A DNA stretch of 64,000 bases from positions 1-64,000 of the forward strand of contig JAFQRA010000024.1 of assembly GCA_017410325.1 (NCBI GenBank), in the 5' to 3' direction. Origin of the DNA: Clostridia bacterium. GTDB taxonomy: Bacteria > Bacillota > Clostridia > Oscillospirales > Acutalibacteraceae. This document shows positions 1 to 64,000 of this stretch, in pieces (position 1 is the first letter of the stretch; the number at the start of each line of letters is the position of its first letter). The notes beneath the pieces were generated by a model. It worked only from the letters and a program-made list of their open reading frames with translations, did not search any database and was not told the origin of the DNA. The translations under genes were made by a program, and so were the position numbers.

Positions 1-282
1 AGTATTGATTCTTTTAATGGAATTGTTGATATTAACACCTTATTCTTTAAAAGTCAAGAAAACATTATGCATGAATTCATAAAAAAAAGTATAATTGTTG
101 AACTGGGTATTCGTGGTATAAATGAAAACGAATTTAATAAGTATAATATTTTATTTCATATTATTTCAAAAAAACAGGATTGCATAGATCTAATCCAATT
201 AGGATTTGAGAATTTCACAACATTAAAACAAGAATCAAAATTTGGTGATATCATAGTTTATAAATTCCATCCTCACATATAA
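1..282 (+). CDS. C-terminal end of an unrecognised protein, cut by the window edge
   Basis: The reading frame is open from base 1 to a TAA at 280-282. The first ATG, at 67, sits inside the open frame without a convincing ribosome site, so I read this as the 3' end of a longer gene that starts before the window. The visible 93 residues are rich in Ile, Asn and Lys and end in the residues KFHPHI. I recognise no domain. It lies directly upstream of a small peptide gene, a small membrane protein and an ABC exporter, so it may belong to the same operon (inference). Base composition is strongly AT-rich, like the rest of the first 4.7 kb and unlike the core genome further on. Confidence 0.55.
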   Translation, partial: SIDSFNGIVDINTLFFKSQENIMHEFIKKSIIVELGIRGINENEFNKYNILFHIISKKQDCIDLIQLGFENFTTLKQESKFGDIIVYKFHPHI

Positions 283-520
283 TATTTTTACATGGAGTTG
301 ATTTTATGAATGACGATTACCTTTCCGAGTATAATAGTCCTGATTTATTTGAAAATGATGGGATTTCAACCTATAGTTCCGATGATGAACCATCTGGTGG
401 TAGCATATTTATATTAATATCAGCAGTTATAATTGCTGCTGCCATATATAATGTTGTTCTTTATGCTAATACATATTTAACCAAGTCTTAGTTACTCATA
501 TGTGAGGATGGATTTATAAA
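257..520. repeat. Imperfect inverted repeat pair flanking the small peptide gene
   Basis: The 24 bases at 257-280 and the 23 bases at 498-520 are reverse complements of each other except for one extra T in the left arm. The left arm overlaps the stop codon end of the upstream gene. The right arm lies just downstream of the peptide gene stop. The two arms enclose about 217 bases holding the whole 61-codon gene. They could be arms of an invertible segment, ends of a tiny mobile cassette, or a long mRNA stem. The sequence does not decide between these. Confidence 0.75.
306..491 (+). CDS. Small acidic-leader, hydrophobic-tail peptide, possible secreted peptide precursor
   Basis: This encodes 61 residues. 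The first 30 are acidic and polar (many Asp, Glu and Ser). A Gly-Gly pair follows at residues 31-32, then a strongly hydrophobic stretch (about residues 33-58) ending in Thr-Lys-Ser. A GG-type junction between an acidic leader and a hydrophobic core is seen in bacteriocin and other peptide precursors, and the next genes are a small membrane protein and an ABC exporter. That context supports an exported peptide, but this is inference. The ABC protein lacks the N-terminal C39 peptidase that usually cleaves GG leaders. A plain single-pass membrane protein is the main alternative. The start ATG has a GGAG-type ribosome site about 6 bases upstream. Confidence 0.55.
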   Translation: MNDDYLSEYNSPDLFENDGISTYSSDDEPSGGSIFILISAVIIAAAIYNVVLYANTYLTKS

Positions 521-540
521 AATGTAAGGGGGTGAGGTAT

Positions 541-876
541 TTGCTTAGATTATATGTGGGAATAGTATTTGTTATATATGGAATAATTCTGTTTTCTTCA
601 AAAGGTTTAATCTTCCTTGCTGGATATAAACAAGCGGAAAATCGATTCAACAAAAAAAGAGTTTCCAAAGCCATAGCTCCTGTTTTTTTCTTTATAGGTC
701 TTCAGATTATTATATTTTTTTTAATAGACAGGTTACAATTTGGTGACTATAAAAATATTGAAAATATTTTAGAAGCTGTTGAAATGATATGCGTTGTTAC
801 TTTAGTAATACTAGTTAATGTTTGTCCATATTTTCGCAACAACAAAGAAAATGATGACAAGGATGAAAATAGATGA
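541..876 (+). CDS. Small membrane protein upstream of the ABC exporter
   Basis: This is about 111 residues with three likely membrane segments: one at the N-terminus, one in the middle and one near the C-terminus. The tail is charged. I recognise no family. The TTG at 541 is preferred as start because an excellent ribosome site (AAGGGGGTGAGG, 526-537) lies a few bases before it. The GTG at 532 falls inside that site. The stop overlaps the start of the ABC transporter gene by 4 bases, so the two are translationally coupled. In peptide export or immunity loci such small membrane proteins often act as immunity or accessory permease subunits. Here that role is only inferred from position. Confidence 0.6.
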   Translation: MLRLYVGIVFVIYGIILFSSKGLIFLAGYKQAENRFNKKRVSKAIAPVFFFIGLQIIIFFLIDRLQFGDYKNIENILEAVEMICVVTLVILVNVCPYFRNNKENDDKDENR

Positions 877-2492
877 TAAAATTAGGTAGATATATTCTTA
901 AATTTTTAGATAAATCAAAAAAATTGTTCGTTGTTTCAATTTTCTTATCAATTATAAATACTGGAATTTCTGCAATAATTCCATATTATATTGGAATATT
1001 CATTGATTCATTGATATCTCCAGTTGATATGAATAGTATATTGCGTTTTATTGTTTTTATATTTATTTTAAATGCATTTTGTATTATTTTAAATTACGTA
1101 ATTAAAATAATAAATATGAAAGTAATATGCAATCTTGAATTTAACATTCTTCGTGCAAATATTAATCATATACAAAAAATACCAATGGATAATTTTTTCA
1201 CCAATTTCAATGCTTCGCAATTGACACAACGAATAACCGCTGATACAAAAACAATTGTATCATTTTATTTTAATTACATAATTCAATTTTTTGTAAACAT
1301 TATATATTTTATTTTTTTGATTATTGCAATGCAAAAAATAAGCACAAAAATTGTTTTTATTGCATTGCTATTTATTCCTATTTATATTTTATGTTTCTTT
1401 TTATCAAAGAAAAAATTATTTAATTCAAACCTACAAGTAAAAGAAATTAATACTGTATTCTACAAGAAATTGTTTGAGCAACTAAAATATATAAAAAATA
1501 TAAAAACCGATGTTCTTTTTGATATTAGCAACAATACAATGAAAGACTCATTTGATGATGTGTTTTCAGCTAATTTAAGAAATACAAAATTAAATCAAAA
1601 TATTTCCTTAATAAGCAGTATGCTCTCTGTTTTTGCATTAAGTAGCATGCTGATTGTAAGTGCATATCAAACATTAAATGGAGTAATGTCAATTGGTGGA
1701 CTTACAACAACAAATTCATATTTTGGACAACTATTTAATGTTATAAGTTTTTATTTTTCTTTCGCACAGGTAAGCCAAAATGCAAATGCATCACTACAAA
1801 GATTAAATGAACTATCTAAAATCAAAAATGAAAATAATGGAAATGTTGTTTTAAATGCTATAGATGAAATTGCTTTATATAATGTGAAATTTGGCTATGG
1901 AGAATCGGATGTTGGATTAAATCTTACAAATGAAGTCAAAAAATTTAAAAAGGGAAGCATATATCAATTCATTGGAAGAAATGGTTCAGGAAAATCAACT
2001 TGCATAAATATCATACTGGGCATATATCAAAAGTTAAATAAAGGAACTGTTTCATTTAATGGAATTGATTTAAAAGAAATTGATCTTTATACAATGCGAA
2101 AAAATAAAATATCAGTATTACAACAGGATGAGTACTTCCCGGATTTAACAGTTGCTATGTATCTTTCAAACATTCTTAACATAACAGATATAGATTTAAA
2201 ACAAAGAATCAAAGACAGTATGTTATATGGTTTTTTTCAAAATGAAGATGAACTCGATAGTTTTATGCAAAAAAAATGTAATTGCATGTCTGGGGGACAA
2301 AAACAACTTGCAGGTCTTTTAAAAACATTTCTTAAAAATGCTGATGTTTATATTTTGGATGAACCAGATACTGCACTAGATGTTTTTCATATTCAAAAAT
2401 TGAAGAATTGTTTAATAAAACTAAGTCAGCATTCAATCATAATTATAATCAGCCATAGTAATGAATTTACTGATAATTTGATATATTTTTAG
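873..2492 (+). CDS. ABC transporter, fused permease and ATPase (exporter type)
   Basis: A 539-residue half-transporter. An N-terminal domain with about six membrane helices (residues 1-300) is followed by an ATP-binding domain. The ATPase shows Walker A (GRNGSGKST), the signature MSGGQKQ, Walker B (VYILDEPDTALD) and a switch-loop histidine (ISHSNE). Proteins of this layout homodimerise or heterodimerise in the membrane and export lipids, drugs or peptides. There is no C39 peptidase domain at the N-terminus. The gene overlaps the preceding small membrane protein gene and follows a 61-residue hydrophobic peptide gene, so export of that peptide is the simplest reading (inference). A terminator follows at 2507-2540, closing the operon. 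Confidence 0.9.
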   Translation: MIKLGRYILKFLDKSKKLFVVSIFLSIINTGISAIIPYYIGIFIDSLISPVDMNSILRFIVFIFILNAFCIILNYVIKIINMKVICNLEFNILRANINHIQKIPMDNFFTNFNASQLTQRITADTKTIVSFYFNYIIQFFVNIIYFIFLIIAMQKISTKIVFIALLFIPIYILCFFLSKKKLFNSNLQVKEINTVFYKKLFEQLKYIKNIKTDVLFDISNNTMKDSFDDVFSANLRNTKLNQNISLISSMLSVFALSSMLIVSAYQTLNGVMSIGGLTTTNSYFGQLFNVISFYFSFAQVSQNANASLQRLNELSKIKNENNGNVVLNAIDEIALYNVKFGYGESDVGLNLTNEVKKFKKGSIYQFIGRNGSGKSTCINIILGIYQKLNKGTVSFNGIDLKEIDLYTMRKNKISVLQQDEYFPDLTVAMYLSNILNITDIDLKQRIKDSMLYGFFQNEDELDSFMQKKCNCMSGGQKQLAGLLKTFLKNADVYILDEPDTALDVFHIQKLKNCLIKLSQHSIIIIISHSNEFTDNLIYF

Positions 2493-2506
2493 ACTTAAAA
2501 AAATAC

Positions 2507-2540
2507 TTTGGTGACCCGATTTCATATCACCAAAATTTTT
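2507..2540 (+). terminator. Intrinsic terminator after the ABC exporter
   Basis: An 8-bp stem (TTTGGTGA at 2507-2514 with TCACCAAA at 2527-2534) is followed by a T run at 2536-2540. It ends the first operon. Confidence 0.75.
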
Positions 2541-2888
2541 GCTAAAAATTAACACCATCCACGTTAAAATGCACAAACTCACAACGGAATATTTATACAG
2601 TATTACCTTGTAAGATTGCATAATTTTCAAGACTATAATAATGAAAGGAAAGATTTGTTTTTCTTAGCTGAAAAAATAGGATGTGAATCCAATGTACTGA
2701 TTTGTATTTGTTTCAATATAATATTGCAATTTACAATTGATAGTTGAATTATGAAGTTTATTAATGGCTGAAAAGTATTATTTTAGTCCAGTATGAAGCT
2801 TTCAGTATAATTTACTGCTTCACGAAAAGGATAACTACTTGCCTAAATATCTAAACCAGATTATTATAATAGGAGGACAGTTTTAATA
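2541..2888 (+). other. Noncoding stretch ahead of the secreted metalloprotease gene
   Basis: No convincing gene is visible. A TATAAT box lies at 2806-2811 but its -35 position is poor. The sequence AGGAGG at 2871-2876 serves the ATG at 2889 at a rather long spacing of 12 bases. The rest is AT-rich without clear structure. Confidence 0.45.
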
Positions 2889-3899
2889 ATGAAATCAAGT
2901 CGTTTAAAGTTATTTTCTTGCATATTGATAATTGTAATGCTATTTTCTTTGTTTGGTGCTGTCACGGCATATTCATACGGCCCCACAGCACCAAACAATG
3001 AATATTGTTATATACGTGCAGTAAAAAGTGGAAAATACATAACAGTGCCAAACGGAACCGTATCCAATGGAAAGGAAATAAAGATTTATAGTGGTGATGT
3101 AACGGCATCTCAAAGATGGCATATATATACTTATTCTGATGGCTATAGTATTATACGTTCTGCGATTAATTCAAATTATTATCTTTCACTCAAGAACAGT
3201 ACATCAACGAATAATGCAAAACTAACAATAGAATATTTTGCATCGGGAACAGCAATACCATCAAGAGCCATCTTTATGTTTATTGGCGATGCTTCATTGG
3301 GTATAACGTATATAATTAATAAGAGTACATTAGCTGAGCATGCTATGATAAAAGTTTTAGAGGCTTATGGCGGTTCAATTAGTGATGGAACAAACATTGT
3401 AAATTATGATGCGCATGAAGGTATAGATGCAGCACGTAATCAATATTGGGTTATAGAAAGCACAACCCGAACAACATATAAATGGGCATATGATTTAGTT
3501 GATAGTGGTGGACACTGTGATTGGGACTCATCATCAATATATACAGATATGGTTACTGAAGCAGCATATGCTTGGAATAACAGATTAAATGCAACTATTT
3601 TTAGAAAAGATTCATTAAGTGTTGTGCAAGATGTAAAAATTATTGATGCACTCCAAAACCCCTCGAATACCCAGACTTTTGCAACTACTTCAGCAGATAC
3701 TAAAAAAATAACATTTTATACAATTCCTATGGATGCACTTCCAGGAGATGTGGTTAGAATGCATACTGTGACACATGAACTCGGGCATTGTTTAGGGCTG
3801 TATGAAAGTAGTCAACAGGGAAATATAATGACGCAGGGTGGTTTGGCGTATGGCACATCGATTAGTTTGGACGATGTTGCGACATATAAGCTCACATAG
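2889..3899 (+). CDS. Secreted protein with lectin-like domain and zinc metalloprotease domain
   Basis: This encodes 336 residues. A Sec signal peptide covers about residues 1-28. Residues 37-190 look like a ricin-type beta-trefoil (repeats of the form xxYxIRxxxSxxYLSL and QRWHIY/QYWVIE). A matrixin-like protease domain follows: HELGHCLGLYE at 296-306 and a Met-turn methionine at 314. The HExxH histidines and glutamate are present. The position where the HExxHxxGxxH consensus has its third zinc ligand carries Glu306 instead of His. The protein is probably exported and may bind and cut extracellular or host material (inference). Low GC and the lack of core neighbours suggest transfer. The next gene, also secreted, is probably co-transcribed. 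Confidence 0.8.
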   Translation: MKSSRLKLFSCILIIVMLFSLFGAVTAYSYGPTAPNNEYCYIRAVKSGKYITVPNGTVSNGKEIKIYSGDVTASQRWHIYTYSDGYSIIRSAINSNYYLSLKNSTSTNNAKLTIEYFASGTAIPSRAIFMFIGDASLGITYIINKSTLAEHAMIKVLEAYGGSISDGTNIVNYDAHEGIDAARNQYWVIESTTRTTYKWAYDLVDSGGHCDWDSSSIYTDMVTEAAYAWNNRLNATIFRKDSLSVVQDVKIIDALQNPSNTQTFATTSADTKKITFYTIPMDALPGDVVRMHTVTHELGHCLGLYESSQQGNIMTQGGLAYGTSISLDDVATYKLT

Positions 3900-3923
3900 A
3901 GTTGAAAATATTAGGAGGCTATC

Positions 3924-4742
3924 ATGAAAAAAAGTGTTATTTCTGCAATATTTATAACTATAATTTGCGTTTTCACTATCGGTACAGTATCATTTAAAAA
4001 TCAACAGCCAAAAGTTTCTTATATTGAAGGAAATTATGCTATAGATATCAATGATCCCTATGCAGTTGTTGGTGCAAAAGATTATGTATTTATTTGTGAA
4101 GTTTTAGAAGTAAAAGACTGTAATACAGAGATTTCTAAAGATGAGTTACCTGATTCAATAATTGAATTTGATACTCCAATGACGCGATGTATAGTTAAGG
4201 TTTTAAAAAATATGAAGGGAAATCTCAAAGAAGAAGAAATAATTACGTTTTATAAAGATTGTGGTTTGAGCAGCGACGGAAAAGTTTTACAAATTTATAA
4301 GAACGATCTAATGCCTGAAGCCCATAAAGTATATATTTTTATGGGCTATGGTCAATATGATGGTACTATAACTGGCGGTGGCGAAAACGGAACAATTTTT
4401 GTATGCAATTCTGATGGAATATATAGTGAAACAAAAATTTATAATGAATACATTCAATATATAAATAATCAAGTTTCCCCACCCATTGAATATCCTCATT
4501 ATTTAGCATATGCAGATGTAAATTTCGGTGATGGTTCAGTAAATAAAAATATATATGAAGAATTCAATTCATCTATTGACAACGTTACAGAACAATCATT
4601 AGGTAGCTCAATAAATAAAAAAATATATGAGGAATCAAATTCATCTATTAAAAAAGTTACGGGGCAATCATTAGAAGACCTTATTAATGAAAAACTTGAT
4701 TATGCAAACAAAAATCCAGTTGATGAATATATCGCTCCGTGA
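3924..4742 (+). CDS. Secreted or membrane-anchored protein of unknown function
   Basis: This 272-residue protein begins with an N-terminal hydrophobic signal or anchor (about residues 5-24). The middle is a beta-rich extracellular-type domain with the phrases YAVVGAKDYVFICEVLEV and YIFMGYGQYDGT. The C-terminal 70 residues contain two imperfect copies of a roughly 24-residue unit with the core IYEExNSSIxxVTxQSL. I do not recognise a named family. It starts 24 bases after the metalloprotease stop behind a GGAGG site (3913-3917) and ends at a strong inverted repeat, so the two secreted proteins form an operon. A partner, inhibitor or substrate-recognition role for the protease is possible but only inferred. 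Confidence 0.7.
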   Translation: MKKSVISAIFITIICVFTIGTVSFKNQQPKVSYIEGNYAIDINDPYAVVGAKDYVFICEVLEVKDCNTEISKDELPDSIIEFDTPMTRCIVKVLKNMKGNLKEEEIITFYKDCGLSSDGKVLQIYKNDLMPEAHKVYIFMGYGQYDGTITGGGENGTIFVCNSDGIYSETKIYNEYIQYINNQVSPPIEYPHYLAYADVNFGDGSVNKNIYEEFNSSIDNVTEQSLGSSINKKIYEESNSSIKKVTGQSLEDLINEKLDYANKNPVDEYIAP

Positions 4743-4776
4743 ACAAAACATTTTGTGCTATTACAAAATGTTTTGT
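4743..4776 (+). terminator. Perfect 14-bp inverted repeat ending the secreted-protein operon
   Basis: The 14 bases at 4743-4756 are the exact reverse complement of those at 4763-4776, with a 6-base loop, starting right after the stop codon. The 3' arm itself is T-rich but no long T run follows, so termination is likely rather than certain. Confidence 0.65.
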
Positions 4777-4854
4777 AGATTGCAATAAACTTAATTTGCG
4801 AATGCGGAGTTGTCTATTGGTAAATCATAACAGATGAGCTTAACAAATAACATC

Positions 4855-4888
4855 ATCCCCGACGGAGTAAAATCTGTTGGGGATTTTT
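4855..4888 (+). terminator. Intrinsic terminator in the noncoding stretch before the mobile element genes
   Basis: The stem ATCCCCGAC / GTTGGGGAT (4855-4863 with 4877-4885) has one G-T pair and is followed by a short T run (to 4888). It may mark the edge of the mobilizable element. No supported gene lies between 4777 and 5059. A 65-codon frame there overlaps this hairpin and looks spurious. Confidence 0.6.
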
Positions 4889-5059
4889 GTAAAAACTGTT
4901 ACTCAGATTATTTACAGAATACAGGAACATTTTTATTTTTTGAATGTCGTTTAATAGAGGTGTTCAAAGCGAAAACTGTATACTTCAAAGCACCCAAATT
5001 CTGTTGTAAGAATACTGCGTTAGATTCTTGAGGTTAGAATTGAAATTTGTAAAAAACTC

Positions 5060-5088
5060 TTGACAAAGAAACAAAGGTTCATTACAAT
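5060..5088 (+). promoter_or_regulatory. Strong sigma-A promoter for the structured RNA
   Basis: TTGACA at 5060-5065 and TACAAT at 5083-5088 are separated by exactly 17 bases. Transcription should start near 5095 and run into the structured, non-coding stretch that follows. Confidence 0.8.
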
Positions 5089-5094
5089 GATAAG

Positions 5095-5340
5095 TTAGTA
5101 AATAATGTATTTGCGTTACAACTACATATAAACTGAAACACCTATTTATTAGTGTCTATTATAGTGAGTCGGAAATCACTGTACTGACCTGAAGAGTATC
5201 TGTCCGAATACTTGGTCGGGAAACATACGGACAATCAGCGCTTAAAGTTTAAGCCGTTACATAGTTTCAGTGCAAACTGTGCGAGAGGATGAAATGTCTT
5301 CCCGCTATTTGTGCTGTCTATGTGACGGCTTTTTGTTTTC
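5095..5340 (+). ncRNA. Candidate structured noncoding RNA or leader in the mobilizable element
   Basis: About 245 bases run from a near-consensus promoter to an intrinsic terminator with no credible reading frame. The visible pairings are ACTGAAAC (5132-5139) with GTTTCAGT (5264-5271), TGTCCG (5201-5206) with CGGACA (5228-5233), GCTTAAA (5240-5246) with TTTAAGC (5248-5254), and a closing 13-bp stem (5252-5264 with 5318-5330, one G-U pair) followed by a T run. Inside the last stem a second helix pairs GCAAA/GCGAGAGG with TTCCCGC/TTTGTGC. The first pairing competes with the terminator hairpin at its edge, so it could be an RNA switch or attenuator as well as a free small RNA. I could not match it to a class I know. 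It lies about 330 bases upstream of the relaxase gene. Confidence 0.6.
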
Positions 5341-5485
5341 TAAAAAGTATTTCTGAAAATCAGGAACAATTTTATGTGGCTTGTTCCCATTACTTTTAGG
5401 GACAATTTCTTTATATAATAACTGCCCCCACAAACGTAACACGGTATAAAGGATACTACAGCCACCCTACATAGCGAAGCTCGTC

Positions 5486-5543
5486 TGCGGTATATACCGC
5501 AACTAAAGTTTGTCGCTCCCTTGATAAGCGAGAAATTTTAGTT
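5486..5543. repeat. Palindrome and inverted repeat upstream of the relaxase gene
   Basis: TGCGGTATATACCGCA at 5486-5501 is a perfect 16-bp palindrome. Directly after it AACTAAA (5501-5507) and TTTAGTT (5537-5543) form the ends of an imperfect hairpin that also pairs TCGCT with AGCGA. The spacing and position suggest protein binding sites in the transfer origin region. The flanking stretch 5341-5485 holds only a short GGAACA/TGTTCC hairpin and a TATAAT (5414-5419) with a poor -35. Confidence 0.6.
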
Positions 5544-5559
5544 TATGAGCCTCGCAGAG

Positions 5560-5630
5560 CCCACTGACATCTTTGCAGCTGTTCAGGCTGAAAGTGTCAT
5601 AGTGGGTTACGTACTTTGGAAAAGTGCGGA
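5560..5630 (+). other. Putative origin of transfer (oriT) of the MobV type
   Basis: An imperfect inverted repeat has CCCACT-GACA at 5560-5569 and TGTC-(AT)-AGTGGG ending at 5606. It is followed by the stretch TAGTGGGTTA (5600-5609) and then ACTTTGGAAA. MobV relaxases of the pMV158 family act at an inverted repeat next to a TAGTGTGTTA-like nick region just upstream of their own gene. The resemblance, and the position 40-110 bases before the MobV gene, support an oriT. The exact nick site is inferred. Confidence 0.5.
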
Positions 5631-5668
5631 ACAAATAAAGCAGTAATGCAGAAAGGAGGTAAAAACCT

Positions 5669-6868
5669 ATGTCAAAGAAAAATTACAGTGTAGCAAGAGT
5701 TGTCACTCACACACAAAGCTCAATCGGCAAATGTGAAAGGCACAACGAGAGAAAGAATGAGTCTTACGCAAATATGAATGTTGATATGGCTCGGTGTGAT
5801 ATGAATGTGCATTTCAAGAGCTGCGGTGAACTGACCTACTATGAACAACTGAATAGGCTCATAGCCGAAAAGAGAGTCTGTATGCGTGGCCTGAAAACTG
5901 ATGCGAAAGTCTTTGATGAAGTCATATTCGATGTCAACACAGACTACTTTGAAACTCACGGCGGTTATGAATATGCCAAAGAGTTTTATGAGGAAGCCTA
6001 TCGTTTCGCAGTCAATCTCTACGGCGAACAGAATATCATCTCTGCCGTAATGCATGCCGATGAACTGAATATAGCTCTCACGGAACAGTATGGAAAACCT
6101 GTGTATCACTATCATATGCATCTTGTAGCTTTGCCTGTTGTAGAAAAGCAAATCTTATGGACAAAGCGGTGTAAGGACAAATCGCTTGTAGGTACTGTGA
6201 AAGAAAACGTCAATCAGATAAGCCACTCAAAGAAATGGAAATCACCTCAGGCTGTGGATGAAAACGGTAATGTTGTATTCAACGAAAAAGGCAAGCCTGT
6301 ACTGATTCCGTCTTACAGTATCCTGCAGGATGATTTCTTCAACCATATGCAAAAAGCCGGTTTCAATGATTTCATCCGTGGTGAAAAAGGCAGTACGGCT
6401 GAGCATCTGTCTTGTCTGCAATATGAAATTCAACAGGATAAGAAACGCCTTGAGGAAATCAAAGAACGATTGCAGACGGAAGAAATCAGATACGATGAAG
6501 TTCAGACCGTGAATAAAACCTTCTATGAGATTGACGGTATGGGTAAAAAGTCCATAACCGGTAAGGTTACTGTTACTGCTAAGGATTTTGAAGATTTAAG
6601 TACAATGGCAAAGCAGTCCGTTGCAGCACGAAGCAAAATATACAACCTTGAACATGAAAACAAAAGGCTACAAAGCAAGGTTTGGGATTTGCAATGCAGG
6701 ATAAACAGATTGAGTGAAAGACTTCATGAACTTGAACAAGTCTGTGCACCATATCTTGAGGCATTGAGGCTGATGCCTGAAAAAGTAAAAGCATTTATCT
6801 CGGATGTGCTGAAAACTGTCCGAAAAGAGAAAACCAACAAAAATATAGAAATAAAAAAAGAGAGGTAA
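5669..6868 (+). CDS. MobV-family relaxase (plasmid recombination/mobilization enzyme)
   Basis: A 399-residue protein. Residues 1-190 form the relaxase domain. The N-terminal motif HNxR...N-x-D...R...N is present (HNERKNESYANMNVDMARCDMN). The metal-site motif HADE...HYHMHLVALPV also matches the MobV pattern HxDE...PHxHxxxVP, except that Tyr stands in place of the Pro. The C-terminal half (about 240-390) is a long coiled coil, as usual for the family. The enzyme nicks one strand at oriT and leads it through a helper conjugation machine. It starts behind a very good AAAGGAGG site and is followed after 4 bases by the ParB-like gene. No type IV secretion genes are visible, so this is a mobilizable rather than self-conjugative element. 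Confidence 0.9.
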   Translation: MSKKNYSVARVVTHTQSSIGKCERHNERKNESYANMNVDMARCDMNVHFKSCGELTYYEQLNRLIAEKRVCMRGLKTDAKVFDEVIFDVNTDYFETHGGYEYAKEFYEEAYRFAVNLYGEQNIISAVMHADELNIALTEQYGKPVYHYHMHLVALPVVEKQILWTKRCKDKSLVGTVKENVNQISHSKKWKSPQAVDENGNVVFNEKGKPVLIPSYSILQDDFFNHMQKAGFNDFIRGEKGSTAEHLSCLQYEIQQDKKRLEEIKERLQTEEIRYDEVQTVNKTFYEIDGMGKKSITGKVTVTAKDFEDLSTMAKQSVAARSKIYNLEHENKRLQSKVWDLQCRINRLSERLHELEQVCAPYLEALRLMPEKVKAFISDVLKTVRKEKTNKNIEIKKER

Positions 6869-6872
6869 TTAA

Positions 6873-7790
6873 ATGAAAAAAGAAGATAATTTTATTAACA
6901 CCCTGTTTGAGAAAGCAGAAGAAACAGAGGCTATAAAGCCTCAGACAACAGAAATCATAAAGATGCCTATGAGCAGTATTGTTCCGAATTTTAAGAATCC
7001 GTACAAGTGCCGTGAAGAGGATATGAAGCCGTTGGAAGACAGTATCCGTGAAAATGGTATCATACAGCCTCTTATAGTACGAAAGGATGATAAAGCGGAT
7101 GTGTACGAAATCATATCAGGTCACAGACGTTTCCTTGCAGCAACAAGGCTTAAACTGACAGAGGTGCCCGTTGTTGTATTGGACATAAGCAAAGAGGAAG
7201 CGGATATTATCCTTGTTGACAGTAATCTGCACCGAGAGCATATTTTGCCCTCGGAGAAAGCCTTTGCATACAAGATGAAAATGGATGCCATTAAAAGACA
7301 AGGTAAACGCACAGATTTAACTTCAGACCAAGTCGGACCGAAGTTGTCTGCGGATGAAATATCCGATACCGACAGTGCTTCTCAGGTGAAAAGATATATC
7401 CGCCTTACCAACCTGATTCCGAGGCTTCTTGCTTTGGTAGATAGCGGTAAAATAGCATTTGGTCCTGCTGTTGAGCTTTCATATCTCAGCCAAGGCCATC
7501 AGAACTTTTTGGCTGAGGCTATTGAAAAAGAGCTCGCTACACCGTCCCTTGCACAGGCACAGAAATTGAAGAAGTTGGAACAAGAAGGAAATCTTAATGT
7601 CGGTACAATTCTTAGTATGGTTAAACAGCCAAAACCTAATCAGGTCGTTACAGTTAAAATCCCCGAAGATAAAATCAGTAAATATATGAAATCTACTGCT
7701 ACCGTAAAAGAAAAGGAAGATTTTCTTGCAAAGGCAGTTGAGTATTATGGTAAGCATCTTATGAAGCAGAAAGACAGAGGTGCGAGATAA
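6873..7790 (+). CDS. ParB/RepB/Spo0J-family partition-like protein of the element
   Basis: This 305-residue protein has the ParB N-terminal domain at about residues 28-115, with the LEDSIRENGIIQPLIVR start and the GHRRFLAA box (ParB/RepB nuclease-like motif). A helix-turn-helix region follows (LHREHILPSEKAFAYKMKMDA) and then a Lys-rich tail. In mobilizable elements such proteins bind DNA near the origin and help maintenance or regulate transfer. There is no ParA partner here, which argues for a regulatory or stabilising DNA-binding role rather than a full partition system (inference). It sits between the relaxase (4-base gap) and the 78-residue gene (1-base overlap), so all are one operon. 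Confidence 0.88.
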   Translation: MKKEDNFINTLFEKAEETEAIKPQTTEIIKMPMSSIVPNFKNPYKCREEDMKPLEDSIRENGIIQPLIVRKDDKADVYEIISGHRRFLAATRLKLTEVPVVVLDISKEEADIILVDSNLHREHILPSEKAFAYKMKMDAIKRQGKRTDLTSDQVGPKLSADEISDTDSASQVKRYIRLTNLIPRLLALVDSGKIAFGPAVELSYLSQGHQNFLAEAIEKELATPSLAQAQKLKKLEQEGNLNVGTILSMVKQPKPNQVVTVKIPEDKISKYMKSTATVKEKEDFLAKAVEYYGKHLMKQKDRGAR

Positions 7791-8026
7791 TGAAAAAGGT
7801 TAAAGATTTTTATGGACTCGCTTCTGATAGTGAATATGTAATTGACGGTGTACTTTACAAGGTTTCTTCCAAATTCGCACCCGTGAATATTTGTAAGATT
7901 GAAAACACCATAAGTGACAAAGCACAAAAATATGTAGGCAGTGATTTTGCACATTTGACAAATGCCGATGATAAAAATACAATGAATGCAGAATATGTAT
8001 GTTTGACTGCCGGGAAGGAGGATTAA
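7790..8026 (+). CDS. Small protein of the mobilizable element, unknown function
   Basis: This encodes 78 residues, mildly acidic, with no membrane segment or cysteine-rich motif. The start ATG overlaps the ParB-like stop by one base, and its TAA overlaps the recombinase ATG (TAATG). That fixes both junctions as coupled translation. The phrase YVIDGVLYKVSSKF suggests a small beta-rich fold. I do not recognise a named domain. The tight coupling to the recombinase makes an accessory role in excision or its control plausible, since large serine recombinases often need a small directionality factor, but nothing in the sequence proves this. Confidence 0.75.
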   Translation: MKKVKDFYGLASDSEYVIDGVLYKVSSKFAPVNICKIENTISDKAQKYVGSDFAHLTNADDKNTMNAEYVCLTAGKED

Positions 8027-9729
8027 TGCAGTCTGAAGCAAACATCGGAATTACTGCTATCTACTGCCGATTATCAAGAGATGACGGTGCAGAGACAGAG
8101 AGTAATTCAATCGGCAACCAAAAGAAAATGCTGACACAAAAGGCAAAGGAATTAGGTTTAACAAATACTAAGTATTATGTTGATGACGGCTATACGGGAA
8201 CAAACTTCAACAGACCTGCTTTTCAGGAGCTTCTTGACGATATTGAAATGGGATATATCTCAGTTGTTATTGTCAAAGACCTTTCACGATTAGGCAGAGA
8301 TTATGTTTCGGTCGGTCATTACACAGATAACTATTTCCCTGAGCATAACGTAAGGTTTATTGCTGTTAATGATATGGTTGACAGTGATGAGGGTGAAAAC
8401 GAAATCGCACCCTTCAAGAATGTTATGAATGAAATGTATGCGAGAGATATCAGCCGTAAGGTCAGAAGCGCTCACCGTATTTGTGGTAATATGGGAGAAC
8501 CGTTATCACAGCCACCTTACGGGTATATGAAGAGTCCGGAAAACAAAAAGAAGTGGATAATCGATACTGAAGCTGCAGAAGTGGTCAGGGATATTTACAG
8601 AATGTGTCTTGAGGGTATGGGTAACGAAGCTATTGCAAGAGAATTGCAGAACAGACAAGTTCTTATCCCCATGGCTTATTGGCAAAGCAAAGGCTTGAAC
8701 CGTGGCGGTAAGAAAACACAGCCTAACCCGTATAAGTGGTGTAAAACTACTATACAGAAAATTCTCTGTCAACAGGAATACTGTGGTGATATTATCAACT
8801 TCAAGACCTATTCAAAAAACTTTAAGAACAAAACCCGTATTGATAATCCCGTAGAGAATTGGAAAATATTCAGGGATGTTCATGAGCCTATCATAGACCG
8901 TGACACTTGGGAAACGGTACAAAAGCTTATAGCAAGAACTAAACGCAGAGCGCCTAAAAAAGAGAATGCAAGAAAGCATATTTTCAGCGGTCTTATCCGT
9001 TGTGCAGATTGCGGCAGTAATATGAGTTATCACACGAATACCGTTAACAAGGATATTCACTATTTCAGTTGCAGTAACTATGTAAAAGATACCCGTGGCA
9101 CTTGCCCTGAAAGGCACTATATCCGTGCAGATGTTCTTGAACAGATAGTAATCCTTGAGCTGAAACGCCTTGCATTAATGCTTCAAATGGACGAGCCTCT
9201 GCTTGTTGAAATCCTTGAAAAGAAAACCCATAAGGATTTCTATGAAGAGAAGAAATTCCTTGAGGGTGAACTGCAGAAAGCAATAGTCCTTCAACAGACA
9301 GTTGCTTCTCTTTATGAGAAACTGTATGAAGACAATGCAACGGGCAAGGTTACGGATGAATGGTTTACTCACATGTCACACAAATATGAGGTTGAACGAG
9401 CTGAACTGAAAGTCAAGATATTTAACCTGAGAGAACGGGTTGCAAATATGCAAACGGTTCAGCACAGCAAGGATATGTTTATCGGTGCAGTAAGAAAATT
9501 CTTGGATATGGATACGATTACAGCACCACTCATCCACGAGCTCATAGACCACATTGATGTTTATGAGGCAGAGGGCAAGGGTAAAAACAAGACACAGAGA
9601 GTAGTGATTCACTACAACTTTGTTGGATACCTTGAAATACCTGAGAACGATGAGCCTTGCTTCACAGCAGATACCCGTCAGGGAGTAGCAATAGGCTATA
9701 TTGCAAAACCTACAGAAAAGTCAGCATAA
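8026..9729 (+). CDS. Large serine recombinase (integrase/transposase of the element)
   Basis: A 567-residue protein. The N-terminal resolvase catalytic domain has the nucleophile Ser17 in YCRLSRDD and the conserved arginines in KDLSRLGRDY. A recombinase domain (PPYGYMKSP..., about 155-290), a zinc ribbon (RCADCGSNM ... FSCSNY) and a coiled-coil region complete it. This is the layout of TnpX/Tn4451-type enzymes that integrate and excise a circle by 2-bp staggered cuts. The ATG at 8026, within TAATG and behind AAGGAGG, is chosen over an upstream ATG at 7999 because of the ribosome site. It is the last gene of the element and lies about 80 bases from the tRNA-Leu terminator. Confidence 0.93.
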   Translation: MQSEANIGITAIYCRLSRDDGAETESNSIGNQKKMLTQKAKELGLTNTKYYVDDGYTGTNFNRPAFQELLDDIEMGYISVVIVKDLSRLGRDYVSVGHYTDNYFPEHNVRFIAVNDMVDSDEGENEIAPFKNVMNEMYARDISRKVRSAHRICGNMGEPLSQPPYGYMKSPENKKKWIIDTEAAEVVRDIYRMCLEGMGNEAIARELQNRQVLIPMAYWQSKGLNRGGKKTQPNPYKWCKTTIQKILCQQEYCGDIINFKTYSKNFKNKTRIDNPVENWKIFRDVHEPIIDRDTWETVQKLIARTKRRAPKKENARKHIFSGLIRCADCGSNMSYHTNTVNKDIHYFSCSNYVKDTRGTCPERHYIRADVLEQIVILELKRLALMLQMDEPLLVEILEKKTHKDFYEEKKFLEGELQKAIVLQQTVASLYEKLYEDNATGKVTDEWFTHMSHKYEVERAELKVKIFNLRERVANMQTVQHSKDMFIGAVRKFLDMDTITAPLIHELIDHIDVYEAEGKGKNKTQRVVIHYNFVGYLEIPENDEPCFTADTRQGVAIGYIAKPTEKSA

Positions 9730-9730
9730 C

Positions 9731-9760
9731 AAAAAAGTCGCACTCCGAAAGGAATGCGAC
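9731..9760 (-). terminator. Hairpin after the recombinase, T run on the minus strand
   Basis: GTCGCACTCC (9737-9746) pairs with GGAATGCGAC (9751-9760) around a GAAA loop. The six A residues at 9731-9736 give a T run when read on the minus strand, so it works best as a backup stop for transcripts from the tRNA-Leu side and may also block the recombinase transcript. Confidence 0.65.
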
Positions 9761-9805
9761 GATACATAAAAACTATATCAAACTATATACAAAACTCTAT
9801 TTAAG

Positions 9806-9852
9806 CAAAAAAATTGAGTATTCACAGGTCAAATCCCTTATGAATACTCAAT
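9806..9852 (-). terminator. Intrinsic terminator of tRNA-Leu
   Basis: Two perfect 12-bp arms (9841-9852 and 9813-9824) are followed on the minus strand by a T run. The hairpin begins one base after the CCA end of the tRNA, so it is that gene's own terminator. It also marks the chromosomal edge next to the mobile element. Confidence 0.85.
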
Positions 9853-9853
9853 A

Positions 9854-9940
9854 TGGTGCCGGTGACCGGACTTGAACCGGTACGGTGTTGCCACCGAGGG
9901 ATTTTAAGTCCCTTGCGTCTGCCGATTTCGCCACACCGGC
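9854..9940 (-). tRNA. tRNA-Leu, anticodon TAA
   Basis: The minus strand reads GCCGGTGTGGCGAAAT... and ends with the encoded CCA at 9854-9856. The acceptor stem GCCGGTG pairs with CACCGGC. The anticodon stem-loop GGGA-CTTAAAA-TCCC gives anticodon TAA. A long variable arm (CGGTGGCAACACCG) marks a class II tRNA, and the T arm contains GGTTCAAGTCC. At 87 bases it matches tRNA-Leu(UAA). The mobile element ends just downstream of it. Confidence 0.95.
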
Positions 9941-9990
9941 CTATCATATTTCTTCGACTATGGGTAGCGGAAATAAATCCGCTAACCCGT

Positions 9991-10019
9991 ATAATACCAT
10001 AGCCGAAGAAATAAGTCAA
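9991..10019 (-). promoter_or_regulatory. Promoter of tRNA-Leu
   Basis: On the minus strand TTGACT (10014-10019) and TATTAT (9991-9996) are 17 bases apart, about 50 bases upstream of the tRNA. The leader also holds a long hairpin (CTTCGGCTATGG with CCATAGTCGAAG). Confidence 0.65.
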
Positions 10020-10026
10020 ATGATTT

Positions 10027-10824
10027 TTAAAACATTTCGTCAAGAATTTCGATAACGTGCGCTACGGCTCCGTCATTGTTGGAGCGAACTACCCTGTCCG
10101 CAACGGCAAGTGCCTCTTTACTGCCGTTACACGGCACAAAGCCTATAGCGGCGGCAACAAGCATTTCCTTGTCGTTAAAGCCGTCGCCTACTGCGAACAC
10201 TTTCCCGTGGTCGATACCGAGCGAATCTGCCAATTTAAGCAGACCGCTTCCTTTATCGACACCGGGCTTCATAATTTCAATATACGTTCCCGTTGTCGGA
10301 AGGAAATGCACCTCAGGGTGATTTTCCTGCAGAAAGGTCTGAATTTTAACGGAATCGTTTTCCGAATAAATCATAACCTTCTGCCACGGAGTCTGAGCCT
10401 CGGACGGGTCATTTATAACGCTGTATTTTATATCCTGCACGGTGAAATGCTTATGTGAGGTTTCACAGTTATTGATTACAAAGGAATCATAAAAGCCGTA
10501 CATTTCAATTGCGGCTTCGGGAAATTCCTTTGCAACGCTTCTGAGTGCGCCGAAAATCTCCTCGCCTACGGAATCGCCGAAAACGAGGGTTTGTGTTTCG
10601 TAATCGTAGCAGGTTGAGCCGTTCGCGTGGAGCACGGGTGCGTTGATATAAGAGCTTTCATAGGCGTGAAAGCCCTGCACGGTTCTGCCCGTACAGACGG
10701 TAAAACTGCCGCCGTTTGCGATAAAATATGCTATTTTTTCTCTTACCTGCGGGGTGACGACACCCTCGTTATTATAGAGGGTGCCGTCATAATCGCTGGC
10801 GATTAAACAACCGGAAAATTTCAT
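10027..10824 (-). CDS. Cof-type HAD-family sugar/nucleotide phosphatase
   Basis: This 265-residue protein has HAD motif I at the N-terminus (ASDYDGTLYN), the C2-type cap in the middle and the C-terminal metal motif GDGFNDKEML. Proteins of this group (YidA/Cof) remove phosphate from sugar phosphates and related metabolites in the cytoplasm. The ATG follows the beta-galactosidase stop without any gap, so it is co-transcribed and probably translationally coupled. That suggests clearance of sugar phosphates arising from lactose or galactoside use (inference). The exact substrate cannot be read from sequence. No clear terminator is visible before the tRNA-Leu promoter downstream. Confidence 0.88.
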   Translation of the reverse strand: MKFSGCLIASDYDGTLYNNEGVVTPQVREKIAYFIANGGSFTVCTGRTVQGFHAYESSYINAPVLHANGSTCYDYETQTLVFGDSVGEEIFGALRSVAKEFPEAAIEMYGFYDSFVINNCETSHKHFTVQDIKYSVINDPSEAQTPWQKVMIYSENDSVKIQTFLQENHPEVHFLPTTGTYIEIMKPGVDKGSGLLKLADSLGIDHGKVFAVGDGFNDKEMLVAAAIGFVPCNGSKEALAVADRVVRSNNDGAVAHVIEILDEMF

Positions 10825-13913
<3,089 letters not shown>

Positions 13914-13939
13914 CACAAAATGTGCCGAAAATAAACATT

Positions 13940-13972
13940 TTTGATTGTTTCGAGCGAATTCAAGCAATCAAA
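13940..13972 (-). terminator. Weak hairpin after potD
   Basis: TTTGATTG and CAATCAAA form an 8-bp stem about 20 bases after the potD stop. There is no T run, so its function as a terminator is doubtful. Confidence 0.35.
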
Positions 13973-13989
13973 GCCGCCCGAAACAGGAA

Positions 13990-15264
13990 TTATTTAACGT
14001 TTTCTCTGTACTTCTTTCTTGCATAACGGAAAATGACGTAAGCAAAGCAAACCGCCGCAAAAACGAGGATATAGACAAGGTACTTCGTACCCTCAGGCGT
14101 GAGGGAAGATGCACCGTCCGCCGAACCCAGCTCACCGTCCGCAAAGAAAAAATCGTAATTGCTTAAGCCCTCTTCGGAGTTGAAGTTTTTAACATCGTCC
14201 CAAAGCGAGCTCATAAGCTCAAGGGTCTCGGGAGAAAGATTCAGATAGCTCTGTGTTTTATAATTCTCGTTTGCGGGATAGAGAATTTCATTCTGATAGT
14301 AGGTGTATTCGGGGTTTGTGTAAACACCGGTGTGAGGGCTTGCGTAGCAGATATATTCCGCATTGGCAAGAGCTACCTCGGGGTCAAGCAGGAAGTTGAT
14401 ATAAAGCTCTGCGGCAAGCTTGTTTTTGCTTCCTTTAAGCACACAGGCGGCATCGACAAAGTAGTTCGTGCCTTCCTTGGGATAGACAAACTCAAGGTCG
14501 GGGTTATTGTCCTTCATTGTGAGGAAGTCACCTGCATAGTAAGCACCGAAGGCAGCTTCGCCCGTTTCCATTTTGAGGAAGATTTCGTCGTTTACATAAA
14601 CCGGTGAAATCTGCTTCTGCTTCTTGAGAAGCTCTGCGGCAACCTTCCACGACATTTCGGATTCGGTGTTGTAATCCATACCGAGGAGATTCTGCGCAAT
14701 GCCGAAGGCATCACGGGGATTATTGAACATCAGAATCTGACCCTTGTACTGCTTATCCCACAGTGAAGACCAGCTGTCGGGAGTACCGTCCACCATAGCG
14801 GAATTGTAAATCAGGCCGACCATACCTACGGTATAGGGTACGGAATATTCATTCTTGGGGTCGTAAGAGGGATTGCGGTATTTTTCTGGAATGTATTCAA
14901 AGTTGGGTATGTTTGAAAAATCAAGCTTTTCAAGCATATCCTCGTTTATCATACGCTGAATCATATAGTCTGACGGGATTACGATATCGTAGGAAACGCC
15001 GCCGCTTTTGAGTTTGGAATACATTACCTCGTTGTTGTCGAAGGTATCGTAAACAACGTTGATACCGTACTTTTCTTCAAAAGCCTTATTGACGTCAAGC
15101 GTATCGTCAGCACCGTCGGAAATATATTCACCCCAGTTGTATACATAAAGCGTTGTTCCCCTGAGTGCATCAACCTCACTCTGCGTTGCGGCAAAAGCAC
15201 AAACGGCAGACGAAAAACAGATAACCGCGGCAAAAACGGCCGAAAGTATTTTTTTCAAAAGCAC
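13990..15264 (-). CDS. potD: Spermidine/putrescine-binding protein with C-terminal membrane anchor
   Basis: This 424-residue extracellular solute-binding protein of the PotD type has a signal peptide (about 1-25, ending AFA-A) and then the mature start with TTLYVYNWGEYIS, typical of PotD/PotF. It binds polyamines outside the cell and hands them to PotBC. Unlike most Gram-positive binding proteins it shows no lipobox cysteine after the signal. Instead a hydrophobic helix with a basic tail at the C-terminus (about 395-424) seems to tether it. It is the last gene of potA-potB-potC-potD, 27 bases after potC. Confidence 0.93.
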   Translation of the reverse strand: MLLKKILSAVFAAVICFSSAVCAFAATQSEVDALRGTTLYVYNWGEYISDGADDTLDVNKAFEEKYGINVVYDTFDNNEVMYSKLKSGGVSYDIVIPSDYMIQRMINEDMLEKLDFSNIPNFEYIPEKYRNPSYDPKNEYSVPYTVGMVGLIYNSAMVDGTPDSWSSLWDKQYKGQILMFNNPRDAFGIAQNLLGMDYNTESEMSWKVAAELLKKQKQISPVYVNDEIFLKMETGEAAFGAYYAGDFLTMKDNNPDLEFVYPKEGTNYFVDAACVLKGSKNKLAAELYINFLLDPEVALANAEYICYASPHTGVYTNPEYTYYQNEILYPANENYKTQSYLNLSPETLELMSSLWDDVKNFNSEEGLSNYDFFFADGELGSADGASSLTPEGTKYLVYILVFAAVCFAYVIFRYARKKYRENVK

Positions 15265-15291
15265 ACATCTCCCTTCGTAGGATGATGAAAA

Positions 15292-16098
15292 TTATTTCTT
15301 TTTCTTCGTTTTATCCTCACTCTTTGCCTGGGCAAGATTATAGAGAATAAGAAGAACAAGAATGCTCACAAAGATGAGAGCGGAAAGAGCATACATATCG
15401 GGCTTGACTCGCTTCTTGGTCATTGAGAAAATGGCTATCGGAAGCGTCTGGAAGCCGGGGCCGCTTGTAAAGTAGCTGATTATGAAATCGTCAAGCGACA
15501 GAGTGAACGCCATAATCATACCCGTTAAGATACCGGGCATAATTGAGGGCAGAACAACCTTGAAAAACGCCGCAACGGGCTTACAGCCCAAATCCTGTGC
15601 TGCCTCGGCAAGGTTGCGGTCGGTCTGCCTGAGCTTGGGCAGAACGTTGAGGATTACGTAAGGCAGACTGAAGGTAACGTGAGCAATAAGCAGAGTGCCG
15701 AAGCCGAGCACGGAATCCGTTTTAAGAAGCCTGCCGACGAAGACGAACAGCAGCATCATCGAAATACCCGTAACGATTTCGGGATTCATCATAGGTATAT
15801 TCGTAACCGCCATAACGCCTGAGCGCGCAGGACCCTTTTTGAAACGGTCTATGCCGACTGCCGCCGCCGTGCCGAGCACGGTTGCCGTAAGAGAAGATGC
15901 AACGGCAAGGATAACCGTATTGTAAAGCGATTTGAGAGTGGCTTCGTCCTCGAGTATTGCCTTATACCACTCAAGCGAAAAACCCGAAAAAACGCTCGTA
16001 CTGCTCGTTGAGTTGAACGAAAACAGAATAAGCACGAAAATCGGAGCATAGAGGAAGATAAAAACCAGGGCAATATAAATTCTTGAAGCTGTTTTCAT
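15292..16098 (-). CDS. potC: Spermidine/putrescine ABC permease
   Basis: A 268-residue inner-membrane permease with about six helices. The EAA loop that docks on PotA is visible as EAAQDLGCKPVAAFFKVVLP near residue 180. With PotB it forms the polyamine channel. The gene overlaps potB by 4 bases and precedes potD by 27 bases. The charged C-terminal tail (KSEDKTKKKK) is cytoplasmic. Family assignment to the PotC side of the pair rests on gene order and on the N-terminal phrase YIALVFIFLYAPIFVLILFSFN. Confidence 0.92.
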   Translation of the reverse strand: MKTASRIYIALVFIFLYAPIFVLILFSFNSTSSTSVFSGFSLEWYKAILEDEATLKSLYNTVILAVASSLTATVLGTAAAVGIDRFKKGPARSGVMAVTNIPMMNPEIVTGISMMLLFVFVGRLLKTDSVLGFGTLLIAHVTFSLPYVILNVLPKLRQTDRNLAEAAQDLGCKPVAAFFKVVLPSIMPGILTGMIMAFTLSLDDFIISYFTSGPGFQTLPIAIFSMTKKRVKPDMYALSALIFVSILVLLILYNLAQAKSEDKTKKKK

Positions 16099-16913
16099 AT
16101 CGCCATCTCCTCGTCACCCGTAAAGCGGTTCATAACCGCCATACAGATAAGAATGAGAATCATCAGCACGAAGGAAATTGCCGCGCCGAGATTATAGTTA
16201 TATGACTGCTGGAACTGTCTTTCGATAACGTCGCCGATAAGGTCAAACGAGCCGCCGCCGAGCTTCTGCGAAATATAGAAGGTACTCACGGACGGGACAA
16301 AGACCATTGTGACGCCCGAAACGACACCGGGCATACTCATCGGGATTATACAGCGGCGCACACAGGTAAGGCGGTTGCCGCCCAAATCCTGGCAGGCCTC
16401 AATCATACTGTGGTCAAGCTTTGCCATAACGGAATAAATCGGTGTAATCATAAAGGGCAGGAAATTGTAAACCATACCGAGAATTACCGCACCCTGCGTA
16501 TTAATCATATGTACGGGGTCGATACCGATTTTTACAAGGAATGAATTTATTATACCTGTATCCTGCAAAAGCGCCATCCACGAATAGGTGCGGATAAGAA
16601 AGCTCATCCACATGGGAAGCATAACGAGCAACACAAGTGTGCGCTGTACCTTTTCGGTTTTTTGCGAAATGAAATAGGCAAGCGGAAAAGCAATAATCAG
16701 GCAAATTATTGTTGCAACTATACCGAACCAGATTGAACGCAGAAACGTGGTTGTGTACTTGCTAAGCTCCGAAACGTTTTCAAGGGTAAAAGCACCGCTC
16801 GAATCGGTAAACGCATAGTAGGCAACGAAGATAAGCGGAGCGATTACGAAAATTGCCGACCAGACGATATAGGGCGAGGCAACAAGCTTGGCTTTGAGTG
16901 AACGGCTGCTCAT
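16095..16913 (-). CDS. potB: Spermidine/putrescine ABC permease
   Basis: A 272-residue membrane permease with about six helices and an EAA loop ([20 protein letters not shown]). It pairs with PotC to form the transmembrane channel for polyamines. The start overlaps the potA stop by 4 bases (ATGA type), and the end overlaps potC by 4 bases. These overlaps show coupled translation of the three transporter subunits. Confidence 0.92.
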
Positions 16914-18034
16914 TCCTCCTCCACCTCCTCAGGGTCGGAAAGCTCGTCAAACTCCTCGCTGAAGGAGCTGTAGTCGCCGTAAAGGCCGGAATAGGCGGAT
17001 TTTTTCATAATATGAATTGCATCGGGCTCGATGAACAGACCGATTTTTGCGCCCTCGGGCTGATAGTCGGTAGTCTGAATCATCCACTTGAAGCCGCCGA
17101 TATCAACGATAATTTCAAAATGAACGCCCTTGAAGGTAACTGACGTAACGACACCGCAGAGCATACCCTTTTCGGGCTCTACAACGTCAACGTCCTCGGG
17201 ACGCACAACAACGTCAACCGCCTCGTTTTTGCCGAAGCCCTTGTCGAGACACTCGAAACGGTGGCCCGAAAATTCTGCAAGGCAGTCGTCAATCATAACG
17301 CCGTCGAGAATATTACTCTCGCCGATAAAGTCGGCAACGAAGGCGTTTTTCGGCTCGTTATAAATATCGAGAGGTGTGCCTATCTGCTGAATTACGCCGT
17401 TATCCATTACGACAACGGTATCAGACATTGAAAGAGCCTCTTCCTGGTCGTGCGTAACGTAAATAAACGTAATTCCCAGGCGCTGCTGAATTTTCTTAAG
17501 CTCAACCTGCATATCCTTACGCAGCTTAAGGTCAAGAGCACCCAGCGGCTCATCGAGAAGGAGCACCTTGGGCTTAACGGCAAGAGCACGTGCGATTGCA
17601 ACACGCTGCTGCTGACCGCCAGAAAGCGACTGAATATTACGCTTCTCAAAGCCCTTGAGGTTTACAAGGGCAAGCATATCCGTAACGGTCTGCTTAATCT
17701 CCTTATTGCTGACCTTTCTCAGCCGCAGACCGAAGGCGATATTCTCATAAACGTTAAGGTGAGGAAAAAGCGCATAACGCTGAAAAACGGTGTTAACCTG
17801 CCTTTTATGAGGAGGTACACCATTAATTCGTTTATTATAGAAAATGACATCTCCGCCATCCGGCTCAATAAAGCCCGCAATTACACGCAGGGTAGTCGTT
17901 TTACCGCAGCCAGAAGGACCCAGGAAGGTAATAAATTCCTTGTCACGGATGTAGAGATTCAAGTCTTTAAGTATTGGTTCTCCGTCGTAAGAAACGGATA
18001 TATTTTTCAGATCAATGATAATGTTGTTTTCCAA
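16910..18034 (-). CDS. potA: Spermidine/putrescine ABC transporter ATPase
   Basis: This 374-residue protein has Walker A (GPSGCGKTT), Q-loop, signature [15 protein letters not shown], Walker B ([12 protein letters not shown]) and switch histidine (VTHDQEEA). A C-terminal TOBE-type regulatory region (about 285-350) follows, then an acidic tail rich in Glu. It powers polyamine import by PotBC from the cytoplasmic side. It is the first gene of the operon, with a consensus promoter 65-95 bases upstream. Confidence 0.95.
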
Positions 18035-18099
18035 TTATGCAGCCCCTCTCTGAAAAATCCTTTTTTATAAATCAAATTACGCTATTATAAATTAAGATT

Positions 18100-18128
18100 A
18101 ATATAGAGCGAAAAACGGCAAATGTCAA
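18100..18128 (-). promoter_or_regulatory. Promoter of potABCD
   Basis: On the minus strand TTGACA (18123-18128) and TATATT (18100-18105) have a 17-base spacer. The leader is about 60 bases and AT-rich. Between it and the upstream gene (18129-18255) I see only AT-rich sequence. Confidence 0.8.
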
Positions 18129-18255
18129 CAATTTTTTAAAAATTTTTCGCAAATTCCCAACACAAATCCGAGGCGATTTTTGAAATACTCCGTTTTTCTT
18201 TTATATGCTCGTTTTTTCTCTCGTTTACTCGTTTTTTATCAGAGGCAGAAAATTA

Positions 18256-18288
18256 TAAAAAAGCACCGAAGCCGGCCGGCATCGGTGC
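18256..18288 (-). terminator. Terminator of the M50-type protease gene
   Basis: GCACCGA/TCGGTGC with an inner GCCGG/CCGGC forms a strong GC-rich hairpin (18263-18288). On the minus strand it is followed by six T residues. It begins a few bases after the stop codon. Confidence 0.9.
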
Positions 18289-18293
18289 AAAAT

Positions 18294-19418
18294 TCAGACA
18301 GCTTTCTTTTCCGCAATTTCCATTAGCTCCCTTTCGGACTGAATATCCTGCGGATACGGGTATGTAAGCGCTATCTTTTCAAACAGCTTTTTAATCTTCT
18401 GAGCCTTATTCACATCTTTAAGAACAAGAAGCGAATACACATATTCCGTCCGCAGAACAGAAGGAAACTTTTTCATTTTCTTTATAAAATTCCAAAGTTC
18501 TTTTGTGAGCAGCTCATCCAAAACTTCTTTTCTGTTCTCACCCACCATTTCAACATAGGCACGGTCACACAGGGTTAAATTTCTGTGCAAAGGCGTGATA
18601 CCGCTGTCAATTTCAAGTATGTGTGACATAAGACGGTCCGCTTCTTCAAATTTCTGCTCATCCATCAAACGGTTTGCAGCAAAAACGCCCATAACGGCAG
18701 CCATACCGTTTTTCATAACTTCATCATCGGGTACTTCAAACCATTCGGCAGGCATATCCTTGACCCGTACACCCTTTGTGAGCATTTCGGTTACCTTAAG
18801 CTGCACCCAGAACGAACGCATTGCCTGCGTATTACCCGAAAGCGAAACGGCGTTGTAACCGTCGTTATTAACGTCACCGGTATTCAAAGGAACACCGTTC
18901 ATCAAGGCAGTCACAAAGCCTATGCAGACAAAAGCCAACAGCGCCAACGAAGCATAAGCCCAATCTTTAAGAACAAAGAATAGCACAAGGCAGACAAGCG
19001 ACAAAGCAATATTCATAATAACACCGCCGAGATTAAACAGCACAACAGGAAAACTGCCGTTGACCATATCGGGCGGTGACATAAGGCACTGTCCTGCCAT
19101 ACCTGCAATTTTCAAGCGCTTGAATACGGTTTTTTCGTTTTCCTTCACCCACATAAAGTTAAAGATACGAAACGAGCTGAACCTATAGCCCGAAAGCAAG
19201 CCGAAAACGAGGTGTCCGGCTTCGTGAACAATGATATGAACAAAAAACGCAACAAACATCATCAGCCACAAAAAGAGGCCGACAAAAGGACTTGTATGAC
19301 CAAAGCTGTCAGCGTATCCAACCGTCACGTAGCCCATAAGACCGCCCAAAAATACAAAGGCAATCATGCTTATATATTTCTGCCAGGATTTTTTATTAAT
19401 TTTAGTTTTATTCTTCAT
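18294..19418 (-). CDS. M50-family-like membrane metallopeptidase
   Basis: This encodes 374 residues. The N-terminal two thirds hold about five membrane helices. Zinc motif HEAGH lies in the second helix region (VHEAGHLVFGLL), and a later segment LNTGDVNNDG recalls the NPDG motif that supplies the third ligand in site-2 proteases. The C-terminal 170 residues form a soluble helical, TPR-like region. Such enzymes cut within membranes, but the substrate is unknown. The ATG at 19418 with GGAG upstream is preferred over a TTG five codons earlier. It is monocistronic or follows the AraC-type gene by about 30 bases. Confidence 0.8.
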   Translation of the reverse strand: MKNKTKINKKSWQKYISMIAFVFLGGLMGYVTVGYADSFGHTSPFVGLFLWLMMFVAFFVHIIVHEAGHLVFGLLSGYRFSSFRIFNFMWVKENEKTVFKRLKIAGMAGQCLMSPPDMVNGSFPVVLFNLGGVIMNIALSLVCLVLFFVLKDWAYASLALLAFVCIGFVTALMNGVPLNTGDVNNDGYNAVSLSGNTQAMRSFWVQLKVTEMLTKGVRVKDMPAEWFEVPDDEVMKNGMAAVMGVFAANRLMDEQKFEEADRLMSHILEIDSGITPLHRNLTLCDRAYVEMVGENRKEVLDELLTKELWNFIKKMKKFPSVLRTEYVYSLLVLKDVNKAQKIKKLFEKIALTYPYPQDIQSERELMEIAEKKAV

Positions 19419-19449
19419 TTTGTTCAACTCCAATTAGCTATCGATTATA

Positions 19450-20334
19450 CTATTTTCTTATTACAGGCACAGCCACTCTTGCACCTATATTTGTTTCAGC
19501 GCCGAAATTCATATACGGCGCAAGATTATACGCTGTTTTGTAACCGTAGCGTTCAAAGTCATAATTATCTATCGCACGGAAAACTTTGCCTATATATTCG
19601 CCGAAATCATCGGGGTTATCATAAGGTTCACTTTGAAAATAAAGCATTATGCATTCGTCAAGTTCTGCCTTTTTGTAGCCCGACGGCAAGGGCTTATCAT
19701 AATCCAACGGCACTTCAATACCGCAGGCTGTACAGCTCATTTCCTCTTCCACAAGAAAATCCGGCAAATCAAGAAGCGCGGCCGTATCAAATTTTTCGGG
19801 CACGCTGTTTAGCAGTCCCTCCCAGTCACAGCCGACCTCTTCGCAAAACGAAAAATAACCGTCAGCGGATTTTGAGGGAAGATAAATGAGTTTTCTTTTT
19901 TCTCTGAATACTGGAGTAACCGTACAAATTGATGTATTGTCCACAACTTTTTCCTCTTTCATATTACGATAATGATTTGCGGGATATTGAGTAAACAACG
20001 GTATGGCAATCTGCTTGTTTCTGTACTGCTCGGGAGAAATACCGAAGCGTTTTGCAAACGACCTTGAAAAGCCCTCGTGAGAATCAAACCTGCTTTTCAA
20101 AGCTACCTCAAGAATATTTTCATTTGTTTCAAGCAGGCACTTTGCACTTTCTGTTAAAGTAACCGATTTGATATATTCACAAAGCGTCATTTGCAGATAT
20201 TTTTTAAACAATCTGTCAAGCTGACGGCGTGAATAACCGACAGAAGTACAAACCGATTCACGGCTGAAATTCTCGTCGTTACAATGAAGTTTTATATACC
20301 TTTGAGCATCCACAACTGCGTCTAAACCGTTCAT
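19450..20334 (-). CDS. AraC-family regulator with effector-binding-like C-terminal domain
   Basis: This encodes about 294 residues. The N-terminal part (about 1-110) is an AraC double helix-turn-helix (VCTSVGYSRRQLDRLFKKYLQMTLCEYI, then ILEVALKSRFDSHEGFSRSFAKRFGISPEQYR). The C-terminal 160 residues resemble the GyrI/Rob-type ligand-binding domain (YDFERYGYKTAYNLAPYMNFG). Rob/SoxS-like proteins of this shape respond to small molecules. I place the start at ATG 20334, behind GGGTGAG, because the longer open frame to 20502 runs into an intergenic repeat and adds no known domain. The target may be the M50 protease gene 31 bases downstream (inference). Confidence 0.82.
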   Translation of the reverse strand: MNGLDAVVDAQRYIKLHCNDENFSRESVCTSVGYSRRQLDRLFKKYLQMTLCEYIKSVTLTESAKCLLETNENILEVALKSRFDSHEGFSRSFAKRFGISPEQYRNKQIAIPLFTQYPANHYRNMKEEKVVDNTSICTVTPVFREKRKLIYLPSKSADGYFSFCEEVGCDWEGLLNSVPEKFDTAALLDLPDFLVEEEMSCTACGIEVPLDYDKPLPSGYKKAELDECIMLYFQSEPYDNPDDFGEYIGKVFRAIDNYDFERYGYKTAYNLAPYMNFGAETNIGARVAVPVIRK

Positions 20335-20439
20335 TTCTCTCACCCGCAGGAAATTATAAGTTATAACGAATAAAATCTCTTGATTTTTATGGACAAATTG
20401 CGGTTTGTCGGGGTTTTTATCAATGTAGAATAATGCTTT

Positions 20440-20590
20440 AGCTCCTTTTGAAAGGAGCTGTCGAGCGAAAGCGAGACTGAGGATTGTTCGTCGAAAATTC
20501 AATCAACATAAAATCTTGCAATCCTCCGTCACGGCTTATGCCGTGCCACCTCCTTTGAAAAGGAGGTTAGGGTCGCTTCACTTTCTCGAC
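20440..20590. repeat. Large palindromic intergenic repeat (MITE-like)
   Basis: About 150 bases of nested inverted repeats: AGCTCCTTTTGAAAGGAGCT at the left edge, GAGGATTG with CAATCCTC inside, an outer pairing of GTCGAGCGAAAGCGA with TCGCTTCACTTTCTCGAC, and ACCTCCTTTGAAAAGGAGGT. No gene. It has the look of an interspersed palindromic element. Whether it is mobile cannot be told from one copy. Confidence 0.6.
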
Positions 20591-20601
20591 CGCCATTGAG
20601 A

Positions 20602-20671
20602 GTAGGGAACGGTCTTGACCGTTCCGATAAGCTACATCAGACCTTGCGGAACGCTCAAGAGCGTTCCCTAC
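20602..20671. repeat. Interspersed palindromic repeat, GTAGGGAACG family
   Basis: The ends GTAGGGAACG and CGTTCCCTAC are exact reverse complements, with two smaller hairpins inside. The stretch that follows it (to about 20720) resembles the stretch after the copy at 26309-26377, so both belong to one family. The remaining 20721-20793 is unremarkable apart from a short CGACC...GGTCG hairpin. Confidence 0.6.
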
Positions 20672-20793
20672 GGTTCTATCGTACATTGATATAAATATAA
20701 AGTCTTAGTTGTTGCATTGCACTACAAAAAAGTCCTTTTTTAGGTTTGTTCTCATTTAACAGACGACCAAAGGTCGCCCCTACAACCTGTAAT

Positions 20794-21288
20794 TTAACGC
20801 CTGATTATCTCATCAGCAATATCATCTATCATTTTACTGTCAGTATTGATTTTGACAGTGTTGAGTGAGCTGTACATACTGAGCCTTGCCAGGCTTCGTT
20901 CAACAACATCCATTTCTCTTATACCGTGGGCAATATCCTTTTCAAGTCTTTTGCGTAATGTATTTTCGTTGCAGACCAATGAAATACATTTCACATTAAC
21001 ATTATCCGTTTCAAGATTTGCGAGTATCGAATCAATAATATACTGCTCGTGCATAACCCAACAGAAAATGATGTTTTCGTAGGCTGAGCAACGGATAAAA
21101 TTATTAAGAAGATAACAGATATTATCCGTAACCATTTCCTTTGTTTCTTCCGTTACCTGAAAGGGTGAAGCGTCCCAGCACCAGTCGCCGTCGAGAAATA
21201 CGCTGTTGTTCAGCCGCTTTTTAAGCTGTTGGCAGACGGTTGTTTTTCCTACACCCATAGTACCGCCGATAATGTATAAATTTTTCAT
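20794..21288 (-). CDS. P-loop nucleotide kinase-like protein
   Basis: This is about 164 residues. Walker A GGTMGVGKTT lies at the N-terminus right after a beta strand (LYIIGG). A small-kinase fold follows, with a lid-like RKRLEKD segment. It resembles AAA_33/adenylate-kinase-like proteins that phosphorylate small molecules or nucleotides. The substrate is unknown. The ATG at 21288 sits one base after the stop of the GNAT gene, inside its end sequence, and uses GGAG in that gene as ribosome site. The longer open frame upstream overlaps GNAT and is rejected. Confidence 0.72.
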   Translation of the reverse strand: MKNLYIIGGTMGVGKTTVCQQLKKRLNNSVFLDGDWCWDASPFQVTEETKEMVTDNICYLLNNFIRCSAYENIIFCWVMHEQYIIDSILANLETDNVNVKCISLVCNENTLRKRLEKDIAHGIREMDVVERSLARLSMYSSLNTVKINTDSKMIDDIADEIIRR

Positions 21289-21289
21289 A

Positions 21290-21736
21290 TCATTTCTCCA
21301 TAAAATACGCCTGTCCGTCTTCAACGTAACCGCATTTTTCATACAAGCCTTTTGCAGTGGGGTTATTAACGTTTACGTAAAGCCTTATACCGGTTGCATT
21401 ATATTTCTCTTTAAGCTCGTCAGCTTTTTTCATAAGAGCTTTTGCAAGACCCTTGCCACGGTAATCGGGCTGTACCCACAGCTCATCCACGAAAATATGA
21501 CCGTGACCGCCCCATATACCGATTTTCGGAATATAGGTCAGCGATATCCAACCGATGAATCGGTTTTCAACCTCAACGGCATATACGTAAAAATCCTTGT
21601 TTTCAAGCTCGTTCTTCACCGCATCGGTTACAGATGTGCAAGCAGGCGTACGTTCAACGGAATTGACACGCCAATACACCATATCCTCAAAACGGTTATA
21701 ATTTTCTGTAGTAATTCTTTCAATACTGTAATGCAT
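21290..21736 (-). CDS. GNAT-family N-acetyltransferase
   Basis: This 148-residue protein shows the acetyl-CoA binding loop V-x-P-x-x-R-G-x-G-x-A (VQPDYRGKGLAKALMKKA) near residue 92 and the conserved late motif NPTAKGLYEKCGY. The family transfers acetyl groups to amines of small molecules or proteins. The substrate cannot be inferred. It is placed 2 bases after the AlkD-like gene and is followed at once by the P-loop kinase, so the three share an operon with the phosphoesterase upstream. Confidence 0.9.
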   Translation of the reverse strand: MHYSIERITTENYNRFEDMVYWRVNSVERTPACTSVTDAVKNELENKDFYVYAVEVENRFIGWISLTYIPKIGIWGGHGHIFVDELWVQPDYRGKGLAKALMKKADELKEKYNATGIRLYVNVNNPTAKGLYEKCGYVEDGQAYFMEK

Positions 21737-21738
21737 TT

Positions 21739-22413
21739 TTAATTCCTTTTAAGTGTCTTTAAATATTGCTTTTGCTCGTCTGTAATTCTGTAGCTTTCAA
21801 CGGCTTTCTGAATTGTTTTATTGTGTGTCCATTTATCAAGGGTATTGTTTTCGATAAAGGGAAGGGTTGCTTCGTACTGCTTGGCGAGTGCCGTTGCAAA
21901 AAACCACGCAAGCATCATATTGACGTAATATTCACCGCTTTTTACACTTGCGGCAAGGGTGAGATATTCGGGGCGGAACGCACCGTCAAGATAGTAACGC
22001 ATCAGCATTTCCAGACCGAAGCGCACGGTATATACGTGGTCTGAATTTATCCAAATCTTTATTTGCTCAAGCAGCTCGGGCAGGTGCTTTTTAAACACCT
22101 TCGGGCGCAGGGAATCGCAGGTTGCCCAATTATCGATAAAGGGAAGAAAGGCATTCACAGCCTTCATACACTCGCCGTAATCCCCTATCCGCTCAATCAG
22201 GAATGCGTGGAGGTTGTTTTCCTCGTAACAGGCGTGCGGTAAGGACTGCATAAACGCCCTTGCCTCATCGAGCGAAAGCTCTTTTGCGAATTTTCGCAGC
22301 ACGGGTATTCTGATTCCGATTATTTTGTTTTCATCAACCGTGGGCATAAGCCTTGAATGAAATGCCTTATATTCGGTGTCCTGCATTGAAAGCAGCTTTT
22401 CGGTTACGTTCAT
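21739..22413 (-). CDS. DNA alkylation repair protein, AlkD-like
   Basis: This 224-residue all-helical protein of HEAT-like repeats has the family phrases RIPVLRKFAKEL, NNWATCDSL-like DNWATCDSL and the C-terminal YVNMMLAWFFATALAKQ. AlkD-type glycosylases remove bulky or positively charged alkylated bases (N3- and N7-alkylpurines) from DNA without flipping the base. Its start overlaps the stop of the metallophosphoesterase gene by 4 bases (ATGA). It is one of two DNA-base glycosylase-type genes in the window, the other at 30577. Confidence 0.88.
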   Translation of the reverse strand: MNVTEKLLSMQDTEYKAFHSRLMPTVDENKIIGIRIPVLRKFAKELSLDEARAFMQSLPHACYEENNLHAFLIERIGDYGECMKAVNAFLPFIDNWATCDSLRPKVFKKHLPELLEQIKIWINSDHVYTVRFGLEMLMRYYLDGAFRPEYLTLAASVKSGEYYVNMMLAWFFATALAKQYEATLPFIENNTLDKWTHNKTIQKAVESYRITDEQKQYLKTLKRN

Positions 22414-23405
22414 TTGCGTTTATTACCCTTTTCACCCATAATATCGGAGATATAGACCATATCGGAAGTAAAATTCCAGTTGTCGTTTTCGTTGATTTCG
22501 ATAAGCCTGCCGCCTCTTATCCAGTCGCGCTGATAGCCGTCGTAGGTAAGGCCGCCGTCATAGGCAAATTTAATGCCGCAATAAGTGCCGTGGAAATCGT
22601 TTATATGGTCGTGCCCTGCAAAGATAGCCTTGATATCGCCCCTTTGCAGGCAAGCGGCAAACAGGCCGAAATTGATTTCGCCCGAAGCCACGTTTTCGCA
22701 CTTGCTGCCGTAGCACTTACAGTCGTGATAATTCTGCGAAACAAGATAAAACTCGGGTATTGCTATATGCATATACATCATACCCGGTATTTTTTCGCCG
22801 TTTTCCTTTTCCAGCCGCATCGACTCAAAATAATACCACGCCGCCTGGTCAAAATGAACGCCGTCATAATCCGTGCCGTCGTGCAGGTGGTTGTGGAGAA
22901 CGATTTTCATATCCTCGGGCAGACCGTATTCACGCCTGAAGCCGCGGAGATTGTCGTGAGAATCAAAGCCCCAGACGGCGAATTTGATTTTATCGCTGTC
23001 GCTTGCAAAAACGGGAAGGCAGTAATTACCCACACCGCTGATTTCCTCGGGCCCCGCCTCGGAAAGACAAAGCGGATAGGACTCGTAAATCTCCTGCTGT
23101 TTTTCTCTTGACAGCCCGTAGTTATCGTCGTGATTGCCGAAAACATGTGCCCACGGGATATTACGCTTATTCATCGGCTCGGTAATAATATCGAGATACT
23201 CCCGCAAATCCTGCTCGGTTTCAACGTGCACGGGGCCGCAGCCTGCAGTATCTCCGCCAAGCAGAACAAGGTCGGGCTCATATTTTGCCATAACAGCTTC
23301 AATCGCTTCGGGCAGCTGGTCGCTGACACCCTTGCCGCCGTGAAGGTCTGACATTAAAAATATTCTGAACGGCTTGTCTTTTTTAAATCGGAGCTGCTTT
23401 TTCAT
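22410..23405 (-). CDS. Calcineurin-like metallophosphoesterase
   Basis: This 331-residue protein has the five metal motifs of the superfamily: DLHGG (about 20), GGDTAG, GNHD (GNHDDNY), a lone histidine motif (LHNHLH) and the final GHDHINDF. No signal peptide is obvious. Such enzymes hydrolyse phosphomonoesters or diesters using two metal ions. The real substrate is unknown. It heads the operon with the AlkD-like, GNAT and P-loop kinase genes. Confidence 0.88.
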   Translation of the reverse strand: MKKQLRFKKDKPFRIFLMSDLHGGKGVSDQLPEAIEAVMAKYEPDLVLLGGDTAGCGPVHVETEQDLREYLDIITEPMNKRNIPWAHVFGNHDDNYGLSREKQQEIYESYPLCLSEAGPEEISGVGNYCLPVFASDSDKIKFAVWGFDSHDNLRGFRREYGLPEDMKIVLHNHLHDGTDYDGVHFDQAAWYYFESMRLEKENGEKIPGMMYMHIAIPEFYLVSQNYHDCKCYGSKCENVASGEINFGLFAACLQRGDIKAIFAGHDHINDFHGTYCGIKFAYDGGLTYDGYQRDWIRGGRLIEINENDNWNFTSDMVYISDIMGEKGNKRK

Positions 23406-23442
23406 TGCTTTCGTTCCCCTTTCGGATTTGCGTTATATCTTC

Positions 23443-23470
23443 ATAATATCAATTAATAAACAAAGGTCAA
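23443..23470 (-). promoter_or_regulatory. Promoter of the metallophosphoesterase operon
   Basis: On the minus strand TTGACC (23465-23470) and TATTAT (23443-23448) have a 16-base spacer. The leader is about 30 bases and includes an AAAGGGG ribosome site. Confidence 0.65.
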
Positions 23471-23500
23471 TACGGTGCAGAGAAATTTAACTTAAAATTC

Positions 23501-23537
23501 AAAAAGCTGCTTTGCCCACTCAAGCAAAACAGCTTTT
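23501..23537 (-). terminator. Terminator after the 62-residue protein gene
   Basis: On the minus strand AAAAGCTGTTTTGC pairs with GCAAAGCAGCTTTT, and the 3' arm ends in five T residues. Confidence 0.85.
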
Positions 23538-23541
23538 ACGT

Positions 23542-23730
23542 TTATTCCTCTATCGGCTCCCAGCCGTCCACAACGACGTCCTCTTCCTCGTCAAGGTGAG
23601 TGACAACGCGGTATTTTCTGCCGTCGTTGCCTTCGGCCGTGCCGTCTTCATAGCAGGTTATGGTCACACCGTTTTCAAGGGTTGCGGTGTGAGTATAGCC
23701 GAGGTGTTTATGATATAATTCGTAGAACAT
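23542..23730 (-). CDS. Small acidic protein of unknown function
   Basis: This 62-residue protein is acidic, especially at its C-terminus (HLDEEEDVVVDGWEPIEE). It contains a short beta-like core (TATLENGVTITCYEDGTAEG). No recognised family. It begins 2 bases after the YgjV-like gene and ends 5 bases before a clear terminator, which supports a real gene in a two-gene operon. Codon use looks normal for the core genome. Confidence 0.65.
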   Translation of the reverse strand: MFYELYHKHLGYTHTATLENGVTITCYEDGTAEGNDGRKYRVVTHLDEEEDVVVDGWEPIEE

Positions 23731-23732
23731 AA

Positions 23733-24266
23733 TTATTTTTCATTTCCCTTCTTGCGGTCGTGAATAATCATACCCACAACAGTAAAGCCGAGCAGAACGA
23801 TATGCGAAACGAATGCGCCGTAGGACTTGGAAATCAGGTCGTATATGCACCAGAGAATACTGTTGACAATAACCCAGAAGCGGTACTTTGCTCCGTTTTT
23901 CTGGCCGATACACATAACAAACGAGAGCGAAGCGACAATCGCAAGCACGGTAAGCCCGTTGAAGCTGCCGAAAACGAGATTGACCGCAACAAAGCCGAGT
24001 GCGTAAAGCGCAACGAGCCATTTTGGAAGCGGCTTACCCTTTGAATCGAAAAAGTAGTTGATTATTGCCTGCAGACCGCCGAGGTAGCAGGAAGCCGCAC
24101 CGTTGATTCCGCTGCCCGCAAGCAGATAGCTTGTGGCAAAAAGAACGTTGCTGCAAAAGACGAAGAAAAGTATCAGCTTCATCTTGCGGCCCTTGATGAG
24201 TGAAGCCGCAATCATTGAAACAAGGCCGAGTGTGCTGAGAACAAAAGATAACGTTTGCATATTCAT
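23733..24266 (-). CDS. YgjV-family inner membrane protein
   Basis: This 177-residue protein has about five or six membrane helices and a short soluble loop with FDSKGKPLPKW. The pattern (a first helix, a CSN-type phrase in the second helix, a GGLQAIINYFFD segment) fits the YgjV family of bacterial inner membrane proteins. Its function is not established. It has its own promoter, divergent from the leader-peptide gene on the other strand, and shares the transcript with a 62-residue protein. Confidence 0.78.
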   Translation of the reverse strand: MNMQTLSFVLSTLGLVSMIAASLIKGRKMKLILFFVFCSNVLFATSYLLAGSGINGAASCYLGGLQAIINYFFDSKGKPLPKWLVALYALGFVAVNLVFGSFNGLTVLAIVASLSFVMCIGQKNGAKYRFWVIVNSILWCIYDLISKSYGAFVSHIVLLGFTVVGMIIHDRKKGNEK

Positions 24267-24295
24267 ATATCCTCAATAAAAATTTTTACCGGAAG

Positions 24296-24324
24296 ATTGT
24301 AGCACAGATTTTGCCAAAAAGCAA
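24296..24324 (-). promoter_or_regulatory. Promoter of the YgjV-like gene
   Basis: On the minus strand TTGCTT (24319-24324) and TACAAT (24296-24301) have a 17-base spacer. It is back to back with the plus-strand attenuator promoter, 15 bases away. Confidence 0.65.
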
Positions 24325-24339
24325 CGGAAAGCAAAAATA

Positions 24340-24368
24340 TTGACAATTTTGAAATATGAGCGTATAAT
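24340..24368 (+). promoter_or_regulatory. Consensus promoter of the leader peptide-GNAT unit
   Basis: TTGACA (24340-24345) and TATAAT (24363-24368) with a 17-base spacer are a perfect match to the sigma-A consensus. Such strength is expected when expression is held down by attenuation downstream. Confidence 0.92.
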
Positions 24369-24402
24369 CATAAAAAAATTATTTGAAAGGCAGGCGGACA
24401 AA

Positions 24403-24471
24403 ATGACAACGTATTATATGTATTATTCAAAACCGTATATTGAATCAGACGTTGTTTTGCCCGCAATATAA
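24403..24471 (+). CDS. Tyrosine-rich leader peptide (22 residues)
   Basis: This short frame begins behind an AAAGG site, 35 bases after a consensus promoter. It starts MTTYYMYYSKPY, with four Tyr among residues 4-8 and a fifth at 12, and ends VLPAI before a TAA. The stop lies inside an 18-bp perfect palindrome, and an intrinsic terminator follows 20 bases later, ahead of a GNAT gene. This is the layout of a ribosome-sensing leader peptide, in which stalling on the early codons would change the fold of the RNA. Whether the trigger is tyrosine shortage or an antibiotic is unknown. Confidence 0.75.
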   Translation: MTTYYMYYSKPYIESDVVLPAI

Positions 24472-24524
24472 GCTTATATTGTTATACCTGAACTCCTCTG
24501 ATTTTTTATCGGAGGAGTTTTTTT
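24436..24524 (+). promoter_or_regulatory. Transcription attenuator ahead of the GNAT gene
   Basis: The terminator is a 12-bp stem (24491-24502 with 24508-24519, one T-G pair), a T5 loop and a T run to 24524. An alternative 7-bp helix pairs AATCAGA (24443-24449, within the leader peptide codons 14-16) with TCTGATT (24497-24503), which would break the terminator stem. TATATTG (24436-24442) and TATATTG (24475-24481) compete for CAATATA (24464-24470), giving two exclusive upstream folds. A ribosome held at the early tyrosine codons leaves 24443-24449 free; one that reaches the stop covers it. The mechanism is inferred, while the pairings are visible. Confidence 0.7.
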
Positions 24525-24540
24525 ATTTGGAGTGATAAAT

Positions 24541-25032
24541 ATGATTTCATTAAGATTAACCGCACCAGAAGACGTTGATATTCTGACGGATATTCAGCAA
24601 AAAGCCTTTCAGCCGCTTTATGAAAAGTATCACGATAAAGGCAATCCGTGCTTAAGAGATAAACGTGATATCCTTTGCCGATTGGATAACCCTAATTTTA
24701 TGTATCTGACAATTCTGCTTGACGAAAAAATTGTCGGCGGTATTTTGTACAGAATAAAAGGCTCTACACCGTTTATAAAGAATCTTCGTTGGGGCAAATA
24801 TTATCTCGGAAGGGTATATATTTCGCCCGAATATCAGAACCACGGCATTGCAACCGAGGCAATATTGCAGTCGGAAAAATTTTTGAAAAAGCCGAGAAAG
24901 TTATATGTTGATTTTCCCGAGGATTTGGAAAAAAACAGAAAATGCTATACTAAATGCGGCTATAAGGACACAGGCAAACGCCTTGAAGCAGAGCCGGGAT
25001 TGGTTTTAGCCTGTTTTGAAAAGAAGTGTTAA
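24541..25032 (+). CDS. GNAT-family acetyltransferase under attenuator control
   Basis: This 163-residue protein has the acetyl-CoA loop VYISPEYQNHGIATEAI (V-x-x-x-x-Q/R-x-x-G-I-A) near residue 95 and the late motif NRKCYTKCGYKDTGKRL. GNAT enzymes acetylate amino groups of small molecules or proteins, and some give antibiotic resistance. No specific substrate is recognisable here. The ATG at 24541, 8 bases after GGAG (24529-24532), is preferred over GTG 24532, which falls within that site. The gene follows a leader peptide and terminator, so its expression should depend on translation of the leader (inference). Confidence 0.88.
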   Translation: MISLRLTAPEDVDILTDIQQKAFQPLYEKYHDKGNPCLRDKRDILCRLDNPNFMYLTILLDEKIVGGILYRIKGSTPFIKNLRWGKYYLGRVYISPEYQNHGIATEAILQSEKFLKKPRKLYVDFPEDLEKNRKCYTKCGYKDTGKRLEAEPGLVLACFEKKC

Positions 25033-25107
25033 TGCAGGTTTTATTCACGAATCGCCCGAGTCAATTGCCATATCCGCATTTTTAACATAAGCAAACGCAA
25101 AAATAAT

Positions 25108-25179
25108 TGTCATTCTGAACGCAGTGAAGAATCTTAAAACACAAAAAGAAAGATTCTTCGGCTACGCCTCAGAATGACA
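25108..25179. repeat. Palindromic interspersed repeat (TGTCATTCTGA type)
   Basis: TGTCATTCTGA at the left end and TCAGAATGACA at the right end are exact reverse complements. GAAGAATCTT and AAGATTCTTC are paired inside, and short mismatched parts lie between. Similar TGTCATTCTGA...TCAGAATGACA units occur in many gut bacteria. It lies in a 370-base gap without a gene (25033-25402). Confidence 0.7.
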
Positions 25180-25257
25180 TATAGTAAGGTTTGTTTAAAT
25201 TTGCAAAACGGCATATTACTTTTAGCACAGGCAATTCGTGAATTGCCCCTACTACAT

Positions 25258-25375
25258 TGTAACATCTTAAAGTTGACTTTTGTAGGGGCGGATATTATCC
25301 GCCCGTGCTGATATTGCTCGGTTTGCTGGCGGCTGATAGCCGCCCCTACAGTGAAGTTTTAGTTGTTACAGCGTA
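25258..25375 (+). repeat. 118-bp dispersed repeat, copy 1
   Basis: This segment is identical to 26495-26612 except for one base. It contains an inverted pair GTAGGGGCGG ... CCGCCCCTAC and an inner GGCGGATATTATCCGCC hairpin. The two copies bracket the HEFLHH protein gene in direct orientation. Confidence 0.85.
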
Positions 25376-25402
25376 CTACAAAGACGAGAAGGGATTTAAA
25401 CC

Positions 25403-26281
25403 GTGATTAAAGCAACACATACTGTCGAAAACATATCAATAACAAATGCCCCCTCAATATCCGCAATATATTTTGCGCTGTTACAGTCCGGGTATGATTA
25501 TTACTCATTCGCGAGAACACAGAAGCAAATTGAATCCGTTAAATCATTTTACAATCCCGAATTATATTCCGTTTTCTTTTCCGAAGCCAAACAAAACACC
25601 TGTGAAACATATTCTTACTGGCCGAGGGCAGCTCTGATGGAGTCAGCAGTTTTTTATATTAATACCGACACGGCTCGTTTTTCGGATTTTGCAGAATACA
25701 AAAATTTTGTTATGTCAGCAAGCAATTTGGAAGATACTCAAAGAGATGAAAATTTTTGGTCTTGGATTGCCGACTTTCCTGCCGAATTAAACAGAGTTAT
25801 TAACAGCGAACCGTTTAAAAAATATTTAGAATGGGAAAACGGTTGGATAGAACAGCAGAACAAAGCAAACTCAGATACCTTGACAGCTTTACAGCAAACA
25901 ATTGAAATATGCACAGACAAATACAATACTGACATCAACACCATTAAAATAGTTTTATCACCAATAAAATGTGCATATTCAAGCGATTATCACGTTACAG
26001 ATAAACAGTTGATTATCTGTTCGGGTGCATTTAATTCAGACTCCGTAATACACGAGTTTTTGCATCATATAATTCATCCGTATATAATCAAAACACAAAG
26101 CCGTATTCTTGCAAACAAAAAACTTTTTGACGGTATAGACACTTCGTATTATCTTGATAACGAGAGCGGTAAGCTCAACGCATTTGAGGAGTATTCAGTA
26201 AGAACCTTGACGAAACAAGCTTTAAAGAAGGCACTGCCTGATGATTTGGAAAAATACATTTTATCTCTTTCAAATAATTAA
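25403..26281 (+). CDS. Predicted zinc metallopeptidase-like protein with HEFLHH motif
   Basis: This 292-residue soluble protein has no signal peptide. Residues 217-222 read HEFLHH, an HExxH zinc motif followed by an extra His. A glutamate-rich FEEYSVR segment lies about 40 residues further and could supply the third ligand. I recognise no named family. The start is GTG 25403 behind GAGAAGGG. The gene stands alone between dispersed palindromic repeats on both sides, with 118-bp direct copies flanking it, and no homologous neighbour. Horizontal arrival of this gene or local duplication of the repeats is plausible. Confidence 0.7.
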   Translation: MIKATHTVENISITNAPSISAIYFALLQSGYDYYSFARTQKQIESVKSFYNPELYSVFFSEAKQNTCETYSYWPRAALMESAVFYINTDTARFSDFAEYKNFVMSASNLEDTQRDENFWSWIADFPAELNRVINSEPFKKYLEWENGWIEQQNKANSDTLTALQQTIEICTDKYNTDINTIKIVLSPIKCAYSSDYHVTDKQLIICSGAFNSDSVIHEFLHHIIHPYIIKTQSRILANKKLFDGIDTSYYLDNESGKLNAFEEYSVRTLTKQALKKALPDDLEKYILSLSNN

Positions 26282-26308
26282 AATCTGTGATAAGCCTGCC
26301 AAACGTTC

Positions 26309-26377
26309 AAGGAAACGGTCTCGACCGTTCCGACAGGTTTTATCTGACTTTTCGGAAGGGTCAAGACCCTTCCCTAC
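26309..26377. repeat. Interspersed palindromic repeat, GTAGGGAACG family, second copy
   Basis: Paired hairpins (GGAAACGGTC-tc-GACCGTTCC and GGAAGGGTC-aa-GACCCTTCC) and a following GATATAAATATAA stretch match the arrangement at 20602-20720, with many base changes. Confidence 0.5.
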
Positions 26378-26494
26378 AGTTCTGTCGTGCAGTGATATAA
26401 ATATAATTTTTTAATTGTTACACTGCCCCTACCAAGACAAACAACATCGCCAATTTAAGGTTTCATTAAAGTTCAGACTTCTTTCGTAGTACAA

Positions 26495-26612
26495 TGTAAC
26501 ATCATAAAGTTGACTTTTGTAGGGGCGGATATTATCCGCCCGTGCTGATATTGCTCGGTTTGCTGGCGGCTGATAGCCGCCCCTACAGTGAAGTTTTAGT
26601 TGTTACAGCGTA
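26495..26612 (+). repeat. 118-bp dispersed repeat, copy 2
   Basis: Near-identical direct copy of 25258-25375 (one difference, A for T near the left end). It ends at the base before the next palindromic unit. Confidence 0.85.
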
Positions 26613-26680
26613 GTAGGGGCACATAATATGTGCCCGCGAAGCCGGAAGAAGCCTATCGGGCGGATAATATCCGCCCCTAC
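26613..26680. repeat. Palindromic repeat, GTAGGGGC family
   Basis: GTAGGGGC (26613-26620) and GCCCCTAC (26673-26680) are reverse complements. Inner hairpins are GGGCACATAATATGTGCCC and GGGCGGATAATATCCGCCC. It abuts copy 2 of the 118-bp repeat. Confidence 0.65.
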
Positions 26681-26743
26681 ACGGATAACATTTAAGTTAT
26701 ATCTCTTAAGTTAACGACATTACAACAAGGATGGGATTAAGCC

Positions 26744-27376
26744 GTGGTTACATTAGCAGAATATCTTAACAACCCTTGCGGTACTCTTTCAATTCCGTAT
26801 TGGAAGGCTAAAAATATTGTAGTACCGACTGATATAAAAATCCTACACGATAAGGATTTTAGTGCAGATATCTTATCAGAATATACTGATGAAAAGTATT
26901 TTCGTTTGTATCACAGCCTTAAAGAGATACCCGAAATCGTAATCGATGATTTTGAAATCACAACCGCAACACGAAGAAATATAAAAACAATCGTGCAGAT
27001 AATCAACGATTCATATACAGATATTTCGGTGAATGCGGAACTTATCAAAAGTTATATCAAAACACCTGTTTATAACAAAAACTTATGGATAATGGTTAAA
27101 GAAAAAGCAACGGGTAAATTTGTTGGTTGCGGTTTGGCTGACTATGATGCAGAAGTAAAAGAGCTTATACTCGAGTGGATACAAGTGTTACCTGAATACC
27201 GTGGCAAGAAAATCGGACAGTTGATAGTAACCGAACTTCTGTTCAGAATGAAAGATATTGCCGATTTTGCTACAGTTTCGGGTAAAGTGGATAATTCTAC
27301 AAAACCTGAAGCACTATACAGAAAATGCGGATTTGTTGGCAGTGACGTGTGGCATATTCTGTATAAAAACAAATAA
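26744..27376 (+). CDS. GNAT-family acetyltransferase
   Basis: This encodes 210 residues. The first 70 are an N-terminal extension with no clear match. The GNAT core follows, with LPEYRGKKIGQLIVTELL as the acetyl-CoA loop near residue 150 and a late KPEALYRKCGF motif. The start GTG is supported by AAGGATGG upstream and the residue pattern. The stop is 14 bases before the metallopeptidase-HAD fusion gene, so they are probably co-transcribed. The substrate is unknown. Confidence 0.85.
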   Translation: MVTLAEYLNNPCGTLSIPYWKAKNIVVPTDIKILHDKDFSADILSEYTDEKYFRLYHSLKEIPEIVIDDFEITTATRRNIKTIVQIINDSYTDISVNAELIKSYIKTPVYNKNLWIMVKEKATGKFVGCGLADYDAEVKELILEWIQVLPEYRGKKIGQLIVTELLFRMKDIADFATVSGKVDNSTKPEALYRKCGFVGSDVWHILYKNK

Positions 27377-27390
27377 AAGGAGCTTCAATT

Positions 27391-28551
27391 ATGAATCCTT
27401 GGAAGTCACAAAACTATAAAAAAATATATGATAACCAAGATATAAGAACGGGCATTGCTTTACGTTTTGAAAAAGGTGTTCACGGTGATATAAAATCGCT
27501 ATTTACAGACTTTACAAAATGGTTGAGGAAGAATTATTATTTTCCCATCCGTGTTGTAGTATACGTCAAGGAAAGCGAAACAATTAAGTTGATGAATGGA
27601 AGTATGGCTTGGGGTTCTTTCAGGTATTTTGATACTTTCGATGAGCCATACATCAGGATTCCTACAGGCGATTATTTGAAACAAGCCGAAATTGAAGGCA
27701 AAGAAAATGCCGCATATACGATACTTTCTTCTTTTGTTCACGAATTGACACATTATTTTCAGTGGGTAAATCAATTTGAACAAACTGACAGAGGTTCGGA
27801 GTGGCAAGCAAACTATTACCGCAACAGAATTATTGATTTGTATCTGAATGAAAAAGAAAACACAAACCAAAAGTTCAAAGCCATATTCTTTGACCGTGAC
27901 GGTACGCTTACATATTTCACCGCAGAAAAAGAGGCATGGCGTGACAGGCAAATCAGCAGCTGGAGCGGTAAGCCGTTTGAACTTGATTACAACAAAATGA
28001 TGGCGTTATTTCACCTTGCAAGCGAAGGCAGAAAGCCTTGGTACAGAACGCTTGATGATGAGCGTGAGTTTTTCAGAAGATACTATTATCACCTGCTGGT
28101 CGGTGAGGGTGTAACGGAAAACATTAAAGAAAAAGCAGACCTTCTTTTGAATGAGCTTTGGTGCAACGGTGACAGAGCTTTGTTTCCCGAAACGGTTGAG
28201 GTACTTGAGTATTTCAAAAGCCGTGGCTACAAAATGGGAGTTATCAGCGACACTTCTCCTTCGCTTGAATTTACATTACAGCAGCTTGGCATTGCAAAAT
28301 ATTTCACTTCATTCACAGCAAGCTCATTGGTCGGTGCAGGCAAACCGAGCCCGATTATTTTCAACGCCGCACTTAAAGCGCAAGGCGTCACCGCCGAAGA
28401 AAGTATATTTGTTGACGACTGCAAGGAAGAAGCCGACGGAGCAAGAGAACAAGGTTTTACAGCCTTTTATCTTGACCGAAGCGGAGAAAACAACGATAAA
28501 TGGACAATACACAATCTGAAACAGTTGATTGATTTTGTTGAAAGAATATGA
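27391..28551 (+). CDS. Fusion of a zinc-metallopeptidase-like domain and a HAD hydrolase
   Basis: This encodes 386 residues. Residues 1-155 form a metallopeptidase-like domain: HELTH at 117-121 followed by a conserved-looking SEWQAN with Glu137, a pattern seen in SprT/ImmA-type gluzincin-like folds. Residues 163-386 form a HAD hydrolase of the phosphoglycolate phosphatase sort: FFDRDGTLT (nucleophile Asp168), VISDTSPS, GKPSPIIF and FVDDCKEEADGA. The join at about 155-165 is a short Lys/Asn-rich linker. No signal peptide. The combination is unusual and the two activities could be independent or a recent fusion of neighbouring genes. Confidence 0.8.
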   Translation: MNPWKSQNYKKIYDNQDIRTGIALRFEKGVHGDIKSLFTDFTKWLRKNYYFPIRVVVYVKESETIKLMNGSMAWGSFRYFDTFDEPYIRIPTGDYLKQAEIEGKENAAYTILSSFVHELTHYFQWVNQFEQTDRGSEWQANYYRNRIIDLYLNEKENTNQKFKAIFFDRDGTLTYFTAEKEAWRDRQISSWSGKPFELDYNKMMALFHLASEGRKPWYRTLDDEREFFRRYYYHLLVGEGVTENIKEKADLLLNELWCNGDRALFPETVEVLEYFKSRGYKMGVISDTSPSLEFTLQQLGIAKYFTSFTASSLVGAGKPSPIIFNAALKAQGVTAEESIFVDDCKEEADGAREQGFTAFYLDRSGENNDKWTIHNLKQLIDFVERI

Positions 28552-28569
28552 ATTAAAGGATTTGATATT

Positions 28570-29121
28570 ATGAAATTAGTTATAATATTCGGCAATCTAG
28601 CTGTCGGTAAAATGACTGTCGGGCAAGAACTCACAAAGATTACCGACCTTAAATTATTTCACAATCATATGACTATTGAGCCGGTAATAGAAATATTCGG
28701 ATATTACGAGGGAAAAACAGTCAATAGATTACGACAGGTTTTCTTTGAAGAGTTTTCAAAAAGCAACAATTACGGAATGATATTCACCTATGTCTGGGCT
28801 TTCGACCACCAAGGCGATTGGGATTATATAAAATATGTTTCCGATTTGTTCAAAGAACAAGGTTCAGAAGTATATTATGTTGAACTTGTTGCTTCACAAG
28901 AGATAAGACTTGAAAGGAACTCAACAGAAAACCGTCTTAACAATAAGCCGTCAAAACGCAACCTTGATTTTGCAAGAAAAGACTTGCTTGATACCGATAA
29001 AAAATACCGCACCGAAAGCTATGACGGTGAAATAACGTTCCCGAATTATATTAAGATTGATAACTCAAACTTAGCACCCGACATTGTTGCGAAAATGATA
29101 AAAGAAAAGTTTGATTTGTAA
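28570..29121 (+). CDS. P-loop kinase-like protein
   Basis: This 183-residue protein has an N-terminal beta strand and Walker A loop (IIFGNLAVGKMT, with Met where Thr/Ser is usual before the final Thr). A lid-like region ERNSTENRLNNKPSKR lies near residue 115. It resembles chloramphenicol phosphotransferase-like and other small-molecule kinases. No substrate can be assigned. It starts 18 bases after the fusion gene and overlaps nothing. The following methyltransferase starts 10 bases after its stop, so this is a small plus-strand operon. Confidence 0.72.
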   Translation: MKLVIIFGNLAVGKMTVGQELTKITDLKLFHNHMTIEPVIEIFGYYEGKTVNRLRQVFFEEFSKSNNYGMIFTYVWAFDHQGDWDYIKYVSDLFKEQGSEVYYVELVASQEIRLERNSTENRLNNKPSKRNLDFARKDLLDTDKKYRTESYDGEITFPNYIKIDNSNLAPDIVAKMIKEKFDL

Positions 29122-29131
29122 AGGTGATATT

Positions 29132-29890
29132 ATGATTGACTATACTAAAATAAATTCTGAAACGTGGGATTTGTGGGCAGAAGACGGTTGCCAATACACC
29201 TTGCCTATAAGTCACGAAGAGTACGCAAAAACTAATGCGGATAATTTTGCAGTTTACCTTACACCTTGTATCACTGTTCCTCACGAATGGTTTGGTGATT
29301 TGAAAGGTAAAAAAGTATTGGGACTTGCAAGCGGCGGCGGTCAGCAGATGCCCGTGCTTTCAAAACTCGGTGCAGAGTGTACCGTGTTTGATTATTCCGA
29401 CAGACAGCTTGAAGCAGAGAAAAAGGTGTCCGAAAGAGAAGGATACAGCATTACAATCATCAAGGGTGATATGTCAAAAACGCTTCCCTTTGAAGATGAA
29501 AGCTTTGATTTGATTTTTCATCCCGTTTCAAACAACTATGTTGAAGATGTTTATCACGTCTGGAACGAGTGTTACCGTGTCCTCAAAAAGGGTGGCAGGT
29601 TGCTTTCAGGGCTTGATAACGGTATCGACTATTTATTTGAAGAAAATGACCCGCTGAAAGTTGTTAATCCCTTGCCGTTCAATCCTATCAAAATGCCGAA
29701 AGAACGGCTTGAGAAAATGATTGCAAACGGTGACGGCGTACAGTTCAGCCATACATTGGATGAGCAAATCGGCGGTCAGCTGAAAGCAGGATTTACACTC
29801 AAAGCATTATACGAAGACCGTGACGGAGAAGGCGGAAACATAATCGGCAAATATTATCCGCAGTATGTTGCGACATTTGCTGTCAAATAA
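29132..29890 (+). CDS. Class I SAM-dependent methyltransferase
   Basis: This is about 252 residues. The SAM-binding motif I is VLGLASGGGQQMPVLSKLG near residue 64, the acidic end of strand 2 is VFDYS, and motif II is ESFDLIFHPVSNNYVEDV. The family methylates small molecules, and similar proteins are often annotated only as class I methyltransferases. The ATG at 29132 behind AAAGGTGAT is preferred over an upstream ATG at 29111 that overlaps the kinase gene end. Function is not specific from sequence. Confidence 0.85.
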   Translation: MIDYTKINSETWDLWAEDGCQYTLPISHEEYAKTNADNFAVYLTPCITVPHEWFGDLKGKKVLGLASGGGQQMPVLSKLGAECTVFDYSDRQLEAEKKVSEREGYSITIIKGDMSKTLPFEDESFDLIFHPVSNNYVEDVYHVWNECYRVLKKGGRLLSGLDNGIDYLFEENDPLKVVNPLPFNPIKMPKERLEKMIANGDGVQFSHTLDEQIGGQLKAGFTLKALYEDRDGEGGNIIGKYYPQYVATFAVK

Positions 29891-29920
29891 AATAACCGAG
29901 AAACCACAGCCTCTCGGTTA
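29889..29920. terminator. Bidirectional hairpin between the methyltransferase and toxin genes
   Basis: TAACCGAGA (29893-29901) and TCTCGGTTA (29912-29920) form a perfect 9-bp stem between convergent genes. A T-rich run follows on the minus strand. Confidence 0.65.
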
Positions 29921-29925
29921 ACAAG

Positions 29926-30222
29926 TTATTTCAAAAGCCAGCCGTAATCCTGACGGAAGTCAAGCACATAGTCAATACGAACAAGGTTTTCTTCAATATG
30001 ATATATCGCAAGATATCTGTTTTCTAACGGCATTTTTCGATAATGATTTTTCTCAATAAACTCCCCGTTCAGATAAGGATATCTGCGTGGCATTTCTGAA
30101 AGAGAGCGTAGCCGTTCTATGATATTTTTTCTTGCACTGTCCTTGTTCACGTTTGAAACAAAAGAAATATGCTCGGCAATTTGCATTTTAGCTTTGTCGG
30201 ATATAACAACGGTGTATTTCAT
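29926..30222 (-). CDS. RelE/ParE-family toxin
   Basis: This is a 98-residue basic protein with the family pattern: ISDKAKMQIAEHISFVS at the start, RYPYLNGEFIEKNHYRKMPLENRYLAIYHIEE in the middle and VLDFRQDYGWLL at the end. RelE/ParE proteins act by blocking translation or DNA gyrase. Which one applies cannot be read here. It follows the Phd/YefM-type antitoxin gene by 2 bases, so the two form a toxin-antitoxin operon, antitoxin first. Confidence 0.88.
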   Translation of the reverse strand: MKYTVVISDKAKMQIAEHISFVSNVNKDSARKNIIERLRSLSEMPRRYPYLNGEFIEKNHYRKMPLENRYLAIYHIEENLVRIDYVLDFRQDYGWLLK

Positions 30223-30224
30223 TA

Positions 30225-30488
30225 TTATCCTCCGATTACTTCATCAAGATAATCTGAAAGCTCATCGAGAGTGATATCTTTGACACCTGCAATTCTGTCT
30301 GCTTCAACCGCAAGAAGCTCCTCGCGGAGTGCAAGCATTTTTTCACGCCTTGTGAACGCTTCAATATCCATAACAACCAAATCGCCCTCACCGTTTTTGG
30401 TAAGATAAACCGGCTCTCCGGTTTTTTTGCAAAGCTCTGCAATTTCGTTGTAATTCTGTCTGATTGCTGCTGACGGGCGAATATTCAT
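30225..30488 (-). CDS. Phd/YefM-family antitoxin
   Basis: This is an 87-residue protein. The N-terminus (MNIRPSAAIRQNYNEIAELCKKTGEPVYLTKNG) carries the Phd/YefM DNA-binding and dimer domain, with the VVMDIEAF turn. The acidic C-terminal tail wraps the toxin. The ATG at 30488 behind AAGGAG is preferred over the longer frame that extends into its promoter. Antitoxins of this kind bind their own promoter, here directly upstream. Confidence 0.88.
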   Translation of the reverse strand: MNIRPSAAIRQNYNEIAELCKKTGEPVYLTKNGEGDLVVMDIEAFTRREKMLALREELLAVEADRIAGVKDITLDELSDYLDEVIGG

Positions 30489-30521
30489 AAAATCAACTCC
30501 TTGTAGCATTATTCTAACTAA

Positions 30522-30550
30522 ATTATATATAAAATATACCATGATGTCAA
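30522..30550 (-). promoter_or_regulatory. Promoter of the toxin-antitoxin pair
   Basis: On the minus strand TTGACA (30545-30550) and TATAAT (30522-30527) with a 17-base spacer are a perfect consensus. The site overlaps the region just before the divergent glycosylase gene. Confidence 0.88.
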
Positions 30551-30576
30551 CTCTTATTTATAAGGAGGATATAAAT

Positions 30577-31062
30577 ATGCAAAAACACCCTTTTCCGCCT
30601 TTATATGATGAAAATTCAAAGGTGCTGATTTTGGGCAGCTTTCCGTCTGTTAAATCCCGTGAGCAGATGTTTTTCTACGGTCATCCGCAGAACAGATTCT
30701 GGAGGGTTATTGCCGCGGTAACGGGTGAAGAAACGCCTGTGACAATTGAAGAAAAGAGCAGACTGCTTCACAAGAATCACATTGCGCTGTGGGACGTGAT
30801 TGCTTCGTGCGACATTACGGGCAGCTCGGACAGCAGCATAAAAAACGTAAAAGCTAACGACCTGACGGTAATTCTTGAAAGCGCAGATATTAAACAGATT
30901 TTTGTCAACGGCAAAACAGCAGAAAAGTATTACAACAAATATATCCGTGACACTATAGGCAGAGAAGCCGTCTGCCTGCCCTCAAGCTCCCCTGCCAACG
31001 CAGGGTGGAATTTAGAAAGGCTTATAGAGGTATGGAGTGAAATAAAAATATATAATACATAG
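30577..31062 (+). CDS. DNA-deoxyinosine glycosylase (uracil-DNA glycosylase superfamily)
   Basis: This 161-residue protein has the family start LILGSFPSVKSREQMFFYGHPQNRFWRV, the catalytic-site region LWDVIASCDITGSSDSSI and the C-terminal LPSSSPANAGW loop. The family excises hypoxanthine (deaminated adenine) or related bases from DNA. The ATG at 30577 behind AAGGAGG is chosen over an upstream ATG at 30541 which lies inside the divergent promoter. It is a single-gene unit. With the AlkD-like gene it gives the segment two base-excision activities. Confidence 0.88.
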   Translation: MQKHPFPPLYDENSKVLILGSFPSVKSREQMFFYGHPQNRFWRVIAAVTGEETPVTIEEKSRLLHKNHIALWDVIASCDITGSSDSSIKNVKANDLTVILESADIKQIFVNGKTAEKYYNKYIRDTIGREAVCLPSSSPANAGWNLERLIEVWSEIKIYNT

Positions 31063-31153
31063 CAATATTTCATACAAAGTTTATATTACAAGAGTTTAAA
31101 TCTTCAAGTGTTGTATGTTTCATAAGGTTTACTGTTTGATCTTTGCAAAGGCC

Positions 31154-31185
31154 AAAAAAGCCATAAGAACCTTAGTTCTTATGGC
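31154..31185 (-). terminator. Terminator of the TerB-like gene
   Basis: A perfect 11-bp stem GCCATAAGAAC/GTTCTTATGGC with a 4-base loop is followed on the minus strand by six T residues. The stretch 31063-31153 has no visible gene. Confidence 0.85.
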
Positions 31186-31199
31186 AAAAAATGACCACA

Positions 31200-31682
31200 T
31201 CATCCAAGAAGGCAATCAAATATTTTAATAAATTGTTTTTCTGACAAAGTAACACTTCCATCAACACCACAAAGAAGTATTATGTATTTAGCTAATGTCA
31301 ATAATTCATCTTTAGATTTAAATTCTGAACGAATCATAGGAATAAGTTCTTGAATATTACTTAAAGCTTCTGAAAAAGAATTTGTAACTAAACCATTAAT
31401 TGTTTCAATAACAATATCTCTTGTAACCGGAGAAGTTTCACAAATAAATTCAATTTCTTTTTCAGTTACACCATTATAAATTGTGGATTGACATAAAGCA
31501 AGAAAGATTGTAGACATTTTATTTGCATACAAATCTTGTGATTTAATTGTACCGGTACTTAAATCCACAACAGTACCAATAAGTTTTACCGAACAAATTT
31601 TACCCTCTTCAACAAGTTGATTGAAATTCAGAGTATTAACAAATTTGATATAATTTTTTAACATATCATTCATTTCGTTCAC
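31200..31682 (-). CDS. Hypothetical protein, weakly TerB-like
   Basis: This 160-residue, mostly helical, acidic protein has a C-terminal CGVDGSVTLSEKQFIKIFDCLL segment that recalls the metal-binding loop of TerB-like (tellurite resistance/viral membrane-associated) domains. The similarity is weak. The middle, TGTIKSQDLYANKMSTIFLALCQ, gives no known motif. It stands alone between its terminator and the tRNA-Ser terminator, and is AT-richer than the nearby core genes. Confidence 0.6.
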   Translation of the reverse strand: MNEMNDMLKNYIKFVNTLNFNQLVEEGKICSVKLIGTVVDLSTGTIKSQDLYANKMSTIFLALCQSTIYNGVTEKEIEFICETSPVTRDIVIETINGLVTNSFSEALSNIQELIPMIRSEFKSKDELLTLAKYIILLCGVDGSVTLSEKQFIKIFDCLLG

Positions 31683-31694
31683 CCTCTAAAAATA

Positions 31695-31733
31695 ATAAAA
31701 CCCCACAGAAATATAAATCTATCTATGGGGTTA
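31695..31733 (-). terminator. Terminator of tRNA-Ser
   Basis: On the minus strand AACCCCATAGA pairs with TCTGTGGGGTT (one T-G pair), directly after the tRNA, followed by a T-rich run. Confidence 0.8.
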
Positions 31734-31826
31734 TGGCGGAGAGCAAGGGATTCGAACCCTCGAAGCCGTTTTAGCGACTTACACGATTTCCAATCGTGCT
31801 CCTTCGACCAGCTCGGACAACTCTCC
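31734..31826 (-). tRNA. tRNA-Ser, anticodon GGA
   Basis: The minus strand begins GGAGAGTTGTCCGAGC and ends with CCA at 31734-31736. The anticodon stem-loop CACGA-TTGGAAA-TCGTG gives anticodon GGA. A long variable arm marks a class II tRNA, and the T arm reads GGTTCGAATCC. The acceptor stem GGAGAGT pairs with GCTCTCC, with one G-T pair. Confidence 0.95.
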
Positions 31827-31843
31827 ATAAGTCAACAGTCGAT

Positions 31844-31872
31844 ATTCTACACTATATTTTCAAAAAAATCAA
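31844..31872 (-). promoter_or_regulatory. Promoter of tRNA-Ser
   Basis: On the minus strand TTGATT (31867-31872) and TAGAAT (31844-31849) have a 17-base spacer, about 18 bases before the tRNA. Confidence 0.7.
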
Positions 31873-31913
31873 GACTTATTTTAAATATTTTAAAAATTCT
31901 TTTCACATATCTG

Positions 31914-31949
31914 AAAGCCCTTGGGAACTATTGTGCTCCCAAGGGCTTT
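31914..31949 (-). terminator. Hairpin after the GH3 gene
   Basis: AAAGCCCTTGGGA and TCCCAAGGGCTTT form a 13-bp stem (31914-31949) between the GH3 stop and the tRNA-Ser promoter. A short T stretch only; likely the GH3 terminator. Confidence 0.7.
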
Positions 31950-31960
31950 GTTAATTGGAA

Positions 31961-34216
31961 TCAATCAAGCACTATTTCTTCTGACAAACGAATATCCCTT
32001 GAGGATGAGGCGGCAGAAATTTTGAATGTACCCGGCTCAACTACCCATTCATACGCCTGATTCATAAGGCGGAAGGCTTTATAACCGAGGTTAAATTCAA
32101 GGGTCTCTGCTTCGCCCGGTTCAAGGGTGACGCGCTTGAAATCCTTTAGCAGGAGAAGCGGCGTGACAACGGAGCTTTCGCAGTCCTCAACATAAATCTG
32201 CACAACCTCGTCACCTGCCGTTTTGCCCGTGTTTTTAACGGTTACGGTTACTTTGACATCGGTTTTGCCTGTTTTTTCGAGCCTGAGGTCGGAATACTCA
32301 AAGGTGGTATAGCTCAAGCCGTAGCCGAAGGGATAGAGTGCGTCTCCCCTGCCCTCGTAATACTCGTTGCTGGCACCGGGAAGCATTGAATAGTAGCAGG
32401 GAATCATTGTAGAACGTCTGGGAAGTGAAAACGGCAGTTTACCGCCGGGGTTGACCTTGCCCGTGAGGACGTCACAAATCGCCTGCGGACCGCATTCGCC
32501 GCCAAACCAGCAGGAAAGCACGGCGTTTGAAATATCGCTTTCTTCTTTGATTGCAAGGGGCTTACCGTGAATTATAACGAAGACCATGGGCTTGCCCGTT
32601 GCGGAAAGCAGCTTCATAAGCTCGCTTTGTCTGCCGCAAAGGGTCAGCTCACAACGGTCTCTGCCCTCGCCGCTTGAAATAGTATCGTCACCGCCGCAGA
32701 AGATAATTAAATCCGCCTGCTTTGCGAGCTTCACTGCTTCTTCAATATTTTCGGACTGCTCCTCTGCCTTTATGCCCTGAAGGTGGTGCTGGTCACCGAG
32801 AGCAAACTGAAAGTCGCCGTCGCTGATACCGCAGCCGTCGCACTGCATAATTTCGGCTTCGGGGAACTCTTCTTTGAGTATATCGAAAATAGTTTTCAGC
32901 TTTCTGCCGACGATTTTTGCGGAATAGCCGCCAAGACGGACTTTGTCTGACGACGGGCCGATAAGAGCGATTTTCTTATACTTACCCTTTTGCAGCGGCA
33001 GTATACTGTCGTTTTTGAGCATAATAATTGACTTCCGGGCAATTTCAAGCGCTTTGTCAAGGTGAGCCTTACAGTTGATTATATTCTTGTACTCGTTTTC
33101 ATCGGTGTATGGGTTTTCAAACAGACCGAGCTCAAATTTGATTTTAAGCACACGGCGGCAGGACTCGTTGATGTTTTCAACGTCAAGCTTACCCTCGTTT
33201 ACAAGCTCTTCAAGGCTGTCAACCCAGAGCTTGTTCGGGTATTCATCGCCGCCCTGACAGTCCAGACCGTTTTTCTTTGAAAGGTAGATAGCCTCCTTTT
33301 CGTTCTTCGCCATTTTGTGCAGGTAGTGCACACGGCGAAGTCCGCCCCAGTCCGAACGGCAGATGCCCTTAAGCCCTAAACGCTCTTTGAGCACGGTTTT
33401 CAGGTAGTGGCTTGAGGTCATCATAAGGTCGCCGTCGATTGAGTTATAGCTTGCCATAACGTCGTAGGCACCGCCCTCTTTGATACCCGCTTCAAATACG
33501 GGCAGATAACAGCTTTCTATTTCTCTGATACCTGCTCTTGCGGTTGCACAGTTGACACCGCCCTCGGGAATACCGTGGATACAGTAGTGCTTCGGCTCGG
33601 AAACAACGGAGTCCTTTGCGGAAATATCGCCGTTCTGGTGACCTCTTACTATGCTTGCCGCCATTCTGCTTGACAGGCAGGTATCCTCGCCGAAGGTTTC
33701 CTCCGTTCTGCCCCAACGCGGGTCACGGGCAACGTCGAGATTGGGTGCAAGCACCTCGTAAATACCGAGCGAGCGTGTTTCCTTTGCGATAACTCTGCCC
33801 GCTTCGTAGGCATACTTCGGCTCAAAGGTTGCCGCCCAGGCTGTGGGAATCGGCAGAACGGTTGCCCTTGTACCGGCTATACCGTGAAGCGCCTCACCCG
33901 TAAAAATCACGGGAATACCGAGACGTGAATTTTCTATAAAGAACTTCTGCAGCTTATTCATTACCGCAGGCACGGAATAATTATCGTGAAGATAGCCGAG
34001 GCCGTCGGGAAAATCCTCACGCAGCTTATCCCAATAATAATCCGTCGTTTCGGTAACGGAGCAGTTGTCATTGGGGTCGGGCTCGGTGCAGTATTTACTG
34101 CCGAACTTCATATCAAGCTGGGCAATTTTCTCGCGCAGAGTCATACGGGAAAGCAAATCCTCCGCACGTTCTTCAACAGATAAAGCTGGGTTTTTGTATT
34201 TCATCGTTTCAGACAT
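31961..34216 (-). CDS. Glycoside hydrolase family 3 enzyme (beta-glucosidase/xylosidase type)
   Basis: This 751-residue protein has the N-terminal GH3 barrel (about 10-380) with the KH motif (Lys209-His210) and nucleophile Asp289 in CRSDWGG. An alpha/beta sandwich domain (about 400-600) and a fibronectin type III-like C-terminal domain (about 650-745) follow. There is no signal peptide, so it acts inside the cell. The family releases terminal beta-linked glucose, xylose or related sugars. The exact sugar is not readable. It follows asnS by 60 bases with a hairpin between, so it may have only read-through or a weak promoter of its own. Confidence 0.93.
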   Translation of the reverse strand: MSETMKYKNPALSVEERAEDLLSRMTLREKIAQLDMKFGSKYCTEPDPNDNCSVTETTDYYWDKLREDFPDGLGYLHDNYSVPAVMNKLQKFFIENSRLGIPVIFTGEALHGIAGTRATVLPIPTAWAATFEPKYAYEAGRVIAKETRSLGIYEVLAPNLDVARDPRWGRTEETFGEDTCLSSRMAASIVRGHQNGDISAKDSVVSEPKHYCIHGIPEGGVNCATARAGIREIESCYLPVFEAGIKEGGAYDVMASYNSIDGDLMMTSSHYLKTVLKERLGLKGICRSDWGGLRRVHYLHKMAKNEKEAIYLSKKNGLDCQGGDEYPNKLWVDSLEELVNEGKLDVENINESCRRVLKIKFELGLFENPYTDENEYKNIINCKAHLDKALEIARKSIIMLKNDSILPLQKGKYKKIALIGPSSDKVRLGGYSAKIVGRKLKTIFDILKEEFPEAEIMQCDGCGISDGDFQFALGDQHHLQGIKAEEQSENIEEAVKLAKQADLIIFCGGDDTISSGEGRDRCELTLCGRQSELMKLLSATGKPMVFVIIHGKPLAIKEESDISNAVLSCWFGGECGPQAICDVLTGKVNPGGKLPFSLPRRSTMIPCYYSMLPGASNEYYEGRGDALYPFGYGLSYTTFEYSDLRLEKTGKTDVKVTVTVKNTGKTAGDEVVQIYVEDCESSVVTPLLLLKDFKRVTLEPGEAETLEFNLGYKAFRLMNQAYEWVVEPGTFKISAASSSRDIRLSEEIVLD

Positions 34217-34239
34217 AGAACATAACTCCTTATATCACA

Positions 34240-34265
34240 AACGCCTGCCGATAACAGCAGGCGTT
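34240..34265 (-). terminator. Hairpin between asnS and the GH3 gene
   Basis: AACGCCTGC and GCAGGCGTT (on the minus strand) make a 9-bp GC-rich stem just after the asnS stop. Only two T residues follow, so it may be a partial terminator that allows read-through. Confidence 0.55.
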
Positions 34266-34276
34266 GATTTTAAAGT

Positions 34277-35668
34277 TTAGATATCGCAGTTGTTGACTGT
34301 TCTGGGGAAGGGAAGCACGTCACGGATGTTGGACATACCCGTAAGGTACATTACGCAACGCTCGAAGCCGAGGCCGAAGCCTGCGTGACGGGCTGTGCCG
34401 TACTTGCGAAGGTCGAGATAGAAATCGTAATCCTCGGGGTTGAGGCCGAGCTCATTCATACGGGTTACGAGCTTGTCGTAATCGTCCTCACGCTGGCTGC
34501 CGCCGATGATTTCGCCGATACCGGGAACAAGGCAGTCCATAGCGGCAACCGTCTTTCCGTCGGGGTTGAGCTTCATATAGAAGGCCTTGATTTCCTTCGG
34601 GTAATCGGTAACGAATACGGGACGCTTGAACACTTCCTCTGTGAGGTAACGCTCATGCTCCGTCTGCAAATCGCAGCCCCATTCAACAGGATAGTCGAAG
34701 TTTGCGTTGTTCTTGGAAAGGATTTCGATAGCCTCTGTATAGGTAACTCTGCCGAAATCGGAGTTGACAACATTGTGAAGTCTTTCAAGAAGACCCTTGT
34801 CGATAAAGCTGTCGAAGAATTTCATTTCCTCGGGTGCTTTTTCGAGAACGTAGTTGATAACGTACTTGAGCATATCTTCGGCCAGCTGCATATCATCGCT
34901 CAAATCAGCAAAAGCGATTTCGGGCTCAATCATCCAGAACTCTGCCGCGTGGCGTGTTGTGTTGGAATTTTCGGCACGGAAGGTGGGGCCGAAGGTATAG
35001 ATATTGCGGAAAGCCATTGCATAGGTTTCGCCGTTGAGCTGACCGCTTACGGTGAGGTTAGTGGGCTTGCCGAAGAAGTCCTGGCTGTAGTCAACCTTGC
35101 CGTCCTCGGTCATAGGCAGATTGTCGGGGTCAAGAGTGGAAACGCGGAACATTTCGCCTGCGCCCTCACAGTCTGAGCCTGTGATGATGGGAGTGTGAAC
35201 ATAGACGAAATTGCGCTCCATAAAGAAGCTGTGAATTGCAAAAGCAATGAGAGAGCGGACACGGAACACCGCCTGGAAGGTATTTGTTCTTGCGCGAAGG
35301 TGAGTCATTGTGCGGAGAAATTCGAGTGTATGGCGCTTTTTCTGAAGCGGATAGTCGGGAGTTGATGCACCCTCGACAAAGACTTGAGTTGCCTGGATTT
35401 CAAAGGGCTGCTTTGCTTCGGGAGTTGCAACGAGCGTGCCCTTGACTATGATGGCCGAACCTACATTGAGCTTGGAAACCTGCTCAAAGTTTTCCATATT
35501 GTCGTGGAAAACGACCTGCAGAGGCTCAAAAAAAGTACCGTCGCTTACAACGATAAAGCCGAATGCCTTTGAAGCACGGACACTGCGCACCCAGCCGCAG
35601 ACTTCAAGTTCTTTGTCGTAAAACTGTTCTCTTTTTTCAAACAGCTCACGGATAGTAATAATGTTCAT
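34277..35668 (-). CDS. asnS: Asparaginyl-tRNA synthetase
   Basis: This 463-residue protein has an OB-fold anticodon-binding domain (about 15-110) followed by a class II catalytic core. Motif 2 lies in [25 protein letters not shown] and motif 3 in [27 protein letters not shown]. It charges tRNA-Asn with asparagine. It is the third gene of mscL-proC-asnS on the minus strand, with a gap of 21 bases after proC. No T-box leader is present before it. Confidence 0.97.
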
Positions 35669-35689
35669 TGGAAATATGCTACCTTTCAG

Positions 35690-36496
35690 TTATTTTTTCT
35701 CTCTCATTTTACAGTCTTTATTATATGCAGCTTCTACCGCCGCATTAACCACATTTTCAAAGCCGTTTGCCTGCAAAGCGGCAACGCCTTCGATTGTGGT
35801 ACCGCCCGGTGAGCAGACCTTGTCAACCAAGTCGTAGGGATGCTCGTTGGCGGAAAGTATTTTTTCCGCACTGCCCTTAACTGCCTGTGCGGCAACCATA
35901 AGTGCGGTTTTTTTGTTCATACCTAGCTTTACCGCCGCACGGGCAAGCTGGTCGATGTACATATAGCTGAACGCAGGGGAACAGCCGCCGATAACACCGA
36001 AAACGGGGAAAAGCTCCTCCCCTATTTCAAATGCCGAACCGAAGCTTTCGCAAAAGCCGATAAGGCTCTGCTTTTCCTCTGCCGTGACGTTTTCGGGGCA
36101 GCAGACTGCCGTTGCAGAGCCGCCGACAGAAGCATTGATATTGGGCATAATTCTTGCAAGCCTTGCATCAAAGCCTAAAAGCGAGCGGACATACGACAAA
36201 TCCGTACCCGCCGCAACGGAAACAATAAAGGGATTCTTCTTGCCGAAAGCCTCTGCATTTGATGTGAGAAGCGCAGGAAAATCCTTGGGCTTGACGGCGA
36301 GAATTACCGTATCGCTGTTTTCAATAAGCTCTGTTACGCTTGCGCACCTGTTTACGCCGAAACAGGCAATGTTTTCAAGGCTCGGCTCAAAAACATCGTA
36401 GGCGTAAAACTCGTTCTCTTTAAAAAAGCTTGTTTTGGAAGCACCGGCAACCAAGGCGGTTGCAAGATTGCCGGCACCGATAAAACCGAATTTCAT
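35690..36496 (-). CDS. proC: Pyrroline-5-carboxylate reductase
   Basis: This 268-residue protein has an N-terminal Rossmann motif (FIGAGNLATALVAG) and the C-terminal dimer domain with the conserved DKVCSPGGTTIEGVAAL. It catalyses the last step of proline synthesis, reducing pyrroline-5-carboxylate with NAD(P)H. It lies between mscL (17-base gap) and asnS. Confidence 0.95.
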   Translation of the reverse strand: MKFGFIGAGNLATALVAGASKTSFFKENEFYAYDVFEPSLENIACFGVNRCASVTELIENSDTVILAVKPKDFPALLTSNAEAFGKKNPFIVSVAAGTDLSYVRSLLGFDARLARIMPNINASVGGSATAVCCPENVTAEEKQSLIGFCESFGSAFEIGEELFPVFGVIGGCSPAFSYMYIDQLARAAVKLGMNKKTALMVAAQAVKGSAEKILSANEHPYDLVDKVCSPGGTTIEGVAALQANGFENVVNAAVEAAYNKDCKMREKK

Positions 36497-36513
36497 TTTA
36501 AATCACCGAAGAA

Positions 36514-36981
36514 TTATTCTACATCGGAAGTACAGTTGGGGCACTTTGTAGCCTCGATATCGATTTCGCTCTTGCAGTAGGGGCACTTCTTTGTTGTGGG
36601 TGCCGCGGGAGCTTCTTCAGCCTTCTTTTCTGTCTTTGCGCGGAGAGTGTTGATACCCTTTACAAGGCAGAAGATAACCAAAGCCATAATGATGAAGTTG
36701 AAGATTGCGCCGATGAAGTTACCGTAGTTGAGAGTTGCGGCACCGGCCTCCTGAGCGGCGGCAAGTGTTTCGTACTCGTTACCGTCGAGAGAAACGAAAA
36801 GATTTGAGAAATCGAGACCGCCTGTGATAAGGCCGATAACGGGCATAACAACGTCGTCAACAAGACTCTTGATAATAGCCTGGAAAGCGGCGCCGATGAT
36901 AACGCCGACTGCAAGGTCAACAACGTTGCCTCTCATAATAAATGTTTTGAATTCCGACATAAAACCGTTTGTTTTTTTCAT
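36514..36981 (-). CDS. mscL: Large-conductance mechanosensitive channel with zinc-ribbon tail
   Basis: This encodes 155 residues. The MscL core (two membrane helices with the periplasmic/extracellular loop between) covers residues 1-115: [26 protein letters not shown] is the typical first segment. After a linker rich in Glu and Ala (117-130) the protein ends in a zinc ribbon with Cys133, Cys136, Cys147 and Cys150. MscL opens under osmotic downshock. The added ribbon replaces the usual short helical bundle, which is uncommon. It is the first gene of the mscL-proC-asnS run. Confidence 0.95.
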
Positions 36982-37013
36982 AATGACACATCCTAAACAA
37001 ATAATTTTCTGCT

Positions 37014-37042
37014 ATTATAACATACAGAAAAATACATTTCAA
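37014..37042 (-). promoter_or_regulatory. Promoter of mscL-proC-asnS
   Basis: On the minus strand TTGAAA (37037-37042) and TATAAT (37014-37019) have a 17-base spacer. A weaker plus-strand promoter for the aldolase gene (TTGACT at 37050-37055 with a poor -10) overlaps it. Confidence 0.78.
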
Positions 37043-37112
37043 GTTTGAATTGACTATTTAAGATAAATATGTTAAAAATAAAGTAATATAAATTTCGGGA
37101 AGTAATGGTTTT

Positions 37113-37964
37113 ATGCTGTACAATATGAAAACTCTGCTTGAAAAAGCAAGAGAAGGCCGCTGGGCTGTCGGCAGCTTCAGCGTTGCGAATATGGAAATGG
37201 TGCTCGGCGTACTTAAAGCCGCCGAGGAAACGCGAAGCCCCGTGATTTTGCAGATTGCCCAGGTAAGGCTCAAGCAGTCGCCGCTTGAAATAATCGGGCC
37301 GCTTATGGTTGCCGCCGCAAAAAACGCAAGTGTTCCCGTTGCGGTGCATTTTGACCACGGACTCACCTTAGAAAAAATAAAGCAGGCGCTTGAAATAGGC
37401 TTTACGAGCGTTATGTTTGACGGGTCTCACCTGCCGCTTGAGCAAAATATTGCCAAAACAAAGCAAACCGTTGAGCTTGCAAAAGAATACGGTGCGACGG
37501 TTGAGGCGGAAATCGGCTGTGTAGGCGGAAGCGAGGACGGCAGCAAGGATATTGCAATAAACTGTACCTCCCCTGCTCAGGCTGTTGAATTCGTTGAAAA
37601 AACAAAGGTTGACGCACTTGCAATTGCAATAGGCAACGCTCACGGCAACTACAAGGAAACGCCGCGTCTGAGGTTTGATATACTTGAAGAAATCAAATCG
37701 AGCGTTGACGTTCCGCTTGTTCTTCACGGCGGTACGGGAATACTGCCCGAGGAATTCGTAAGGTGCCGTGAAAACGGAATAAAGAAAATAAACATTGCAA
37801 CCGCTACCTTTGACAGCGTTCAGCAAAGCGTAAGGCGCGCCTATGAAGAAGGAAATATCAGCGGCTATTACGATTTGCAGGCCGCCGAGGTTGAAGGCGC
37901 ATACCGAAACGCAATCAAACACATTGAAATTTTTGACTGTGCGGGAAAAGCACATCTTATATAA
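37113..37964 (+). CDS. iolJ: Class II aldolase, probable 6-phospho-5-dehydro-2-deoxygluconate aldolase
   Basis: This 283-residue protein is a class II fructose-bisphosphate aldolase family member: zinc-site histidines in VHFDHG, GNAHGNY and VLHGGTG, and the phrase EIGCVGGSEDG. Class II aldolases of this family include FbaA and IolJ. The neighbours are IolC-like and Gfo/Idh/MocA-like genes, which favours IolJ, the enzyme that cleaves the phosphorylated inositol-derived product to malonate semialdehyde and dihydroxyacetone phosphate. A fructose-1,6-bisphosphate aldolase role is the alternative. Confidence 0.78.
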   Translation: MLYNMKTLLEKAREGRWAVGSFSVANMEMVLGVLKAAEETRSPVILQIAQVRLKQSPLEIIGPLMVAAAKNASVPVAVHFDHGLTLEKIKQALEIGFTSVMFDGSHLPLEQNIAKTKQTVELAKEYGATVEAEIGCVGGSEDGSKDIAINCTSPAQAVEFVEKTKVDALAIAIGNAHGNYKETPRLRFDILEEIKSSVDVPLVLHGGTGILPEEFVRCRENGIKKINIATATFDSVQQSVRRAYEEGNISGYYDLQAAEVEGAYRNAIKHIEIFDCAGKAHLI

Positions 37965-37979
37965 AAAGGAGAAACACCT

Positions 37980-38999
37980 ATGAGCTACTTTAATTTTGAC
38001 AGCACCAGACCCTTTGACGTAATTCCGCTTGGCAGAGTTGCCATTGACTTCAACCCCACCGACATGAACAAGCCGCTTTCCGAAAGCAGTAACTTCAACA
38101 AGTATGTCGGCGGTTCACCCGCAAACATTGCCGTAGGCCTTGCAAGGCTCGGCGCAAAGTGCGGCTTTTTTGCAAGAGTTTCCGACGACCAGTTCGGTGA
38201 CTACGTAACAAACTATTTCAGAAACGACGGCATTGACGTTTCACACATCGTCCGCTGCACTAACGGCGAAAACCTCGGCCTTACCTTTACGGAAATCAAA
38301 AGTCCCACAGAATCAAGCATTCTGATGTACCGCTACGGCGTTGCAGACCTTATGCTCAGTGTTGAGGACATTGACGAGGAATACATAAAGCAGGCAAAAA
38401 TGCTTGTTATTTCGGGCACCTCGCTTTGCGCTTCGCCCAGCAGAGAGGCCGCACTCAAGGCTATGTTCCTTGCCAAAAAGAACGGCACGATTGTTGTATT
38501 TGATATTGACTACCGCAGCTACACGTGGAAAAACAAGGACGAAATTTCCATTTACTACAATCTCGTTGCACAGAACGCGGACATCATCCTCGGCTCACGC
38601 GAGGAATTCGACCTGACGGAAGCCATTACGGGCGGCGGCAACGATGACCTTGCCTCTGCAAAGCTTTGGCACGGCTACGGCGCAAAGCTCATTATCATCA
38701 AGCACGGCAAGGAGGGCTCATACGCCTACGCCTGTGACGGTAAAAATTACAAGGTAAACATCTTCCCCGTCAAGATGCTCAAGGGCTTCGGCGGCGGCGA
38801 CGGATACGCTTCCGCCTTCCTCTATTCACTTCTCAACGGCAAATCGCTTAAGGATGCGCTTGAGTTTGCAACGGCATCGGCATCAATGCTCGTTTCCGCA
38901 CACAGCTGTTCCGAGGCTATGCCTAAAGCGGAAGCAATTGAAAAATTCATCGCTGAACAAAAAGCTAACGGCTGCGGCGAAATTGTAACTGAAATCTGA
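37980..38999 (+). CDS. iolC: 5-dehydro-2-deoxygluconokinase
   Basis: This 339-residue PfkB-family sugar kinase has the N-terminal GGSPANIAVGLARLGAK, a mid segment FDIDYRSYTWK typical of IolC and the C-terminal ATP/sugar motif FGGGDGYASAF, where the anion-hole loop reads GGGD instead of the usual GAGD. It phosphorylates 5-dehydro-2-deoxygluconate in inositol breakdown. It starts 15 bases after the aldolase behind AAAAGGAG. Confidence 0.85.
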   Translation: MSYFNFDSTRPFDVIPLGRVAIDFNPTDMNKPLSESSNFNKYVGGSPANIAVGLARLGAKCGFFARVSDDQFGDYVTNYFRNDGIDVSHIVRCTNGENLGLTFTEIKSPTESSILMYRYGVADLMLSVEDIDEEYIKQAKMLVISGTSLCASPSREAALKAMFLAKKNGTIVVFDIDYRSYTWKNKDEISIYYNLVAQNADIILGSREEFDLTEAITGGGNDDLASAKLWHGYGAKLIIIKHGKEGSYAYACDGKNYKVNIFPVKMLKGFGGGDGYASAFLYSLLNGKSLKDALEFATASASMLVSAHSCSEAMPKAEAIEKFIAEQKANGCGEIVTEI

Positions 39000-39018
39000 A
39001 ATTTAAGGAGATAATATT

Positions 39019-40002
39019 ATGCTCAGAGTAGCAATGCTTTCAAAATGGCACGTACACGCAGAAGGTTATGCAAGAAATGTCCTTGCAACAGGCAAAGCAG
39101 AAATTACCGCTGTATGGGACGAGGATAGCGTCAGAGGCGCTGAATGGGCAGGCAGGCTCGGCGCAGATTTTGAAGCCGACCTTGACACGCTTCTTGCCCG
39201 TGAGGATGTTGACGCAGTTATCTGCGACACACCCACAACCATGCACGAGGAAGTACTTATAAAGGCTGCTAAGGCAGGCAAGCACATATTCACCGAAAAG
39301 GCACTTGCAACAACCGTTGAGGGCTGCAAAAAAATTGCCGCCGCAATTGAAGAAGCAGGCGTTACCTTCACAATCTCCTACCCTCAGCTTTACAACAGCG
39401 TTATGAAGCTGGCAAAGGAATATATCGACTCGGGCAAGCTCGGAAAGGTTACGACAATCCGTATCCGCAACGCACACAGCGGTGTAAGCAACGGCTGGCT
39501 TCCCAAATACTGGTTTGATGAAGCTGCTGCAGGCGGCGGCGCAATGATGGACCTTGGCTGTCACCCGATGTATCAGCTTGCTGCTCTTTGCGGTAAGCCC
39601 AAGAGAATCAGCTCACTTTTCAACGCACCACTCGGCAGTGAGGTTGACGAAAACGCCGTATCGATTATTGAGTTTGAAAACGGCGTAATCGGTATTTCCG
39701 AAACGGGCTTTGACTCCTACTACGCACCGCACAGGCTTGAGGTTTACGGCACGGACGGCTCACTGTTTGAGGAAAGCGGAAAAATTACCGTAAAGACAAA
39801 GGAAACAGCCGAAATCAGCAACGAGCCTATCGTACCCAAGACAGAAAACGCCGACGCAGAGCCTCTCAACAAGTTTATTGATGCCTGCATTGACGGCACG
39901 GGCACACCCGAAGGCTTAGGCCTCGACCTTGCAATTGCGCTGACGGAGCTGCTTGAAAACGCATATATTTCAGACAAAAACAACGTAACCGTTACTCTTT
40001 AA
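39019..40002 (+). CDS. Gfo/Idh/MocA-family oxidoreductase
   Basis: This 327-residue protein has an N-terminal nucleotide-binding fold, but the start LRVAMLSKWHVHAEGY replaces the usual GxGxxG loop with a histidine-rich turn. The middle has FTEKALATT (EKP-like active motif) and a C-terminal dimer domain. The family oxidises sugars and inositols with NAD(P). Next to IolJ- and IolC-like genes, an inositol or related polyol dehydrogenase is likely (inference). A terminator follows directly. Confidence 0.85.
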   Translation: MLRVAMLSKWHVHAEGYARNVLATGKAEITAVWDEDSVRGAEWAGRLGADFEADLDTLLAREDVDAVICDTPTTMHEEVLIKAAKAGKHIFTEKALATTVEGCKKIAAAIEEAGVTFTISYPQLYNSVMKLAKEYIDSGKLGKVTTIRIRNAHSGVSNGWLPKYWFDEAAAGGGAMMDLGCHPMYQLAALCGKPKRISSLFNAPLGSEVDENAVSIIEFENGVIGISETGFDSYYAPHRLEVYGTDGSLFEESGKITVKTKETAEISNEPIVPKTENADAEPLNKFIDACIDGTGTPEGLGLDLAIALTELLENAYISDKNNVTVTL

Positions 40003-40011
40003 AAATTTTCA

Positions 40012-40048
40012 GCCCTGTACTCAAAACAGCGAGTACAGGGCAGTTTTT
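40012..40048. terminator. Bidirectional terminator between convergent operons
   Basis: A perfect 11-bp stem GCCCTGTACTC/GAGTACAGGGC (40012-40022 with 40031-40041) has a T run on the plus strand (40044-40048) and T-rich sequence on the minus strand. It ends both the inositol-type operon and the dehydratase operon. Confidence 0.9.
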
Positions 40049-41291
40049 ATAATGCCTCCTGGGCTATGGCAAGCATAAGCTTTATTCTGTTTTCCTGGTT
40101 TACCTTGGTTGCACCGGGGTCGTAGTCAACGGGGACTATGTTGGACTGCGGATAAAGCTCCTTGAGCTTTCTTATCATACCCTTGCCGACGATGTGGTTT
40201 GGCAGACAGCCGAAGGGCTGTGCACACACGATATTGCCGTAGCCGCTCTCTATCAGCTCCATCATTTCAGCCGTAAGCAGCCAGCCCTCGCCCATTTTAC
40301 AGCCCGCACCGATTATTGCGGTGCATTTTTCTTTTATGTGGGCGTAGGGTGCAGGCACGCAGAAATCGCCGTAGGCACCTGCGGCGGTGTTGAGCATTGT
40401 TTCGATTTTCTGCAAATACCACATAGCAACCGTCATTGCGATTTTCTTGAGCTTTTTACCGCCGTAAAGCTTGATATCCTCAAGGCGGTTATCCGTTTTG
40501 AAAAGGAAGAAGCCGAGTAAGCCCGGCACCATAACCTCGCAATTCTGCGATTTTATGAAATCCTCAAGATTGTTGTTGGCAAGCGGCGAATATTTAACGT
40601 AAATTTCGCCCACGACACCAACCTTGACCTTCGGCACTTTTTCTACCCTTATATCGGCAAAGCTCTTTGTAATTTCGGGCAGTATGCGTTTCATTTCACG
40701 CATGGAGTAGCCCTTTTTCTGCTTGAACATTGCGCTGATATCGGCAATCCATTTGTCAACAAGTCCGTTCGTTTCACCCTTGTTCACTTCATACGGCTCA
40801 ACCTGATTTTTGAGCAGCATAATAAGGTCGCCGTAAATGAGCGCGGAAAGAGCCTTGAGCGCCATTGAGGGCTTTAATTTGAAGCCGCTGTTTTTCTCCA
40901 GACCTGAAAGGTTTAGAGAAATTACGGGCACCTGCCCGTAGCCTGCTTTACGCAGGGCTTTGCGAAGCAGATGAATGTAGTTTGATGCTCGGCAGCCGCC
41001 GCCCGACTGGGTAATCAGCAAAGCGGTTTTGTTCACATCATATTTGCCGCTGTTGAGTGCATCAATAAGCTGACCGATTACAAGCAAGGCAGGATAGCAG
41101 GTATCGTTATGGACATATTTTAGTCCCTCATCAACGACCGCTCTGCCGTCGTTTTTAAGAAGCTCAACCTTGTAGCCGTATTCACGAAGGACATTCATCA
41201 GTATCGAAAAATGAATATCCGCCATATTCGGTGCGAGGATTGTGTAATCCTGCATATCTTTTGTAAATTCAACTCTGTTTTCAGGATTCAT
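40047..41291 (-). CDS. 2-hydroxyacyl-CoA dehydratase-like protein
   Basis: This 414-residue protein is related to the HgdB/DUF2229-type dehydratase-like subunits. Conserved cysteine/glycine phrases QSGGGCRASNY, NDTCYPA and AQPFGCLPNH are present and could hold an iron-sulfur cluster. It would work with an ATP-dependent activase in radical-type dehydration or an unassigned reductive reaction. It starts 14 bases after the activase gene. In many clostridia the activase and this part are one protein of about 1,400 residues. The substrate is unknown. Confidence 0.82.
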   Translation of the reverse strand: MNPENRVEFTKDMQDYTILAPNMADIHFSILMNVLREYGYKVELLKNDGRAVVDEGLKYVHNDTCYPALLVIGQLIDALNSGKYDVNKTALLITQSGGGCRASNYIHLLRKALRKAGYGQVPVISLNLSGLEKNSGFKLKPSMALKALSALIYGDLIMLLKNQVEPYEVNKGETNGLVDKWIADISAMFKQKKGYSMREMKRILPEITKSFADIRVEKVPKVKVGVVGEIYVKYSPLANNNLEDFIKSQNCEVMVPGLLGFFLFKTDNRLEDIKLYGGKKLKKIAMTVAMWYLQKIETMLNTAAGAYGDFCVPAPYAHIKEKCTAIIGAGCKMGEGWLLTAEMMELIESGYGNIVCAQPFGCLPNHIVGKGMIRKLKELYPQSNIVPVDYDPGATKVNQENRIKLMLAIAQEAL

Positions 41292-41305
41292 AACAATTCC
41301 CCTCC

Positions 41306-44206
41306 TTATCTTCCCGTTGCGGCAAACAGACTTCTGAGCCTGATTTTTACCGCACCGGTGTTTGAAATTTCGTCTATTTTAATCTGTGTATATATGCGTC
41401 CTCTGCTTTCAAGGATTGAACGCATTTCGTCGGTTGTAATTGCATCTACACCGCAGCCAAAGGAAACAAGCTGGACAATGTTGATATCGTTATCCTGCTT
41501 GTCCGCAACATATTTGGCAGCGGCATAAAGGCGTGAATGATATGTCCACTGGTCGAGGACATCCGTCGGGAATTTTGACACGAGAGGACTTACCGCATCC
41601 TCGGTGACTACTGCTGCACCGCATTCGCAGATGAGCTTATCTATGCCGTGGTTTATTTCTTCGTCAAGGTGATAGGGTCTGCCGCAAAGGATAATAACGG
41701 GAATGTTCTCCTTCTTTGCCTTCTTCATAAAGTCAAGACCTTCTATATGCACCTTGTTCATATAGAGGTGATATTCTTCATAAGCCTTGTCGGCGGCTTT
41801 CTTAACCGCGTCAAGCCCAACGTTTTCAAATTTGTCGCAGATAATTTTATGTATCTTGCCGACAAAATCCTTGGGTCTGTGTAAGCCCACATAATCGCTG
41901 ACAAAGTTGATTTCTTTAAGAGCGGTTACGTTTGAACGGAGTACTTCGGGATAATAGGCAACAACGGGACAGTTATAGTTGTTGTCACCTAATTTCTCAT
42001 CGATATTATAAGACATACAGGGGTAGAAAATATCCCTGACACCCTTATTCAGAAGCGACTCAACGTGGCCGTGAAGCAGCTTTGCGGGATAGCAGACAGT
42101 ATCGGACGGAATTGTATGCTGACCCGAAACGTAGAGCTCTCTTGAAGATTTATCTGAAAGCGTGATACCGAAGCCGAGCTCGGTAAAGAAGGTATGCCAG
42201 AAAGGCAGAAGCTCGAACATATTAAGCCCCATAAGCAGGCCTATTGTTCTGCGGCTGCCCTTTGTGTCGGAATACTTTTCAAGAAGCTTGCGCTTATAAT
42301 CATAAATATTGTATTCGCAGGTTTTGACAGTGCTTTTAACGGGCTTACTGCACTTGTTGCCGCCGATGAATTTTCTCGTACCGTTGAAGGTATTCACGGT
42401 CAGTCGGCAGTTGTTGCTGCAGCCGCCGCAGGCAACGGTTTTGACGGTATGCTCAAAGCTTTCAAGCTCCTGCGTAGTGATGAACGTGCTTTTATCCGCC
42501 GCGTTTTCCATCGACCACAAAGCCGCACCGTACGCACCCATAAGGCCTGCAATGTCGGGGCGGATAACGTTTCTGCCGATTTCCTGCTCAAAGGCACGCA
42601 GAACGGCATCGTTAAGGAAGGTGCCGCCCTGAACGACTATGTTTTTGCCGAGCTCATCGGCGTTGGCTGCTCTTATAACCTTATAAAGAGCATTCTTGAC
42701 AACGCTTATTGAAAGACCCGCGGAAATGTTCTGAATTGAAGCGCCGTCCTTCTGTGCCTGCTTGACGGAGGAATTCATAAAGACGGTACAGCGTGAGCCG
42801 AGGTCAACGGGCCTGTCCGCAAAAAGGCCGAGCTTTGAAAACTCCTCGGAGGTATAGCCCCAGGCGCTTGCAAAGGTCTGCAAAAAAGAGCCGCAGCCCG
42901 ACGAACAGGCTTCGTTAAGAAAAATGTTGTCAATTGCGTTGTTGCGTATTTTGAAGCACTTTATATCCTGACCGCCGATGTCAATAATAAAATCGACCTC
43001 GGGCTTGAATTTCTTTGCAGCAGTGAAATGGGCAACGGTTTCGACTATGCCGTAATCGACCGCAAAGGCGTTTTTGATAAGCTCTTCGCCGTAGCCCGTA
43101 ACCGCAGACGAAACGACCTTTGCATCGGGATAAAGCGAATAAAACTCGCCGATAAATTCACGAACAAGCCGAACGGGCTCACCGGAATTTGGCATATAAC
43201 GGCTGAATACGAGCTCGCCGTTTTTATTGATAACAGCCGCCTTCACGGTGGTTGAACCCGCGTCAATGCCTATGTAAACGTTTTTATCTTCTCTGAGATT
43301 TACGTTCTTAACGGAATCTCTGCCGTGTCTTTCAAGGAAATCATCATACTCTTTTTCGTTCAGGAACAAGGGCTTGGCCGAAGGGTACTCACCGCTGACC
43401 CTGCCTGCACCGATATTCTCAATAAGCTTCTTTACGTTTACGGGCTTGCTCTTTGCGCTGAAAGCCGCACCCATAGCGACAAAATAAAGTCCGTTTTCGG
43501 GACAGACACCCTTTACATTTAGGGTGTTGTCAAAGGCTTTGCGAAGCTCGGGTAAAAAGCTGAGCGGTCCGCCGAGATACACAACGTTGCCCTCAATTCT
43601 TCTGCCCTGTGCAAGGCCCGAAACGGTCTGGTTGACAACGGCGTAGAATATGCTTGCCGCAACATCGCTTTTCTTTGCGCCCTGATTGAGAAGCGGCTGA
43701 ATATCCGATTTTGCAAAAACGCCGCAACGGGAAGCGATTGAGTATATCTTTTCGCTTCTACCTGCAATTTCGTTCATATCAAGCGGCGACATTTCAAGAA
43801 GCGAAGCCATCTGGTCAATAAACGCACCCGTACCGCCTGCACACGAGCCGTTCATACGAACTTCCGTACCGTTGGTAAGGAAGAGGATTTTTGCATCCTC
43901 GCCGCCAAGCTCGATAACGGCATCCGTTTGGCCGAGAAGCTTTGAAACGGCAACCTTTGTTGCGTAAACCTCCTGAACAAATTCGAGGTTATACATTTGC
44001 GCAAAGCCCATACCGGCTGAGCCTGCAACGGAAAGCACCGATTCTGAAAAATCGGGGTGCTTTTCAATAATTTCGCCGAGCATTTTTGAAATCAGCTCAG
44101 CAATTTTTGAATAGTGGCGTTCATATGCCTTGTAAACAATATTGTTGTTATCGTCAAGCGCAACACACTTTAAGGTGGTTGAGCCGACATCCATACCGAT
44201 TTTCAT
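41306..44206 (-). CDS. Acyl-CoA dehydratase activase-like protein (two ATPase domains)
   Basis: This encodes 966 residues. Two BadF/BcrA-type ASKHA ATPase domains are visible: the first begins IGMDVGSTTLK with the cysteine motif CAGGTGAFIDQM, the second begins IGIDAGSTTVK near residue 310 with EACSSGCGSF. Then follows a DUF2229-type region with CGGCSNNCRL (about 600-950). Such activases use ATP to drive one electron into a dehydratase partner. It lies next to an HgdB-like gene and downstream of two acyltransferases. The pathway it serves is not clear. Confidence 0.88.
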   Translation of the reverse strand: MKIGMDVGSTTLKCVALDDNNNIVYKAYERHYSKIAELISKMLGEIIEKHPDFSESVLSVAGSAGMGFAQMYNLEFVQEVYATKVAVSKLLGQTDAVIELGGEDAKILFLTNGTEVRMNGSCAGGTGAFIDQMASLLEMSPLDMNEIAGRSEKIYSIASRCGVFAKSDIQPLLNQGAKKSDVAASIFYAVVNQTVSGLAQGRRIEGNVVYLGGPLSFLPELRKAFDNTLNVKGVCPENGLYFVAMGAAFSAKSKPVNVKKLIENIGAGRVSGEYPSAKPLFLNEKEYDDFLERHGRDSVKNVNLREDKNVYIGIDAGSTTVKAAVINKNGELVFSRYMPNSGEPVRLVREFIGEFYSLYPDAKVVSSAVTGYGEELIKNAFAVDYGIVETVAHFTAAKKFKPEVDFIIDIGGQDIKCFKIRNNAIDNIFLNEACSSGCGSFLQTFASAWGYTSEEFSKLGLFADRPVDLGSRCTVFMNSSVKQAQKDGASIQNISAGLSISVVKNALYKVIRAANADELGKNIVVQGGTFLNDAVLRAFEQEIGRNVIRPDIAGLMGAYGAALWSMENAADKSTFITTQELESFEHTVKTVACGGCSNNCRLTVNTFNGTRKFIGGNKCSKPVKSTVKTCEYNIYDYKRKLLEKYSDTKGSRRTIGLLMGLNMFELLPFWHTFFTELGFGITLSDKSSRELYVSGQHTIPSDTVCYPAKLLHGHVESLLNKGVRDIFYPCMSYNIDEKLGDNNYNCPVVAYYPEVLRSNVTALKEINFVSDYVGLHRPKDFVGKIHKIICDKFENVGLDAVKKAADKAYEEYHLYMNKVHIEGLDFMKKAKKENIPVIILCGRPYHLDEEINHGIDKLICECGAAVVTEDAVSPLVSKFPTDVLDQWTYHSRLYAAAKYVADKQDNDINIVQLVSFGCGVDAITTDEMRSILESRGRIYTQIKIDEISNTGAVKIRLRSLFAATGR

Positions 44207-44227
44207 CTTTCCCTTTTACTCCTGATA

Positions 44228-44854
44228 TTAACTGACCTTTAAATTCTTTTTATCTGTTCCCTCGAGCATAAGTCTTTCAACCTCGCGGTAAAGCCTTTCG
44301 TTGGCCTGTTCCGCAGTCATATCGCCTACCTTAAAGGGCTTACCGTAGCGGATTGTAAGGTTTTTGCTGCGGAATTTATAATCGCCCGTAATGCCGAAGG
44401 GCACGAGATAAGCATTCGTTTTCTTGGCAAGGGATACCGCACCCGGCTTGAATTCAAGCAGAAACGCATCCGTTCTGTTTCGTGTGCCCTCGGGGAAAAT
44501 GCCTATTGCGCCGTCCTTGCGCAGCACCTTCATTGCGGATTTTACGCTTCGGATATCGGTATTCTGTCTGTCAACGGGAATGCAGCCCATAGCACGGAAG
44601 AACCAGGCGAATTTGCCGTCAAAGTATTCCTTTTTTGCCATATAGTGAATCATTCTTTTGGTGTTGGCAATAGTAAGGCACTGGTCAAGAATGTGCTTGT
44701 GGTTGCCCGCAATAACGATTGCGCCGTCGGCAGGTATGTTCTCCTTGCCGAAGGTTTTGGGATTAAAATAGAGCTTAAAGAACTGATTGAACACAGGCAT
44801 AAACAGCTTGTATCCGAGCTCTCTGTCCTCAGGATTCTTGATTTCTTTTTTCAT
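44228..44854 (-). CDS. 1-acylglycerol-3-phosphate acyltransferase (PlsC family)
   Basis: This 208-residue protein has an N-terminal membrane-associating region and the acyltransferase motifs NHKHILD (H-x4-D), FPEGTRN and a VPFGITGD strand. PlsC-type enzymes attach a second acyl chain to lysophosphatidic acid at the inner membrane. Its start overlaps the stop of a second PlsC gene by 4 bases, so the two are tandem paralogues. Only one may be the main enzyme. Confidence 0.92.
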   Translation of the reverse strand: MKKEIKNPEDRELGYKLFMPVFNQFFKLYFNPKTFGKENIPADGAIVIAGNHKHILDQCLTIANTKRMIHYMAKKEYFDGKFAWFFRAMGCIPVDRQNTDIRSVKSAMKVLRKDGAIGIFPEGTRNRTDAFLLEFKPGAVSLAKKTNAYLVPFGITGDYKFRSKNLTIRYGKPFKVGDMTAEQANERLYREVERLMLEGTDKKNLKVS

Positions 44855-45441
44855 TTCTTTACTCCGTACTCCTTTTCCAATTCGTTTCTTACTGTTTCAT
44901 AAAGCGCTTTGTTTGCCGCTTTAAGGCTTCCTCTTTCAACCTTCATAACGGGCATAAACTTGATTTTTACGCTTTTTTTGAAATACTTGTATTTGCCGCT
45001 TATGACAAAGGGGACGATATCGCAGTCCGTGTCGGAAGCGATTTTGACCGCACCGCCCTTGAAGGGCATCATAATATCGTCGGTTTTGTTTGTTGTTCCC
45101 TCGGGGAAAATTGCAACGAGCTTGCCGTCGTTCAGATATTCCTCTGCGGTAACAACAGCCTGCTTCCCGTTGGTGCTTCGGTCAACGGGAATTATTCCCA
45201 GGCCGGGGAATATGTGCTTGCCGATACCGTTCATAAGCTCTGCCTTTGCCATAAAATGCACACAGCGCTTGGTGGACACGGCAACGGTGAAGCAGTCAAA
45301 GACCGATGTGTGATTTCCCGCAAGGATTATCTTCCCTTCGGCGGGTATGTTCTCTTTGCCTTCCACGGTGGGTCTGAACACAAGCGTAAACAGAGCCTTG
45401 AGAGGCGGCTTTACGATTTTGTAGAGTAAGGGTTCTTTCAT
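44851..45441 (-). CDS. 1-acylglycerol-3-phosphate acyltransferase (PlsC family), tandem copy
   Basis: This 196-residue paralogue of the next gene has NHTSVFD, IFPEGTTN and VPFVISGKYKYF motifs. The two share the same order of motifs and similar spacing but are clearly diverged. It is the first gene of the run PlsC-PlsC-activase-dehydratase. The start ATG is behind AAGGAGA. Confidence 0.92.
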   Translation of the reverse strand: MKEPLLYKIVKPPLKALFTLVFRPTVEGKENIPAEGKIILAGNHTSVFDCFTVAVSTKRCVHFMAKAELMNGIGKHIFPGLGIIPVDRSTNGKQAVVTAEEYLNDGKLVAIFPEGTTNKTDDIMMPFKGGAVKIASDTDCDIVPFVISGKYKYFKKSVKIKFMPVMKVERGSLKAANKALYETVRNELEKEYGVKK

Positions 45442-45493
45442 AAATTTCTCCTTCTTTTATTTATTATTTTTTCCTTATTATGAAATAATTCCC

Positions 45494-45523
45494 ATAAAAA
45501 ACGGACAGGTTATATCCTGTCCG
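45494..45523 (-). terminator. Terminator overlapping the end of the short anti-sigma-like gene
   Basis: On the minus strand CGGACAGG/CCTGTCCG with a T6 run. The stop codon of the upstream small gene lies in the loop. Confidence 0.9.
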
Positions 45524-45686
45524 AAGTTTTCTCTTTTATTACCGCTGTTACGGTGAACTTTCTGCTTTTGGTTTTCTGCAGCGTTACATACCTTGCGCAG
45601 TTTCTTGCTATTCTCTGTTTCATACCCTCGCTGATATTAACCTGATTCATAACACGGCTGTATTCCCTGATTTTATTTACTTTCAT
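45510..45686 (-). CDS. Short basic protein after the ECF sigma factor, possible anti-sigma N-terminal remnant
   Basis: This 58-residue basic protein begins MKVNKIREYSRVMNQVNIS and contains EGMKQRIARNCARY. This recalls the first helices of the small anti-sigma factors that follow ECF sigma genes in Clostridia, where a xxMKxRIxxNC segment is common (my recollection, not a search). The transmembrane and extracellular parts of a normal anti-sigma are missing and the gene ends in a terminator. It starts 3 bases after the sigma stop. It may be a remnant, or a minimal functional regulator. Confidence 0.6.
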   Translation of the reverse strand: MKVNKIREYSRVMNQVNISEGMKQRIARNCARYVTLQKTKSRKFTVTAVIKEKTSDRI

Positions 45687-45689
45687 AAT

Positions 45690-46223
45690 TCAACCATTCC
45701 TTTCAAGTTCATTTTTCAGCAGCTGCCTTGCGTACTGAAGGCGCTTACGCACGGCAACGGGGCTGAGACCAAGAATATTTGCAATTTCATTGGACTTGTA
45801 GCCTTCTATATAATACAAATCCAGTATTATTTTGTATTTTGAAGGAAGATGCATTATCGTTTCAAACAAGTCTCTGTCATCGGGACTGATGCCTATTCCT
45901 TCAAGCTCGGCAAGATTGGCAGACTGGTGTGTTTTTCGAAAGCGCACCATATTCTTGCTGATGTTGGTTGCAACCTTAATCAGCCACGCCTTTTCGTGCT
46001 CGGAATCCTTGAACAGCGGAGCCTTTGTCATATAGCGGATAAAGGTTTCCTGCAAGGCGTCCTCGGTATCGGCTTCGTTGAGCAAAATGGAATAACAGAT
46101 ACGGAAAAGCGTTTTGCTGTATTTCTCAACAGCATATTCAACGAAACGTAATTCTTCGTTATAGCGCGATTTAATTCCCGTTTCTCTCACCCCTTTACCG
46201 TAAAAAGGCAATAATATACCCAT
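45690..46223 (-). CDS. ECF-type RNA polymerase sigma factor
   Basis: This 177-residue protein shows sigma-70 region 2 (FRICYSILLNEADTEDALQETFIRY) and region 4 (LPSKYKIILDLYYIEGYKSNEIANILGLSPVAVRKRLQYARQLLK). ECF sigma factors redirect RNA polymerase to stress or envelope genes. The ATG at 46223 lies only 4 bases after a TATAAT (46228-46233, minus strand), so either the message is leaderless or translation begins at the GTG 11 codons inside. The next gene is a short anti-sigma-like peptide. Confidence 0.9.
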   Translation of the reverse strand: MGILLPFYGKGVRETGIKSRYNEELRFVEYAVEKYSKTLFRICYSILLNEADTEDALQETFIRYMTKAPLFKDSEHEKAWLIKVATNISKNMVRFRKTHQSANLAELEGIGISPDDRDLFETIMHLPSKYKIILDLYYIEGYKSNEIANILGLSPVAVRKRLQYARQLLKNELERNG

Positions 46224-46279
46224 TTATATTATACACACATAAGCAATTCGTTTTGTGACAAAAATAAAAAAAATTTTTT

Positions 46280-46323
46280 AAAAAAATTTAAGAGCCTCTC
46301 CCGCTTGGTGTTCGGGAGAGGCT
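46280..46323 (-). terminator. Terminator of the Clp ATPase gene
   Basis: On the minus strand AGCCTCTCCCG and CGGGAGAGGCT form an 11-bp stem followed shortly by a run of seven T residues. It ends the long ruvC-to-clp run. Confidence 0.9.
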
Positions 46324-46329
46324 TTACGC

Positions 46330-48639
46330 TTAAAATGCGGATATTACGATTTCGCCGTTTTCGGCTGAAAGAGCAACCGTTTTAAGCGGTGAGTCAGCGT
46401 TTTCAACGATGAGGTTAGCAATTTTATCCTCAACGCTTCTGCGGATTGCGTTGCGCAAATCGCGGGCACCTCTCGTGCCGTTTTCGCATTTTCCTGCAAG
46501 CACGGCAGGAACATCGTCCGACCACGAAAAGCTGATGCCCTTATTCTGCAGAGGCTCGACAAGCTCGTCCAGCATAAGCACGGCTATCTGCTCGTAGTTT
46601 TCCTGCGTCAGGTCGTTGAACACGGCAATTTCGTCAACTCGGCCTATAAACTCAGGGCGCAGGAATTCACGAAGAGCCTTCATTGCCCTGTCGGTGCTTG
46701 CCTCAGCCTTGCTTTTTGCAAAGCCGAGCGCATCTCCCTTGCGGTCGCTGCCTGCGTTGGAGGTCATAATGATAACCGTGTTTTCAAAGCTGACAGTTCG
46801 CCCTTGTGCATCGGTAATTTTTCCTTCATCAAGAATCTGGAGAAGGATATTCATTACATCGGGATGTGCCTTTTCAATTTCATCAAAAAGTATAACAGAA
46901 TAAGGCTTTCTGCGAACCTTTTCGGTGAGCTGACCTGCCTCATCATATCCGACATAGCCGGGCGGTGAGCCGATAATTCTCGACACGCTGTGCTTTTCCA
47001 TAAACTCGGACATGTCAAGACGGATAAGCGTTTCGGGTGTATCGAAAAGCTCCTGCGAAAGTAGCTTTACGAGCTCCGTTTTACCTACACCTGTGGGACC
47101 TACAAAGATAAACGATGACGGTCTGCGCCTCGGGCTTATCTGCACCCTGCCGCGCTTGATTGCGGCGGCAACAACCTTTACGGCCTCGTCCTGACCTATA
47201 AGCTTTTCCTTGAGCTTATTTTCAAGGTCGGCAAGCCGGCGAAGGTCGCTTTCGATAACCTTCTGCGCGGGAATACCCGTCCAGAGCTGGATAACCTTTG
47301 CAAGGTCATCCTCGGTCACGTTATTGTCCTTTGCAAGCTCGGCAAGATTAATTATTTCGTTTTCGCAAGCCATAATCTCTGCCTTAACCTTAGACACGGC
47401 CTCGTAGTCGATTTCCTTTTCCTCGGAAAGCTTCTGATGCTCAACCTTAAGCATTCCAAGACGCTTTTCCGCCATTTCGTGCATTGAGATATACTTGTTT
47501 CTCAGGTTTGCGCAGGTGCACGCCTCGTCAAGAAGGTCGATAGCCTTATCGGGCAGGAAGCGGTCGTTTATATAGCGCTCGGAAAGCACTACTGCGCTGT
47601 AAACAAGCGAATCGTTGATTCTTACTCTGTGGTAATTCTCGTAATAGTCCTTGATTCCCACGAGAACCTTATAGGTATCCTCAACGGAAGGCTCTTCAAC
47701 CTTGACGGGCTGAAGGCGGCGTTCAAGCGCCGCGTCCTTTTCGATATACTTACGGTACTCGGTAAAGGTTGTTGCACCTATAATCTGGATTTCTCCGCGG
47801 GACAGTGCAGGCTTGAGAATGTTTGCGGCATTCATCGAGCCTTCCGCATCACCCGTACCGACGAGGTTGTGCACCTCGTCAATAAAGAGGATTATATTGC
47901 CCTCTGCCTTTACTTCATCAACAAGGCCCTTTATTCTGCTTTCAAACTGACCCCTGAACTGTGTGCCCGCAACGAGGGCTGTAAGGTCCAGCAGGTGTAT
48001 TTCCTTATCTGCAAGCTTTGCAGGCACGTCGCCGTTTGCTATTTTGAGGGCAAGACCCTCGGCAATGGCTGTTTTACCTACACCGGGCTCGCCGATAAGG
48101 CAGGGATTGTTCTTTGAACGGCGGCAAAGAATCTGGATAGCACGGTAAATCTCGTTGTCTCTGCCTATGATTCGGTCAATTTTGCCGTCCCTCGCCTTTC
48201 GGGTAAGGTCGGTACAGTACAGAGAGAGATACTTACGCTTTTTCTCATCGGGCTTTTTCTTCTTTTTACCGAAGATACTCGGCTTACCGTCGGGCACCTC
48301 CTCCGCAACGATTTCGCCCTCTTCACCGTCCTCAACATTGGGGGCCTCGGAGGAATTCATTGCGGCAAAGTTCTGCAAAAACGGGAAGGTGGGTGCACCG
48401 CCCGCTTCAAAAGCACCTTCGTCAAGCCCCTGGAAAGCGGCATCCATCTGCTCTGTTACCGCATCGACATCGTCTTCCGTTATCCCCATATTTTCCATCA
48501 TCTGCTTGATGGGGCCGAGATTCATTTCCATTGCGCATTTGAGACAGTAGCCGGAAGGATTGGACTGCCCGTTTTCAACGCGCTGAATGAAAATAACCGC
48601 CGGACGCTGCTTGCACTTACTGCACATCATTCTTTTCAT
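46330..48639 (-). CDS. clpE: ClpE-like ATP-dependent Clp ATPase with N-terminal zinc finger
   Basis: This 769-residue AAA+ chaperone begins with a zinc finger of four cysteines (Cys6, Cys9, Cys32, Cys35), like ClpE, instead of the double Clp-N domain. Two ATPase modules follow: [15 protein letters not shown] (first Walker A) and [15 protein letters not shown] (second), with LFIDEVH and LFDEIEKAH Walker B boxes. It unfolds proteins and feeds them to ClpP. It is the last gene of the long minus-strand run, 30 bases after pgsA. Confidence 0.92.
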
Positions 48640-48669
48640 CTTTTAAAACTTACTCCTATGATATAATAC

Positions 48670-49302
48670 TTATTTCTTGAGATACTTTTCTTTTACCTGT
48701 CTTACAACATCGGGAATGTACGACACGAAGGCAACGATTGTAAGCACCGCAGAAATTGATACGAGCACGATGCAAACGATATTGGGCAGTGTAAAAGCAC
48801 TTGCAAAAACACCGACCTCGGGTCCGAAGAGGAAGAGAGCAACCATAACACCGTAGAAAACAAAGGTTGCAACCTTGCCGTAGATTTCAGCGGCTGACGG
48901 TACCATTCCGAGGATTATCATAATAACGGCAAAAACAGTCATAACTGCTTCCTTGACAAGGAAGATAAGGAAAACGTAGCTGAAAGCGTGCATAACCTTA
49001 TCCGTTGAAGCGTTGAATTCAAGGAAAAGAAGGATTGCAAGAGTAATCTGCGTGAGCTTATCGGCAAGAGGGTCAAGCATTTTGCCCAGCTCGCTTATCT
49101 GGTTGAACTTACGTGCAATTTTACCGTCAACAAAGTCGGTAAGACCTGAAACGACTATAACAATAAGTGCCCACACGAGTTCGCCCTTATGGAAAAGAAC
49201 ACCGAATACGGGAATAAGAAGAATTCTGAAAAATGAAATAAAGTTCGGTATTGTTTTCCAGCCTGTAAGATAACGTTTGATACTGTCCATAGTTTTGTAC
49301 AC
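48670..49302 (-). CDS. pgsA: CDP-diacylglycerol-glycerol-3-phosphate 3-phosphatidyltransferase
   Basis: This 210-residue membrane protein has the CDP-alcohol phosphotransferase motif D-x2-D-G-x2-A-R-x8-G-x3-D-x3-D (TDFVDGKIARKFNQISELGKMLDPLADK). It makes phosphatidylglycerol phosphate, the precursor of phosphatidylglycerol and cardiolipin. It stands between the CvpA-family gene (19-base gap) and the Clp ATPase gene. Confidence 0.93.
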   Translation of the reverse strand: MYKTMDSIKRYLTGWKTIPNFISFFRILLIPVFGVLFHKGELVWALIVIVVSGLTDFVDGKIARKFNQISELGKMLDPLADKLTQITLAILLFLEFNASTDKVMHAFSYVFLIFLVKEAVMTVFAVIMIILGMVPSAAEIYGKVATFVFYGVMVALFLFGPEVGVFASAFTLPNIVCIVLVSISAVLTIVAFVSYIPDVVRQVKEKYLKK

Positions 49303-49321
49303 TCCTTAAATATATATAAGA

Positions 49322-50068
49322 TTATTTTACTATACTGTTTATATCGGATTTAATTGCGTCAAGGTCGGGTTCACCCAGCTCACTTATCCAAGAACAGATG
49401 CGTGAATTTTCAACCGAAGCACTCAGCATTTCATTGTTCCTGAAAAGCCCTGAACAGGCATTGATAAACAAGCAGATAACCAGTACCAATATCACTCCTT
49501 TCACGGTGCCCAAAGCCGCACCCAGCCACTTGTTGGCACGGCGGAACAGCTTTGGCGCAGGCAGTTTATCTATCAAACCAATGATAAGCCCCAATACAAA
49601 GCGCACGGCTATGAAAATCAGGACATAGCATATCATTTTCAGTAATACAAGAGCGGCAGGACGGATGATATCCGCCGATACTTTTTCTGCCGTATCGGAA
49701 GCAGAAAGCTCAAGAGAGGATATGTTTTCGGTAAGAGCATTTATGTCGATGCCCATTTCTTCAAGCTGCGTTGTAAGCACTCCGGGTATTACTTCAAGAA
49801 CCGAAGTAACCGCCCGTGCAACGGAGCTGCTGTTAATTCCGTCTTCAAGTGCCTGTTCGATTTCCGCTTCAATCTGTGCCGAAAAGATATTGTCGTAGCT
49901 CCATTCGGCAAGCGGCTGTGAAAAGGTCACGGAAGCAAATATCGCAGCAAACACGCAAACCAGCGACAGCACGCAGCGGAAAAAGCCTTTACGTGCAGAG
50001 TCGAGAATATTTGTGATTAATAAAATCAGCAGTATTGCATCAACACTGTATTTTATAAAAATTTCCAT
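49322..50068 (-). CDS. CvpA-family membrane protein
   Basis: This 248-residue protein has four membrane segments in the CvpA arrangement (LILLITNILDSARKGFFRCVLSLVCVFAA at the start, and FVLGLIIGLIDKLPAPKLFRRANKWLGAALGTVKGVILVLVICLF later). The family takes part in colicin V export or envelope processes in proteobacteria. In Firmicutes its role is unclear. It begins with no gap after the DUF5711 gene. Confidence 0.88.
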   Translation of the reverse strand: MEIFIKYSVDAILLILLITNILDSARKGFFRCVLSLVCVFAAIFASVTFSQPLAEWSYDNIFSAQIEAEIEQALEDGINSSSVARAVTSVLEVIPGVLTTQLEEMGIDINALTENISSLELSASDTAEKVSADIIRPAALVLLKMICYVLIFIAVRFVLGLIIGLIDKLPAPKLFRRANKWLGAALGTVKGVILVLVICLFINACSGLFRNNEMLSASVENSRICSWISELGEPDLDAIKSDINSIVK

Positions 50069-51361
50069 TTATTCTCCCTTCTGAGCCAATTTAGTTTTGA
50101 CGTCGCAGCGCAGCAAATCGCCATAGCAGAGAGTATAGCAGTATTTACCGCTTACGGCAATTCTCTGCGCACTCATTTCAAGCTGTGTTTTGCCCACGAG
50201 CTTACCCGAGGAATTGTAAGAATAAAGAACGTTGTCCGAATCCACAAGGCAGACGGTTTTGCCGTCGTAGCTTATACATTCAACGTCACAGCCGAGCTCA
50301 ACGGTGAATTTCTCCTCACCCTTGCTGTCAAACAAGGCAACCACGCCCGAGCCGATACTGCCGTATCTGGTGAGAACGATTGAGAAATTGCCGTTTTCAA
50401 AGGGAGTAAAGGAAGCAATCGTATTGCCGCCGAAGCTGACTTCACGCTTTTCTTCGCCGTCCTCAACAATAAAATACGAGGCTTCGCCCACGGCAATAAC
50501 GGTATTTTTACTGCTGAAAAATACGTTGCTGAGGTTTGTACCGTCAAGCCTGTGCTCATTTACAACGCTTTGCTCTTTTATGTCGATAATGTAGATTTTG
50601 GAATAGAGTGCGGCATTTTCCGCACCGAGGCCGATACAGGCAAGCTGTTTGCCGTCGGAAGAAAGCGAAACGTCAATTATATATTCCGCAACGCACTTAA
50701 AGGTAAACTCCTGCTTATAATCAGAGCCGTAAACCTTTACCGCGCTTGAGGAATCCTCTGCGGCGCAGGCAAAGGCAAAGTTACCCTTTTTACCCATTAC
50801 GGCGCAGTAGATTTCCGCATTCAGCTCATCTTCGTGAAGAATATCGCTGCTGTCCGCAATGAAATATCTGCCCGTTGTGCGGTCGGTAAGCAGCATTCTG
50901 CCCGAGCACACGCTCATAACGGGCTTGGAGTATGAATGAGTGTAATCCGCAAGCTTCTTTGCGGTTGAATTGAGCATCATAACGTTATCATCACGAAGCA
51001 CGGCAACGCAGTCACCCATTGACTGCATATCCTTTACCTTACCCGAGCCGACTTCTACCGGATATCCGTCGCCGGGCTTGAGGTTGGATATGCTCTGCGA
51101 GATATAATCTGCCGCCTTCGAAAAGGTAACGTTGCCCAAAGACCTCGCCGCAACGAAAAGCAGTGAGAGAACAACAACCACGGCAAGAAAAATCTTTGCC
51201 GCAAAAACAAGCTTCTTCACGGTCTGCTTATTCTTCTGTTTTTTAAGCTCCTGCTGTCTTTTCTGCTCGGCACGCTGTTGCCTGCGTTCGAGCATACGCT
51301 CCTGCATTATGCGCTCGTCTTCTTCGGTAAATTTTCTGTTATTATTGTTGTTATCCGTCAT
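50069..51361 (-). CDS. Membrane-anchored DUF5711-family protein
   Basis: This encodes 430 residues. A charged cytoplasmic N-terminus (EDERIMQERMLERRQQRAEQKRQQ, coiled-coil-like, up to about residue 48) precedes a single membrane helix (about 50-70). An extracellular domain of about 340 residues with repeated blades follows (VAVLRDDNVMMLNS, MLLTDRTTGRYFIAD, CLVDSDNVLYSYNSSGK), typical of a beta-propeller. The function is unknown. It overlaps the truA stop by 4 bases. Confidence 0.82.
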   Translation of the reverse strand: MTDNNNNNRKFTEEDERIMQERMLERRQQRAEQKRQQELKKQKNKQTVKKLVFAAKIFLAVVVVLSLLFVAARSLGNVTFSKAADYISQSISNLKPGDGYPVEVGSGKVKDMQSMGDCVAVLRDDNVMMLNSTAKKLADYTHSYSKPVMSVCSGRMLLTDRTTGRYFIADSSDILHEDELNAEIYCAVMGKKGNFAFACAAEDSSSAVKVYGSDYKQEFTFKCVAEYIIDVSLSSDGKQLACIGLGAENAALYSKIYIIDIKEQSVVNEHRLDGTNLSNVFFSSKNTVIAVGEASYFIVEDGEEKREVSFGGNTIASFTPFENGNFSIVLTRYGSIGSGVVALFDSKGEEKFTVELGCDVECISYDGKTVCLVDSDNVLYSYNSSGKLVGKTQLEMSAQRIAVSGKYCYTLCYGDLLRCDVKTKLAQKGE

Positions 51362-52107
51362 AATTCTTCTCCTGAATAATATACACGGTTTAGGTAAAGT
51401 CCCTGAGGCGGTGCGGTTATACCTGCGTTTTTCCGCTCAAGGGAAGCGATTATTTCGGGAATCGTATCGGGCTTTATTCTGCCCAGCGTAATATCGGTAA
51501 GCGTACCGACCATAATGCGCACCATATTGTAAAGAAATCCGTCTGCGCTGACTGACATTATAACATTTTCGCCGTCACGTGTCACTCGGAAAGATTTTAC
51601 CGTACGCACGGTGGACTGAACACTGCTGCCCGAGGCACAGAAGGCTTTAAAATCATGTGTGCCGACAAAGCCTTGTGCCTGTTCATTTAAAAACTCGGCA
51701 TCAATGTGTTTTTTGAAATCCCAGCTTCTGCCGAGCAGAAACGGGTCACGGATATGAGAATTGTGAATGATATATATGTACTCCTTGCCGCGGCAATCGT
51801 ATCTTGCGTGAAAATCATAATCCACATCACGGCACGACAAAACGGCAATATCGTCGGGAAGATGAGCGTTTAAGCCTCTTACCGCCACGTCACAGGGCAA
51901 AGCCGAGCCTGTTCTTATATTACAGCAGTACATATTGGCGTGAACACCCGCATCCGTTCGGCTGCAGCCGACAACGCTTTCGCGCACACCGAACAGCTTT
52001 TCAACCGCATCCTGCAAAGTCTCCTGCACACTCGGTGCATTTGCCTGCACCTGCCAGCCGCTGTAGGCGGTGCCGAGATATTTGATTGTAAGAAGTATAT
52101 TCCTCAT
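51358..52107 (-). CDS. truA: tRNA pseudouridine synthase A
   Basis: This 249-residue protein has the catalytic aspartate in CSRTDAGVHA (near residue 52), and the C-terminal GFLYNMVRIMVGTL. TruA converts uridines 38-40 of tRNA anticodon arms to pseudouridine. It follows ecfT by 26 bases, a neighbourhood also found in many Firmicutes. Confidence 0.95.
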   Translation of the reverse strand: MRNILLTIKYLGTAYSGWQVQANAPSVQETLQDAVEKLFGVRESVVGCSRTDAGVHANMYCCNIRTGSALPCDVAVRGLNAHLPDDIAVLSCRDVDYDFHARYDCRGKEYIYIIHNSHIRDPFLLGRSWDFKKHIDAEFLNEQAQGFVGTHDFKAFCASGSSVQSTVRTVKSFRVTRDGENVIMSVSADGFLYNMVRIMVGTLTDITLGRIKPDTIPEIIASLERKNAGITAPPQGLYLNRVYYSGEEL

Positions 52108-52133
52108 ACCGACACCTTATAAACGAATTGAAA

Positions 52134-52949
52134 TTAAATCAAATGGGCAAAGAAACGGTTGAGCAGGATAACACCTGCAAGCAGTATTACCGCACCGAAA
52201 ACAAAGCCCAGATCAAGCAGCGATAATTTCATCTGCTTCATACGCGTGCGGTTGTTGCCGCCCGTATAGCAGCGGCACTCCATTGCAAAGGCAAGCTCAT
52301 ACGCCCTGCGGAACGAAGAGACAAAAAGCGGAACGAGAATAGGCACGAGTGCCTTTGCGCGGTCAATAATATTGCCGCTTTCAAGGTCTGCTCCCCTCGC
52401 CTTCTGTGCGTTCATAATCTTGTCAATCTCTTCAATAAGCGTGGGAATAAAGCGGAGAGCCAGAGTCATCATCATTGCAAGGGTATGCACCTGAATGTGA
52501 AACACCTTAAGCGGTGACAGAAGCCTTTCGATAGCATCGGTGAGCATCGTAGGTGTCGTGGTATATGTCATAAGCGAGCTGCCCGTAATCAGGCAGGAAA
52601 TGCGCACGGTCATAAAGATTGCGGTATAGACACCCTTGTCCGTAATTTTTGCAAAGCCGAGGTCAAGAAGGGTTTTGCCGCCCGTGGCGTAGAAAAGATT
52701 GAGAAGCGCCGTAATAAAGACTATCAGCAATATTGCCTTAAGGCTTTTTAACAGCATTTTAACCGGCACACCTGAAATACAGATGCCGCCAAAGAGGAAT
52801 GCCGCCATAAGACCGAGCGACCAGAAGTTTTTGCAAAGGAAGATTACGACGATAAACAGAAGTGTCAGCACTATTTTTACCCTGGGATCCATTTTGTGAA
52901 GCAGGGATTTACCGGGATAATACTGACCGATAGTGATATCTCTGACCAT
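52134..52949 (-). CDS. ecfT: ECF transporter T component
   Basis: This 271-residue membrane protein has about five helices and the two coupling-helix motifs that touch the ATPases (AQKARGAD near 175 and AMECRCYTGG). EcfT links EcfA1/EcfA2 to exchangeable vitamin- or metal-binding S components. No S component gene is nearby, so this is the shared group II module. Its start overlaps the EcfA2 stop by one base. Confidence 0.93.
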   Translation of the reverse strand: MVRDITIGQYYPGKSLLHKMDPRVKIVLTLLFIVVIFLCKNFWSLGLMAAFLFGGICISGVPVKMLLKSLKAILLIVFITALLNLFYATGGKTLLDLGFAKITDKGVYTAIFMTVRISCLITGSSLMTYTTTPTMLTDAIERLLSPLKVFHIQVHTLAMMMTLALRFIPTLIEEIDKIMNAQKARGADLESGNIIDRAKALVPILVPLFVSSFRRAYELAFAMECRCYTGGNNRTRMKQMKLSLLDLGFVFGAVILLAGVILLNRFFAHLI

Positions 52950-53809
52950 CAGCAGTTACCCCCTTTCGAAAGGGATAACAGTCTGCGGCAGCCTTCCGCA
53001 ACCGTATATACATCCGTTTCGACATCAAGCCCTTTTTCACGCAGACCGATAAAAATTCTCGTAATCTGCGGAACGTTCAGACCGATTTTCTCAAGCTCAT
53101 CAGCTTTTGAAAAAACGTTGGGAACGGTATCGTACATTGCGACCTCGCCCTTGTTCATAACAAGGATTTTCGTGGCTACGCTTGCAACGTCCTCCATACT
53201 GTGGGAGACAAGCAGAACCGTACTGCCCGTTTTCTTTTTGTAATCCTTAATCATTGCGAGTATCTCCTGCCTGCCTTTAGGGTCAAGACCTGCCGTGGGC
53301 TCGTCAAGGATAAGGATTTTCGGGTTCATTGCCATAACACCCGCAATTGCGGCACGTCGCTTTTCACCGCCCGACAAATCGAAGGGTGATTTGTTGATAA
53401 GCTCAGGCTTCAGCCCGACGTATCGGGCCGCACGAAGAACGCTTTCCTTTATCTGTGCCTCATTCATACCCATATTTTTAGGGCCGAAGGCAATATCCTT
53501 GTAAACCGTTTCTTCAAAAAGCTGATATTCGGGATACTGGAAGCAAAGACCGACCTTGAAGCGCACGGAACGGATTTTTTTCTTATCTGCCCAGATGTTC
53601 TCACCGTCAATTTCAACACTGCCCTCGTTGGGCTTTAAAAGGCCGTTGAGATGCTGGATGAGCGTGCTCTTTCCCGAGCCTGTGTGACCGATAATGCCGA
53701 CAAGCTCGCCTGCTTCAATATCCAGATTTATATTCTTTATCGCACTCACACTCAGCGGTGTACCCTCGCTGTATGTATGAGTAACGTTTTTAAGCGAAAT
53801 AATCGGCAT
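52949..53809 (-). CDS. ecfA2: ECF transporter ATPase A2
   Basis: This 286-residue protein has Walker A (GHTGSGKST), a Q-loop, signature LSGGEKRRAAIAG, Walker B (ILILDEPTAGLDP) and switch histidine (VSHSMED). It hydrolyses ATP together with EcfA1 to drive vitamin uptake. It starts 3 bases after ecfA1. Confidence 0.94.
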   Translation of the reverse strand: MPIISLKNVTHTYSEGTPLSVSAIKNINLDIEAGELVGIIGHTGSGKSTLIQHLNGLLKPNEGSVEIDGENIWADKKKIRSVRFKVGLCFQYPEYQLFEETVYKDIAFGPKNMGMNEAQIKESVLRAARYVGLKPELINKSPFDLSGGEKRRAAIAGVMAMNPKILILDEPTAGLDPKGRQEILAMIKDYKKKTGSTVLLVSHSMEDVASVATKILVMNKGEVAMYDTVPNVFSKADELEKIGLNVPQITRIFIGLREKGLDVETDVYTVAEGCRRLLSLSKGGNC

Positions 53810-53812
53810 CGT

Positions 53813-54664
53813 TTACTCCTTCAAAAGTTTCATAACTGCTTGGATACATTCTTCTTCGTTGAGTATATCCGTTCTTATATCAACGCCCTGTGCTTTCAGA
53901 GCTTTTGCAAGCTGTGTTGCCTGAGGCACGTCAAGACCGACGGCAATAAGCTCATCCGCCTTTGAGAAAACCTCACGCGGCGTACCGTCCGCATAAACCT
54001 CGCCGTTATCAATAACCACTACTCTGTCCGCCTGAACAGCCTCGTCCATAAAGTGGGTTACCAGCACGACGGTAATGCCTCTTTCTTTATTAAGGCGTTT
54101 TATCGTGGCAAGGACTTCTTTTCTGCCGTTGGGGTCAAGCATTGCAGTAGGCTCGTCAAGCACTATGCACCTTGTCTGCATAGCAATGACACCTGCAATT
54201 GCAACACGCTGCTTCTGACCGCCGGAAAGCTTATACGGCTCGCTGTTGCGGAAATCATACATATTGACAGCCTTTAAAGCATCGTCAACACGCCTACGGA
54301 TTTCCTTAGGCTCAACCCCGAGATTTTCGGGGCCGAAGGCAACGTCATCCTCAACAATCGTGGCGACAATCTGATTGTCGGGATTCTGAAACACCATACC
54401 TACGGTGCGGCGTATTTCGTCCGTATTGTTTTCATCCGCCGTATCAAGACCGTTTACGGTAACCTTGCCGCTTTCGGGTATGTTTATGGCGTTTGTAAGC
54501 TTTGCAAAGGTGGATTTACCCGAGCCGTTATGACCCAGCACCGCAACAAAGCTCCCCTCCTCTATACCGAGGCTGATATTTTTTACGGCAAGAGGAAGCT
54601 GCTGCCCCTCTTCGTCCGCCTCGTAACGGAAGCTTACGTTTTCAAACTCAATTATCTTTCCCAT
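53813..54664 (-). CDS. ecfA1: ECF transporter ATPase A1
   Basis: This is about 283 residues from ATG 54664 (MGKIIEFENVSFRY). It carries Walker A (GHNGSGKST), signature LSGGQKQRVAIAG, Walker B (IVLDEPTAMLDP) and switch histidine (VTHFMDE). The frame is open further upstream to 54784, but that extension overlaps the methyltransferase gene and lacks ABC sequence. The chosen start lies 4 bases after the methyltransferase stop. Confidence 0.94.
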   Translation of the reverse strand: MGKIIEFENVSFRYEADEEGQQLPLAVKNISLGIEEGSFVAVLGHNGSGKSTFAKLTNAINIPESGKVTVNGLDTADENNTDEIRRTVGMVFQNPDNQIVATIVEDDVAFGPENLGVEPKEIRRRVDDALKAVNMYDFRNSEPYKLSGGQKQRVAIAGVIAMQTRCIVLDEPTAMLDPNGRKEVLATIKRLNKERGITVVLVTHFMDEAVQADRVVVIDNGEVYADGTPREVFSKADELIAVGLDVPQATQLAKALKAQGVDIRTDILNEEECIQAVMKLLKE

Positions 54665-54668
54665 TCTT

Positions 54669-55541
54669 TTACTTTCCCTGTTTTCTCCATATTGCCGTAG
54701 CACCGCACGGTAAAGGCATACCCGATTGGGTTGCGGTAAGACCGAGCTCCGAGCCCGAAACAAAGCCGCCGTGCTTTGGCACAACCGTTGAGCCGAGTAT
54801 GTATTCCATAACAGACGGTGAAAGACCGGTTGTGTATGAATTTATGAGTATAGCTTCGGCTTCGTCGGACAAAAGCTGCTCGCAAAGCTCAACAAAGCCG
54901 TAAACCTCGTCTTCTAATTTCCAGACCTCGCCGCCGGGGCCTCTGCCGTATGACGGCGGGTCCATAATAATGATATCGTATTTGTTTCCTCTTCTGATTT
55001 CACGCTGAACAAACTTTATACAGTCGTCAACAAGCCACCTTACGGGTGCATCGGCAACGCCGCTTGAAACAGCGTTTTCCTTTGCCCACTGCACCATACC
55101 CTTTGAAGCATCCACGTGAGTGACGTGAGCACCGCTCTTGAGTGCGGCAACGGTTGCGCCGCCCGTATAGGCAAAGAGGTTGAGCACCTTCAGCGGTCTG
55201 TCGGCAGACTCAATCATTTCACGCACCAAATCCCAGTTAGCCGCCTGCTCGGGAAAAAGACCCGTGTGCTTGAAGCCCATTGTTTTGATGTTGAATTTCA
55301 GGTCGCCGTAGGCAATTTCCCACCTGTCGGGAAGCTTGCCGAGCAGCTCCCAATGGCCGCCGCCCGACTGCGAACGGTTATACCTGGCGTTTGCCTTTCT
55401 CCACAGCGGGTGTCGTCTGCCCGTTTTCCAGATAACCTGCGGGTCGGGACGGATAAGGATAATATCTCCCCAACGCTCCAGACGCTCGCCGTTGGTACAG
55501 TCGAGCAATTCATATTCCTTCCATTTGTCCGATACTCTCAT
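54669..55541 (-). CDS. Class I SAM-dependent rRNA methyltransferase, RlmI-like
   Basis: This 290-residue protein has a SAM motif (VLNLFAYTGGATVAALKSGAHVTHVDASKG) and the DPPSYGRGPGG catalytic motif of 23S rRNA cytosine- or guanine-methyltransferases of the RlmI/RlmL sort. The N-terminal RRHPLWRKANARYNRSQSGGGHW segment is typical. It probably methylates 23S rRNA. The exact nucleotide is not readable. It follows glmM by 26 bases. Confidence 0.85.
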   Translation of the reverse strand: MRVSDKWKEYELLDCTNGERLERWGDIILIRPDPQVIWKTGRRHPLWRKANARYNRSQSGGGHWELLGKLPDRWEIAYGDLKFNIKTMGFKHTGLFPEQAANWDLVREMIESADRPLKVLNLFAYTGGATVAALKSGAHVTHVDASKGMVQWAKENAVSSGVADAPVRWLVDDCIKFVQREIRRGNKYDIIIMDPPSYGRGPGGEVWKLEDEVYGFVELCEQLLSDEAEAILINSYTTGLSPSVMEYILGSTVVPKHGGFVSGSELGLTATQSGMPLPCGATAIWRKQGK

Positions 55542-55567
55542 TTTAAAATTCCTCTTAGCTTTTGTAT

Positions 55568-56917
55568 CTATATCAGTCTGTTTCTGACTACACTTGCAAT
55601 TTCGTCTGCAATGCGTTTTATTTGTGTTTCGTTTTTGCCCTCAACCATTACTCTTATTAACGGCTCCGTGCCCGAAACACGCACTATAATTCTGCCGTTT
55701 GCACCCAGCTCTTTTTCGGCACTCTCTACGGCCTTTCGGATTTCCTTATCGTTGGCATATCTTGCTTTTCCCATTTGGGAAACGCGTACATTCAACATAA
55801 CCTGCGGATAAATTTCAATTTCACTTGCAAGCTCGCTGAGTGTTTTGCCGCTGTCACGCAGTATCTGCAAAAGCTGGATAGCGGTAAGCTGACCGTCACC
55901 CGTTGAGGCATAGTCAAGAAAAATCACGTGGCCCGACTGCTCGCCGCCGATTGAATAACCGCCCTCAAGCATTCTTTCAAGAACATATCTGTCACCCACC
56001 GAGGTGAGCTCAACCGAAATTCCGTGGCTTTTGCAAAAATCGTGAAAGCCCATATTGCTCATCACGGTGACAACGGCGGTATTCTTTTTCAGCCTGCCTT
56101 GGTTTTTAAGATACGAAGCGCAGATTGCAACGATTTTGTCGCCGTCAACCACCCTGCCGTTTTCGTCAACCGCCATAAGCCTGTCTGCATCGCCGTCAAA
56201 GGCGAAGCCCACCTGACAGCCGTTATCGGCAACAAATTTCTGCAGGGGCTCAAGGTGTGTTGAACCGCAGTCGCGGTTGATGTTGACACCGTTGGGCACG
56301 GCGGAAAGTATTTCAAAATCCGCACCGAGCTCGGTAAAAAGCTCAGGCGCTGTAAGAGAGGCGGAGCCGTTGGCACAGTCCAGAGCGATTTTCAGCCCCG
56401 AAAAGCCGCCGTTAACGGTTGAAAGCAGATGCTCGATATAATCAAACCTCGGCATATCCGCGTGGCGTATTCTGCCCACACCGCCGCCGGTTTTAACGTC
56501 CGGCACCACGGTACCGTCGAGAATAATCTCTTCTATTTTTTCTTCCAGCTCGTCGGGCAGCTTATATCCGTCCGACTTAAAAATTTTAATTCCGTTGTAT
56601 TCACAGGGGTTGTGGGAAGCAGATATCATAATACCCGCATCATATCCGTATTTTTGAACGAGAAAAGCCACGGCAGGCGTGGGAAGCACACCCAGCACAA
56701 GAACATCCGCACCCACAGAGCAAAGCCCTGCGGAAATTGCCGAGCAAAGCATTTCGGAAGAAATTCTTGTGTCTGCGCCGATTAAAACCCTGGGGCGCTT
56801 GCATTTTCCGTCCGACAGCACCATTGCCGCCGCCCTGCCAATCTGCATAGCCAGCTCACACGTCAGCTCACTGTTGGCTACACCTCTTGCACCGTCCGTA
56901 CCGAATAATCTTCCCAG
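55568..56917 (-). CDS. glmM: Phosphoglucosamine mutase, apparent CTG start
   Basis: This is about 449 residues if the start is CTG at 56917, giving (M)GRLFGTDGARGVANSEL, the canonical GlmM N-terminus. An in-frame TGA lies three codons upstream, so no ATG, GTG or TTG can serve the full protein. A GAGAGGAA site sits 9 bases before the CTG. Starting at the first in-frame ATG, 23 codons later, would remove the conserved substrate loop. The active-site serine is Ser101 in ISASHNPCEYNG. GlmM makes glucosamine-1-phosphate for cell wall precursor synthesis. It lies 15 bases after ruvB. Confidence 0.92.
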   Translation of the reverse strand: MGRLFGTDGARGVANSELTCELAMQIGRAAAMVLSDGKCKRPRVLIGADTRISSEMLCSAISAGLCSVGADVLVLGVLPTPAVAFLVQKYGYDAGIMISASHNPCEYNGIKIFKSDGYKLPDELEEKIEEIILDGTVVPDVKTGGGVGRIRHADMPRFDYIEHLLSTVNGGFSGLKIALDCANGSASLTAPELFTELGADFEILSAVPNGVNINRDCGSTHLEPLQKFVADNGCQVGFAFDGDADRLMAVDENGRVVDGDKIVAICASYLKNQGRLKKNTAVVTVMSNMGFHDFCKSHGISVELTSVGDRYVLERMLEGGYSIGGEQSGHVIFLDYASTGDGQLTAIQLLQILRDSGKTLSELASEIEIYPQVMLNVRVSQMGKARYANDKEIRKAVESAEKELGANGRIIVRVSGTEPLIRVMVEGKNETQIKRIADEIASVVRNRLI

Positions 56918-56932
56918 TGTAAATCATTCCTC

Positions 56933-57970
56933 TCAGAACAGCCGCTGTTGACCCTCCATAGGAATACCTAAATGAGCATAGCCCGCAGGAGTAACAACTC
57001 TGCCTCTCGGTGTACGGCTGAGGAAACCGATTTGCATAAGATAGGGCTCGTAAACGTCTTCAATCGTTATTGCTTCCTCGCCGATAGCGGCTGCTATCGT
57101 TTCCAGACCGACGGGGCCGCCCTTGTAAAACTTGATAATTGACGAGAGAAGAAGCCTATCAATATTGTCAAGACCGAGTTCATCAATTTCAAGGCGGTTT
57201 AGTGCAAGACGGGCACTTTCAAGGTCGATTACGCCTTTACCGAAAACCTCGGCAAAGTCACGCGCACGCTTGAGCAGCCTGTTTGCTATTCGGGGAGTAC
57301 CTCGTGAACGCGAGGCAATTTCCAGAGCGCCGTCGTCATCTGCTTCGATATTGAGTATACCCGCCGAGCGTTTTATTATGCCCGCAAGCTCTTCGGGAGT
57401 GTAAAGCTCCAGACGGAAAAGCACGCCGAAGCGGTCACGCAGAGGAGCGCTCAGCTGGCCTGCCCTTGTTGTTGCACCGATAAGGGTAAAACGCTTAAGG
57501 TCAAGCCTTATCGACCTTGCCGAAGGGCCTTTGCCGATTATGATATCGAGAGCATTGTCCTCCATTGCGGGGTACAGCACTTCCTCTACCGCACGGGAAA
57601 GGCGGTGGATTTCATCGACAAAAAGCACATCGCCGTCGTTAAGGTTGGTAAGCAGAGCCGCAAGGTCGCCCGGTTTTTCGATTGCGGGGCCCGAGGTAAC
57701 TCTGAAATTAACGCCCATTTCGTTTGCAATAATTCCCGCAAGAGTGGTTTTGCCCAGGCCCGGAGGGCCGTAAAGCAGAACGTGGTCAAGCGGTTCATTT
57801 CGGTTTTTAGCCGCCTCAATATATATACGCAGGTTTTCCTTTACCTTTTCCTGTCCTACGTAATCATCAAGGCACTGAGGTCTTAAAGAAAGCTCGATAT
57901 TGTTATCCTCAGGGGTATATCCGGAGGCAACTATACGGCTTTCAAAATCCATTTCTTCATTGTCAAACAT
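56933..57970 (-). CDS. ruvB: Holliday junction branch migration ATPase
   Basis: This 345-residue AAA+ protein has Walker A ([12 protein letters not shown]), Walker B (LFVDEIHR), sensor 1 ([11 protein letters not shown]) and a winged-helix C-terminus ([16 protein letters not shown]). It drives branch migration of Holliday junctions with RuvA. It starts 13 bases after ruvA and ends just before the glmM start, so recombination and cell wall genes share one transcript. Confidence 0.97.
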
Positions 57971-57983
57971 CAGTTCTCACCTC

Positions 57984-58589
57984 TTAAAATCCGCCCGACA
58001 GGGAAAGAAGGGCTTTTTTGATAAGCTCGTCAACAGGTAAGCCCGGGTCAAGCCTGCCTACGGCAACGCTTGCCTCGGTACGGGAGAAGCCGAGTGACAT
58101 AAGCGCATCGACCGCTTCGTTGCCCGACTCCTGCGAAACGGCGACCTTGACTTCGGCAAATTCCACCGCAGCCGCACCCGTTGCAAAGGGAGCAAGTTTA
58201 TCTTTGATTTCGGTTATTATTCTTTGTGCGATTTTCGGACCGACACCCTGTGCGGCAGTAATCGCCTTGACATCGCCCGAAGCAACAGCCAACGCCAGCT
58301 TATCGGGAGTGAGCTGTGAAAGAATGGCAAGACCCGCTTTCGGGCCGACACCCGACACACCGATTAATATTTTGAAGCAGTCAAGCTCGTCCGTATCGGC
58401 AAAGCCGAATAAATCGAGCGCATCCTCACGCACCGCCAAATATGTATAAAGCGTTACCGTTTCGCCCGTTGAAGCGATTTTACGCAGGGTATTGAAGCTG
58501 GTGTAACAGCGGAAGGCAACACCGCCGCAGGAAAGCGCAACGCTTGATTCGTCTGTATGTACAACTGTACCGGTAAGTGAATAAAACAT
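57984..58589 (-). CDS. ruvA: Holliday junction branch migration protein, DNA-binding subunit
   Basis: This 201-residue protein has the RuvA N-terminal OB fold (MFYSLTGTVVHTDESSVALSCGGVAF), the helix-hairpin-helix region (LIGVSGVGPKAGLAIL and ITAAQGVGPKIAQRIITEIKDKL) and the C-terminal UBA-like domain that contacts RuvB. It starts 3 bases after the ruvC stop. Confidence 0.96.
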   Translation of the reverse strand: MFYSLTGTVVHTDESSVALSCGGVAFRCYTSFNTLRKIASTGETVTLYTYLAVREDALDLFGFADTDELDCFKILIGVSGVGPKAGLAILSQLTPDKLALAVASGDVKAITAAQGVGPKIAQRIITEIKDKLAPFATGAAAVEFAEVKVAVSQESGNEAVDALMSLGFSRTEASVAVGRLDPGLPVDELIKKALLSLSGGF

Positions 58590-58592
58590 ATT

Positions 58593-59096
58593 TTATCCTC
58601 CGATTTTATTCATTCTGCCCAAAAGTGAGCCTGCGCTGTGAGCGTGGCAGATTGCAAGGGCAAGGGCATCGGCAGTATCGTCGGGCTTTGGGACAGCCTT
58701 AAGGTTAAGCATAAGCCGTGTCATTTCCTGCACCTGCTTTTTTTCTGCCCTGCCGTAGCCGACAACACTCTGCTTAACCTGCAGCGGAGTGTATTCGGCA
58801 ATATCCAGTCCGCCCTGTGCGGCGGCAAGGACGATTACGCCTCTTGCCTGCGCAACATCAATGGCGGTTGTCGTGTTTGTGTTAAAAAAGAGCTTTTCGA
58901 TTGACATAGCATCGGGGGAATACTTTTCTATCAGGCAGGAAAGACCGTTGTAAATTGTTTGCAGGCGCAGGTCAAACGGTGTATGTGCCGCAGTTGTAAC
59001 CGCACCGTAATCCACAACCTTGAAACGGTTGGCTTCATAATCCACAATACCGTAGCCGACTATTGCATAGCCGGGGTCAATTCCCAAAATCCTCAT
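58593..59096 (-). CDS. ruvC: Crossover junction endodeoxyribonuclease
   Basis: This 167-residue protein has the catalytic aspartate in [15 protein letters not shown], the Glu in [24 protein letters not shown], and the C-terminal [14 protein letters not shown] with the final acidic residues. RuvC resolves Holliday junctions. It is the first gene after the promoter at 59128-59156 and leads a run of about 13 genes. Confidence 0.96.
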
Positions 59097-59127
59097 TACG
59101 TACTATCCCCTATCTTCATATCAATGC

Positions 59128-59156
59128 ATTATAGCACAATAATTATAATAAAGCAA
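59128..59156 (-). promoter_or_regulatory. Promoter of the ruvC-to-clpE run
   Basis: On the minus strand TTGCTT (59151-59156) and TATAAT (59128-59133) have a 17-base spacer, about 30 bases before the ruvC ATG. Confidence 0.8.
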
Positions 59157-59162
59157 ATACTT

Positions 59163-60773
59163 TTAATAATTATTTAAAAGATTATTTACTGTTTTCGAAA
59201 ACACGGGAGCACAGTCCGAAGAGCCCGAGTCACCGTCCTCACACATTACAACAAGCACATATTCGGGTTTTTCGTAAGGATAAAAGCCTGCAAACCACGT
59301 GACGACCCTCTCCTCGCCGCCGATAAATTCGCCCGTCTGCGCCGTTGCCGTTTTACCGCCGACACGGCAGTTTTCCGCCTGCGCCGCAGTACCCGTGCCC
59401 TCACGCACGGCAAGTTCCAGAAAAGAGCTGATTGTATCGGCCGTTGATTCCGAAAACACTTTTACGGGCGAAGGCGAAGCGTATTCGTCGATAATATTCA
59501 TATTTTCATCGCAAAGACCCTTGACAAGATACGGCTTTTTGTATTCACCGTCGTTGGCAATTACAGAATAAAGGCAGGCTATCTGAATTACGTTTGCGGT
59601 AAGACTGCCCTGACCAAAGGAAAAATTAGCTCTTGCACCCGCCTGCTCAAGCTCAGCGGCTTCAGGCAGATTTCCGCTGTAGGTACACATATCCTCAGCC
59701 AGCTCTATACTGCTGCCGAAGCCGAGATTTTTTGCCGCTTCAAGCACCCGGCCGATATCAAGCTGTTCAATGAGATTGATAAAATAGCAGTTGCACGAAT
59801 AAGCCAGAGCGGACGCCATATTGACCGTACCGTGGTTTTTCATACACTTAAAGGTTTTACCGCCGCATACCGTATAGCCTTTACATTCAAACTCTGCCAG
59901 CGGGTCTGTGCCGCTTTCAAGTGCGGTTGCGGCAATTAGCGGCTTGAAAACCGAACCGACAGGATACGAACCGAACACCCTGTTGAAAAGAGGAAGGTCT
60001 TCATCTGTAAGGCAGGCGGAAATATTGTTTCTGTCATAGTCCGGCCTGCTTACGGCCGCCACGATTTCACCGCTTTTTATATCCAGCATAACCGCCGCGC
60101 CTTTTTTCAGGCGGCACTCATCCGCCGCAGCTTCCAGCGCTGACTGGATTTTTTTATCAATTGTCAAAACGACACCGCCGCTGCTGTTGTAGTTGCTGTT
60201 GACCATCTCAAAATCCGTGCCCTGAAGACCCGCTCCGTTTGCATCGGCAAAATAGCGCACGTCAAGCCGACCGCTCTGAGCAGAGAGATAATAATCAAAG
60301 CTCCTTTCAATTCCGCTGACACCTTTGGTTTCTCCGTCCGAAAGATAGCCGATAATGTGCGAAGCTTTTTGGCTTGAACTATACCGATTGTATATCGGTA
60401 ACGTCATAATATCGTCACTTTCAACCGAATTGCCGATTTTGAGAATAACGGGATTGAGCTGTGATATTTCTCTGCTTATTGCCGAAAATTCATTTTCATC
60501 AAGAACGCTTCTCAAAGCATTAAGCGCAGAGAGAGCAGGCTTGACAACGGACACGGCAACCGTACTTTCGCAGGTAAGGCGCCGCAGCCGTCTGTCGTAT
60601 ATAACGCCTCTGCTGTGAGCCACTGTCAAGCTTTTTGCGCTTGAGTTTTCCGCCGCCGGGCTGTACTCGCCGCCAACGAGCAGAATGCGCACGGGAAGCA
60701 GCCCGAGAACCAGAAGCAAACTGAAATACACCACGAGGGGTCTTGGAAAAAGCACACCGTAATTTTTCTTCAA
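59163..60773 (-). CDS. Penicillin-binding protein, SpoVD/FtsI-like transpeptidase
   Basis: This is about 536 residues. One N-terminal membrane helix (about 10-30) anchors a dimerisation region with SRGVIYDRRLRRL and a transpeptidase domain. The active site is YPVGSVFKP (SxxK serine), then YSCNCYF (SxN) and VGGKTATAQTG (KTG-like, here KTA). Such enzymes cross-link peptidoglycan at the septum or spore cortex. The protein is shorter than most class B PBPs. The start is TTG 60773 behind GAAGGA. An upstream TTG at 60788 has only a weak site. Confidence 0.88.
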   Translation of the reverse strand: MKKNYGVLFPRPLVVYFSLLLVLGLLPVRILLVGGEYSPAAENSSAKSLTVAHSRGVIYDRRLRRLTCESTVAVSVVKPALSALNALRSVLDENEFSAISREISQLNPVILKIGNSVESDDIMTLPIYNRYSSSQKASHIIGYLSDGETKGVSGIERSFDYYLSAQSGRLDVRYFADANGAGLQGTDFEMVNSNYNSSGGVVLTIDKKIQSALEAAADECRLKKGAAVMLDIKSGEIVAAVSRPDYDRNNISACLTDEDLPLFNRVFGSYPVGSVFKPLIAATALESGTDPLAEFECKGYTVCGGKTFKCMKNHGTVNMASALAYSCNCYFINLIEQLDIGRVLEAAKNLGFGSSIELAEDMCTYSGNLPEAAELEQAGARANFSFGQGSLTANVIQIACLYSVIANDGEYKKPYLVKGLCDENMNIIDEYASPSPVKVFSESTADTISSFLELAVREGTGTAAQAENCRVGGKTATAQTGEFIGGEERVVTWFAGFYPYEKPEYVLVVMCEDGDSGSSDCAPVFSKTVNNLLNNY

Positions 60774-60823
60774 GGTACAATCCTTCAATCCGATAATTTG
60801 CTTTTATTATCTGCCGCAGGCGC

Positions 60824-60854
60824 AAAAAAATACCGACGGCTTTCACCGTCGGCA
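60824..60854 (-). terminator. Terminator of tyrS
   Basis: On the minus strand TGCCGACGG and CCGTCGGTA form a 9-bp stem with a T7 run, between tyrS and the penicillin-binding protein gene. Confidence 0.92.
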
Positions 60855-60872
60855 TTAAACAGTTTGTATAAT

Positions 60873-62099
60873 TTATTTTGTGATTTTGTGGAAAACCTTC
60901 TTGCCCTTCTTAACGATTACAAAGCCACCGTCATTGAGCTGAGCCTCATCAACAAAGGTATCAATTGAGGTTACTTTTTCATCATCGAGCGAAACGCCGC
61001 CCTGCTCAATGAGTCTGCGTGCTTCGCCCCTTGACTTTGCGATTGCTGTTTTAACAAGAATGTCAATGATGCCTACCTTGCCGTCTGTAAAATCTTCTGT
61101 GGCAAGGGCTGTTGTGGGCATATTATCGGTATTTGCACCGCCTGCGAAGAGTGCACGTGCTGCCTCCTGTGCCTTGACTGCCTCTTCTTCGCCGTGAACG
61201 AGCTTCGTAAGCTCAAAGCCGAGGATTTCCTTAGCCTTGTTGAGCTGGCTGCCCTCCCATTTATCCATTTCATCGATTTCTTCAAGAGGAAGGAATGTAA
61301 GCATACGGATGCATTTGAGAACATCGGCATCGCTTACGTTACGCCAGTACTGATAGAACTCGTACGGAGTAGTCTTTTCGGGGTCAAGCCATACTGCACC
61401 CGAAGCGGTTTTACCCATCTTCTTGCCCTCGGAATTGAGAAGCAGAGTAATAGTCATTGCATAGGCATCCTTACCGAGCTTTTTGCGGATAAGCTCCGTA
61501 CCGCCGAGCATATTTGACCACTGGTCGTCGCCGCCGAACTGCATATTACAGCCGTATTCCTTATAGAGGTGGTAGAAGTCATAGCTCTGCATAATCATAT
61601 AGTTGAACTCAAGGAAGCTTAAGCCCTTTTCCATTCTCTGCTTGTAGCATTCTGCACGGAGCATATTGTTGACAGAGAAGCAATGGCCGACCTCGCGAAG
61701 CACATCAACATAATTAAGGTCAAGAAGCCAGTCGGCATTGTTAATCATCATAGCCTTGCCTTCACCGAATTCGATAAAGCGGCTCATCTGCTTCTTGAAG
61801 CACTCAACATTGTGCTGGATTGTTTCCTTGGTAAGCACCTGGCGAAGGTCGCTTCTGCCCGAAGGGTCGCCAATCATACCTGTGCCTCCGCCGAGAAGGG
61901 CAATCGGCTTGTTTCCTGCCATCTGAAGGCGTTTCATAAGGCAGAGTGCCATAAAATGACCTACGTGAAGGCTGTCAGCCGTGGGGTCAAAACCGATATA
62001 GAAAACAGCCTTACCGTTATCGATAAGCTCTCTGATTTCCTTTTCATCCGTTACCTGGGCAATAAGACCTCTGGCAACGAGCTCGTCATAAATCTTCAT
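60873..62099 (-). CDS. tyrS: Tyrosyl-tRNA synthetase
   Basis: This 408-residue class I synthetase has the HIGH-like motif HVGHF (near residue 42) and the KMSKS-like motif KMGKTASGAVW (near 230), followed by an S4-type RNA-binding domain at the C-terminus (EARRLIEQGGVSLDDEKV). It charges tRNA-Tyr. It has its own promoter, overlapping the end of recN, and no T-box leader (only about 30 bases of leader). Confidence 0.97.
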   Translation of the reverse strand: MKIYDELVARGLIAQVTDEKEIRELIDNGKAVFYIGFDPTADSLHVGHFMALCLMKRLQMAGNKPIALLGGGTGMIGDPSGRSDLRQVLTKETIQHNVECFKKQMSRFIEFGEGKAMMINNADWLLDLNYVDVLREVGHCFSVNNMLRAECYKQRMEKGLSFLEFNYMIMQSYDFYHLYKEYGCNMQFGGDDQWSNMLGGTELIRKKLGKDAYAMTITLLLNSEGKKMGKTASGAVWLDPEKTTPYEFYQYWRNVSDADVLKCIRMLTFLPLEEIDEMDKWEGSQLNKAKEILGFELTKLVHGEEEAVKAQEAARALFAGGANTDNMPTTALATEDFTDGKVGIIDILVKTAIAKSRGEARRLIEQGGVSLDDEKVTSIDTFVDEAQLNDGGFVIVKKGKKVFHKITK

Positions 62100-62130
62100 T
62101 TTAAAATTCCTCCGAATTACAATTATTGTG

Positions 62131-62159
62131 ATAATATAATAAAATTAAATTTTTGTCAA
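62131..62159 (-). promoter_or_regulatory. Promoter of tyrS
   Basis: On the minus strand TTGACA (62154-62159, inside the last codons of recN) and TATTAT (62131-62136) have a 17-base spacer. A CGGAGGA ribosome site follows. Confidence 0.82.
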
Positions 62160-63809
62160 CATTTCTTCAGCCATATCAAGCTGTGCCTGCGTAATATCTT
62201 CGCCGCCGATGATACGGGCAAGCTCACGCTTCCTGCCGTCAAAGTCAAGCGGAGTTACGCTGGTATATGTTTTGCCGCCGTGAGAAGCCTTGCTTATTTC
62301 GAAATGGTGGTCAGCCTGTGCGGCAATCTGTGCAAGGTGGGTTACGCAGATAACCTGTCTGCCGTGTGAAACCGCAGAGAGCTTTTTGCCGAGCTTTGAG
62401 GCTGCTCTGCCGCTGACACCTGCATCAATTTCGTCAAAAATAAGGGTTTCCGTACCGTCCTTATCGGAAAGAACGTTTTTTATTGCAAGCATAATTCGGG
62501 ACAGCTCACCGCCCGAGGCAATTTTCGCCATGGCTTTAGGCGCTTCGCCGAGGTTGGGAGAAATGAGAAACTCCACTTCGTCCGCACCGTTTTCATTCAG
62601 CTCGCACGGTTTTATATCTACGGCAAAAACAACGTTTGGCATATCAAGGAAAACGAGCTCTTCCCTGACCTTTTCCGAAAAATCAACACCCGTTGCTTTT
62701 CTTATCCGGGTGAGTTTTTCAGCAAGCAAAGCAACGTATTCGTATTGCTTCTTTTCTTCGGCTTCAAGCTGAGCAAGTCTTTCATCGGAAAGCTCTATAT
62801 CCTGCCTTTCCTTACGGCATTTTTCGCAGAAGCTGAGCATTTCCTCTTCCGTTTCGCCGTATTTGCGGCTTAAGCGGTTGAGGTAATCGAGCCTGTCTTC
62901 AACAGCCTGAGCGTACTGCGGGTCGTATTCAAGCTCATCCATAACACCCGACAGCCTGTCCTGCACGTCTTCTATAAGATAGCTTATTTCCCTTAGCTTT
63001 TCGGCGTTTTCATCGAGAGCTGAATAATACTGAGAAACCGAGTCAAGCTGACGGGCAGACATTTTAATCTGTTCAAGCGCACCCGACATTTCGTCGGCAC
63101 CGTTTAACAGCGCATAGGCTTCATTTACGCTGTCGATAATTCTTTCGCTGTTACGGTGAAGCGTACGTATGCCTTTAAGCTCCTCCATTTCGCCGACCGT
63201 AAGGCTTGCGTTTTCAATTTCATCTATCTGATATGTGAGCAGTTCGATTTTGCGTGCCTTTGCCGCATCATCCGTCTGCAAAGAGGCAATCTCTCTTTTA
63301 AGCTGAGAAAGCTTATTGAAAGCCAGCGCATACTCTTCGAGCAGGCTTTCGTTCCCCGCAAGCTTATCGACAAAGCTGCAATGGGTTTCGGGGTTGAGTA
63401 ATTGCTGACTGTCGTGCTGACCGTGGATATTTATAAGCTCTCTGCCGAGCGTTTTGAGCATACCGACGGTTACGGGCATTCCGTTTATACGGCAGACATT
63501 TTTACCGTCAACACTGATTGAACGGCTGATGAGCAGACTGCCGTCGGCTTCGCACTCTATTCCCAATTCATTCAGCACGGCCGATACACCCTTGCTTTGA
63601 GTTTTAAAAACGGCAGTAACATTTGCTTTATTGCAGCCTGTACGCACGAGCTCTCTGGAGGTTCTTTCGCCGAGAACAGCGTTTATCGAGTCAATAACGA
63701 TAGATTTACCTGCACCCGTTTCGCCCGTCATTATATTAAGGCCCTTTTCAAAAAAGATATCGGCGCTTTCAATTATTGCAACGTTTTCAATTTTAAGGTT
63801 CTGGAGCAT
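62145..63809 (-). CDS. recN: DNA repair protein RecN
   Basis: This 554-residue SMC-like ATPase has Walker A (GETGAGKSIVIDS) at the N-terminus, two long coiled-coil arms (about 160-370), and the C-terminal signature SGGELSRIMLAIK with Walker B (LIFDEIDAGVSG). RecN recognises double-strand breaks. It follows argR by about 27 bases, the order found in many Firmicutes. Confidence 0.96.
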   Translation of the reverse strand: MLQNLKIENVAIIESADIFFEKGLNIMTGETGAGKSIVIDSINAVLGERTSRELVRTGCNKANVTAVFKTQSKGVSAVLNELGIECEADGSLLISRSISVDGKNVCRINGMPVTVGMLKTLGRELINIHGQHDSQQLLNPETHCSFVDKLAGNESLLEEYALAFNKLSQLKREIASLQTDDAAKARKIELLTYQIDEIENASLTVGEMEELKGIRTLHRNSERIIDSVNEAYALLNGADEMSGALEQIKMSARQLDSVSQYYSALDENAEKLREISYLIEDVQDRLSGVMDELEYDPQYAQAVEDRLDYLNRLSRKYGETEEEMLSFCEKCRKERQDIELSDERLAQLEAEEKKQYEYVALLAEKLTRIRKATGVDFSEKVREELVFLDMPNVVFAVDIKPCELNENGADEVEFLISPNLGEAPKAMAKIASGGELSRIMLAIKNVLSDKDGTETLIFDEIDAGVSGRAASKLGKKLSAVSHGRQVICVTHLAQIAAQADHHFEISKASHGGKTYTSVTPLDFDGRKRELARIIGGEDITQAQLDMAEEMLTKI

Positions 63810-63836
63810 ATCTCCCCACCTCTTGATGCTTAAGAA

Positions 63837-64000
63837 TTATTTTGAAATCATGTGTCTGAGATTAACGGTAAGCTCGTGTGCAAGAGCCTCGTTACGGCAG
63901 AGCACAAATATGGTATCGTCACCTGCAAGAGTACCGACAACGCCGCTGAGCTCCATAGTATCCATTGCCGCACAGACGGCCTGAGCCATACCTGCATAGC
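63837..64000 (-). CDS. argR: Arginine repressor, C-terminal part (cut by the window edge)
   Basis: Only the last 53 residues are in the window. They contain the C-terminal oligomerisation domain signature YAGMAQAVCAAMD and VVGTLAGDDTIFVLC, which includes the arginine-binding aspartates of ArgR. ArgR represses arginine synthesis genes and activates catabolic ones. It lies directly upstream of recN. The N-terminal winged-helix domain is outside the window. Confidence 0.9.
   Translation of the reverse strand, partial: YAGMAQAVCAAMDTMELSGVVGTLAGDDTIFVLCRNEALAHELTVNLRHMISK

Follow-up and report, generated by a model that had tools for sequence, protein, structure and literature searches.

In trp-type amino-acid attenuators, segments of the transcript pair as 1:2, 2:3, or 3:4, which gives three states. 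Leader-peptide attenuation of resistance genes was reportedly found by Dar and colleagues by using Term-seq. The YjhQ protein of topAI-yjhQ in Escherichia coli is a GNAT. Passages of one article state that the cplR, vmlR, and vga(A) attenuators respond to drugs whose likely effect is to arrest ribosomes on start codons, and that the toiL leader answers tetracycline and retapamulin at its start codon (PMC12121999). Passages of another give retapamulin and lincomycin as inducers of cplR (PMC10201436).

The locus described here lies on the forward strand of a stretch of 64,000 nucleotides from a Clostridia bacterium (the window). We consider it likely to be a ribosome-mediated transcription attenuator that belongs to a dispersed Clostridia family and that responds when a ribosome stops or slows on the start codon of a leader frame or immediately downstream of it. 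Comparison of copies and computed folds support the individual elements and their conservation, as well as alternative pairings, the second of which shows paired change across the family. Read-through on stalling, a drug signal, and a detoxifying role for the downstream acetyltransferase are inferred. The main value of the finding lies in the wider family.

Anatomy and conservation of the window locus

In the window locus, a consensus promoter (24340-24368; TTGACA at 24340-24345, 17 nucleotides, TATAAT at 24363-24368) is followed by a frame of 22 codons, then by a terminator, and lastly by a GNAT gene. Judging from the promoter, transcription would start just upstream of the ribosome-binding site of the leader. 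The frame, MTTYYMYYSKPYIESDVVLPAI, occupies 24403-24471, with the stop TAA at 24469-24471, and has Tyr at codons 4, 5, 7, 8, and 12. Alignments of copies reveal a conserved stretch, GAAAGGCAGG(C/T)GGAC, at 24385-24399, which includes the Shine-Dalgarno sequence of the leader. A sequence-only reading had named the promoter, the Tyr-rich frame, the terminator, and a palindrome, all of which are read in the sequence. Its 7-bp pairing of 24443-24449 with 24497-24503 is exact, and a further G-U pair, 24442:24504, brings it to 8 bp.

The attenuator anatomy in that reading stands as to leader, terminator, and pairing, but it lacked a hairpin, P1, and included a palindrome that is not conserved. In P1, positions 24394-24408 pair with 24450-24464 and cover the ribosome-binding site and start codon of the leader. 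The hairpin directly adjoins the antiterminator strand and thereby completes a candidate four-segment switch. Segment 1 (24394-24408) is the 5' arm of P1. Segment 2 (24442-24464) is the antiterminator strand at 24442-24449 followed by the 3' arm of P1 at 24450-24464. Segment 3 (24491-24504) comprises the terminator 5' arm at 24491-24502 and the antiterminator partner at 24497-24504, and segment 4 (24508-24524) comprises the terminator 3' arm at 24508-24519 and a run of 7 U residues at 24518-24524. The perfect, AU-rich 18-nucleotide palindrome spans the leader stop at 24464-24481. We rejected it as an essential part, because relatives have other AU-rich sequence at that place.

The fold of the window leader RNA beats those of 200 of 200 dinucleotide shuffles (z -4.06). 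We do not regard the 7-nucleotide complement between leader and terminator as significant on its own, because a match of 7 nucleotides also arises in 4939 of 20000 cases when the leader is recoded synonymously and in 1806 of 20000 when its letters are shuffled. The pairing is credible because it is conserved and because it undergoes paired change across the family.

The GNAT acetyltransferase gene encodes 163 amino acids (24541-25032) and has a ribosome-binding site at 24529-24532. Homologues align from MISLR or MITLR, which fits a start at 24541; a GTG upstream, at 24532, is less likely. The protein matches Pfam Acetyltransf_1 (7.8e-13), and its nearest solved chain is PaiA 1tiq (E 1.9e-11). 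Among solved structures with a name, its closest relatives are the polyamine acetyltransferases PaiA and DpA, and none of the curated resistance models matches it at the cut-off, so a detoxifying role is a guess. The surrounding region, 20794-29121, holds small accessory genes. Pfam identifies three of them as GNAT genes, and inspection by eye suggests two that resemble P-loop kinases and one that is HAD-like; in relatives, the accessory genes are partly missing or elsewhere. Downstream of the GNAT gene, at 25105-25350, are intergenic sequences resembling inverted repeats, of the types TCATTCTGA...TCAGAATGA and GGGGC/GCCCC (by eye).

The leader frame is present in 11 of 11 distinct copies of the GNAT branch, window included. 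The sequence-only reading would have been refuted by loss of the frame or of the pairing in close relatives, and this outcome did not occur: the 10 other distinct copies keep the leader, the terminator, and the 8-bp pairing. It had also proposed to look for leader, palindrome, and terminator upstream of GNAT homologues; leader and terminator stay with this gene in all 11 copies, but the palindrome does not. Over the 11 aligned leaders, 96.4% of P1 cells, 98.5% of terminator cells, and 100% of antiterminator cells are paired (88 of 88 for the 8-bp antiterminator), and 8 of 297 P1 and terminator cells are unpaired. P1 has 13 of 15 positions paired in the window and 15 of 15 in 7 of the 11 aligned copies, and the minimum-energy fold of the window joins the same two P1 strands in a shifted register. 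The pair-keeping changes in the branch are all one-sided and do not exceed the shuffle control, so the counts alone are no proof of pairing. Even so, variation is distributed in a suggestive way: the two stretches that would have to serve in two pairings, segment 3 and the antiterminator strand of segment 2, are nearly invariant, whereas segments 1 and 4 drift mainly via wobble pairs.

A scan of one genome per species gave 15 loci with GNAT relatives. Nine of these, with GNAT identity of 84-94%, have promoter, leader, and terminator, and the other six (24-57%) gave no leader-model match. The GNAT was found in 4 of 11 genus genomes and 11 of 398 family genomes (own genome included); in these searches, seven loci with at least 80% GNAT identity have the leader and four others lack it. 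The covariance model of the leader (R1) gave no match upstream of the GNAT gene in the distant relatives L012-L014, L016-L018, and L025-L028; L028 has weak, off-place R1 matches. L028 carries a distant homologue of the GNAT (32-36%). Upstream of it, at about 1980-2170 on the reverse strand, lies a different frame, which by eye translates as MTYCRHTLTVNTVSVNPTAVTFWYGVGLIPLCSFRG, and then a terminator-like hairpin; this is perhaps an independent attenuator of a related gene.

Codon use in the leader is fixed where it could vary: in our own reading of 10 leaders, 6 of 6 conserved degenerate columns use one codon. In the GNAT gene, 22 of 103 conserved columns use one codon, and 3 of 30 conserved fourfold sites are invariant.

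When 10 relatives were compared with 11 other window genes, L004 and L015 shared several and L010 and L011 one or two, and six of the 10 had none of the 11 in the fetched stretch. From the -35 box onward, the L009 and L010 cassettes share 91% identity along 724 bp, and their genomes appear to belong to different families of the class. L136, which equals L009 over 900 nucleotides, is in a genome (G1047, f76) of another family than G230 (f1), the probable genome of L010. Given this and the neighbors that six relatives do not share, the GNAT gene and its leader appear to travel together. Two loci retain an intact leader ahead of a truncated GNAT gene, which ends after codon 33 in L015 (3001-3200) and after about 10 codons in L035 (1650-1710), where a GrpB-HAD gene is next.

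A dispersed family of leaders

When 398 genomes of the same family were searched with R1, many matches besides the GNAT locus were found. A second covariance model, of P1 alone, was built from 27 members. At E <= 0.001, it matched 41 of the 398 genomes of the family. Among 394 genomes sampled from the order, 24 matched at E <= 0.01, and among 381 sampled from the class, 5 did so at E <= 1e-4. The own genome belongs to each of the three sets, and the eight weakest order-level matches look false or unconfirmed (L075-L079 lack a proper leader and L080-L082 lack a pattern match). We also rejected L056, which shows no leader, and two weak R1 matches in the window, at 46203-46335 and 31827-31960, which are AT-rich with a hairpin and have no leader.

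The family as counted here consists of 79 leaders. These remain from 90 distinct pattern matches after removal of 11 that are on the wrong strand or have no proper leader (the plus-strand matches of L057 and L065, L075-L079, L096 at 1355, L128, L133, and L134). A terminator was not found in L114 or in L124, which is near a contig end, and removal of these two gives the 77 members used in most counts. Model matches without a pattern match (for example, L121) are outside all counts; L122 is kept, though its peptide frame looks wrong. Near-duplicates among the 77 include L045/L051, L127/L129, and L048/L110. The later finds L137-L139 are outside the counts of 77, L138 and L139 have no leader by the pattern, and L136 repeats L009. 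Confirmed copies number up to four per genome (G195, G268), and G326 has five model matches and three confirmed leaders. The window's own genome has a second leader copy upstream of another GNAT gene (L084).

With small variations, the 79 leaders share GAAAG..AGGTGGACAAAATGA, a variable middle, and GTTTTGTCCG, which is the P1 partner and encodes a peptide ending of the AVLSV or VVLSA type. They are 16-35 codons long and start with ATG in 78 cases and TTG in one, although the search pattern itself favored ATG. Between leader and gene, 77 of the 79 have a hairpin and a U run, which are weak in L041 and L063. A promoter-like pair (best score of at least 9 of 12) is upstream of 70 of 77 members, versus 12 of 77 shuffled upstream sequences, and the distance from the end of the -10 box to the GAAAGG motif is 13-16 nucleotides in 50 of 77. 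Near-identical 50-nucleotide promoter stretches (46-49 of 50 identical to L009) occur in L009, L049, and L058, which have different leaders, genes, and genomes, as if promoter and leader modules recombine. Over 27 members, the 12-bp core of P1 is paired in 99.4% of 324 cells; here too, pair-keeping changes are one-sided only, and the shuffle control is not exceeded.

With Rfam 15, only a tRNA reached its gathering score in the window, and there was nothing on the leader; at 12 family loci searched at E <= 1, no leader match reached gathering score. A sub-threshold match lies on the L053 leader (U7, 25.3 of 34 bits). Separately, L037 has a T-box-like match at 1767-2020, whose 87.7 bits are just below the gathering score of 93. 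Literature searches showed no description of the leader motif in the titles and beginnings of abstracts listed, nor do passages from two papers that survey new RNA motifs (PMC11109978, PMC8632094) name it.

Evidence for an antiterminator comes from comparison of branches. Other branches have a different terminator, and segment 2 is changed to match. In the window, segment 2 and its terminator partner are AAATCAGA and TCTGATTT; elsewhere the partners are GTGAAGTCAG with CTGATTTCAC, GAAACCGAAG with CTTCGGTTTT, TTTATACGA with TCGTATAAA, and CGGAGA with TCTCCG. The median energy of the duplex between segment 2 and terminator is -13.8 kcal/mol for true partners versus -7.2 kcal/mol for swapped ones, where swaps are confined to arms less than about 70% alike. 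The true partner beats at least 95% of swaps in 54 of 77 members and does not in 23, and for 444 of 3649 swaps the pairing is no worse than that of the true partner. Ungapped helices of at least 8 bp occur in 58% of the 77 members versus 7% after shuffling of segment 2; for at least 5 bp, the contrast is small (99% versus 81%). That leader and terminator change together across the family supports the antiterminator. Thus, one feature of attenuators, an antiterminator that excludes the terminator and is backed by paired change, is present.

A predicted gene in the same direction follows 68 of 77 members, and the other 9 have no frame of at least 60 codons. We classified 62 of these 68 proteins, leaving out the close GNAT-branch copies L006-L011 and keeping L001, L004, L005, and L021. 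There are 34 Acetyltransf_1 proteins, 7 with LytTR and receiver domains, 3 histidine phosphatases, 2 GrpB, and 2 HAD proteins, and singles that include an ABC transporter, a methyltransferase, and a nucleoside phosphorylase. The single ABC_tran match (L038) starts at residue 374 of 481 in a partial gene. LytTR response regulators lie downstream of L045, L051, L118, L120, L125, L127, and L129; the assignment is shown singly for L045 and L127 and rests on similar starts for the other five. A LytTR regulator under ribosome-stall control could spread the response.

Ribosome position and the sensed signal

We folded transcripts at equilibrium, ending them before the terminator 3' arm, and scored the antiterminator for each P-site codon. 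One mask covers everything up to the leading edge of the ribosome, and the other only a 31-nucleotide footprint. With the leading-edge mask, the antiterminator forms in 72, 73, 73, 68, and 61 of 77 members at codons 1-5, in 6 at codon 12, and in none at the last sense codon. The footprint mask gives a steeper fall over codons 1-6 (72, 73, 71, 54, 40, and 13 of 77), and no member forms the antiterminator at codon 11 or 12. With the ribosome on the last sense codon, however, 41 of 77 form it again under this mask, which means that slow termination might be an inducer as well. In the window, the probability of the antiterminator is 1.00 at codons 1-9 (leading-edge mask) and at least 0.97 at codons 1-7 (footprint mask), versus 0.03 without a ribosome. 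What the family members share in these masked folds is the need for a ribosome that stays within the first few codons.

Equilibrium folds also constrain the model. Without a ribosome, 21 of 77 members favor the antiterminator, and no more than 43 of 77 reach at least 9 of the 12 P1 pairs (the window has 6.3), so the model needs P1 to form first. When the full terminator is included, it wins in all folds among those listed, and the switch would therefore have to be kinetic.

We propose that, when no ribosome is present, segment 1 would pair with segment 2, and the terminator, 3:4, would stop RNA polymerase. A moving ribosome would pass segment 2, and the terminator would still form. A ribosome held with its P site at about codons 1-4 would cover segment 1 and leave segment 2 free to pair with the terminator 5' arm (2:3), so that the GNAT gene would be transcribed. 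The sensed event would be arrest or slowing of a ribosome at or just after the start codon, and the simplest trigger would be an antibiotic of the pleuromutilin, lincosamide, or tetracycline kind. By analogy with cplR, vmlR, vga(A), and toiL, such drugs are the likeliest inducers here. Among candidate signals, a ribosome arrested near the start codon, as by some antibiotics, is thus the most likely.

The sequence-only reading had already suggested that an early-held ribosome frees the antiterminator, a view that the comparisons and folds support. Of the two signals that it had considered, tyrosyl-tRNA level or a ribosome-targeting antibiotic, tyrosine is probably wrong. Comparison across the family leads us to reject it as the general signal: only 12 of 77 leaders, the GNAT branch of the window, have Tyr-Tyr at codons 4-5, and 65 members of the same architecture lack it. 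Tyr makes up 2.0% of codons 2-8 in 63 distinct peptides without Tyr-Tyr, versus 48% in the Tyr-Tyr branch, and 4.3% of the first 60 residues of downstream proteins. Codon 2 is Thr in 47 of the 63.

Tyrosine might still act within the Tyr-Tyr branch, where scarce charged tRNA-Tyr or inhibition of tyrosyl-tRNA synthetase would stall ribosomes at Y4/Y5 and turn the GNAT gene on. Y4-Y5 is encoded as TAT TAT in 10 of 10 leaders compared, whereas codons 6-13 show a pairwise difference of 28% (9 leaders, L004 left out); because these two codons are fixed while the following loop codons vary, tuning by Tyr is conceivable, and in the folds a ribosome held at codons 4-5 of the window leader leaves the antiterminator free. 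However, Y7, Y8, and Y12 are not conserved among relatives, and the downstream GNAT is nearest to PaiA and not a gene of tyrosine synthesis, charging, or transport. Moreover, with the footprint mask, the antiterminator is mostly lost by codon 5 in several relatives (probability at most 0.20 in L005-L007, L009, and L010) and already at codon 3 in L008 (0.04). We regard a tyrosine-specific attenuator as unlikely; the locus shows the marks of one at most in part.

Somewhat less likely again is a sensor of initiation or translation capacity that does not involve drugs. P1 would hide the start codon, and the share of transcripts that catch a ribosome in time would set read-through. It would explain why P1 lies over the ribosome-binding site and start codon in the 27 aligned members, where it is the most conserved part, and why the antiterminator window opens at codon 1. 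Yet free-running ribosomes should not occupy codons 1-4 for long, and GNATs, LytTR regulators, and histidine phosphatases do not suggest growth-rate control.

It is very improbable that the leader is a functional small protein with incidental hairpins, because the conserved peptide end (AVLSV or VVLSA types), which might suggest this, is what pairing with the ribosome-binding site requires, and the middle of the peptide varies among family members in both its length and its sequence. We give least credence to a dispersed repeat or degraded mobile element without regulatory role: several copies per genome, a sporadic distribution, and nearly identical promoters upstream of different leaders would fit it, but the same-direction genes, the promoter-like pairs, and the joint change of leader and terminator would not, and no match was found for one exact leader pattern in viral contigs or for one leader by BLAST in plasmids and phages.

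Comparison with known systems

The chances seem about even that the family amounts to a translation-stress regulon that needs no common regulator protein. A single portable module of promoter, leader, and terminator, with up to four confirmed copies in a genome and passed between genes and between Clostridia families, would then let the ribosome switch on acetyltransferases, LytTR regulators, phosphatases, and others upon any arrest near the start codon. If the proposed mechanism is true, many uncharacterized GNAT and accessory genes of gut Clostridia would be inducible by ribosome inhibitors. They would be candidate resistance or stress genes, with a sequence signature to find more, and one attenuator module would have been reused with new genes while paired changes kept the switch.

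Of the known systems, trp-type attenuators share with the present family the segments 1:2, 2:3, and 3:4 and the three states. In contrast to them, the family has no shared regulatory codon, its window gene is outside an amino-acid pathway, and its sensing interval is at the very start of the frame.

The leader attenuators of ARE-ABCF genes, which include C. difficile cplR, B. subtilis vmlR, and lsaA, likewise have a short frame before an intrinsic terminator, according to passages of PMC10201436. Those passages give consensus frames of MRI/MRM, MIN, and MAGN, with 3-4 codons, that control ABC-F genes. The present leaders have 16-35 codons, a conserved hairpin over their ribosome-binding site, and mostly GNAT genes downstream. 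With neither an ABC-F gene downstream nor a frame of 3-4 codons, the window leader is outside the ABC-F leader group.

As described in passages of PMC12121999, the toiL uORF of E. coli topAI-yjhQ is one leader that answers several drug classes. Compared by that description, toiL controls topAI translation, with Rho-dependent termination, whereas the present family uses an intrinsic terminator (PMC12121999). The same passages describe the whiB7 uORF of Actinobacteria as a leader that answers many translation inhibitors. That leader is upstream of whiB7 (PMC12121999), whereas copies of the present leader stand before separate, unrelated genes.
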